Origin: Lysobacterales bacterium
GTDB taxonomy: Bacteria > Pseudomonadota > Gammaproteobacteria > Xanthomonadales > Marinicellaceae
Direction of reading: 5' to 3'
NCBI GenBank assembly: GCA_027067055.1
Contig: JAMOMK010000080.1
Span: 1 to 35,839 of the forward strand
DNA: 35,839 nucleotides
Part shown: positions 1 through 35,839 of the stretch, in pieces
How the letters are laid out: the number at the start of each line of letters is the position of its first letter
How positions within the stretch are numbered: position 1 is the stretch's first letter
Made by a program: the position numbers and the translations under genes
The notes under the pieces: model-generated
Database searches by the model: none
The model's input: only the letters and a program-made list of their open reading frames with translations
Told to the model about the DNA's origin: nothing

Positions 1-232
1 GATAGCAGGCATTCATATTAGAATACAAGGTATTATCAGAACAGTTTTCAGCAAGTTGGAAATATTGAGATTTTAACTAAAAACCATGTCAAGAAATATC
101 TTTTATATTCGCTGAATAGTTACGATTAAAGTATCTATCCGCTTGTTCTACACCCCATTTGTGATAGCCGTAAGAATAAATTTGTCGCAAATCTTCTTTG
201 GCTTCTAAATTAATTTTATAGCTTAATCTCAA
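1..232 (-). pseudogene. Decayed ParE/RelE-family toxin
   Basis: Directly after the ParD-like antitoxin on the minus strand, a reading frame opening at a TTG (230-232, inside the antitoxin 3' end) reads MRLSYKINLEAKEDLRQIYS, then continues to KWGVEQADRYF. These are the N-terminal beta strand and first helices typical of ParE toxins. The frame then meets TGA at 89-91 and TAG shortly after. Still in the same frame, it resumes with text resembling the middle of ParE (YFQLAEN) before running off the window. Active toxins of this family have about 95-100 residues; only 47 codons are open here. I infer an inactivated toxin with its antitoxin retained. The left end is cut by the window, so the C-terminus cannot be judged. 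Confidence 0.6.
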
Positions 233-467
233 TACCTAAATCCTTTTTAAATTCTGACAAAATATCAGCTTGTCCTTGTGTAGTAAAGCCATTTTTTTCA
301 GCTTGTATCAGTTTTGCTCGGATAATATTTAACTTATCTTCTTTAACCCGTGCTTGGCGAATCAAATCGTTAACCAGCTCACTTTTGCTTTTATATTCTT
401 GAGATTCTATTTGGGTGTTTATCCAATTATTATTAGGTTCTGTAAATGAAATACTTTGTCTAGTCAT
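216..467 (-). CDS. ParD-like antitoxin (CopG/ribbon-helix-helix type)
   Basis: This 83-residue protein begins MTRQSISFTEPNNNWINTQI and continues with YKSKSELVNDLIRQAR. That is the N-terminal DNA-binding strand followed by the two helices of ParD/CopG-type antitoxins; the charged C-terminal part normally wraps the toxin. The start at 467 is preferred over an upstream in-frame ATG at 494 because the family begins with this motif; neither has a clear Shine-Dalgarno sequence. It overlaps the start of the toxin frame, the usual ParDE arrangement. Because the toxin looks broken, this antitoxin may now act alone as a repressor or anti-addiction protein, or may itself be decaying. Family assignment is good; function here is inferred. 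Confidence 0.75.
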   Translation of the reverse strand: MTRQSISFTEPNNNWINTQIESQEYKSKSELVNDLIRQARVKEDKLNIIRAKLIQAEKNGFTTQGQADILSEFKKDLGIEIKL

Positions 468-486
468 AATATTAATACTTGTAATG

Positions 487-521
487 TGGTGCAATAATAC
501 ATCATTTCTGCACCATGTGCA
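487..521. promoter_or_regulatory. Possible operator of the parD-like gene
   Basis: Just upstream of the antitoxin start are TGGTGCA (487-493) and TGCACCA (509-515), an inverted pair 15 nt apart. A tighter palindrome, TGCAC-CAT-GTGCA, occupies 509-521. ParD-type proteins autoregulate by binding palindromes at this place, so this is a candidate operator. It rests on symmetry and position only. Confidence 0.3.
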
Positions 522-587
522 ATTTTAGATGTTTAATTAATATGGGAAATTTATAAATCTATATACTGGGTATTTGATTGAATAATG

Positions 588-622
588 CTGTTGGGTTTCG
601 TACCTCAACGCCAAACTACGAA
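588..622. repeat. Short intergenic GTTGGGTTTCGT-type repeat
   Basis: The stretch around GTTGGGTTTCGTACCTCAAC resembles a short imperfect palindromic repeat found between genes in many Proteobacteria, as I recall it. It lies at the 3' end of the 624-1352 gene, which ends on the complementary strand, so it could help terminate it. No second copy is visible in this window. Confidence 0.25.
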
Positions 623-623
623 T

Positions 624-1352
624 TTATCCCTTTTTCGGGTGGGCAAAATGATAATAGCTATTATTAAGTTGTTGCAAGACTTCTTGATGGGCTTTTAGTC
701 GTGTTGGGTTTAAGCGTTTGCCTTGTAAAGTGATGAGTTGGGTATCTTGATAATCTTGCACTTTGGCAATCAATGTGAAAGTGACGTTATCGGTTTGGAC
801 TTGATAGGATTCTTTGAGGGTGGTTGTTTTGTTCCATCTTTTTTTTAAGTTGTGGGTGATTTGTTGGCTGAGGTATTTTAGGTCTTTGCTGTTGTCAGTT
901 TTGGGAAATAAGGTGGGCAAGAAGTGCTTGAAATAGCCATAGGTTAAGCTTTCACTTAATGGATCGTTTTGGTTTTTGCTTATGCCAATGATGATGCAAT
1001 AACAGGCGAAACAACATTGGTCATAGTCCTGTTGGTTTTCGTGTTTGATGGTAAAGTATTTAAGAGCATTGGCTTTTTCCATGATTTCGATGATGTGGCT
1101 TTTGTTTTTTATCAATAAGCGATAAAGCCGTGATTGACTTTCGGGATGGATGAAGTTTTTATTGATGATGTAGTGGTAAAAGCTGTTGTCAAACTCTGCT
1201 TTGCCGATGACTTGGGTGATTAAGACTCTATCAGGTATTTGTAGTTTGCCTTGTTGGCATTGGATTATGTCTTTGCATATCTTGGTTTTTGCATAGTTGG
1301 CGTTTAAAAATGCTTTGAGTTTGCTGATGATGTGGTTTTGTTTTCTTGCCAT
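624..1352 (-). CDS. Hypothetical protein, 242 aa
   Basis: I do not recognise this protein. It has 242 residues, a basic N-terminus (MARKQNHIISKLKAFL), a Cys-rich hydrophobic patch near the middle (QCCFACYCIIIGI, about residues 112-124) and a Lys/Arg/Gln-rich C-terminal third ending HFAHPKKG. No signal peptide or clear transmembrane helix is visible, and no nuclease, integrase or helix-turn-helix motif is recognised. It starts 36 nt downstream of the CCA end of the odd tRNA gene, on the same strand, and could be cotranscribed with it. The position beside a tRNA and next to a toxin-antitoxin remnant suggests accessory DNA, but this is inference. Confidence 0.6.
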   Translation of the reverse strand: MARKQNHIISKLKAFLNANYAKTKICKDIIQCQQGKLQIPDRVLITQVIGKAEFDNSFYHYIINKNFIHPESQSRLYRLLIKNKSHIIEIMEKANALKYFTIKHENQQDYDQCCFACYCIIIGISKNQNDPLSESLTYGYFKHFLPTLFPKTDNSKDLKYLSQQITHNLKKRWNKTTTLKESYQVQTDNVTFTLIAKVQDYQDTQLITLQGKRLNPTRLKAHQEVLQQLNNSYYHFAHPKKG

Positions 1353-1388
1353 TTTTATCTTTGTTCATTGTTATTGGAGCGGTGCTAC

Positions 1389-1483
1389 TGGAGCGGACGA
1401 CGGGATTTGAACCCGCGCTACTCGGGGGGAAACCCGATAAACAGGTACTGAAAACCTGCGTGCTACCGTTACACTACGTCCGC
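1389..1483 (-). tRNA. Atypical tRNA: Gly-like body, UCA anticodon, extra CCC-containing hairpin
   Basis: On the minus strand the gene runs from GCGGACG (1477-1483) to an encoded CCA (1389-1391). The acceptor is a perfect 7-bp stem (GCGGACG/CGTCCGC) with discriminator U73. The D arm is GTGT-AACGGTA-GCAC and the T arm GCGGG-TTCAAAT-CCCGT. After one junction base comes CAGGT-TTTCAGT-ACCTG, a canonical 5-bp/7-nt anticodon arm whose anticodon is UCA, complementary to UGA. Four bases later a second perfect 5-bp hairpin, TCGGG-TTTCCC-CCCGA, is followed by GTAGC and the T arm. Body, discriminator and first acceptor pairs match bacterial tRNA-Gly. Length (95 nt) and UCA would make software call tRNA-Sec, but Sec features (8-bp acceptor, 6-bp D stem, G73) are absent. 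Intact stems argue against simple decay; charging and decoding are unknown. Confidence 0.85.
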
Positions 1484-1493
1484 TTATGTGCGT

Positions 1494-1499
1494 ATTATA
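1494..1499 (-). promoter_or_regulatory. -10 box of the atypical tRNA gene
   Basis: A perfect TATAAT lies on the minus strand, ten bases before the mature tRNA 5' end at 1483, placing transcription start only a few bases upstream of the tRNA. The region 17 nt further upstream (TCAAAG) is a poor -35 match and overlaps the terminator hairpin, so a partial promoter or an extra activator is possible. Confidence 0.45.
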
Positions 1500-1508
1500 A
1501 CGTGAAAC

Positions 1509-1539
1509 AAAAAAACCTTTGAGAATTATCTCAAAGGTT
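1509..1539 (-). terminator. Rho-independent terminator upstream of the tRNA
   Basis: A perfect 11-bp stem (AACCTTTGAGA / TCTCAAAGGTT, loop of four bases) is followed on the minus strand by seven T. It would stop minus-strand transcription just before the tRNA promoter. No minus-strand gene is visible between 1540 and the divergent can gene, so it is an orphan terminator: a lost gene, an unseen small RNA, or insulation of the tRNA. Confidence 0.65.
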
Positions 1540-1675
1540 ATCAAACATATCAACTTTGTGATTTAATGTATGAGACAGTATAGTAAGGTTTGGTTCCACC
1601 AAATAATTTAGGACGGGTTGATTATAGAAGCAGTTTAAACACCGTTGGAGTTAGAATAAAACTTTTTTTTAGCCT

Positions 1676-1731
1676 CAGCGTTTGAACCACCCCGACCTGC
1701 ACCCACCCCTCCAAAGGAGGGGAATTTTTCG
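1676..1731. repeat. REP-like palindrome, related to the 27-kb repeats
   Basis: The stretch contains CCACCCC, then CCCCTCCAAAGGAGGGG (1708-1724), a nearly perfect palindrome. Read on the other strand it resembles the right-hand palindrome of the repeats at 27136-27294 and 27565-27722 (CCCTCCTTTGCAAAGGAGGG followed by GGGGTGG). The rest of the 1554-1790 gap holds no gene I can support. Confidence 0.5.
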
Positions 1732-1790
1732 AGTTTATTTAAATAATAATTTAAAGCAATTATTTTTGAAAAGTAGTATACTAGTCAGTC

Positions 1791-2423
1791 ATGAAATCAC
1801 TTAAAAACTTATTTAAAAATAACCAAGAGTGGGCAGAGAGAATAAAACAAGAAGACCCTGCCTTTTTTAAAAACCTCAGTAATCAACAAGCTCCAGAATA
1901 TTTATGGATTGGTTGTTCTGACTCGCGCGTTCCTGCTAATCAAATCGTTAACTTAGCTCCCGGTGAAGTATTTGTGCACCGCAATATTGCCAATGTAGTT
2001 GTGCACACGGACTTGAATTGCTTATCGGTTATTCAATTTGCTGTGGATATCTTAAAAGTTAAGCATATTATTGTTTGTGGTCATTATGGTTGTGGTGGTA
2101 TCAAATCTGCCATGGAAAAAACCAAATCAGGACATAAAACCAAAAACGTCTGTTTGATTGATAACTGGCTAGGACATATCGAAGATGTCGCTCGTTTCAA
2201 TAAGGAAGAGCTAAAAGATCTCAGAGGCAAACAACGTTATGACCGTATGTGCGAACTCAATGTTATTGAACAAGTCAAAAACGTTTGCAATACATCCATT
2301 GTCAACAAAGCATGGAATGATGGAGCGGATTTGACGGTACATGGTTGGATTTATGATATCAACAATGGCATTTTAAAAGACCTAAAAACAGGCTTAAATA
2401 CCAGTAAAAAGAGAAAAGACTAA
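1791..2423 (+). CDS. can: Beta-class carbonic anhydrase
   Basis: This 210-residue cytoplasmic enzyme interconverts CO2 and bicarbonate. Zinc ligands and the catalytic dyad are visible: C42, D44 and R46 in CSDSR, and H98 and C101 in GHYGCGG. The R64-N65-I66-A67-N68 segment and the C-terminal GWIYDINNG strand are typical of plant-type/Can beta-carbonic anhydrases, and the length matches the E. coli enzyme. It is the first gene of a tight plus-strand pair; the tryptophanase-family gene starts 16 nt after its stop. In bacteria at ambient CO2 such enzymes supply bicarbonate for carboxylases. Pairing with a PLP lyase is not a standard operon and may simply reflect shared transcription. Identification is firm. 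Confidence 0.96.
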   Translation: MKSLKNLFKNNQEWAERIKQEDPAFFKNLSNQQAPEYLWIGCSDSRVPANQIVNLAPGEVFVHRNIANVVVHTDLNCLSVIQFAVDILKVKHIIVCGHYGCGGIKSAMEKTKSGHKTKNVCLIDNWLGHIEDVARFNKEELKDLRGKQRYDRMCELNVIEQVKNVCNTSIVNKAWNDGADLTVHGWIYDINNGILKDLKTGLNTSKKRKD

Positions 2424-2439
2424 TAGAGAAAAGACTACT
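2410..2439. repeat. 15-bp tandem duplication at the can/tnaA junction
   Basis: AGAGAAAAGACTAAT (2410-2424) is followed immediately by AGAGAAAAGACTACT (2425-2439), 14 of 15 identical. The first copy contains the can stop codon. The second is the whole leader of the next gene, whose ATG begins at 2440. It looks like a recent slippage duplication that separated the two genes and copied a purine-rich ribosome-binding region. Confidence 0.8.
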
Positions 2440-3816
2440 ATGAAACATAAAACCATTATTGAACCATTTCGTATTAAATCAGTTGAACCGATTGAAATGT
2501 CAACCGAAGAGCAGCGCATTGATTTTTTAGCACAAGCACACAACAATTTATTTCTAATCGAATCCAAAAAAGTCATTATTGATTTACTTACTGATAGCGG
2601 CACATCAGCTATGAGTGCAGAACAATGGGCAGGAATTATGCGAGGTGATGAATCTTATGCTGGTGCGCGTAGTTGGGAGCGTATGCGTGATGCAGTGCGT
2701 GATTTAACCGGTTGCCAATACATCATACCAACACACCAAGGCCGTGCGGGAGAGAGTATTTTATACACCCAACTTGGCGGCAAAGGCAAGGTCTTTATCA
2801 GCAATACCCATTTTGATACCACCCGTGCCAACATCGAATACGGTGGAGCAACGGCAATTGACTGCCTAACCAAAGAAGGACAACAACCCGCTCTAGAGCA
2901 TCCCTTCAAAGGCAACATAGACATTGCAAAACTCGAAGCTGCCATAATAGAACACGGTGCAGAAAATATTGGTGCTGTCATTTTAACAGTGACCAACAAC
3001 TCAGGTGGTGGGCAACCTGTGAGCATGCAAAATGCCAAAGATGTGCGCACAATTTGCGACAAATACGATGTTCTTTATTTACTTGATTGCTGTCGAATCG
3101 CCGAAAACTCCTACTTTATTGCCCAACGCGAAGGAGCCTATAAAAATGTAGAATACCGTAAGATTGCTCAAGAAATGTTTGATTTAGTCGATGGTAGCAT
3201 CATGAGTGCCAAAAAAGATGCTCTGGTTAATATGGGCGGATTTATTGCCCTAAAATCCAAAGAAATTGCCGATTCTTGCACCAATACACTTATCATTAAA
3301 GAAGGATTTGTCACCTATGGCGGCTTATCTGGTCGTGATATGGAAGCACTTGCCATCGGTTTGGTTGAAGTATTTGACAAAGATTACCTGCATTACCGCA
3401 TTACCAGCACAACCTATTTGGGTGATAAATTGCACCAAATGGGTGTGCCTGTTATGCGTCCAATCGGTGGACATGCGGTTTATATTGATGCCAAAGCATT
3501 TTATCCACACATTCCTGTAAACCAATACCCTGGACAAGCTCTTGCTTGTGACTTGTACATTAAAGGCGGTATTCGTGGTTGTGAAATTGGTTCGGTGATG
3601 TTTGGCAGATATGATAAAAATGGCGAGTTAGTATCCGCTCCAATGGAGCTGGTTAGATTAGCTATCCCAAGAAGGGTTTACACCCAAAGTCATATCGATT
3701 ATGTGATTGAAACCTTTGAAGAAATTATCAAAGGAAAAGAACACTCACAAGGCATAAAAATCACTTACGAACCTGAATTTTTACGCCACTTTACTGCACA
3801 TTTTGAACGAATTTAA
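2440..3816 (+). CDS. Tryptophanase / tyrosine phenol-lyase family beta-eliminating lyase
   Basis: This 458-residue PLP fold-type I enzyme splits an aromatic amino acid to pyruvate, ammonia and indole or phenol. Family landmarks are EPFRIKSVE at the N-terminus, IDLLTDSGT, IPTHQGR, SAKKDALVNMGG with the PLP lysine at K259, YGGLSGRDMEA, and the C-terminal YEPEFLRHFTAHF. Overall wording is close to tyrosine phenol-lyases (AMSAEQWAG, PIGGHAV). Two positions that set substrate choice look like tryptophanase: D126 in FDTT, where TPL has Thr124, and I383 in CEIG, where TPL has Arg381. I therefore favour tryptophanase (indole production). No TnaC-type leader and no TnaB permease are nearby; expression probably comes from the can promoter. 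Family is firm, substrate moderate. Confidence 0.9.
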   Translation: MKHKTIIEPFRIKSVEPIEMSTEEQRIDFLAQAHNNLFLIESKKVIIDLLTDSGTSAMSAEQWAGIMRGDESYAGARSWERMRDAVRDLTGCQYIIPTHQGRAGESILYTQLGGKGKVFISNTHFDTTRANIEYGGATAIDCLTKEGQQPALEHPFKGNIDIAKLEAAIIEHGAENIGAVILTVTNNSGGGQPVSMQNAKDVRTICDKYDVLYLLDCCRIAENSYFIAQREGAYKNVEYRKIAQEMFDLVDGSIMSAKKDALVNMGGFIALKSKEIADSCTNTLIIKEGFVTYGGLSGRDMEALAIGLVEVFDKDYLHYRITSTTYLGDKLHQMGVPVMRPIGGHAVYIDAKAFYPHIPVNQYPGQALACDLYIKGGIRGCEIGSVMFGRYDKNGELVSAPMELVRLAIPRRVYTQSHIDYVIETFEEIIKGKEHSQGIKITYEPEFLRHFTAHFERI

Positions 3817-3891
3817 TTATTTGTTAGACAAATGGGATTTAATTTGAGGTATTATGGTCATATTCTACAACCTATAACAAATGACTCTTTT

Positions 3892-4383
3892 ATGTTTAAA
3901 AAACTAACCTTAATACTTTTAATTATTAGCACATCATCAATGGCTTATTTACCAAACCAAGGTGATGATGCTCCTGATTTTGAAATAACATCAATCAATG
4001 GTGAGCATTTTAAACTCAGTGATTTCAAAGGAAAACAAAGCGTCTATGTGGTTTATTGGAACACTTGGTGCTATTACTGCATGAAGAAAGTTTCAAAATT
4101 AAAAGCTATAGAAAAAAACTTTAGTGACAAAATAAAAATTATCGCAATTAATACTTCACGCGATGATTCTATTCAAGAATCATTGGCGTTTCAAAAACGC
4201 TTTGACATTAATTATTTTCTTGCCTTTGATGACAATGAAATCATCACAGACCTGTACAATGTTCATGGTGTTCCTACCGAGTTCATTATTGACATTAATG
4301 GAGTTATCCAACACCGTGATGATGTTCCTGATGAGATTGAAGCACATTTGAGCAAATGGAATACAGTGAAAAATCATGAGTAA
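3892..4383 (+). CDS. Periplasmic TlpA/ResA-like thioredoxin
   Basis: The protein is 163 residues from the ATG at 3892. An upstream in-frame ATG at 3832 would add 20 residues without a signal sequence, whereas 3892 gives a clean export signal (KKLTLILLIISTSSMA). The mature part begins GDDAPDFEI, the AhpC-TSA/redoxin opening, and carries a CxxC redox centre C60-Y-Y-C63 in WNTWCYYC. The cis-Pro is in GVPTEF near residue 130. It is likely a membrane-tethered or periplasmic thiol oxidoreductase. Its last codons overlap the next gene by 8 nt, so it is translationally coupled to a Tat-exported dehydrogenase subunit and may keep that enzyme's cysteines or cofactor partner reduced; that role is inferred. 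Confidence 0.85.
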   Translation: MFKKLTLILLIISTSSMAYLPNQGDDAPDFEITSINGEHFKLSDFKGKQSVYVVYWNTWCYYCMKKVSKLKAIEKNFSDKIKIIAINTSRDDSIQESLAFQKRFDINYFLAFDDNEIITDLYNVHGVPTEFIIDINGVIQHRDDVPDEIEAHLSKWNTVKNHE

Positions 4384-5050
4384 ACACGCAAAATCGGCAG
4401 GCGATGCTCACTATTTAACGCAAAAGCCAACAATCAAAGCTTTCAAAGAGCATTGGACAACTGGTATTAGTCGCCGAAGCTTTATTAAAAGCACTGCCAT
4501 TATTTCATTGCTTGCAAGTATGCCAGCATGTAAGCCCTCTATTGATAATCAAAAATTAGTTAAGCCAAAACTAAAATCAACCATCCCAACAGTAAAAATT
4601 CCAAAGCAAGCATTTAATACCGAACAAAAACTAGATTTAGATGCTATTTTTATGCGTTTGCTACCAGATGATGACGATGGACCAAGTGCCAATGACCTCA
4701 ATGTCACTACCTATCTTGAATGGGCAATGACTGATGAGGTCAATATCAATGATGGCGATCCAGAATTTATCATAAAAGGCATTGGCTGGATTAATCAACT
4801 GGCACAAGACGAAGTTGGAATGCGTTTTCGTGATGCCAGTAACAAACAACAAGATGAGCTAATTACCCAAAGTATTAACTCCAAAGCGGGTCGAAACTGG
4901 GCTTCAATTCTACTCTATTACTTGGTTGAAGCCATTACACTTGATCCGTTTTATGGCGGCAACACTAATCAGATTGCCTGGCAATGGCTAGAACATCAGG
5001 GTGGATTTCCTCACCCTATTCAAGGCAAAACTTACCGAGATTTCGAATAA
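4376..5050 (+). CDS. Gluconate 2-dehydrogenase subunit 3-like protein (Tat-exported)
   Basis: This 224-residue protein has a twin-arginine signal (SRRSFIK at about residues 32-38, then a hydrophobic stretch ending SMPAC). The Tat motif is preceded by an unusually long N-terminal tail of some 30 residues. The mature part (LDAIFMRLLPDDDDGPSAND, then FYGGN, W-LEHQGGFPHP) fits the small gamma subunit of membrane-bound gluconate/sorbitol-type dehydrogenases. These chaperone and co-export a GMC flavoprotein, which here is encoded just downstream. The usual third partner, a multihaem cytochrome c, is not adjacent. The start overlaps the thioredoxin stop. The family is recognisable; the sugar or alcohol substrate cannot be told. 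Confidence 0.85.
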   Translation: MSKHAKSAGDAHYLTQKPTIKAFKEHWTTGISRRSFIKSTAIISLLASMPACKPSIDNQKLVKPKLKSTIPTVKIPKQAFNTEQKLDLDAIFMRLLPDDDDGPSANDLNVTTYLEWAMTDEVNINDGDPEFIIKGIGWINQLAQDEVGMRFRDASNKQQDELITQSINSKAGRNWASILLYYLVEAITLDPFYGGNTNQIAWQWLEHQGGFPHPIQGKTYRDFE

Positions 5051-5074
5051 TGAAAACCTACAAATTATATAGAG

Positions 5075-5094
5075 ATACCTGCCTATGCAGGTAT
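5075..5094. repeat. Intergenic palindrome between subunit 3 and GMC genes
   Basis: ATACCTGC-CTAT-GCAGGTAT is an 8-bp perfect inverted repeat in the 58-bp gap. There is no T-run, so it is not a classical terminator. It resembles short mobile palindromes of the REP type, and could stabilise or attenuate the operon transcript. Confidence 0.55.
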
Positions 5095-5108
5095 GACGTT
5101 GTTATATT

Positions 5109-6782
5109 ATGAAAACACTAAATTGTGATATTTGCATTATTGGTAGTGGCGTTGGCGGAGCACCTGTTGCCTATGAACTCTCCAAAGCTGGTCACAAAGT
5201 TATCGTTTTGGAGAAAGGACCTTGGCACAACGAGCAAGACTTTAAAAAAGATGAAATGCTCGGAAGAAGACGTGTATTTCGTTCCAAACTGTCTCAAGAA
5301 CCTCATGTATTAGCCGAACCCAATGACGATGGTGGCTTTGATGAGTCCACAACTTCTCAGTTTTGGGGTGGCAATATAGTCGGTGGCGCCAGTAATTTTA
5401 TGAGTGCCTACTTTTACCGCTTAAAGCCCCAGGATTTTAAACTACTATCAACTTTTGGAGCAATCGACGGTGCCAATATTGTTGACTGGCCTATAAGTTA
5501 CGATGATATGGAACCATATTATGACAAAGTTGAAAAGCTCATAGGCGTTTCAGGAAAGGTACGTGAGCATAAGTTTGCAGAACCACGCTCTACTCCTGAT
5601 TTTCCTTTCCTGCCAACTGCAGAACACCCGATTGCACGTTGGTTTGACAAAGCTGCTAATGAAGTTGGCTTTACACCATTGATTATGTCACGAGGCATTT
5701 TATCTAAATCCCACAACAATAGAAAGCCTTGCGAATATTCTGGCTATTGTGGCAGTTATGGCTGTAGCTCAGGGGCTAAGGCCTCATCACGTGCAGCTTT
5801 ACTCGATGATGCCATCAAAACAAACAACTGCGAAATCATTACTCATGCCAAAGCGTACAAAATAAATACCGACATCGATGGCAATGCTTCATCGGTTAAT
5901 TATTACGATGAAAAGGGCAAAACTGTACAAATTAATGCAAAAAAAATAGTCATCGCTTGTTATTCAATCGAGTCATCTCGTTTGCTACTGGCCTCAAAAA
6001 GCCAATCTCATCCTAATGGCATAGGTAATAAGCACAAACAAGTCGGCAAAAACCTACACTGTTGTGCAGGTGGAACGGGTCACGGTACTTTTGACTTAAC
6101 CAAACTAGCAAAGGATAAGCGGGCTGAATTAATGGTTCGCGGTCCATTTTTTAACCGCTCCTTGCAAGATTGGTATGTTATTGATGACAAATCCATTAGT
6201 GATAAACCCATCAAAGGCGGAACAATTGACTTTGTTTTTGATCCTCCATCACCTACTGCCGATGCCCACCCTTTACGGTTTGATGATGGCGAGTTACTTT
6301 GGGGAACAAAACTCAAACAAAATATCAAATCAGCATTTACTCAATCCAAAGATTTTAAATTTGAAGTTTTTTGTGACTGGTTGCCAAACGATGATTGCAA
6401 TATTTCATTGGATAAATCCATCACCGACAAATGGGGCGATGCTGTAGCAAAAGTCAAGGTTGGATTTCATTCTCACGATGTTAAAGTAGCACAATATATA
6501 GTTGATAAAGGTGTAAAAATGATGAAAGCAATGGGGGCAGATAAGGCACATGGTAATGTATGGACAGACCCAACATCCAACCTAATGGCTGGTGGGCTAC
6601 GTTTTGGCAATGACCCAAAGACCTCTGCACTAGATGCAAACTGTCGCGTACACGGAACCAACAACTTATATGTAACCGATGGTAGCTTTATGCCTAATGG
6701 CGGCAGCGTCACCCCAACTTTTACTATTTATGCTAACTCATTTCGCGTAGCAGATAAGATATTAAAAGCTATGTCAATATGA
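5109..6782 (+). CDS. GMC-family oxidoreductase (gluconate/sorbitol dehydrogenase type)
   Basis: This 557-residue FAD enzyme oxidises a polyol, sugar or alcohol. The N-terminal dinucleotide fold IIGSGVGGAPVAYEL (G12, G14, G17) is followed by EKGPW, and a flavin-attachment region around FWGGNIVGGASNF. A Cys-rich patch (PCEYSGYCGSYGCSSGAK, about residues 206-223) is typical of the gluconate 2-dehydrogenase branch. The C-terminal GMC domain ends NLYVTDGSFMPNGGSVTP. It has no signal peptide of its own, consistent with hitch-hiking through Tat on the subunit-3 protein upstream. The electron acceptor is unknown because no cytochrome subunit is adjacent. Stop is TGA. A convergent glycosyltransferase gene ends 2 nt beyond. 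Confidence 0.92.
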   Translation: MKTLNCDICIIGSGVGGAPVAYELSKAGHKVIVLEKGPWHNEQDFKKDEMLGRRRVFRSKLSQEPHVLAEPNDDGGFDESTTSQFWGGNIVGGASNFMSAYFYRLKPQDFKLLSTFGAIDGANIVDWPISYDDMEPYYDKVEKLIGVSGKVREHKFAEPRSTPDFPFLPTAEHPIARWFDKAANEVGFTPLIMSRGILSKSHNNRKPCEYSGYCGSYGCSSGAKASSRAALLDDAIKTNNCEIITHAKAYKINTDIDGNASSVNYYDEKGKTVQINAKKIVIACYSIESSRLLLASKSQSHPNGIGNKHKQVGKNLHCCAGGTGHGTFDLTKLAKDKRAELMVRGPFFNRSLQDWYVIDDKSISDKPIKGGTIDFVFDPPSPTADAHPLRFDDGELLWGTKLKQNIKSAFTQSKDFKFEVFCDWLPNDDCNISLDKSITDKWGDAVAKVKVGFHSHDVKVAQYIVDKGVKMMKAMGADKAHGNVWTDPTSNLMAGGLRFGNDPKTSALDANCRVHGTNNLYVTDGSFMPNGGSVTPTFTIYANSFRVADKILKAMSI

Positions 6783-6783
6783 T

Positions 6784-8559
6784 TTAGGTTGATGTTCCTA
6801 AAAAATAAATCGATGACAAATATGCTCTTCCGTTCTTATCAATAGCTTTCAGTCTGAATTGCTTGTTTTTAATGCTTGTTTTATTTACTTTTATTTCAAA
6901 CCCATTGTTAGGCAGGTTGGGGTCTTCAATTTCTGGAAACTGTTGATGTATTCCTATGTTTTTTATTTGATAATCAGTTATTTTTATCTCTTCTTGACTC
7001 AGCAACCAAAGCGACTTTATTCCCACCCGATGCAAAGTCACCCATCCAGAAATAGTAACAGTCATCTCATCTATTTGCGGGTTGATATAAAAAAGTGGTG
7101 GTATCTCACATAAACCTCCATCATTTATTTTAAACAAATGAAACTGTTTGTTGCTTTGCTCTATACTGACTGTTTCCAGGTAATGCATCTGTGGGAAATA
7201 GTGGCATAGCTGTGCATAATATTTGCCTTTATTCTTGAGTTTAAGAGTAGAGTCCTCCACCACTAGAAGTGCTTTTTCTCTATAATTTTGCGGCTTATCC
7301 AGTAACATGCCCATTATTTGTAATTGCTTTTGGCGACCATGTTTGATGCTCTTTTCATGTGGCAATACTTTAATTTCATCGGGCATATTGAGTTCAAATG
7401 CTAACTCTGCTGCTGTCATAAAATAATCAGCAACTAGGTTATTTATTTTTAAAACTTTAAGGTTTTTATCTACTTCTTGCGATAACTTTTCCCACCCTAT
7501 TGAGTTGTCCAATATTCGTGCTTGAATAGTTGAGGATTCTTTTCCATCAAAGGTCAATATCAACAATAAAAACAGGGAAAAAACACCTCCTGTAATCATA
7601 GCAAAATTGAGTAGCCTTTTATTCTTTGCCAATAAGTATGGTGCCAAAACCAACACAGGAATATAAGAAATTAACAGCCAATGCACAGTTGTTCGTAACC
7701 CATCTGCAAATAAACTGGTGATAAAGTAAAAAATAGCATGCAGTAACGCTGTTAATAATATCCATTTCACTACCCGTGGCTGATGTGCTATCTTTGTCAT
7801 GCCTTTGAACCAAACAAATAAAACCACTGGCGTAATGACAACAAACTGCGAGAGAGTGAAATTGAGGTTACCAAGTTGAAATTCCCATGGGTGCCTGCGA
7901 CCAAACTGGAAAACAAATAGGGCGAAGTCATGAGTGATATTAAAATACAGTATTGGCAATAGCCCCAATAACCCAAGTGGTAAAGCGAGCAGCAAAGCAG
8001 GCTTGAGCACTCTTGAATCCTTATAAAAGAGCGCAATAAAAGCGATACCTGCAAAGAACAACCAAATCCACATACGTACATGGACATTAAGACCCAAGGC
8101 TAATAATATCCCGATTATTATCCAATCCTTATTTCTATTGTATTTAATCGCCCTAACAAGGAAAAAACTCAACCACATAACAAAAAATACTAACCAAATA
8201 TCAGGCAATGCCATTGTTGCTATTAAGGCTAATAAAGGAACAGATAGAATTAACAGTGTATTTTTAAATTTAACATCGAACTCTTTAGCAAGCAAAGATG
8301 TTGCATAAATCAAACCAATAAAACTCAAATACGAAAAGAACCTCAGAGAAAAATAATGATTGCCAAAGATTTCTGTTCCTAAGCGTATCATCCAAGGACT
8401 CCACCCAGGAATTTCAGTATAAGACCAGTTTAGGTGTTGAGCCTCTAACCAATAAAATGCTTCGTCACCAAATAGTTGCATGTTAAATACAAGCCATAGC
8501 TGCAGAGTCAACAGGCTCAATACAAAAATAGTAAGTAGATAGTTAGCGGCTTTTAGCAT
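6784..8559 (-). CDS. Membrane glycosyltransferase, family 39 (ArnT/PMT-like)
   Basis: This 591-residue polytopic membrane protein has an N-terminal helix, a first periplasmic loop containing the acidic pair D32-E33 in FGDEAFYW (the catalytic motif region of GT39 enzymes), and roughly ten hydrophobic segments up to about residue 350. A soluble periplasmic tail follows. Family members transfer a sugar from an undecaprenyl- or polyprenyl-phosphate donor to lipid A, protein or glycan. The acceptor here is unknown. Its start overlaps the stop of the upstream transglycosylase gene by 7 nt, so the two are translationally coupled and probably both serve the envelope. Not long enough or similar enough to call ArnT itself. 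Confidence 0.85.
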   Translation of the reverse strand: MLKAANYLLTIFVLSLLTLQLWLVFNMQLFGDEAFYWLEAQHLNWSYTEIPGWSPWMIRLGTEIFGNHYFSLRFFSYLSFIGLIYATSLLAKEFDVKFKNTLLILSVPLLALIATMALPDIWLVFFVMWLSFFLVRAIKYNRNKDWIIIGILLALGLNVHVRMWIWLFFAGIAFIALFYKDSRVLKPALLLALPLGLLGLLPILYFNITHDFALFVFQFGRRHPWEFQLGNLNFTLSQFVVITPVVLFVWFKGMTKIAHQPRVVKWILLTALLHAIFYFITSLFADGLRTTVHWLLISYIPVLVLAPYLLAKNKRLLNFAMITGGVFSLFLLLILTFDGKESSTIQARILDNSIGWEKLSQEVDKNLKVLKINNLVADYFMTAAELAFELNMPDEIKVLPHEKSIKHGRQKQLQIMGMLLDKPQNYREKALLVVEDSTLKLKNKGKYYAQLCHYFPQMHYLETVSIEQSNKQFHLFKINDGGLCEIPPLFYINPQIDEMTVTISGWVTLHRVGIKSLWLLSQEEIKITDYQIKNIGIHQQFPEIEDPNLPNNGFEIKVNKTSIKNKQFRLKAIDKNGRAYLSSIYFLGTST

Positions 8560-9878
8560 TCAGGGATTTTTAAGTACTTTCCTGCACGAATCAAATAGCG
8601 AGGTGCTTTTAAGTGATTTATGCGTGCAATTTCTTTACGGCTTGTACATTTGAATTTTCTTGCTATTTTACCTAAAACATCTCCAGGCTTTACCTTATAT
8701 CGAAAGTAACCTTGGGTTTCTCGAAAGTCGGCATCGTGAAAAGACTTGGCTAATTTCATAAACCCATTGTCTTGACACTTGCTATTAAACACTTCTTCTA
8801 AAACTCCAGGAATACGTAAATCAACATGCGCTTTGATGGTATTGTCAGCTTTAATGCCTGAATTGAGATTGCGCAAAATACGAAACCAACCATCTTGGCG
8901 TTGCTCTTGCCCTAAACATATTGCCAACTCGCTTAATGAAGTTGGTTTAGCTAGGTTTACGGTAATAATGTCGGTATTAATTTTATCCAAGCGTACATTG
9001 AACTTTTGTGGGTCTTGAAAAATCAACATTGCTGCCAACACAACTGGAACATAATGCCGTGTTTCACGAGGCAAGTCGTAATAAAAACCCTTATTCCAAA
9101 ATGGTTTGTTTTTATGTTGTTGGTTTAATCTCTTGAAACGAGTTTCACCAGAGTTATAGGCAGCTAAAACTTTAGCTCTATCACCATCGTATATATTAAG
9201 TTGTTCGTTTATATACCTAGCAGCAGCCTGTGCCGACTTTGCTGGGTTAAAACGCAAATCATAAGCTCCATCTTTGCCAGCCAGCCCTAAACGTCTAGCT
9301 GTTGCTGGCATGAGTTGGAACAGCCCGCCAGCACCTGCTCGCGAGCGTGAGTGCACCCTTCCTCCTGATTCTTGCGCCATAATTGCAAGAACCAAGGCTT
9401 CATCTAATGCATATTTTGCTAAAGCAGGTTTAATTTCTTTTTGTAAAAATTGATAATACTGCCAGGTACTAATCAACTGAGGTCTTTTCCATGTAAGCCA
9501 CTCATTTAATGCACCGCGAATTAATTCATTTTTCATTAGGTTACTTGAGAGGTGAATTTTTTTTATCTTATTGCCATTTTTTGTCAATTCTGATTTATCT
9601 GAAATTAGGCTGCTTTGCTCGTCCGTAACAATTTCGTGTCCATCTGTTAACAACCCTCTTTCTTGCAACCATGAATTAAGCTCAGTATCAAACTCTTTTT
9701 TGCAACTTGCATCTGCATAACATTGTGTCATCCTATCTATTAAAGATATACGAGTAACCGACTCTTCTTGTTTTAGCGTACTTTGTGGTTCAATGACTGC
9801 TGTTTTTTTCTGTTTATTTAAACTTTGGCACGAGATTAAACCCAGCAAAGAAATAACCGTTAATAAAATATTTTTCAT
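8553..9878 (-). CDS. Lytic murein transglycosylase with LysM, MltD-like lipoprotein
   Basis: A 441-residue lipoprotein: signal peptide with lipobox LISC, Cys at position 17. A low-complexity linker precedes the SLT domain at about 150-300, with the catalytic Glu in AIMAQESGG (E170) and the GLFQLMPATARRLG signature. AAYNSGETR and ETRHYVP complete the family 1 lytic transglycosylase core. A single LysM module closes the protein (YKVKPGDVLGKIARKF to LKIPEC). The enzyme cleaves peptidoglycan glycan strands to anhydro-muropeptides at the inner face of the outer membrane. E. coli MltD has more LysM copies, hence MltD-like rather than MltD. Overlaps the glycosyltransferase gene downstream. Confidence 0.92.
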   Translation of the reverse strand: MKNILLTVISLLGLISCQSLNKQKKTAVIEPQSTLKQEESVTRISLIDRMTQCYADASCKKEFDTELNSWLQERGLLTDGHEIVTDEQSSLISDKSELTKNGNKIKKIHLSSNLMKNELIRGALNEWLTWKRPQLISTWQYYQFLQKEIKPALAKYALDEALVLAIMAQESGGRVHSRSRAGAGGLFQLMPATARRLGLAGKDGAYDLRFNPAKSAQAAARYINEQLNIYDGDRAKVLAAYNSGETRFKRLNQQHKNKPFWNKGFYYDLPRETRHYVPVVLAAMLIFQDPQKFNVRLDKINTDIITVNLAKPTSLSELAICLGQEQRQDGWFRILRNLNSGIKADNTIKAHVDLRIPGVLEEVFNSKCQDNGFMKLAKSFHDADFRETQGYFRYKVKPGDVLGKIARKFKCTSRKEIARINHLKAPRYLIRAGKYLKIPEC

Positions 9879-9954
9879 GTTCGCTTTACAGACCCTATTC
9901 TCATTGTGTAATATGTTATCAACTAAATAACAGTGTTTAAAAAATTCTTAATTT

Positions 9955-10410
9955 ATGAGTGTTTTAACTTCAATAAAGAAATTGATGAGATTATCTGACA
10001 TCTCAAAAGAATTAACAAGTCATGAATCTGAACAATTGCATTTAGCACTGACAACATTAATGATTGAGATGATACGTGCAGACTTTGTCGAGCTGCAGAA
10101 AGAAAAAAAAATTATGCTTGATGTCATTACTGCTAGTATGGATTTATCCGACGACGAGGCTTACTCTCTTATTGAAAATGCTGAAATAAATAGTGACTTT
10201 ACACTCTCATTACAGTCTCATACTTCTGTAATAAATAATTTTTTAACTGTTAATAAAAAGAAAACTTTTATGAAAAACTTATGGGTTTTAGCTAATATTG
10301 ATGATGAATTGCACAAATTAGAGTTTAACTTATTAAATGAGGTAGGAGGGTTGCTTGGATTCTCAGCAACTCAACTTAAGCAAATTTACAATGATAATAA
10401 CAATAACTAG
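9955..10410 (+). CDS. TerB-like helical protein
   Basis: A 151-residue, all-alpha, acidic soluble protein. The opening SIKKLMRLSD and LALTTLMIEMIRADF, followed by EKKIMLDVI and a second similar half (WVLANIDDELHKLEFNLLNEVGGLLGFSATQL), match the duplicated helical TerB/DUF533-type fold. TerB proteins are associated with tellurite and stress responses and probably bind metal ions or membranes. The canonical Asp-rich metal loop is only partly present (NIDDELHKLE). It ends 8 nt before pilU and is probably cotranscribed with it. Whether it influences pili or is a passenger is unknown. Confidence 0.75.
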   Translation: MSVLTSIKKLMRLSDISKELTSHESEQLHLALTTLMIEMIRADFVELQKEKKIMLDVITASMDLSDDEAYSLIENAEINSDFTLSLQSHTSVINNFLTVNKKKTFMKNLWVLANIDDELHKLEFNLLNEVGGLLGFSATQLKQIYNDNNNN

Positions 10411-10418
10411 GTGATATT

Positions 10419-11537
10419 ATGGATTTAACACATTTCCTAAAAATGATGAAAGAGAAAAACGGCTCTGACATGTTTCTCAGTACTGGTGCTCCAATCAACA
10501 TTAAGGTTGAAGGTGTTTTGCAGCCTCTTGGAAGCACTCCCTTACCTAATGGCTTAGTTAAAAAAATAGCCTATTCAATAATGGATGAAGGACAGGTTCC
10601 TCAATTTGAAAAAGACTGCGAATTAAACTTAGCCATTTCACTAGCAGGGGTTGGGCGCTTTAGAGTCAATGTGTTTAAGCAACGCAATGAAATTGGCATG
10701 GTTATTCGTACTATTAAAACTGAAATCCCATCAGCAAAAGATTTGAAAATGCCTGAGCTACTAAATAAGCTCATTCTTGACAAGCGTGGATTAATACTCG
10801 TTGCAGGAGCAACAGGCTCTGGTAAATCAACCACGATGGCATCCATGATTAATCACCGCAACGAACAGATGACAGGACATATTTTAACCATTGAAGATCC
10901 TATTGAGTTTATGCACAGACACAAAAAATCCATTGTCAATCAACGTGAGGTTGGCTCTGATACTCACAGCTATCACAATGCTTTAAAAAGTGCTTTACGT
11001 GAAGCACCTGATGTGATTTTAATTGGAGAAATTAGAGACCGAGACACGATGGAAGCAGCTATTTCGTTTGCTGAAACAGGGCATTTATGTTTGGCAACAA
11101 TACATGCTAACAACTCTGATCAAGCCATCGAACGTGTTCTTAACTTTTTCCCTAGTGATACCCATAAAAATGTCTTACTTAATCTTGCTTTAAATATCAA
11201 AGCCATTATTTCTCAGCGCTTAGTTAAAGATATTGAAGGTAAGCGTTTACCTTCTTGCGAAATTCTCATAAACACACCAATGATTCGTGAGATGATACGT
11301 CGAGGAGAAGTCAACAAGCTAAAAGAAGCAATGGAGGCCTCTTTAGATGATGGCATGAGAACATTTGATACAGACTTGTATGAACTATACAAAAAAGATG
11401 TTATTACTTTGGAAGAAGCATTGGAGAATGCCGACTCACCTCAAGGATTAAAAGTCAAAATCAGTCTAAATGAAGGCAGTGATGAGGACACAGATGAAAT
11501 GTCAGAATTTCAAAGCTCCTCGAACAGCTTTTTCTAG
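10419..11537 (+). CDS. pilU: Type IV pilus retraction ATPase PilU
   Basis: A 372-residue secretion-type hexameric ATPase. Walker A GATGSGKST lies at residues 130-138. Next come an Asp box (TIEDPIEFMH), SIVNQREVGSDTHSYHNAL, the Walker B region DVILIGEIRD, and the His box ATIHANNSDQAIER. The wording SIVNQREVG and the acidic, Ser-rich C-terminal tail after about residue 345 match PilU better than PilT. PilU assists PilT in pilus retraction and is PilT-dependent. No pilT lies adjacent, although pilT-pilU pairs are common; the neighbour here is a TerB-like gene. Length agrees with PilU. Confidence 0.92.
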   Translation: MDLTHFLKMMKEKNGSDMFLSTGAPINIKVEGVLQPLGSTPLPNGLVKKIAYSIMDEGQVPQFEKDCELNLAISLAGVGRFRVNVFKQRNEIGMVIRTIKTEIPSAKDLKMPELLNKLILDKRGLILVAGATGSGKSTTMASMINHRNEQMTGHILTIEDPIEFMHRHKKSIVNQREVGSDTHSYHNALKSALREAPDVILIGEIRDRDTMEAAISFAETGHLCLATIHANNSDQAIERVLNFFPSDTHKNVLLNLALNIKAIISQRLVKDIEGKRLPSCEILINTPMIREMIRRGEVNKLKEAMEASLDDGMRTFDTDLYELYKKDVITLEEALENADSPQGLKVKISLNEGSDEDTDEMSEFQSSSNSFF

Positions 11538-11555
11538 TTGACTAACAAAGGGCAT

Positions 11556-11585
11556 TTAGACTTCTGAGTCATTTCACTGTATAAT
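11556..11585 (+). promoter_or_regulatory. Candidate sigma-70 promoter of the ABC transporter operon
   Basis: TTAGAC at 11556-11561 and a perfect TATAAT at 11580-11585, spaced 18 nt, precede the binding-protein start by about 40 nt. The -35 box is weak. It marks a likely transcription start separate from pilU. Confidence 0.4.
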
Positions 11586-11624
11586 AATTTTTTCCTTGAA
11601 ATGATTCATCCACAATAAAAAGCT

Positions 11625-13442
11625 ATGAAAATTATTATAAAACCGATAATCGCTCTAGTATTATGTTTCACTCTAGTGGCATGCAACAATTCCGAACCTT
11701 CAGATGGAACTGCAAAGCCGGCAAAAAAAGAAAACAACCGCTACCCTGGCAAAAAAGTTTATTACCATTCTATGGACGGAGGGCCGACCACTTTAGATCC
11801 AGTGCGATCTGCAACTGTTTATACTAGCTTTATAGTTAAAAATGTTTTCGACACGCTCTACACTTACAAATACTTAACTCGCCCTTATACTGTGAAACCA
11901 AATCTGGCAACTGCCATGCCAGAGGTCAGTGAAGATGGTTTAACTTACATTATTCGTATCAAACAAGGCGTTGAATTTCAAGACAATGAAGCATTCCCTA
12001 ACAATCAAGGTCGTGAAGTTCATGCCAGTGACTTCGTCTATTCATTACAGCGGCATTTTGATAAAAAATTCAAATCGCAAGGCGCATGGCTTTTCTCAGG
12101 TCGAATAGTGGGATTAGATGATTGGAAAAAACAAGGTTCAGACTACTCTAAAACAATTGAAGGCTTACAGGCTCTCGATGATTACACCATCCAAATCAAA
12201 CTCACAGCTCCCTATCCACAACTCATTTATACGCTTGCTATGGGGTATACAGGAATCATCCCACATGAAGCCGTTGAATTTTATGGCAGTGAATTTGGCT
12301 CAAACCCCGTTGGTTCTGGACCTTTTATTTTAAAATCATTTAATCAGCAGAAAGCGGTTTTATTTAAAAACCCTAAATTTAGAAAAGAACCCTTGAACTT
12401 AGCGTTCGAAGGCTACCAAGAAAACCTGCATGGTTTTACTGGAGTCAAAACACTAGAGGGTGAATCACCTCCGTTTATTGATGTTATGGAAATCCACTTT
12501 ATTAAAGAGACCTCTTCTAGATGGAATTCATTTACAAAGGGCAATGAAATTCAATATACTGCGGTTCCCAAGGAAAAATCAAGCAGTGTTATCATGAAGA
12601 AAAAGCCGTTAACACTCTACCCTCAAATAGTTGACAACTACCACCATACTTTTATCGTTGAATCAGGTTTCGTTTATTCGGGCTTTGACATGGAAAACCC
12701 AACTTTTGGCAATAACGGCGATGCTCAACACGATGCAAAAAACAAAGCCTTACGTTGTGCCATTCGTAAAAGCTTTAACTGGGATCAACGCAACCGTGCC
12801 TTTTATTTTAACCTTGGCACTGTTTTTCCTGGTGTCATTACTCCATCTGTCATGGAGTTTGACCCAAATGCAGACCAAGAGTCGATTACACTTGATATCG
12901 AAGCCGGGAAAAAACTTCTTGCAGATGCTGGCTGGACAACAGACACACTTCCTGAATTAGAATACCACACCTCAGGAAACGTAAACTCGCGTATGTTCTT
13001 TGAACAATTCAGAGGGTTCCTAAAGAAAATAGGTTATCCTGTTAATAAAGTTAAATACAAGCCATATCCCAGCTTCGGATCATTTAATCAAGCACTAAAA
13101 AGTGGTAAAACACCCTATTTTACTTTAGCTTGGAGCTTAGATTATCCCGATGCTGAAAACACATTACAGTTGTTTTATGGACCAAACAAATCACCAGGTT
13201 CAAACAGCTTTAATTATGTAAATCCCGAATTTGATACCCTGTTCAAACAAGCAAAGGTTTTACAACCCTCGCCAGAGCGTACAGAAATATACCAAAAACT
13301 AAATAAAATGGTTATTGATGATTGTGTGATAATATCTGGTTTGTCACGCAACAAGATTTATTTATGGCACAAAGATGTCATCATGTTTCCAGATAGAGAT
13401 GTACTTGGTGGTGCTTTTGCCCGATACATCGATGTTAAATAA
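11625..13442 (+). CDS. ABC transporter peptide-binding lipoprotein (OppA/DppA type)
   Basis: A 605-residue SBP_bac_5-family solute-binding protein. The signal peptide ends in lipobox LVAC with Cys20, so it is membrane anchored. Typical elements are LDPVRSATVYTSFIVKNVFD near residue 57, ATAMPEVSEDGLTYIIRI, HASDFVYSLQRHFD, GSGPFILKSF, and AWSLDYPDAENTLQLFYGP near the C-terminus. It delivers an oligopeptide or other small ligand to the two permeases encoded directly downstream (18 nt gap). Slightly longer than E. coli OppA. Ligand specificity cannot be read. No ATPase gene follows, so the transporter must borrow one from elsewhere on the chromosome. Confidence 0.9.
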   Translation: MKIIIKPIIALVLCFTLVACNNSEPSDGTAKPAKKENNRYPGKKVYYHSMDGGPTTLDPVRSATVYTSFIVKNVFDTLYTYKYLTRPYTVKPNLATAMPEVSEDGLTYIIRIKQGVEFQDNEAFPNNQGREVHASDFVYSLQRHFDKKFKSQGAWLFSGRIVGLDDWKKQGSDYSKTIEGLQALDDYTIQIKLTAPYPQLIYTLAMGYTGIIPHEAVEFYGSEFGSNPVGSGPFILKSFNQQKAVLFKNPKFRKEPLNLAFEGYQENLHGFTGVKTLEGESPPFIDVMEIHFIKETSSRWNSFTKGNEIQYTAVPKEKSSSVIMKKKPLTLYPQIVDNYHHTFIVESGFVYSGFDMENPTFGNNGDAQHDAKNKALRCAIRKSFNWDQRNRAFYFNLGTVFPGVITPSVMEFDPNADQESITLDIEAGKKLLADAGWTTDTLPELEYHTSGNVNSRMFFEQFRGFLKKIGYPVNKVKYKPYPSFGSFNQALKSGKTPYFTLAWSLDYPDAENTLQLFYGPNKSPGSNSFNYVNPEFDTLFKQAKVLQPSPERTEIYQKLNKMVIDDCVIISGLSRNKIYLWHKDVIMFPDRDVLGGAFARYIDVK

Positions 13443-13460
13443 TTTAGAGGAATAATTGAC

Positions 13461-14432
13461 TTGGATATTTTGAAATTTGCATTGCGTAAACTGATTGGTG
13501 GAATTCCGCTAATCCTTGGTGTTACTTTTATTGCCTTTTTATTAATGGTTTATTTTGGACCCGACTTAACCTATGAAAAACTTGGGAAAAATCCCACAGC
13601 TCAAGAAATTGTCGACATTCGTCACGAACTTGGATATGACCAGCCTTTTATCAAACGCTATGGCAATTATTTAAAACAACTTATTACACTTGATTTTGGC
13701 AATGCTGAGATTCGTGATGCAAAAGTATCTACCATTTTAAAAGAAACCATGCCTGTATCGCTGCATTTAATCATTCCTGGGTTTATCTTGGGAAATATCC
13801 TTGCCATTGCGCTGGCTCTATTGGCGGCTTACCACCGAGGCTCTTGGGTTGACAAATTCATTATGACTAGCTCAGTTGTCGGAATGAGCATTTCTTTTTT
13901 GATTGTTATTATTGTTTTTCAATTAGTCTTTAGTTCATCTTTTGGACTTAACCTCTTCCCTGTGCGTGGTTGGGAAGTATACGATGCAGATAAAAATATT
14001 ATCTGGGGGCAGTATTTTATGTATGTTGCCGTACCAACAATGGCAACGGTATTTGTTGCTTTAGGGTACAACACCCGTTTTTATCGCGCTGTATTGGTCG
14101 AAGAAATGACCAAAGACCATGTCCGAACTGCAAAAGCTTTTGGGCACAAACCTGCATCCTTACTCTTTAAAGGTGTTTTGAAAAATGCCATGGTTCCTAT
14201 TACAACACGAATCATGTTTTCCATTCCTTTAGTTGTTGTCAGTGGAAGTTTACTCATTGAAAGTTATTTTGGCATACCTGGAGTTGGCAAAGTAACCTTT
14301 GATGCAATTATTGCTGGTGACCAAAACATCCTTAAAGCCATTGTTGGCTTAACTGCTGTATTATTTGTGGTTGTTTTGATGTTTACTGATATATTGTACC
14401 GCGTGTTTGATCCACGTGTAGAACTAAAATAA
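13461..14432 (+). CDS. ABC peptide transporter permease (OppB/DppB type)
   Basis: A 323-residue inner-membrane permease. It starts at TTG (13461), chosen because MDILKFALRKLIGGIPLIL is the usual DppB/OppB N-terminus and AGAGGA lies about 10 nt upstream; another TTG two codons earlier is possible. The large periplasmic loop follows the first helix (DLTYEKLGKNPTAQEIVDI). The EAA-type cytoplasmic loop is RTAKAFGHKPASLLFKGVLKNA, split here as RTAKAFGHKP and FKGVLKNAMVP. The C-terminus ends DILYRVFDPRVELK. About six transmembrane helices. It pairs with the OppC-type permease starting 7 nt after its stop. Confidence 0.9.
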   Translation: MDILKFALRKLIGGIPLILGVTFIAFLLMVYFGPDLTYEKLGKNPTAQEIVDIRHELGYDQPFIKRYGNYLKQLITLDFGNAEIRDAKVSTILKETMPVSLHLIIPGFILGNILAIALALLAAYHRGSWVDKFIMTSSVVGMSISFLIVIIVFQLVFSSSFGLNLFPVRGWEVYDADKNIIWGQYFMYVAVPTMATVFVALGYNTRFYRAVLVEEMTKDHVRTAKAFGHKPASLLFKGVLKNAMVPITTRIMFSIPLVVVSGSLLIESYFGIPGVGKVTFDAIIAGDQNILKAIVGLTAVLFVVVLMFTDILYRVFDPRVELK

Positions 14433-14439
14433 GAGAACA

Positions 14440-15330
14440 ATGAATATGAGTACAGAAGTAATAGATTTTTCAAAAATGGAAAAGGGCGATTCTCTTTGGG
14501 ACAAAGCGTGGTATAAATTTAAAAGAGACAGCATGGGTAAAACAGGTGCTATCATCGTTTTGGTTTATTTTATAATAGCCCTTGGCGTGTGGTTTGGCTT
14601 ATGGGGTACTGCGTGGAGTGACACAAGTGATTTATTGCAAGCAGATCCATCTTGGCAACATTTAATTGGCACCAATCAAATCGGTCAAGATGTATTTACT
14701 CGCGTTATTTATTCGACTAAAGTTGCTTTTGAAGTTGGATTAGTTGTTGCCGTATTCTCCACTATTCTTGGCGCTATTCTTGGCTCAGTTTCAGGTTATT
14801 TTAGTGGCACCTGGATAGACTCAATTATCTTATGGTTTATGGGTGTATTGGACTCCATACCTTTCTATTTATTTGTGGCTGCAGTTGCTTTTGCCTTAAA
14901 GGAAAACCCATTTGCAATGCATATTGCCATGATTTCGACCTTTTGGACAGGTACAGCTAGGGTTATTCGTGGAGAAGTTATCAAACTAAAAGGACAAGAG
15001 TTTGTCGAAGCAGCACGCTCTATAGGCGTTAGGGAGAACAAAATTATTTTTAAACACATCATGCCTAACACCTCTCACATTCTCCTTGTTCAAGGAACCA
15101 TAGCTTTTGTTGCAGCGATAAAATCAGAGGTGATTTTGAGTTTTTTGGGAATGGGAGTAAAAGATGGTGTCTCTTGGGGACTGATGATTTCAGAGTCCAC
15201 TCAAGACATTCAAGCAGGTCATTTTAATAACTTTATTGCTTCTTCGGTTTTTCTTTTTGTTCTAGTAATTGCCTTTAATATGTTTTCAGATTCCATGCAA
15301 GACGCACTTGACCCTAAGAAGGTAAGCTAA
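14440..15330 (+). CDS. ABC peptide transporter permease (OppC/DppC type)
   Basis: A 296-residue permease, partner of the upstream OppB-like protein. It has a cytoplasmic N-terminal segment (SLWDKAWYKFKRDSMGKTGA), typical of OppC, a first helix, then the conserved IGTNQIGQDVFTRVIY and the EAA loop EFVEAARSIGVRENKIIFKH. The C-terminus is FSDSMQDALDPKKVS. Together the two permeases form the channel of a peptide-type importer. Two nearby starts exist (MNMS); the first is used, with the purine-rich AAGAGAAC just upstream. Its TAA overlaps the next ATG by one base. Normally OppD and OppF ATPase genes follow; here a small lipoprotein does. Confidence 0.9.
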   Translation: MNMSTEVIDFSKMEKGDSLWDKAWYKFKRDSMGKTGAIIVLVYFIIALGVWFGLWGTAWSDTSDLLQADPSWQHLIGTNQIGQDVFTRVIYSTKVAFEVGLVVAVFSTILGAILGSVSGYFSGTWIDSIILWFMGVLDSIPFYLFVAAVAFALKENPFAMHIAMISTFWTGTARVIRGEVIKLKGQEFVEAARSIGVRENKIIFKHIMPNTSHILLVQGTIAFVAAIKSEVILSFLGMGVKDGVSWGLMISESTQDIQAGHFNNFIASSVFLFVLVIAFNMFSDSMQDALDPKKVS

Positions 15331-15767
15331 TGAGAATTCTAGCAATTGTAATTTCATTTATTTTTATTGTATCTTGCGGAAGCAGCTCATCTAGGCGAGT
15401 GCATGAAAAACAACGCACACCCTCAGATGTACAAATCAATGCATTAGATTTTGCCAATAAAAAGCTTGAACTGCGTTTTGAATACCGCACTTATGTTGAG
15501 AAAACGTTAATCACAATGAATTGTGATTTAACTCTCAATAAAAAACCCTCAATTCAACTCATTAAAGACAGTCATCTAGAACTTGGGGCTTTTTCAACTG
15601 AAATTATATCCTTTGATCTAAATTCTCAGGTATTGCCTGCATTGAATAAAGCTAAAACTATAGACTACAATCTCGAATGCACAGCCACATACAATAAAGG
15701 CACTGAATACATGCAAAAAACATCTGTTTTACATTTGGTTCCTGCAAGCCAAGATAAATACAGATAG
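15330..15767 (+). CDS. Small hypothetical lipoprotein
   Basis: A 145-residue protein with a lipoprotein signal (MRILAIVISFIFIVSCGSSS, lipobox IVSC, Cys16), then a Ser/Arg-rich linker and a beta-rich domain with two cysteines (MNCDLTL and YNLECTATYN) that could form a disulphide. I do not recognise a family. The start overlaps the stop of the OppC-like gene by one base, so it is translationally coupled to the importer. The composition (LELGAFSTEIISFDLNSQVL) looks like a small Ig-like envelope fold. A function in peptide uptake is possible but only from context. Confidence 0.7.
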   Translation: MRILAIVISFIFIVSCGSSSSRRVHEKQRTPSDVQINALDFANKKLELRFEYRTYVEKTLITMNCDLTLNKKPSIQLIKDSHLELGAFSTEIISFDLNSQVLPALNKAKTIDYNLECTATYNKGTEYMQKTSVLHLVPASQDKYR

Positions 15768-15772
15768 AAGGT

Positions 15773-16339
15773 TTATCTTTTTAATAGGGAAGAAATTCCC
15801 AATTGTTTTTTAATCACTTCAGCAAATAAATGTGTTCCATTTTTGACTGAATTGGTCCAATCATCGCCTGCTTCTTCATTGGCATTGTCGCTGATAAACT
15901 TATAAGCATCAAAGGCAACATCATGGTGCTGGCAAACTTTTTTAAGAGCATAAGCTTCCATATCAACCAAATCTATTTCAATGCCAAGCCCTTCTAATTG
16001 TTTTGATGCATTTGTAATAAAACTATCGCCTGTCCCCAAAACAATCCCTTGTTTTTTTGGCAAAACTTCATTAGTCAAAGGTGTAATCCCTCGCGGAAAA
16101 TCTAACCCCCGAACATCCATATCTGCCTGTACAAAATGTACAACCTTATGTAAGCCCACTAAATTTGAAATACCACCAGCAGTTCCATAGTTAACAACTA
16201 ATTCTGGAGAATAACGCAAGATGGCTTCATACAGTTTGATGCAGGCATTAACCTTTCCAATTCCTGTGTGGATTACGGGAGCATACTCATTTAAACCATC
16301 CGCTTCATCTGCTAATGCCGTGACAATAATATATTTCAT
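15773..16339 (-). CDS. Nucleoside phosphorylase/MTA-SAH nucleosidase-family protein
   Basis: A 188-residue cytoplasmic protein of the PNP/UDP (MTA/SAH nucleosidase) superfamily: HTGIGKVNA near residue 24, VVNYGTAGG, LGTGDSF, the substrate-binding DMEAYA (E128), and the catalytic-acid motif SDNAN with D151. These enzymes hydrolyse 5'-methylthioadenosine or S-adenosylhomocysteine, or phosphorolyse nucleosides. It is shorter than E. coli MtnN (about 230 aa) and lacks part of the N-terminal half, as in a group of short nucleosidase-like proteins. It converges with the lipoprotein gene (5 nt gap) and is divergent from the SDR gene. Confidence 0.8.
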   Translation of the reverse strand: MKYIIVTALADEADGLNEYAPVIHTGIGKVNACIKLYEAILRYSPELVVNYGTAGGISNLVGLHKVVHFVQADMDVRGLDFPRGITPLTNEVLPKKQGIVLGTGDSFITNASKQLEGLGIEIDLVDMEAYALKKVCQHHDVAFDAYKFISDNANEEAGDDWTNSVKNGTHLFAEVIKKQLGISSLLKR

Positions 16340-16412
16340 TAAAAAATAGCCTGTTTAATGTCTTATTATAATCAATATTCGTTATAATTTATTTTTTATT
16401 CAAAACAAAACA

Positions 16413-17072
16413 ATGAAAATAGCATTAATCACAGGAGCTAATCGTGGCATTGGGCTAGAAATTGCTAAACAATTACAAGGCAAAAACTATAGTGTCATCG
16501 CAGCTTGTCGCCAATCGAGTCCAGAACTTGAACAATTAAATTGTCAAATTGAAACAGGTTTTGATGTCGAAAATGAGCTTTCAGTCAAGCGATTAGCAGA
16601 TAAACTCAAAAACACAAAGATTGATTTATTGATCAACAATGCAGGCATTTTATCAAGTATGGACTTAAACTCTTTAGATTATGATGCCATACGCAAACAG
16701 TTTGAAATCAATACATTAGGTCCGCTTCGTGTTACAGAAAATTTTATTCCACATCTGTCTAATGGCTCAAAAATTGCCATTATTACCTCTCGCATGGGTT
16801 CAATTACAGATGGCTCAGGCGGTCAGTATGGTTATCGCATCAGCAAAACTGCCGTTAATATGGTGGGTAGCTGCTTAGCTCACGACCTTAAATCAAAAGG
16901 AATAGCCGTTGCGTTACTGCACCCAGGTTATGTTCGTACCGACATGACTGGCAATCAAGGATTTATAGAAACAAGCGAATCTGCCAGCGGACTTATCAAA
17001 CGAATTGAAGAGCTTAATAGTGATAATACTGGTGGTTTTTGGCATACAGATGGAACACAATTACCATGGTAG
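16413..17072 (+). CDS. Short-chain dehydrogenase/reductase
   Basis: A 219-residue classical SDR: NAD(P)-binding TGANRGIG at residues 7-14, NNAG at 75-78, catalytic Ser in ITSRMGS, and Y141-x-x-x-K145 (YRISK). The pattern of short spacing and the C-terminal LHPGYVRTDMTG resemble the C-factor/CsgA-like SDR group. The cofactor and substrate cannot be predicted. Its TAG stop overlaps the start of hutF by 7 nt (17066-17072), so the two are translationally coupled, which is unusual for a histidine-degradation gene. Confidence 0.9.
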   Translation: MKIALITGANRGIGLEIAKQLQGKNYSVIAACRQSSPELEQLNCQIETGFDVENELSVKRLADKLKNTKIDLLINNAGILSSMDLNSLDYDAIRKQFEINTLGPLRVTENFIPHLSNGSKIAIITSRMGSITDGSGGQYGYRISKTAVNMVGSCLAHDLKSKGIAVALLHPGYVRTDMTGNQGFIETSESASGLIKRIEELNSDNTGGFWHTDGTQLPW

Positions 17073-18406
17073 CTCAAACCTATTTTTTTAAACGAGCATT
17101 GGTAGGCGAAACATGGCAACAGAATATTCGCGTGGTGGTTAATTCACAAGGGTTATTTTCAGAAATTAAGGCTGACACCTCTTACGAAAGGCACGATACC
17201 CAACTAGACTGTATTATACCAACCATGCCCAATTGTCATTCACATGTATTCCAACGCTGCATGGCTGGATTAACTGAATTTAAAACATCTGACAATGATA
17301 GCTTCTGGTCATGGCGTGATTTAATGTACCAATATGCCAACCAAATTGACTCAGAGCAACTCTACCATATTGCTAAATATACCTACAGTGAAATGCTTGA
17401 GGCTGGTTATACTTCGGCATGCGAATTTCATTACATTCACCGCGAGTTAGGTGATAAAAACAATACCGAAAACATGTCATTGGCGATTATAAAAGCGGCG
17501 CATGAAGTCGGTATTGTTCTTAGTTTACTCCCTGTTTTATACACACAGGCTCACATTGATGGCACAAAACTTTCCAATCTACAGCAACGCTTCTATCTCA
17601 CCACTGATGAATATATTTCACTCTACAAAACTTTAGAGAAACAACTCTGTCCAGAGCAAAACATGGGCATCTGTTTTCACTCACTTCGTGCGGTGTCATT
17701 AGAACAAATGCAAAAGGTCTTAAAATCACTGGATAAGGGACAACCCATCCACATTCATATTGCAGAACAACAAGTTGAAGTAACACAAATACAACAACAC
17801 ACACAATTACGCCCTGTAGAATACTTGCACCAAAATTTTGAGGTCAATAAAAACTGGTGCCTTATTCATGCAACCCATCTTAACGAACAAGAAGTCAAAC
17901 AGATTACTCTTTCGGGAGCCGTTGCTGGAATTTGCCCTCTAACAGAAGCCAACCTGGGTGATGGTATTTTTCCACTTCCTGAATTTTTACAACACAAAGG
18001 TCAATTAGCCATTGGTTCAGACAGTCATATCTTAATCAACCCGTTTCAAGAAATACAAATGCTTGAATATTCTCAACGCTTGCATAAACAACAACGAGTA
18101 ATTGCCAGTACATCAAACAACCCACATGTAGGAACGTTACTATGGACAAAAGCAGTTGCAGGTGGCGCACAAGCTTGTCAATTAGCCGTAAACGGCATGC
18201 AAATTGGGCAGCAAGCCAACTGGATTAGCCTTGATACAAAGCACCCTTCACTGGTTAATCTGTCAGGTGAAAAGTGTCTGGATTCAGTGATATTTGCCAA
18301 CAATCAAATCCCTTACCAGTCCTATCTAAAAGGTAAAAAAATCATTCCAATGCATCAAAGCATCAAAGAAAACTACAAAAACACATTAAAATCACTTAGA
18401 AACTAA
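17066..18406 (+). CDS. hutF: Formimidoylglutamate deiminase
   Basis: A 446-residue amidohydrolase that converts N-formimino-L-glutamate to N-formylglutamate and ammonia in the five-step histidine degradation route. The start at 17066 (MVAQTYFFKR) is chosen over an earlier in-frame ATG at 17039, which lies deep inside the SDR gene. Metal-ligand motif CHSHVFQR has H58 and H60 just after IPTMPN, the HutF signature including MAGLTE. Further ligands are HIHIAEQQ and LIHATHL, and AIGSDSH carries the catalytic Asp. The other hut genes (hutH, hutU, hutI, hutG) are absent from the window, so it is an isolated hut gene coupled to an SDR. Confidence 0.9.
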   Translation: MVAQTYFFKRALVGETWQQNIRVVVNSQGLFSEIKADTSYERHDTQLDCIIPTMPNCHSHVFQRCMAGLTEFKTSDNDSFWSWRDLMYQYANQIDSEQLYHIAKYTYSEMLEAGYTSACEFHYIHRELGDKNNTENMSLAIIKAAHEVGIVLSLLPVLYTQAHIDGTKLSNLQQRFYLTTDEYISLYKTLEKQLCPEQNMGICFHSLRAVSLEQMQKVLKSLDKGQPIHIHIAEQQVEVTQIQQHTQLRPVEYLHQNFEVNKNWCLIHATHLNEQEVKQITLSGAVAGICPLTEANLGDGIFPLPEFLQHKGQLAIGSDSHILINPFQEIQMLEYSQRLHKQQRVIASTSNNPHVGTLLWTKAVAGGAQACQLAVNGMQIGQQANWISLDTKHPSLVNLSGEKCLDSVIFANNQIPYQSYLKGKKIIPMHQSIKENYKNTLKSLRN

Positions 18407-18481
18407 GGTTTTTGACTTTTTTTTGTTATTATAGCGGGTCGCATAATAATGCATAACACTATTGATATTTAGGAAAAAATA

Positions 18482-18757
18482 ATGGCAAGAGTTACGATTG
18501 AAGATTGTTTAGAATTTGTTGATAACCGCTTTGAGTTGGTTCAATTAGCTGCAAAACGCGCACGTTTGATTGCCAACGGTCAAGCGCCACTGGTTGAAGA
18601 AGAGAATGACAAACCAACGGTTTTGGCATTACGTGAAATCGCAGCTGGATTAATGACAACTGAAAAACTAAAAGAGTTAGAGTTAGAACAAAAACGCGTT
18701 CAAGAGTTAGATGAATGGAATGCAGCCGCTGAAGAACAAGATTCACAAATGATTTAA
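18482..18757 (+). CDS. rpoZ: RNA polymerase omega subunit
   Basis: A 91-residue protein starting [20 protein letters not shown], the hallmark of omega, with AAKRARL and [14 protein letters not shown]. Omega assists assembly of the beta-prime subunit and mediates part of ppGpp binding by RNA polymerase. It sits 45 nt upstream of spoT, the conserved gammaproteobacterial arrangement, but gmk, which usually precedes rpoZ, is missing and replaced by hutF. Length is normal. Confidence 0.97.
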
Positions 18758-18801
18758 ATCTTTATGCGAATTGTTTTTCACAATAAATTATTTTACAAGT
18801 C

Positions 18802-20970
18802 GTGACTGAAGAATCCACAGTCACGACCATACTCGCCCACCCTGCCGTTGTTTCTGCACAAAAAACACTCACCAATTTAACCAGCAATTATTTAAAACCC
18901 AATGAACAGTTGATTCTTTCAAAAGCAATCAATTATGGTGCCAAAGCTCATAGAAAGCAATTTCGTAAATCTGGTGAACCCTATATTACCCATCCAATTA
19001 CAGTTGCAGCTATACTTGCTAAGCACCAGTTTGACATTAACACCTTATGTGCAGCCCTATTACATGACACCATTGAAGATACCGAGGTTACCCAAAGAGA
19101 CTTAAGAAAACAGTTTAATCGAACAGTTGCATACTTAGTCCAAGCCGTTACAAAAATAGATAAATTAAAATTTCGAAATTTGCATGAAGCGCAAGCTGAA
19201 ACATTTGTCAAAATGCTTTTTGCTATGGCAGAAGATGTACGTGTCATTATCATTAAACTTGCTGACAGGCTCCACAATATGCGTACGATTGCTGCCATGA
19301 GTGAGGCAAGCCGTAAAAGAATTGCCAGAGAAACACTTGATGTCTATGCACCAATTGCTGAGCGCTTAGGGTTAAAATCAATTCAAGAGGAAATGGAAGA
19401 TCACGCATTTTCAGCACTGCTTCCTAATATTTCTGAAAAAATAATCACAAATGTCAATGAACTATCAGGTAACAGGCAAAAAGCAATTGAAAAAATTCAA
19501 AAGAAAATTGCCAAAGCCCTATTGCATTCAGGACTAACACCAACAGTAGATGGTAGACAGAAGTCCATTTATAGCATCTATAAGAAACAAAAACGGAAAA
19601 ACCTTAAATTTGAACAAATCCATGATGTGTTTGGCATTCGAGTCATCGTCAGATCTGTACAAGATTGCTATATTGCACTCGGTGTTATTCATGGACTTTA
19701 CGTTCCACGCGAACACAGTTTTAAAGATTATATTGCTGTACCAAAGTCTAATGGCTATCAATCCCTACACACCCTAGTGACTGGGCCTTATGGTCTAGCC
19801 ATTGAAATACAAATTCGTACCGATGAAATGGATAAAGTCTGCGAATCTGGCGTTGCTGCCCATTGGATGTACAAAAACAAAGACCATAACAGTGATAAAA
19901 GATTAACCCTAGCGCGAAACTGGCTTGGTAGTTTACTGCATTTACAAAAAAACACTGGAAGCTCATTAGAGTTTTACGAAAACATGAAAAAAGATTTGGT
20001 AACCGATGAAATCTATGTTTTCACTCCCAGAGGAAAAATTATTCAATTGCCATTAAATTCAACTGTTTTAGATTTTGCTTATGCCATTCACACAAAAGTC
20101 GGTTCTTATGCGGTCGCATCCGAAATCAATGATAAACCTGCCTCATTAAAACAAAAACTGTATACTGGACAAACTGTTAATATTATTACCGATGAGCAAG
20201 CATCACCCAAAACCGAATGGTTACAGATAGTCACAACAAGTAAAGCACGAACAGCCATCAGACATGCGCTTAAACAAATTAAAGATGAGGATGCTATTTT
20301 TGTTGGACATCGAATGCTCGATAGAGCCTTAGATACCTACGGCTATTCATTTGATTCATTAGATAAGCGAGCTATCAGACGCGTACTAAAATATTATAAA
20401 AAAGATAGCATGGATGAGCTATTAAAATCCTTTGCTCTTGGAGAGCTTCTGCCTTCAATTGCAGCCAAAAAACTCTTGCCGCTACTGAAACAAAGAGGTA
20501 TTGGCAAAACATATTCACCCAAAGAGGCACTTTCAATTACTGGCAAAGAAGGCTCTATAATTAATTACCCTCACTGTTGCGAACCCATTGTTGGTGATGA
20601 AGTTATTGGCTATTTAAGTCCTGCAAAAGGTATAGTTGTGCATAGAAAAAACTGTGCTAATTTAGAAGAGTTAGAAAAAAGTCCAGAACGCATGGTTGTC
20701 ATGAACTGGGACTTAGAACAGAAAATGATGTTCCAAACAACTATCCAAATGGATGTTATTAACAAACAAGGAGTCTTAGCTCAACTTGCCAGTGTGGTGG
20801 CAGATAACCACGGCAATATAGAAAGATTCGAACAAGTTGACCGCGATGGAAACTACTCAGGATTAGAGTTCCACTTAAGTATCACTGACACAGATATGCT
20901 CAACAATATTTTATACAAACTAAGACAGTTGCCTGAAGTCTTAAAAGCCAATAGGAAAGAATTCAAATGA
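18802..20970 (+). CDS. spoT: Bifunctional (p)ppGpp synthase/hydrolase
   Basis: A 722-residue RelA/SpoT homologue. It starts at GTG (18802), because MTEESTVTT is followed by the expected YLKPNEQLILSKAINYGAKAH. The HD hydrolase is intact (H50, H88-D89 and E92-D93 in HDTIED). The synthetase domain at about 250-370 contains HDVFGIRVIV and KDYIAVPKSNGYQS. TGS (about 395-460) and C-terminal ACT (from about 650) domains follow. Oddity: in the RXKD signature that marks bifunctional enzymes, the first residue is Ser (S306-F-K-D309), not Arg. Stop is TGA, overlapping the ATG of ridA (ATGA). It makes and degrades the stringent-response alarmone. Confidence 0.96.
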   Translation: MTEESTVTTILAHPAVVSAQKTLTNLTSNYLKPNEQLILSKAINYGAKAHRKQFRKSGEPYITHPITVAAILAKHQFDINTLCAALLHDTIEDTEVTQRDLRKQFNRTVAYLVQAVTKIDKLKFRNLHEAQAETFVKMLFAMAEDVRVIIIKLADRLHNMRTIAAMSEASRKRIARETLDVYAPIAERLGLKSIQEEMEDHAFSALLPNISEKIITNVNELSGNRQKAIEKIQKKIAKALLHSGLTPTVDGRQKSIYSIYKKQKRKNLKFEQIHDVFGIRVIVRSVQDCYIALGVIHGLYVPREHSFKDYIAVPKSNGYQSLHTLVTGPYGLAIEIQIRTDEMDKVCESGVAAHWMYKNKDHNSDKRLTLARNWLGSLLHLQKNTGSSLEFYENMKKDLVTDEIYVFTPRGKIIQLPLNSTVLDFAYAIHTKVGSYAVASEINDKPASLKQKLYTGQTVNIITDEQASPKTEWLQIVTTSKARTAIRHALKQIKDEDAIFVGHRMLDRALDTYGYSFDSLDKRAIRRVLKYYKKDSMDELLKSFALGELLPSIAAKKLLPLLKQRGIGKTYSPKEALSITGKEGSIINYPHCCEPIVGDEVIGYLSPAKGIVVHRKNCANLEELEKSPERMVVMNWDLEQKMMFQTTIQMDVINKQGVLAQLASVVADNHGNIERFEQVDRDGNYSGLEFHLSITDTDMLNNILYKLRQLPEVLKANRKEFK

Positions 20971-21344
20971 GAAAAATTATACAAACAGAAAATGCACCTG
21001 GTGCAATCGGAACTTACTCACAGGCAGTCGTTCATAACGGAGTTTTATACACTTCAGGACAAATTCCAATCAATCCAAAGACAGGAAAAATGCTGGAAGA
21101 CGACTTTTCCAAGCAAACCCATCAAGTCTTCAATAACCTTCACGCCATTGCCATAGCCGCTGGCACCAGCCTACAAAACACTTTGAAACTTAATATTTTT
21201 GTACAGGACTTATCGTATTTTTCCACATTAAATACTATTATGTCTGAATACTTTGAACAACCGTTCCCTGCACGCGCGGCAATTCAAGTAGCGGGGCTAC
21301 CTAAAAATGCCATGGTAGAAATGGATGCAATTATTGCAGTTTGA
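20967..21344 (+). CDS. ridA: 2-iminobutanoate/2-iminopropanoate deaminase
   Basis: A 125-residue YjgF/RidA protein. NAPGAIGTYSQAV, the SGQIPINPKTG loop, LKLNIFVQDL, and FPARAAIQVAGLP with the conserved Arg that binds the imine carboxylate are all present. RidA hydrolyses reactive enamine/imine by-products of PLP enzymes. It overlaps spoT by 4 nt (ATGA), the usual spoT-ridA coupling in gammaproteobacteria. Its own stop is TGA. No terminator follows; 92 nt separate it from the broken secreted-protein gene. Confidence 0.95.
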   Translation: MRKIIQTENAPGAIGTYSQAVVHNGVLYTSGQIPINPKTGKMLEDDFSKQTHQVFNNLHAIAIAAGTSLQNTLKLNIFVQDLSYFSTLNTIMSEYFEQPFPARAAIQVAGLPKNAMVEMDAIIAV

Positions 21345-21517
21345 TATTTTCCAAACCAAAAATTATTGCTGTCATTTAAATTAAACAACGCTTATTCCCC
21401 GAGAATGCAGTAAGCGAAAATACAACAGAGAGAGATATGAAAAAAATAAATACTACACTATTTTTCATTATTATGCTGGTTATTGTTAGCACAATATCTT
21501 CAGCAAATATACTACTC

Positions 21518-21857
21518 CCCATTGTCCAGACCAATTTTCACTTTCTTTTAAGATATAAAACCAGTTGTTAAATTTGTTTATTTTTTGACTTTCACATCAA
21601 TCTTTTTTAATACTATGTTAGCCGCTTTAGTTTCATTGTGGAGCGTAGCGGAACAATGAAACTAAAGCGGCAGGGTTTTTGTTTTTTTACCCTCTTTTCA
21701 AGCAGTTTTGTGTAGCTTTTAACTACCTAAATACACCTCTGCTGGTGTCTTATAATCCAATGATTGATGGTACCTTTCTTCATTGTAAAATGTAAAATAT
21801 TTTTCTAATCCCGTCTGCACTTCTTGCACACTTGCATATTCTTTTACTTTAAGTGTG
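21518..21857 (-). mobile_element. IS3-family insertion sequence remnant
   Basis: On the minus strand, 21719 to about 21855 encodes the last ~43 residues of an IS3-family OrfB transposase: KEYASVQEVQTGLEKYF, then FYNEERYHQSLDYKTPAEVY and a stop. This is the C-terminal end of the rve integrase domain. The DDE catalytic part is missing. The segment from there to TGTCCAGACC at about 21518 fits the non-coding end and terminal repeat of such an element. The right junction falls near 21857, where host coding sequence resumes. Exact ends and target duplication are not determinable here. Confidence 0.7.
21621..21688 (+). terminator. Large perfect hairpin with T-rich tail inside the IS remnant
   Basis: GCCGCTTTAGTTTCATTGT (21621-21639) and its exact complement (21653-21671) form a 19-bp stem with a 13-nt loop (GGAGCGTAGCGGA). 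AGGGTTTTTGTTTTTTT follows on the plus strand. It can act as a terminator against incoming transcription, and may be part of the IS end. Confidence 0.55.
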
Positions 21858-22156
21858 CTACCAACAAGTTTTATAATGAACCAAGCGCCTATAGTACCAA
21901 ATCCAGATGTTATATTTAAGAATGGATTTGATAACCCTGTAATAATACTTCCATCAATTACAAGTCAGGGATTAACTATTACCGCTTTTGGAGTTCCAAC
22001 GATTACGACAGGTATGTCATTTGGTAAGATTATACTAACAGAAACTAATGGGCTTTCTCCCCCATTACATGTCACTGTATCGGTAAATCAAGTACTACCA
22101 TTTGGAGGAACAGCACCACCAGATCTTTGATAATTAAATTTATCTTGACTCACAAA

Positions 22157-22189
22157 AAAGCAGCTTAACTTTAATAAGCTGCTTTTTTT
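22157..22189 (+). terminator. Rho-independent terminator
   Basis: AAAGCAGCTTA (22157-22167) pairs with TAAGCTGCTTT (22175-22185) across a 7-nt loop, followed by a run of T to 22189. It lies 27 nt after the end of the broken secreted-protein gene and would have ended its transcript. Confidence 0.85.
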
Positions 22190-22317
22190 GTCAAAGAAAG
22201 ATAAGGCTTTAGTCGAATACAAACTCTTACATTAGAATGTAGCTATCTTTACATTCAACAATGGGCAGGGTATAACTCTAAACTATAATTATTTATTAAT
22301 GCAAAATTCACACCCAC

Positions 22318-22343
22318 AAAAAACCCAACGTTTTAAAGTTGGG
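22318..22343 (-). terminator. Rho-independent terminator of the M16 peptidase gene
   Basis: On the minus strand CCCAAC and GTTGGG form a 6-bp stem with an 8-nt loop followed by six T. It starts 28 nt past the peptidase stop codon. Confidence 0.75.
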
Positions 22344-22370
22344 CTTTTCAAAACTGAAATTATAGAAAAC

Positions 22371-25124
22371 TTATTTCTTATCAGCATCCTTCATCTTGGC
22401 AGAATCCCCTGCTTTAATGATTGAAATTTTGTCACGTAACCAATACTTCTTGATAGCATTATTCACTTGGAATAGAGTTAAATTACGGATGGCTTGTTCG
22501 TATTTTTTATCCCATGCCATGGTACGATTCAGATCAAGGTTTCCTGCTAATGTGCGCACTAAACGATCATCTTTTGCTCTATCAATCTTACTGTTTTGTA
22601 AGATGCCTTTTTTTACATCATCCAATTCCTTTTGTGTAAAACCATCTTTTAAGACACGATCGAGTTCTTCATAAAAACCTTTCTCAATATTGGCGAGATT
22701 TTCTGGCGCACAAATAGCATAAGCACCAAAGGTTGCAACTTCGTCATAGGATGATGCATTAAACCATGAACCTGCTCCATAACTCCAACCTTCTTTGCGT
22801 CTCAATCGATCAGCTAATCGACTGGATAAGAACCCACCACCAAACATCTCATTTGCCATTTCTAAAGCAACATAGTCTGGATCAGTGTCATTCATTTTGA
22901 ATTTAATCATGGCACCAAATGCTGCTCCGGCTTTATCAGGAGTGTTGACAAAGTTGTTTATTCCATCTACTTCTGCTACGGATGAATGAATACGCTTATA
23001 ATTAGTTTTGCTATTCCATTGCCCAAGAACATCATTCAATTTATCTTGAATAACTTTTTCATCAAAGTCTCCAACAACTGCAATATCAGCCTCTTGTGCA
23101 CCCATAAATGTCTTGTGGAACTGTTGCAAGTCTGCTGATGAAACATTTTTAATTGCAGCAATTTCATCGTCAATTGACATTTTGTAACGTGGATGACCTG
23201 GCTCATAAGGACTCAAATAACGACCCAATTGCCTAAAGACTTGAGACTGTGGTTGTTGCTTTTGTTGTTCTAAAGAAACCACACGTTCTTGTTTTGCCAC
23301 CTCTAATTCTTTTGCATCAAAGGTTGGATTTTTAAGAATTTCATCAACCAAATCTAAAACTTGAGGTAAGTTTTCTTGCGTGGTTTGAATTGAAATACTG
23401 GTATTTTCAGCACTGCCACGAACACTAACATCAGCTTTAAGCTTATCAAATTTCGCTTGCAACTGCTCGCGTGTATATTTTTGCGTTCCGCGTGTTAACA
23501 TTGAGCCGACCATTGAACCAATTATACCTTGATTTTGTAACGCCTCAACATTTCCTAAATCCAAATTAATAGTCATATTGACTGACTCACCGCGTGTTTT
23601 CTTGGGTAAATAAACAACTTTAGCGCCATTTTTCAACTCTTTGTGAATACTGCGCTTATCAATGTTATCCTGTGAAGGATCAAAATCTTCACCTTGTGCT
23701 ACGGCTTTTCTGCCTTTGTAACCTTCAAGCATTTTAACAACATCTTGTTTGGATAATCGCACTATTGAATCCGCCCTATCAGGTTTTTGCTCAGGCAAAA
23801 ATTGGCCCAATGTTCGGTTATCATTCACTAAATACTCTTCTGCTGCTTTCTGCACATCTGCTAAAGTGACTTTCTCCATGCGATCACGGTTTAAAAACAT
23901 TAAACGCCAATCACCCATACCAACCCATTCACTTAGGTTCTTTGCAATACCTTCTGATGAATTAAATCCTAACTCAAAATCTTTAATCGCTTTAGCCTTA
24001 GCTCGATCGACTTCTTCTTGAGTAATCGGTTGATTCTTTATATCTTCCAGTGTCTTTAAAAACGTCTCTTGAGTTTTGTCCAAGTCTTTATCTTTTGCCA
24101 CTTGAGCAAAAAATGTCACAATGCCAGGTTCCGCCCATTGGAAAGGAAAACCAAAAGTGCTTGCTGCTAATTTTTTCTTAACCACATCATTATGCAATCG
24201 ACCCGTTTGATGATCTGCCAAAATTTGCGTTAAGATTTCTACTGCAGGATAATTAGGCGAAGAACCAGGGGGAATATGGTACATAGCCGCCAACATTTGC
24301 ACATCTCCAGGGCGACGAACGATTACTTCACGTTCACCATCCTGAATTTGATCTTCAGTATATAATGCTTGTATTTTACGTTTTGGTTTTTTTATTTTTC
24401 CAAAATATTTATTCACTAAAGCCACAACTTTATCTTCATCAATTTTACCAGCCACCACCAAAGTCGCATTGTCGGGTTGGTAATATTTGTGGTAGAAATT
24501 TTGTAGGTTTTTAATATCAATATTTTCTAAATCCGCACGGGCACCAATGGTTGATTTACCATAGTTGTGCCAATCGTAACTCACTGCCATCATGCGTTGC
24601 AACAACACTCGAAACGGGCTATTTTCACCATTTTCCAGTTCATTACGCACCACGGTCATTTCGCTGTCTAAATCCTTTTTTGCAATAAATGAGTTAACCA
24701 TTCTATCGGCTTCTAAATCCAATGCCCAATTGAGATTTTCTGGCGTTGCAGAAAAAGTTTCAAAATAATTAGTTCTATCCGTCCAGGTAGTGCCATTAGG
24801 CTCAGCACCATGATCAGTTAACTCTTTTGGAATATCTTTATGTTTTGGCGTTCCTTTGAAAAGCAAATGCTCCAACAAATGAGCCATACCTGTTTCACCA
24901 TAGTTTTCATGTTTAGAACCTACATGGTAGGTAATATTAACTGTTATTGTTTCCTTAGAATTATCTGGAAACATCAATACCTGTAGACCATTTTTGAGTT
25001 TATATTCGGTAATTCCTTCAACCGAAGTCACTTTTTCTACGCCTTTTGGTAATTTAGCCACCGCAATCGATGAAGCCAATACTAAAGAACACAATAAAGT
25101 GGCGTTTTTTATTTTATGCAACAT
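22371..25124 (-). CDS. Exported M16-family zinc metallopeptidase
   Basis: A 917-residue pitrilysin/insulinase-family protease with a signal peptide (KNATLLCSLVLASSIAVA). The inverted zinc motif H82-L-L-E85-H86 occurs in AHLLEHLLFKG, with the distal Glu in RNELENGENSPF. Two full M16 repeats are present: an active N-terminal half and an inactive C-terminal half (after about residue 500) lacking HxxEH but keeping the RRKEGWSYGAG glycine-rich substrate loop. Such periplasmic enzymes degrade peptides or small proteins. It is monocistronic, divergent from the esterase gene, with its own terminator. Length is typical for two-domain bacterial M16 proteins. Confidence 0.93.
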   Translation of the reverse strand: MLHKIKNATLLCSLVLASSIAVAKLPKGVEKVTSVEGITEYKLKNGLQVLMFPDNSKETITVNITYHVGSKHENYGETGMAHLLEHLLFKGTPKHKDIPKELTDHGAEPNGTTWTDRTNYFETFSATPENLNWALDLEADRMVNSFIAKKDLDSEMTVVRNELENGENSPFRVLLQRMMAVSYDWHNYGKSTIGARADLENIDIKNLQNFYHKYYQPDNATLVVAGKIDEDKVVALVNKYFGKIKKPKRKIQALYTEDQIQDGEREVIVRRPGDVQMLAAMYHIPPGSSPNYPAVEILTQILADHQTGRLHNDVVKKKLAASTFGFPFQWAEPGIVTFFAQVAKDKDLDKTQETFLKTLEDIKNQPITQEEVDRAKAKAIKDFELGFNSSEGIAKNLSEWVGMGDWRLMFLNRDRMEKVTLADVQKAAEEYLVNDNRTLGQFLPEQKPDRADSIVRLSKQDVVKMLEGYKGRKAVAQGEDFDPSQDNIDKRSIHKELKNGAKVVYLPKKTRGESVNMTINLDLGNVEALQNQGIIGSMVGSMLTRGTQKYTREQLQAKFDKLKADVSVRGSAENTSISIQTTQENLPQVLDLVDEILKNPTFDAKELEVAKQERVVSLEQQKQQPQSQVFRQLGRYLSPYEPGHPRYKMSIDDEIAAIKNVSSADLQQFHKTFMGAQEADIAVVGDFDEKVIQDKLNDVLGQWNSKTNYKRIHSSVAEVDGINNFVNTPDKAGAAFGAMIKFKMNDTDPDYVALEMANEMFGGGFLSSRLADRLRRKEGWSYGAGSWFNASSYDEVATFGAYAICAPENLANIEKGFYEELDRVLKDGFTQKELDDVKKGILQNSKIDRAKDDRLVRTLAGNLDLNRTMAWDKKYEQAIRNLTLFQVNNAIKKYWLRDKISIIKAGDSAKMKDADKK

Positions 25125-25287
25125 ATTTTTTCTCTAATTTTATTCTTTTTATGACCTGTAATAACCACGATAGTTCAAGGTCGAATTTTAACTTATGGAT
25201 TCTACAATATTTATCCATTAAACACACTAGGACAAAAGTCACGAATCATGATAAAATTTAGCCTTTATAATCAATTCTGGCAAAATC

Positions 25288-26523
25288 ATGACTAAAACCT
25301 TCACGCTATTTTGTATACTTTTGTGTATCACATGCAGTTTTGCACAACCCATTACAATTGGAGAACGTATAAACTTTGATTCCAAAACACTCAAACAAAA
25401 CCGTGAATTTGCCATTTACACACCACCCTCCTATAACCACAATAACGCGGAAACATTCCCTGTTTTCTATTTAGTTGATGCCGATTATAACTTTCACTAC
25501 TTAACTGGCTTAATCGAATTACTCTCAAGCGTTAGTGCTAATATCCCTGAAATGATTGTTGTTGGCATATCTGGCAAAGGCACAGCTACCTACCGAAAAC
25601 AATCCAAACCTCCGTTCAAAACCAAAGACAAAGGCAGTGCCGATGTCACCATGAAATTTATCAACACCGAAGTTATTCCCTTTATTGACAGCCATTATAA
25701 AACCAACAGCTATCGAATTTTAGCTGGGCATTCTATCGGCGGTCTATTTACCACCTACGCCATGTTGCACCACAACACACAATTTGACACCTTTATCGCT
25801 GTGAGCCCATCGTTGTGGTGGGAAGATGAATTGGTTAAAAAACATACCCTAAAATATTTAAAAAAAGACAAGCCTGAAATCAACACAAATTATTACCTTT
25901 CACTGGCTGATGAAAAAGGCATGGGCGTGCATGAATTTGTCAAAATGATACAATATAATGCACCGCGTACACTGAAGATGAAATTCAAACACTTCCCAGA
26001 AGAAACTCATGGCAGCGTCGGCCTACCAACCTACCGTTGGGCATTGCAAGATTTATTTACTGATTATAAACCCAAAAGCGGTTCATTTAAAGATGCCAAA
26101 GCGGTTGAAGACTATTACAACTTGATTAAGACAAAATACAAAACACCATTTCACATCTCCGCAGGCTTTATGCGCAACACCGCTTATGCCCATTCTAAAG
26201 ACAAAAAAGCACGCCTAGAAATTGAACAAGCATTTGAAAAGTATTTTCCTAATCAAACCGATGAATTCAGAAACATCCAAATCGAAGGACTTATCGGTGC
26301 AGGAAAACTCAAACAAGCCGAAAAAATCCTCAATCGTGCCCTAAAAAACGACCAAAACAATTTCGAAACCCTCACCAACCAATCCCGCTTATTACAAAAA
26401 CAAAAGAAAAAAGACAAAGCACTAAACGCTATCAATAAAGCCATAGAAATAGCTCAATCAAAAAACATCCGTCAGTGGTTGATAAATGAATTGGTGGAGC
26501 AGAAGGAAGGCTTGGAAAAATAA
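25288..26523 (+). CDS. Exported alpha/beta-hydrolase (esterase D/Fes type) with TPR tail
   Basis: A 411-residue protein with an N-terminal signal peptide (MTKTFTLFCILLCITCSFAQ). The hydrolase domain at about 22-270 has the nucleophile elbow AGHSIGG (S149), an FPVFYLVDAD strand, an acidic residue region and a late His in EETHGSVGLPTYRW. This matches the IroE/Fes-type putative esterase family (PF00756-like), whose members cut siderophore or acyl esters. From about 300 the sequence becomes Lys/Gln-rich tandem helices with TPR character (AGKLKQAEKILNRALKNDQN, then QSRLLQKQKKKDKALNAINK). Substrate is unknown. The unknown gene downstream starts 14 nt after its stop. Confidence 0.88.
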   Translation: MTKTFTLFCILLCITCSFAQPITIGERINFDSKTLKQNREFAIYTPPSYNHNNAETFPVFYLVDADYNFHYLTGLIELLSSVSANIPEMIVVGISGKGTATYRKQSKPPFKTKDKGSADVTMKFINTEVIPFIDSHYKTNSYRILAGHSIGGLFTTYAMLHHNTQFDTFIAVSPSLWWEDELVKKHTLKYLKKDKPEINTNYYLSLADEKGMGVHEFVKMIQYNAPRTLKMKFKHFPEETHGSVGLPTYRWALQDLFTDYKPKSGSFKDAKAVEDYYNLIKTKYKTPFHISAGFMRNTAYAHSKDKKARLEIEQAFEKYFPNQTDEFRNIQIEGLIGAGKLKQAEKILNRALKNDQNNFETLTNQSRLLQKQKKKDKALNAINKAIEIAQSKNIRQWLINELVEQKEGLEK

Positions 26524-26536
26524 GATTACCAAAATC

Positions 26537-27112
26537 ATGTTAATAAAATTATTTACCCATTTTCTCTGTGTTATTTTTTCACCAATTAAATTTTTAATAA
26601 ATTTCAGAAGAAAAATCCTTAAGAAGAAAATACTAAAAGGGTACTTTAACAGCCAAAGTCCTGCCTATTTTTATGCACTTAAAGAATTAGCATGGAACAA
26701 ATACCACGAGCCAGATTTTGTTCTAACTGAAAAGCTCGCGCAAAACTTAATTAACAACACTAAAGATAAGAATGAATTTCCAGGGAAAAATAACATACTA
26801 GCAAATGGATACACCCTTCTAGGTTTATTAGCCTTAACAACAAGTACTTCCAAAGCTAAGCATTATTTATTGAAAACAGCTTCCTTAATGCTCTTTCCTA
26901 AAACAAAGGATTTAGTTTTGGCGCAAAAATTACTTAACATAGGCGAATACGATACGGTTCAAAATTTTATTAAACGATACATCAAAAATATAAAATCGTA
27001 TGATTTTCCAAAATTCACAAGAAAACATATCGCCTCACACATCAAGCAATTAGAAAAATATAATACAGAAATCAAACAAAGAAAAAAACCTCAGTTAATT
27101 ATTAAAAACTAA
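26537..27112 (+). CDS. Hypothetical helical protein, 191 aa
   Basis: I do not recognise this protein. The start at 26537 is preferred to an in-frame ATG at 26486, which lies within the esterase gene. It opens with one hydrophobic helix (MLIKLFTHFLCVIFSPIKFL), then is strongly basic and helical (RRKILKKKILKGYF) with TPR-like pairs such as ANGYTLLGLLALTTSTSKAK and LVLAQKLLNIGEYDTVQNFI. A membrane-anchored TPR-type helper of the preceding esterase is a reasonable guess from position, not more. Lysine and asparagine content is high even for this genome. Confidence 0.6.
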   Translation: MLIKLFTHFLCVIFSPIKFLINFRRKILKKKILKGYFNSQSPAYFYALKELAWNKYHEPDFVLTEKLAQNLINNTKDKNEFPGKNNILANGYTLLGLLALTTSTSKAKHYLLKTASLMLFPKTKDLVLAQKLLNIGEYDTVQNFIKRYIKNIKSYDFPKFTRKHIASHIKQLEKYNTEIKQRKKPQLIIKN

Positions 27113-27135
27113 TTGTTAGTTGGGTAATCAATACA

Positions 27136-27294
27136 AATAAACTTAGAAAAAATCCCCCTCAATCCCCCTTTGCAAAGGGGGAGGACAGAGTTATATTTAA
27201 GAACTCGGTTTTGTTCTGTAATGAAATGAGGTATATTTTAACACTGGATTTAACACCCTCCTTTGCAAAGGAGGGCTGGGGTGGATTTTCTACA
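27136..27294. repeat. MITE/BIME-like element, copy 1
   Basis: A 159-bp unit. The left end is AATCCCCCTCAATCCCCC followed by the palindrome CCCCCTTTGCAAAGGGGG. The right end is CCCTCCTTTGCAAAGGAGGG followed by CTGGGGTGGATTTT. The two ends are inverted relative to each other (AATCC.CCCC outward on both), like two head-to-head REPs or short terminal inverted repeats. About 90 non-coding bases lie between. The second copy at 27565-27722 agrees across its whole length, roughly nine bases in ten. Confidence 0.8.
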
Positions 27295-27552
27295 GTTCAT
27301 TACGAAGATCCTTATAGACTTGTATCTGAGCTAGATAGTGAACGATTTGAAATTAGGAAATTAGAGTATTTCAAAAATGGAGTTATACAATATGCAGATG
27401 AAAAAATGTAAACTGGTGATACTTATTTAAGTTCAGTAGAAGTACCTGATTTACAATATATTAATAATGACAGTGAATTTGAAGGTAAGGAATTATCAAA
27501 AGAACTCTTTGAGAACTTATGGAAAGCCCGTAAGGAGGGATTAAAACAGTAA
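27295..27552 (+). pseudogene. Truncated, stop-interrupted DUF6881-like gene
   Basis: Between the two repeat copies, one frame reads HYEDPYRLVSELDSERFEIR, then KLEYFKNG-IQYADEK, a TAA at 27409-27411, and in the same frame TGDTYLSSVEVPDLQYINND through LWKARKEGLKQ to a TAA at 27550. This strongly resembles small DUF6881-type proteins of about 90 residues. The first codons are missing because repeat copy 1 joins directly at the 5' side, and one internal stop splits the rest. Family recognition is from memory and moderate. The gene is non-functional unless the stop is bypassed. Confidence 0.65.
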
Positions 27553-27564
27553 GAATTAGATGGT

Positions 27565-27722
27565 AATAAACTTAAAAAAATCCCCCTCAATCCCCCTTTG
27601 CAAAGGGGGAGGGCTGAGTAACATTTAAAAACTTGATTTTGTTCTGTAATGAAATGAGGTATATTTTAACACTGGATTTAGCTCCCTCCTTTGCAAAGGA
27701 GGGCTGGGGTGGATTTTCTACA
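27565..27722. repeat. MITE/BIME-like element, copy 2
   Basis: A 158-bp direct copy of the unit at 27136-27294, with the same terminal palindromes and the same internal GTTCTGTAATGAAATGAGG segment. It begins 12 nt after the stop of the DUF6881-like pseudogene. The remaining gap to 27906 includes a small inverted repeat (GCAGCAAGCTGC) but no gene I can support. Confidence 0.8.
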
Positions 27723-27906
27723 ATGCAATACCAAACTAAAAAATATGCTTAAATACAACAACAATTAAACGCAGCAAGCTGCGGGGAATTAACGCCAAGA
27801 GATTAAAACCCACAAGGAATTTGCCCACAATGTTTCCTCCTTACAGGTTCATTGTTATTTTTTTATTTCATTGATACTAATAAACTTAAGAGATATAATT
27901 TAGCAC

Positions 27907-28077
27907 ATGAATATTACAAGTATGATTTTTAATTTTATATTTTTTCCCTTACTTTTTATGGGTATTGGGGTGCTCATAAAACTCAGAGATAAAAATTTTA
28001 AATTGTCAAATGCCTTTGCTTTAGGCGTCTTGATGGCAGTATTCATGTCAATGCGTATGTTTTTGGGTATGAGTTAG
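27907..28077 (+). CDS. Small two-helix membrane protein
   Basis: An ATG at 27907 opens a 56-residue frame. It has a first hydrophobic helix (MIFNFIFFPLLFMGIGVLI), a short basic turn (KLRDKNFKLSN) and a second helix (AFALGVLMAVFMSMRMFLGM), ending at TAG. The regular amphipathic turn between two membrane segments makes random occurrence less likely. No family is recognised and no strong Shine-Dalgarno sequence is visible. It stands alone between repeats and the 3' end of mutS. Confidence 0.45.
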   Translation: MNITSMIFNFIFFPLLFMGIGVLIKLRDKNFKLSNAFALGVLMAVFMSMRMFLGMS

Positions 28078-28121
28078 TACTGTAAATTGCTTGCCCACCT
28101 TACAGATTTTCACCTGCGCCT

Positions 28122-28147
28122 ATCTGCGTTTATCTGCGGACAATAAA
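28122..28147 (+). repeat. 26-bp dispersed repeat, copy 1
   Basis: A 26-bp sequence with core TTTATCTGCGGACAATAAA, immediately beyond the mutS stop codon. An inverted copy with 25 of 26 matches lies at 34750-34775. It matches a kind of short dispersed repeat I know from many bacterial intergenic regions. Confidence 0.7.
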
Positions 28148-28148
28148 A

Positions 28149-30704
28149 CTACAACAATTGCTTCAACTTATACAACAAATCAAGTGCTTGTCTTGGGGTT
28201 AATTCATCGGGGTTGATTTGCCCTAGTTCTTTTTCTACTGCAATTTCTTCGGGCATAGCTTCAAACAATGACATTTGTTGTGGTGCCAGTTCGGTGGCTT
28301 TGCCTGATTCTAAAACAGCTAAGGTTTTCTTAGCATTTTGTAGAACTTTGCTTGGTATGCCAGCAAGAGCAGCCACTTGCAACCCGTAAGAGCGTGAGGC
28401 TGCGCCTTTTTTGACTGAGTGCAAAAAGACGATAGTATCATCGTGTTCGATGGCATCTAAATGTACGTTTTCTATGTTGTCGATTTCTTTGTCGAAAGCA
28501 GTGATTTCAAAATAGTGCGTCGCAAATAGAGTGAAAGATTTATTGACTTGAGCCAAATGTAACATACAGGCTTGCGCCAATGACAAACCATCGTAAGTCG
28601 ATGTTCCGCGACCTATTTCATCCATAAGTACCAATGAATTTTCGGTGGCATTATGCAAAATATTGGCTGTTTCAGTCATTTCCACCATAAAAGTCGAACG
28701 CCCTTTGGTCAAATCATCGCCTGCGCCAATTCGGGTAAATATTCTATCAATCTTACCAATCTTTGCTGACTGTGCTGGCACGTAACTGCCTATGCTTGCC
28801 AATAAAACAATCAAAGCGTTTTGACGCATATAAGTGGATTTACCACCCATATTTGGCCCTGTGATTATCAACATCTGGGTTTTGTCGTCTAAATCCATAT
28901 CATTGGGTTCAAACGGTGTGTTTTGGATTTGTTCCACTACAGGGTGGCGACCGGCTTTGATTTGAATACACTTTTCATCAACCAACAGTGGGCGATTAAA
29001 GTTTAGTGTCATAGCACGTTCGGATAAGGTGTTGAGCGAATCAATTTTAGCAACCGCATGCCCTGTTTGTTGCAGGGATTGAATGTCATCTGCGAAAGCT
29101 TCTAACAAATTCATGTAGAGCTCTTTTTCACAGGCTAAGGATTTTTCTTTGGCGCTTAATACCTTGTCTTCAAACACTTTGAGCTCTGGTGTGGTGTAAC
29201 GCTCGACGGCTTTAAGTGTTTGTCTGCGGATATAGTGTTCGGGGGCTTTATCCGAATGCAATTTCGATATTTCGATGTAATAACCATGCACGCGATTGTA
29301 GGCCACTTTTAAGTTATTAATGCCAGAGGCGAGCTTTTCACGCTCTTCAAAATCCAGCATGTATTGACTGGCGTCGGTGCTTATACTGCGAAGTTCGTCC
29401 AGTTTTTCATCGTATCCATCAGCAATCACGCCACCATCACGAATGACTACGGGGGGATTTTCTTTGATTGCAGAATCAATCAAGTCAATCACCTTTGTGT
29501 GTGTGCCAAGAAAGTGATTGAGGTTTTGTATTTCTTCGGTTTGGATTGGTTCTATTGCTGCTTTTAGTTCCAAAACTTGTTTGAGTGAATACGCCAAAGT
29601 TACCAGGTCTCGTGGTCTTGCACTCAACATGGAAATTCGTGTGGTAATTCGCTCAATATCGCCTATGCCTTTAAGTATTTCTTGCAAGTCAAATACCACA
29701 CCATTATCAGTTAAGGTGCCAATAGCATTTAATCGGGCGTTGAGTTTTTCACGGTTCTGCAGTGGTTGTTTTAACCAACGGCGCAATTGCCGCGAGCCCA
29801 TAGCCGTGGTTGTTTCGTCCATCAATTCACACAAGGTATGTTCGGTTCCACCATTGTTGTTGACTTCAATTTCAAGATTTTTGCGGGTACTGGCATCAAG
29901 ATGGAGAAACTCATCTAACAATTCGGTTTGAATCGCTTGAATATGTTTCATCACCGACTTTTGCGTGTGTTGGATATAATTAAACAAACAACCCAGTGCA
30001 TTGATGGTTAATGACGAACCCTCGATTCCAAAGCCTTTTAAATCTTTGGTTTTGTAATGATTAGTGAGTGTTAATAATGCTGTGTCTTTATCAAAATCCC
30101 ATGATGGACGTTGATTAATTGGGTATTTATTGAGTTGTTCACACAAAGGGTTGTTTTCTTCAAGTAATAATTCACTGGGAGCAAGACGTTCAATTTGTGC
30201 CAATAAAGTTTCTTGTTCATCCACTTCAATAACAACAATACGTCCCGATGATAACTCGCAGATGGCAATGCCATAACCGTTTTTATTGCTGTAGACTGCG
30301 ACCAACAAACTTTCACTGCGGGCATCCATCAAAGCTTCTTCGGTGACTGTTCCTGGTGTAATTATGCGCATGACTTTGCGCTCTACAGGGCCTTTTGAAG
30401 TCTTAGGGTCTCCGACTTGTTCACAGATGGCAATTGAGCGACCTATTTTGACTAACTTAGCCAAATACGGGTCAACAGAGTGGTAAGGCACGCCACACAT
30501 TGGGATTGGATTACCACCCGCTTTGCCACGATAGGTTAAAGTAATATCCAACAACTTTGCCGCTTCCAAAGCATCATCCATAAATAACTCATAAAAATCA
30601 CCCATGCGATAAAATACCAACATATCAGCATAATCTGCCTTTATCTTGAGGTATTGTTGCATCATCGGAGTATGTGTTGGAGTTGCTTTTTTTACTTTTG
30701 CCAT
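28149..30704 (-). CDS. mutS: DNA mismatch repair protein MutS
   Basis: A full-length 851-residue MutS. The N-terminal mismatch-recognition domain has the Phe-x-Glu motif within RMGDFYELF. Connector, lever and clamp domains follow, and the C-terminal ATPase has Walker [17 protein letters not shown] (about residue 615), Walker [17 protein letters not shown] and the Asn/His signature [10 protein letters not shown] short C-terminal dimerisation helix region ends LYKLKQLL. It binds base mismatches and recruits MutL. The upstream VCBS-protein gene on the same strand ends 9 nt before it, so mutS may be partly cotranscribed with it. No defects seen. Confidence 0.97.
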
Positions 30705-30713
30705 GACTTGTTC

Positions 30714-31829
30714 CTACTCAAAACCTGTTTTAAAAATCACATCTAAATTTGTACTGCTAACCCATACTCCATTTGAAGCAGCTGAAATAATATCTAGGGT
30801 GCCGTCATTGTTCAAATCAATTGCAAAACTATTATTGGTATCAAGTGTATTTGCTGTCAAACCTAGAGCGGTAAAATTTTGAATGCCATCATTTATATAG
30901 ATCGTTACCTTATCAGAATTTGGATTAGTGCAAATAACATCCAGTACTCCATCATTATTTATATCTGCTGCTAGGATATTTTCTCCACCATTTGCTCCAC
31001 TGGCTATTTGGTGACGAATAAAATTACCAGCATTTTGTTCATACCAATAAATTGTGCTGTTATCTTGTGTAGCAGCTAAAATATCTTCATCTCCATCGCC
31101 ATCCAAATCTACAGCAAAAAGCCCTGCCACATCGGTACTCGAAGCATCGATAGGAGTTTGTTCGGTAAATGTTGCATCACTGTTATGCTTAAACCACCTT
31201 AGTTGACCACTTTGCGTATGAGCCATAACAATATCTTTGCGTGTATTTGATGAGATATTCAATGAAGTAGCTGATAAGACAAGTGTACTCTGATTAAATA
31301 CCTCAATGTTTGTAAAATTACCAGTACCATCATTTTCAAAATAATTTGTTAGACCAGCAAAACCAAAAAAACCATAGGACGATGTCACCAAATCAGCATC
31401 TCCATCACTGTCCATATCAAAAGCGATAACGGTATTAGCATTGCTTAGTGAACTAGAAATGATATGCTGGGTAAAAGTGCCTGCTCCATCATTCTCAAAC
31501 CAATAAAGTGTACTGTTTAAGTCTGAAACGAGTACAATATCAATTTTGTTATCATTATTTAAGTCTACAGCTTTTGCCTCGCGCGGACCCATCCCTGCAA
31601 TGGAAATTAACTCATGTGCTGTAAAGCTACCATTGCTATTGTTTTCATACCAATTTACAGAATTTCCTGTTCGCGAGGTGGCTACTATGTCATTTAACCC
31701 GTCACCATTCAGGTCTGCTGCGTGCACAGAGTTACTCGGAAAGGACACATCAATATTGATGTGTGTGAATGTTTGTGCCATTATATTCGTGTACACGAAT
31801 ACCAACAAGACAGTTAATTTTAATTTCAT
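30714..31829 (-). CDS. Exported FG-GAP/VCBS-repeat protein
   Basis: A 371-residue secreted protein: signal peptide (MKLKLTVLLVFVYTNIMA), then about seven repeats of the form D-x-N-x-D-G-x-x-D-I, e.g. AADLNGDGLNDIV, AVDLNNDNKIDIV, AFDMDSDGDADLV, AVDLDGDGDEDIL, AADINNDGVLDVI. Each is a calcium-binding loop, followed by a W-Y/F-E-N-x-G-x-G-x-F beta segment. This forms a beta-propeller like integrin alpha FG-GAP domains. The protein ends NLDVIFKTGFE. The same DVIFK-x-GF motif occurs in the broken secreted protein at 21.9 kb. Likely surface or extracellular; ligand unknown. Confidence 0.9.
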   Translation of the reverse strand: MKLKLTVLLVFVYTNIMAQTFTHINIDVSFPSNSVHAADLNGDGLNDIVATSRTGNSVNWYENNSNGSFTAHELISIAGMGPREAKAVDLNNDNKIDIVLVSDLNSTLYWFENDGAGTFTQHIISSSLSNANTVIAFDMDSDGDADLVTSSYGFFGFAGLTNYFENDGTGNFTNIEVFNQSTLVLSATSLNISSNTRKDIVMAHTQSGQLRWFKHNSDATFTEQTPIDASSTDVAGLFAVDLDGDGDEDILAATQDNSTIYWYEQNAGNFIRHQIASGANGGENILAADINNDGVLDVICTNPNSDKVTIYINDGIQNFTALGLTANTLDTNNSFAIDLNNDGTLDIISAASNGVWVSSTNLDVIFKTGFE

Positions 31830-31915
31830 AAATTCAAGCGATTAATTATTTGTAATATTTTAACTGAATTTCTTATCAATTGGTTATACAATAACAAAAA
31901 TCCTAATAAATAATT

Positions 31916-32446
31916 ATGTCTAAATTTAAAAAACTCGTCAAATACGTTAAAGACCACAAATGGGCTTCAATTCTTTTTGAAGCCACTATCATTGTGCTTG
32001 TCTTATTGATTTTCTCTTGGTTTCAAAATCGAGGCACACTTGCGGCAGATGGACAAATGGCACCTGATTTTGTACTGCAAACGACCGATGGTAGAACGGT
32101 TCATTTGTCAGAACTTAGAGGTAAGAAAGTCTTAATCTACTTCTTTGCTCCATGGTGCAGTATTTGCCACATGAGTGGCGGCAATCTCAATGCCTTACGC
32201 AAAGCGCGTAGCGAAGATGAATTAGAGATTCTTGTTATCGGCTTAAGTTGGGAACACAAAGAAGAAATTAAGCAATTTAAAGACGACTTAGAGCTCACAA
32301 TGCCTGTCTTAATTGGTTCGGACCAACAGATGAATAACTATAAAATCAAAGGCTTTCCAACCTATTTTGTTATTGACGAGGAAGGCAAAGTTACGCATCG
32401 CTCAGTTGGCTATTCAACTGAAATTGGAATGCGCTTGAGAACATGA
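31916..32446 (+). CDS. Membrane-anchored TlpA/ResA-like thioredoxin
   Basis: A 176-residue protein with an N-terminal basic region and a single transmembrane helix (LFEATIIVLVLLIFSWF), followed by the redoxin domain: GQMAPDFVL, redox motif W-C81-S-I-C84, and cis-Pro in GFPTYFVID. It acts in the periplasm, probably reducing disulphides of envelope proteins or cytochrome c apoproteins. The UbiA-family gene begins 12 nt after it, suggesting one transcript. It is the second thioredoxin of this type in the window; the first (3892-4383) has a cleavable signal instead of an anchor. Confidence 0.9.
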   Translation: MSKFKKLVKYVKDHKWASILFEATIIVLVLLIFSWFQNRGTLAADGQMAPDFVLQTTDGRTVHLSELRGKKVLIYFFAPWCSICHMSGGNLNALRKARSEDELEILVIGLSWEHKEEIKQFKDDLELTMPVLIGSDQQMNNYKIKGFPTYFVIDEEGKVTHRSVGYSTEIGMRLRT

Positions 32447-32458
32447 GAAGAATTGTAA

Positions 32459-33361
32459 ATGAGTAAGAAAAAAGCTTTAGTTCAAACTATACGAATCCCT
32501 TTTTTAATTTTAACACCCGTATGTATTCTTCTCGGTGTTAGTCTAGCAAAGTTTCAAGGATACTCCATAAATTATTACGATGTGCTTTTGGTGCTTGTTG
32601 CTGCATTGATGGCACATATCAGCGTCAACACTTTGAATGAATACTTCGATTTCAAAAGTGGTTTGGATCTAAACACCCAACGCACACCCTTTAGTGGTGG
32701 CAGCGGCGCATTACCAAACAACCCTGATTTACACCATAATGTGCTCTCAATTGGTATTGCTTCACTGGTTGTTACCTTAATAATTGGCTTATATTTTATT
32801 AACCGATTTGGACTGGCTATTGCTCCCATTGGCGTATTAGGCTTGATTTTAGTTTTGAGTTATACCCAATGGATAAATAAGCACCCTTTATTATGTCTTA
32901 TTGCACCAGGGTTAGGCTTTGGGTTGTTATTTGTTTTAGGTACACATTATGTTTTCAGTGAAAACTATCATTTCATCCCGTTACTTATCGCACTTATCCC
33001 ATTCTTTTTAGTGAATAATTTATTATTACTTAACCAATATCCCGACATTCAAGCCGATAAAAAAGCAGGTAGAAATCATTTCCCTATTGCTTTTGGAATA
33101 AAAAAGAGCAACGCAGTCTATGCTTTATTTGTGCTATCAACAATCATAAGCCTTGTCTATTTAGTCATTAACAATCTCTTACCAACGATTAGTTTACTGG
33201 CATTAATACCCATGCCTCTAGCACTGTTTTCATTATCTGGAGCAAACAAACATGGCAACAAAATTGGGCTTTATCCCCATTATTTAGCCGCCAATGTTGC
33301 AGTGACTTTATTAGTGCCTTTAGTTTTATCTATTTCTCTGATTTATTCGGCAAATACCTAA
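32459..33361 (+). CDS. UbiA-family prenyltransferase (MenA-like)
   Basis: A 300-residue integral membrane protein with about eight hydrophobic helices. The first Asp-rich motif is N60-EYF-D64-FKSGL-D70, the second DIQADKKAGR near residue 200. Both bind prenyl diphosphate through magnesium. RTPFSGGSGAL follows the first motif, as in MenA-type 1,4-dihydroxy-2-naphthoate prenyltransferases. The pattern fits quinone-lipid synthesis, but no other men or ubi gene is present to fix the substrate. The 3' end overlaps the convergent yegQ/trhP gene by 32 nt. Confidence 0.85.
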   Translation: MSKKKALVQTIRIPFLILTPVCILLGVSLAKFQGYSINYYDVLLVLVAALMAHISVNTLNEYFDFKSGLDLNTQRTPFSGGSGALPNNPDLHHNVLSIGIASLVVTLIIGLYFINRFGLAIAPIGVLGLILVLSYTQWINKHPLLCLIAPGLGFGLLFVLGTHYVFSENYHFIPLLIALIPFFLVNNLLLLNQYPDIQADKKAGRNHFPIAFGIKKSNAVYALFVLSTIISLVYLVINNLLPTISLLALIPMPLALFSLSGANKHGNKIGLYPHYLAANVAVTLLVPLVLSISLIYSANT

Positions 33362-34691
33362 CCAATAAACCAAAATCAATCTGTGCTAAATCCTTATCAG
33401 ATATTTCCACAGGGATATCCACAATATGACCAGAACCGGGTGCGTAGTCCATTTTGGCTCCTTTTTTGCCAATCATATCACTTAAGTTGAATTGGATATT
33501 TCCTGTTGGTGTCATTAATTCGAGGTTGTCACCAACAAGAAATTTATTTTTAACATCTATCTTTAACAATTCAGTTTCCTTATCGTAACTAATCACTTCA
33601 CCAACAAATTGTTGCTTGTCACTGCCTGAAAAACCTGTTTCGTAGTTTTGAAATTCTTTGGGTGGATGACGGCGGTAAAAGCCTTCGGTAAATCCACGAT
33701 TGGCCAAACCTTCGAGCGTATCCATTAAGTCCATATTAAACTCACGTCCCGCATAAGCATCATCAATGGCTTGGCGATAAACTTGCGTGGTTCGAGCGGC
33801 ATAAAAATGCGATTTAGTACGGCCTTCAATTTTCAATGAATCAATTCCCATGTCAATCAATGTTTTGACATGTTGCACCGCGCGTAAATCCTTTGAGTTC
33901 ATGATATATGTGCCATGCTCATCTTCATAAGCAGGCATTAATTCACCCGGACGGCCTTTTTCTTCCAATAGAAACATCGGATTATCGTCATCATTTTCAT
34001 GTGGAGTATAAATGTTTGTGCCTGATTTTCCACCTTGATGCAGAGGAATCAAATCACCCACAGAATCTTGTTTGGCTTCCATAGCATTGTATTTCCAACG
34101 ACAGGAATTAGTGCAAGCACCTTGGTTAGAATCCCTATGGGTCATATAACCCGATAATAAACACCTTCCCGAATAAGCAATACACAAAGCTCCATGCACA
34201 AATACTTCAAGCTCAATATCGGGACATTCTTGGCGAATCTCTTTGACTTCATCCAGTGATAACTCACGCGATAAAATAATGCGTGATAAACCCATAGACT
34301 TCCAAAACTTAACCGTAGCAAAGTTAATGGCATTAGCTTGAACCGATAAATGCACAGGAATTTCAGGCCATTTCTCACGCACCATCATGATTAAACCCGG
34401 ATCACTCATGATTAAGGCATCGGGTTTCATCTCAATAATGGGTGCTAAATCCCGAATATAGGTTTTGACCTTATTATTGTGTGGCGATAAGTTGGATGCA
34501 ATAAAAAAAAGCTTGTTCAAACGATGGGCTTCTTCGATACCCTGAGCCAATCGATCGGCATTTTTAAAATCATTTTCACGCACACGCAAGGAATAACGCG
34601 GCTGACCCGCATAAACCGCATCTGCCCCATAAGCAAAAGCGTACTGCATGTTTTTGTAAGTTCCCGCAGGAGATAAGAGTTCAGTTTTCAT
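33330..34691 (-). CDS. trhP: U32 peptidase-like tRNA hydroxylation protein YegQ/TrhP
   Basis: A 453-residue protein closely matching E. coli YegQ along its whole length: KTELLSPAGTYKNMQYAFAY, GADAVYAGQPRYSLRVREN, LIMSDPGLIM, LSVQANA, EVFVHGALCIAYSGRCLLSG, SNQGACTNSCRWKY, DEHGTYIMNSKDLRA and SLKIEGRTKS. The cysteines in these motifs are the presumed Fe-S ligands. TrhP makes 5-hydroxyuridine at the wobble position of several tRNAs from prephenate. The start at 34691 (MKTELLSPAG) is preferred over an ATG three codons earlier, by family alignment; no clear Shine-Dalgarno sequence precedes either. Confidence 0.93.
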   Translation of the reverse strand: MKTELLSPAGTYKNMQYAFAYGADAVYAGQPRYSLRVRENDFKNADRLAQGIEEAHRLNKLFFIASNLSPHNNKVKTYIRDLAPIIEMKPDALIMSDPGLIMMVREKWPEIPVHLSVQANAINFATVKFWKSMGLSRIILSRELSLDEVKEIRQECPDIELEVFVHGALCIAYSGRCLLSGYMTHRDSNQGACTNSCRWKYNAMEAKQDSVGDLIPLHQGGKSGTNIYTPHENDDDNPMFLLEEKGRPGELMPAYEDEHGTYIMNSKDLRAVQHVKTLIDMGIDSLKIEGRTKSHFYAARTTQVYRQAIDDAYAGREFNMDLMDTLEGLANRGFTEGFYRRHPPKEFQNYETGFSGSDKQQFVGEVISYDKETELLKIDVKNKFLVGDNLELMTPTGNIQFNLSDMIGKKGAKMDYAPGSGHIVDIPVEISDKDLAQIDFGLLVRYLPNKSEK

Positions 34692-34749
34692 GCTGTGCAT
34701 AATAGTGAAATAGCTTGATTAAGTCAATAATAACGCCTTTTCGTATGAG

Positions 34750-34775
34750 TTTATTGTCCGCAGATAAACACAGAT
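34750..34775 (-). repeat. 26-bp dispersed repeat, copy 2 (inverted)
   Basis: Reverse complement of the repeat at 28122-28147 with one mismatch, upstream of yegQ/trhP. The pair brackets the mutS to yegQ/trhP block. Confidence 0.7.
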
Positions 34776-34778
34776 TAT

Positions 34779-34982
34779 CTCTGTCCCATCCTCCGAGACT
34801 GTGTAATAACTCTTACCCACATGTAGTGGAGCACCTGCGTGTGCTCCTTTTTATGGTATTACCTCATAATTTAGACAAATTACATTAACTTATGGTGGTA
34901 AATACTTTCAAAAACGGACGGGCACACAGATCCACACCCTACATGACCGAGTTGTTTCACAATCTCGGAGCGTGGGAATGAG
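34779..34982. repeat. Intergenic inverted-repeat unit with CTCGGAG-type ends
   Basis: A 24-nt end at 34779-34802 and its near complement at 34959-34982 (core TCTCGGAG, TGGGA; 19 of 24 agree) bound about 200 bp with no gene. The layout is that of a small non-autonomous repeat unit. Confidence 0.5.
34828..34852 (+). terminator. Terminator-like hairpin
   Basis: GGAGCAC-CTGCGT-GTGCTCC followed by five T. No plus-strand gene ends near it, so it is probably carried by the repeat unit around it. Confidence 0.5.
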
Positions 34983-35004
34983 GAATCTTATTTTGTCAAA
35001 CCCT

Positions 35005-35084
35005 ATCTAATAACTTCATAAAATGCACTTTTTCCCTGTTATTTACGTAAATAAATGCATTTATGCACATATAACACGTTAGAT
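35005..35084 (+). repeat. attC-like integron recombination site 1
   Basis: The 80-bp stretch begins ATCTAAT and ends GTTAGAT, which pair over seven bases including one T-G. Inside, CATAAAATGCA (35017-35027) pairs with TGCATTTATG (35056-35065) with one unpaired base. Terminal GTTRRRY box, pairing ends and an extrahelical base are attC hallmarks. No CDS precedes it, so its cassette would be non-coding. Confidence 0.5.
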
Positions 35085-35135
35085 CCGTAAATTAGCGCAT
35101 AATTATTGGGCTATTAATTAGAAAAGGGGTGTGAT

Positions 35136-35219
35136 ATGATAAAAACCATGAAAATAGTCATAAAAACCCACAAATTAACAACAATATATGGCACTAATGC
35201 ACATATAATAAATTGTTAG
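35136..35219 (+). CDS. Possible 27-residue cassette microprotein
   Basis: AAAGGGG six bases upstream of an ATG opens 27 codons (MIKTMKIVIKTHKL, ending AHIINC) whose TAG stop lies inside the GTTAGAC end of the next attC-like site. It is the only frame with a good ribosome-binding site between sites 1 and 2. It could equally be chance in A+T-rich DNA. Confidence 0.25.
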   Translation: MIKTMKIVIKTHKLTTIYGTNAHIINC

Positions 35220-35221
35220 AC
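35173..35221 (+). repeat. attC-like integron recombination site 2
   Basis: The site ends GTTAGAC (35215-35221). Its centre folds as TATATG-GCA / TGC-CATATA with a single extrahelical A at 35201, and an outer ACAAT/ATTGT pairing. The 5' box AATTAAC is degenerate. It shares ATGCACATATAA and GTTAGA with site 1. It marks the left boundary of the GNAT cassette. Confidence 0.5.
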
Positions 35222-35241
35222 ATATAAACAAAGTTCGGAGA

Positions 35242-35703
35242 ATGATGAATATTCAAATAGATAACCTTGATAGTGCTGAAGTTAAGCAGTTACTTCAAGA
35301 ACACCATGATGATATGTTAAAGCACTCTCCTCCTGAAAGTGTTCATGCTCTTGATTTGTCTTCACTAAAAGCGCCTGATGTTACTTTTTGGACTGTTAGG
35401 ATCAATGGTGAGTTAGCTGGATGTGGAGCTTTAAAAAAGCTTAATGAAAAACATGCAGAGCTTAAATCAATGCGTACGTCTCAAAAATTCTTAAGGAAAG
35501 GCGTTGCAGCTGAATTGTTAACGCATATTATAAATACGGCTAAAGCGGAGTCAATTGCAAGAATAAGCTTAGAAACAGGTACAAAAAAAGCATTCATACC
35601 TGCTCAAAAACTGTATAAAAATTTTGGCTTTCAAGAGTGTCAACCATTTTCAAATTATAAAGAAGATCCATATAGTATGTTTTTAACAAAAGCTATTGGG
35701 TAA
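35242..35703 (+). CDS. GNAT-family N-acetyltransferase (integron cassette gene)
   Basis: A 153-residue acetyltransferase: INGELAGCGALKKL (beta strands 2-4), the acetyl-CoA pyrophosphate loop RKGVAAELL (Q/RxxGxA type), then ISLETGTKKAFIPAQKLYKN and FGFQEC. It resembles small bacterial PhnO/ElaA-like GNATs; the substrate is not predictable. GGAG lies one base before the first ATG and four before a second at 35245, so the second start is possible. The gene fills a 548-bp unit between the recombination points of attC-like sites 2 and 3, with its stop 5 nt before site 3. That compact fit is how integron cassettes are built, so expression probably depends on an upstream promoter. GNATs are common cassette cargo. 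Confidence 0.88.
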   Translation: MMNIQIDNLDSAEVKQLLQEHHDDMLKHSPPESVHALDLSSLKAPDVTFWTVRINGELAGCGALKKLNEKHAELKSMRTSQKFLRKGVAAELLTHIINTAKAESIARISLETGTKKAFIPAQKLYKNFGFQECQPFSNYKEDPYSMFLTKAIG

Positions 35704-35708
35704 AATAT

Positions 35709-35769
35709 GCCTAACGGTTAAGGTTAGATTGTGCGAGGCACGAGCCACAATCTGAACCGTTTGTTGGAC
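35709..35769 (+). repeat. attC site of the GNAT cassette
   Basis: A 61-bp site running from GCCTAAC (RYYYAAC box, 35709-35715) to GTTGGAC (GTTRRRY box, 35763-35769). The arms GGTTAGATTGTG (35722-35733) and CACAATCTGAACC (35746-35758) pair over 12 bp with one extrahelical G at 35754, around a 12-nt loop. Box sequences, size, directional bulge and place just after a compact gene make this a convincing attC. Bases 35770-35839 would begin the next cassette; no gene is visible there yet. Confidence 0.8.
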
Positions 35770-35839
35770 AAGCCCGACTTTTTTGATTGGTTTTTGGTAT
35801 AGAAAATAGCTTTTTGGATTTAGAGCTGGTTGCTGCTAA

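Follow-up and report, generated by a model that had tools for sequence, protein, structure and literature searches.

The 35,839-nucleotide stretch of DNA analysed here (hereafter the window) carries a tRNA gene with two anticodon-like arms, and tRNAs of this form were found in four phyla, at most loci beside a gene whose product has a predicted RNase III fold. The two-armed structure is confirmed, and the anatomy of this module, its conservation and the linkage of its two genes are matters of observation. At about even confidence, we read the pair as a mobile two-gene module consisting of a glycine-accepting tRNA that decodes UGA and a dsRNA-binding RNase III-fold protein that controls it. Arm 1, which stands at the anticodon-arm position, would read UGA, and arm 2 would present the C35/C36-like bases of the glycine anticodon; together with G1-C72, C2-G71 and U73, these C's would make the tRNA a substrate of glycyl-tRNA synthetase despite A36 in arm 1. 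The partner protein, dsRNA-binding by its fold and probably catalytically dead, would bind the two-armed tRNA and control its stability or availability, and the free tRNA would insert glycine at UGA. The features concerned are as follows.

89-232, minus strand: short ParE-like ORF recognised by eye, which looks truncated near the contig end and has no Pfam match
216-494, minus strand: ParD-type antitoxin gene (PF03693, E 1.2e-6), downstream of the partner gene and outside the module
624-1352, minus strand: partner protein of 242 aa, with predicted RNase III fold and C-terminal dsRBD
1389-1483, minus strand: two-armed tRNA gene of 95 nt with encoded CCA (ARAGORN, Rfam, fold and parse)
1389-1392, minus strand: discriminator U73 and encoded CCA
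1422-1437, minus strand: arm 2, TCGGG-TTTCCC-CCCGA, whose loop holds a glycine-type NCC; 5 nt link the hairpin to the T arm
1442-1458, minus strand: arm 1, an anticodon arm of 5 bp and a 7-nt loop, one base from the D stem
1449-1451, minus strand: anticodon UCA of arm 1, the complement of UGA
1494-1499, minus strand: TATAAT, a -10-like element upstream of the tRNA

The window tRNA is composed, in order, of a 7-bp acceptor stem, a 4-bp D stem, arm 1 (CAGGU-UUUCAGU-ACCUG), the linker UUUA, arm 2 (UCGGG-UUUCCC-CCCGA), the linker GUAGC, a 5-bp T arm, the closing acceptor strand, U73 and CCA. With the Rfam tRNA model it scores 58.9 bits (gathering score 29), the second hairpin being treated as inserted sequence within the variable region. 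All five stems are present in the minimum-energy fold (-37.6 kcal/mol), and none of 200 shuffled sequences folded equally well (z -4.0). A copy in a congener (G007) is 93% identical, and the gene is conserved in other phyla, so it is more than a chance structure. The surroundings of the TATAAT element are common to the window and this congener, with flanks that differ. No second copy of the two-armed tRNA was found in the window with the family model. The initial annotation of this region, made from the sequence alone, had given the gene these coordinates, stems and anticodons and an encoded CCA, all of which were borne out by ARAGORN and the family parse; its arm-2 loop of 6 nt, one base short, and its upstream TATAAT, kept in the congener, likewise held. 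In its overall interpretation, the anatomy, the tRNA-Gly body and the use of UGA as a stop stood, and to these we add the RNase III-fold neighbour at 624-1352, a tandem UCG form in Bacteroidota and a patchy, module-like distribution.

The same annotation had named two readings that would overturn it, a normal Sec tRNA and a decaying pseudogene. ARAGORN does label 1389-1483 as tRNA-Sec(UCA). The Secmarker authors state that G73 is essential for tRNA-Sec and that ARAGORN calls of this kind average 20 per genome in their set and are mostly false (PMC5330540). The window tRNA has a 7+5 bp acceptor branch, not the extended 8+5 form, and carries U73 in place of G73; we therefore reject the selenocysteine tRNA of a normal Sec system as extremely improbable. 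A silent pseudogene with a chance hairpin insertion can point to degenerate copies in L079, in L121 (a weak third copy) and in the Lamellibrachia endosymbiont, but it is contradicted by conservation across phyla, compensatory changes and retention of the partner gene, and we give it next to no credence.

Relatives were found in several ways. A DNA search covering the window's genome and 60 related ones, 61 in all, gave one clear relative besides the window itself, that in the congener; the third match was a stretch of 29 bases inside an ordinary tRNA cluster. A pattern search of an 84,980-species collection, which required a tRNA-Gly D arm and then UCA at the right place, matched 62 stretches. 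On inspection, 12 of these, from 10 genomes, were two-armed, and the remaining 50 comprised 39 single-armed tRNAs from Mycoplasma-like bacteria and 11 stretches that were single-armed tRNAs or not tRNAs. Since the pattern fixed UCA, this anticodon is there by construction in the 12 pattern-found tRNAs, and arm 2 lay outside the pattern; UCA is also present in five UCA-type relatives found without it, namely G007 and the loci from protein searches (L117, L118, L119 and L121). The parsed family comprises 19 two-armed tRNAs from 15 genomes in Pseudomonadota, Desulfobacterota, Acidobacteriota and Bacteroidota, phyla being assigned by record title or by the order that was searched; many of the carriers are fragmented metagenome bins. 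Three copies were left out of the parse: L079, which has a 3-nt insertion beside the D arm, the degenerate copy of the Lamellibrachia endosymbiont, and the weak middle copy of L121. This last copy (L121 416-509, 49.3 bits) is tRNA-like and lies between a UCG and a UCA two-armed tRNA, with an arm 1 loop near CUCAGGG and an arm 2 loop CUUCCAA. The 19 tRNAs can be divided into two types, 16 with UCA in arm 1 and a glycine acceptor, and three with UCG in arm 1.

Arm 1 has a 5-bp stem, a 7-nt loop and U33 in all 19 tRNAs, with one A-C mismatch (L119). The stems of arm 2 are of 4-5 bp, and its loops are of 5 nt in seven tRNAs, 6 nt in seven, 7 nt in four and 8 nt in one. All 13 tRNAs from outside Bacteroidota have arm-2 loops of 5-6 nt; those of the three Bacteroidota loci are of 6-8 nt, and three of the six tRNAs there possess full arms of 5 bp and 7 nt. 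NCC lies inside the arm-2 loop in every one of the 19, the loops seen being UUUCCC, UUUCCA, UUGCCC, CGCCA, CACCA, CUCCAA, UAUCCAA, CUUCCAG, GCUCCAA, CUUCCAA and CUUCCAAC. The stem pairs of arm 2 vary with pairing kept (the fourth pair from the loop is G-C in nine tRNAs, C-G in seven and A-U in three), although this pairing is partly by construction, because the parsing script picked the best hairpin. The initial annotation had suggested a look at related genomes for the same gene, and both hairpins show compensatory changes among the relatives found. The linker from arm 2 to the T stem is of 5 nt in 10 of the 19, 4 nt in seven, and 6 and 3 nt in one each, a length like that of a class I variable region. 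CCA is encoded in 11 of the 19 tRNAs and is missing in all six from Bacteroidota, in L091 and in L104.

As a control, we parsed 32 distinct Leu, Ser and Tyr tRNAs, taken from the loci already fetched, with a similar script whose limits were slightly wider. In these class II tRNAs the loop of the variable arm is of 3-5 nt in 30 of the 32, the linker to the T stem is of 1-3 nt, and NCC occurs in the variable-arm loop of only one. The two-armed tRNAs, with loops of 5-8 nt and linkers of 3-6 nt, do not show this short-loop, short-linker arrangement, although both ranges touch those of a few controls. Judged by NCC, loop and linker, the second hairpin looks like an anticodon arm and not like a class II variable arm. 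It is improbable, in our judgement, that the gene is an ordinary class II opal suppressor in which arm 2 is a structural variable arm whose NCC was inherited from tRNA-Gly and is read by no enzyme. Infernal and ARAGORN do accommodate it as a tRNA whose variable region is long, and U73 and the acceptor elements alone may permit slow glycylation, with C35 kept by UCA; but such a suppressor does not account for an NCC that persists in 19 of 19 tRNAs while the surrounding stem changes, nor for a loop length and linker unlike those of the 32 controls.

The regular 5 bp + 7 nt geometry and U33 of arm 1 in all 19 tRNAs, and the arm-2 loops of 5-6 nt outside Bacteroidota, which are probably too short to decode, make arm 1 the likely reader. 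The converse would be a tRNA-Gly that decodes GGN by arm 2 and in which arm 1 was added for recognition by the partner. Arm 2 is followed by a linker, mostly of 4-5 nt, that does resemble a class I variable region, and in Bacteroidota arm 2 can be a regular arm of 5 bp and 7 nt with UCC (the UCA-type tRNAs of L069 and L121). Nevertheless, the invariant anticodon geometry is kept in arm 1 and not in arm 2, and loops of 5-6 nt are unlikely to present a normal anticodon, so that we regard GGN decoding as very improbable. For decoding of UGA in the cell by arm 1 of the two-armed tRNA, these sequence features leave the chances, in our view, evenly balanced.

The glycine side of the proposed tRNA is conserved as well. 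G1-C72, C2-G71 and U73 are present in 16 of 16 UCA-type tRNAs in the family parse, and the ordinary tRNA that scores best under the family model is a tRNA-Gly in 14 of 14 genomes read, with the fifteenth, G765, outside this count; both results agree with the glycine acceptor elements and tRNA-Gly body proposed initially. Unlike a standard tRNA-Gly, with NCC in the arm after the D stem, these tRNAs have UCA there and NCC in the next arm. Glycyl-tRNA synthetase is reported to read U73, the first two acceptor pairs, C35 and C36, and changes cost 21- to 41-fold at C36 and 105- to 1500-fold at C35 (PMC9976931, PMC9908026). UCA keeps C35 and loses C36, so a second loop with CC could restore recognition by the synthetase; an arm-2 loop of 5-6 nt, and its position, may on the other hand not suit the enzyme. 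Taken together, charging of the two-armed tRNA with glycine appears moderately likely from its sequence.

UGA had been taken for an ordinary stop codon in the window, and this was confirmed, since 4 of the 28 ORFs examined end in TGA; a tRNA reading UGA would thus be a suppressor. Four intact partner ORFs (G007, L118, L105 and L069) also end in TGA, and a genome-wide use of UGA for glycine does not fit these endings. Recoding of the partner gene itself was considered and rejected: no homology continues in frame past the stop, TAA, TAG and TGA stops occur without pattern, and the partner ORFs need no UGA read as glycine.

The partner gene at 624-1352 lies downstream of the window tRNA, and a protein 53% identical to its product follows the tRNA of the congener. 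Among the 12 pattern-found stretches, eight adjoin a window-type partner and two, both from Bacteroidota, adjoin an RNase III-like protein, while L071 has a truncated relative of the partner and L079 has no partner. In the reverse direction, partner profiles gave four new loci (L117, L118 and L119 by profile A2, L121 by profile A3), and all four have a two-armed tRNA within 160 nt. In total, the partner or its Bacteroidota counterpart is present in 15 of 17 loci, the window included. The tRNA is upstream on the same strand in nine loci, divergent in five and downstream in one. Distances between tRNAs and between partners are correlated (r 0.72 over 12 pairs, permutation p 1e-4; the proteins are incomplete in two of the pairs), as would be expected for a unit inherited together. 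In the Lamellibrachia endosymbiont there are two tRNA-partner pairs and one partnerless copy. An intact-looking tRNA stands beside a truncated partner in L071 and a frameshifted one in L058, so tolerance of the tRNA does not strictly require the partner, unless the metagenome assemblies are in error. Two of the 15 partner genes, at L058 401-1024 and L064 1377-2364, are split over two frames, where sequencing error, decay or frameshifting may be the cause.

Sequence libraries gave little for the partner. For the window and congener proteins the best E-values were 0.09 in Pfam and 0.15 in PHROGs. The window and G007 proteins had no PADLOC match, and a known defence system was rejected for the partner on this ground. 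In NCBIfam the window protein and four relatives had no relevant match, and the partner of L064 matched RNase III at E 0.016; a sequence search of the PDB with the partner proteins gave nothing relevant. An AlphaFold2 model of the window partner, built from a 12-row alignment (A4), reached pLDDT 88 and pTM 0.64, and is predicted to combine an RNase III domain with a C-terminal dsRBD of alpha-beta-beta-beta-alpha form. Its best Foldseek match in the PDB is the RNase III of Aquifex (E 5e-5), followed by mitoribosomal large-subunit chains (E 5e-4 to 1e-3), which we take to be mL44, and by Dicer and E. coli RNase III. The TM-scores against these matches reach only 0.25-0.41, which may reflect a different arrangement of the two domains. 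The window partner has no detectable sequence similarity to RNase III.

The Bacteroidota partners of L069 and L064 have a match to Ribonucleas_3_3 of Pfam (E 4-6e-4) that falls short of the curated cut-off; their model is poor (pLDDT 63), and its Foldseek matches are RNase III, Dicer and dsRBDs, with a best E of 7e-3. Sequence homology between the two partner types was not detectable (probability 0.1%), and the link that we draw between them rests on predicted fold only. Aligned with E. coli RNase III, all three Bacteroidota partners have lost the catalytic acids, with no acid at the positions of the carboxylates E38, E41, D45, D114 and E117. In the window's family, the position of D45 (in a weak alignment) holds K in the window, R in the congener and E in the other six of eight rows, and the second motif does not align confidently with E. 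coli RNase III. Our best reading of the partner is a nuclease-dead dsRNA-binding protein, which for the window's family is something we infer. We consider binding of the two-armed tRNA by the partner quite probable.

The same evidence bears on a different kind of function. The molecule might be a tRNA-shaped RNA with no role in translation, serving a pseudo-RNase III ribonucleoprotein as scaffold, bait or regulator; it might, for example, divert anticodon nucleases as a decoy or sense damage to tRNAs. Such a role is in keeping with an RNase III-fold dsRNA-binding protein linked in 15 of 17 loci, with the patchy distribution and with the toxin-antitoxin neighbours of five loci, and two anticodon loops on a single body would suit a bait. 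However, U8, U33, the T loop and the glycine acceptor are kept, with CCA encoded in 11 of 19, and the divergent order excludes a purely cis-acting leader in the five loci that have it. The tRNA is also far more conserved than the protein, with median identities of 80% and 30%, as is expected if the tRNA must fit the translation machinery. We consider this explanation unlikely, though it deserves to be weighed.

As for surroundings and spread, toxin-antitoxin genes adjoin five loci. The neighbours differ by locus and include HipA with an HTH gene (L058), PIN-domain genes (L064, L069) and, at the broken locus L071, HicA/HicB-type genes with HicA below its cut-off; mobility genes are a tyrosine integrase (L059) and a Y1 transposase (Lamellibrachia endosymbiont). 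The 20 genes scanned represent 15 of the 17 loci; because several were picked for their resemblance to toxin-antitoxin genes, they say nothing on enrichment.

The tRNA-partner pair is rare. Within the window's order its partner profile was found in 2 of 398 genomes, within two other orders in 3 of 242 and 3 of 195, and the Bacteroidota profile in 2 of 228 genomes, all counts including the genome at the centre of each search. When the tRNA model was run over 395 genomes of the class of G1267, two-armed tRNAs were seen in G1267 only, under strict filters that scored 10 candidates in each genome and admitted E-values up to 1e-11; three of the eight other matches were checked, and five were judged by their length of 75 nt. 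No relatives of the window protein were found in phages or plasmids, none of the L059 and L121 partners in plasmids, and none in viral contigs with the two-sequence profiles A1 and A3, such scans reaching close relatives only. The UCG-type search gave no match in viral contigs, and the eight UCA-pattern matches there were six single-armed tRNAs and two stretches not called as tRNAs. A phage origin was rejected in view of these partner and tRNA scans. The scattered occurrence of the pair, its multiple copies and its degenerate remnants point to an accessory role that may be defensive or selfish; a regulated part in stress, defence or addiction is possible, though we hold it doubtful.

The three UCG-type tRNAs occur one per Bacteroidota locus, on the same strand as the UCA-type tRNA and in tandem upstream of it. 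Their acceptor has A1-U72 and G73. In G1267 the UCG-type tRNA shares its 5' acceptor strand with the native tRNA-Trp and departs from it at a single base of the 3' strand. Of the native tRNAs that were fetched from the three Bacteroidota genomes, a partial set lacking the tRNA-Trp of G764, the two tRNA-Trp are the only ones with A at the first position. G73 and A1-U72 are reported to belong to the bacterial identity elements for tryptophan (PMC9976931, PMC12135181). The arm-2 loops of the UCG-type read UCC in the regular register and contain CCA one base on, so that tryptophan is a tentative assignment, and the idea that arm 2 marks tryptophan here as cleanly as NCC marks glycine is weakened. 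Moreover, the UCG-type keeps UCC without glycine acceptor elements, which implies that arm 2 does not simply stand for glycine everywhere.

These pairs allow a broader, speculative reading that we think improbable as a whole, namely a new principle by which tRNAs split identity and decoding over two anticodon arms and are released by a dead RNase III as the effector of defence or addiction. The Bacteroidota pair would then put glycine at UGA (by UCA) and tryptophan at CGA (by UCG), the latter resting on the Trp-like acceptor and on CCA within the arm-2 loop. The dead RNase III would release the mistranslating tRNAs on a signal, for example double-stranded RNA of a phage; faulty proteins would arise in the cell or the phage, and the module's effector would be the tRNA.

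In many tRNA families, one anticodon serves both recognition by the synthetase and reading of the codon. In the present module, charging of the tRNA and codon reading may be uncoupled. If true, a natural tRNA that splits the two roles would show how the meaning of a codon may change with the synthetase unaltered and could be put to direct use in codon reassignment; together with its pseudo-RNase III partner it would point to an unknown control of mistranslation.

We compared the two-armed tRNAs with known systems. They share acceptor elements, D arm, the G49-U65 wobble (16 of the 19) and U73 with ordinary bacterial tRNA-Gly, which has one hairpin where they have two and does not read UCA or UCG in the arm after the D stem. 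In SR1/Gracilibacteria, UGA is a glycine codon genome-wide and tRNA-Gly(UCA) has one anticodon arm; the glycine body with UCA is common to both, but in the window UGA ends genes, and the tRNA has two anticodon-like arms. In 9/3 tRNAs and allo-tRNAs the acceptor/T branch is changed. The selC* tRNA-Cys and 8/4 tRNAs are likewise non-canonical, some with UCA, and selC* is described with linked protein genes (PMC7609411); as described there they alter the acceptor/T branch, whereas the two-armed tRNA keeps 7/5 and adds a second anticodon-like arm. The partner resembles bacterial RNase III and the mitoribosomal RNase III-like protein as its best Foldseek matches, and differs from bacterial RNase III in sequence, in its link to a tRNA gene and, in Bacteroidota, in the missing catalytic acids. 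"Two anticodon arms" have been claimed for a chloroplast tRNA-Ser(GCU) said to read Ser and stop codons (PMC10228390); by our own reading its second arm is an ordinary class II variable arm, and the part of that paper cited here reports neither a conservation test nor a partner. No description of such two-armed tRNAs was found in the open-access literature searched, where the 8/4-type tRNAs (PMC7609411) and this chloroplast claim (PMC10228390) are the nearest in print.

Several further observations were made along the way. Six viral contigs (L037, L039, L040, L041, L042 and L044) carry single-armed UCA tRNAs and perhaps belong to phages that read UGA as an amino acid, and a seventh (L043, about 8780-8875) has a tRNA-like stretch with a long insertion in the anticodon region, without an ARAGORN call and outside the two-armed family. 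Single-armed tRNA-Gly-like UCA genes are present in L057 (Elusimicrobia), L081 (Parachlamydiales) and L088 (Alphaproteobacteria), for which we know of no UGA reassignment. In the congener (L090 1-864, minus strand) the pair adjoins glyQ, recognised by eye as glycyl-tRNA synthetase alpha, an adjacency that is probably chance since it was seen at no other locus. Finally, a long near-perfect inverted repeat lies between the partner gene and the tRNA at L118 1394-1457.
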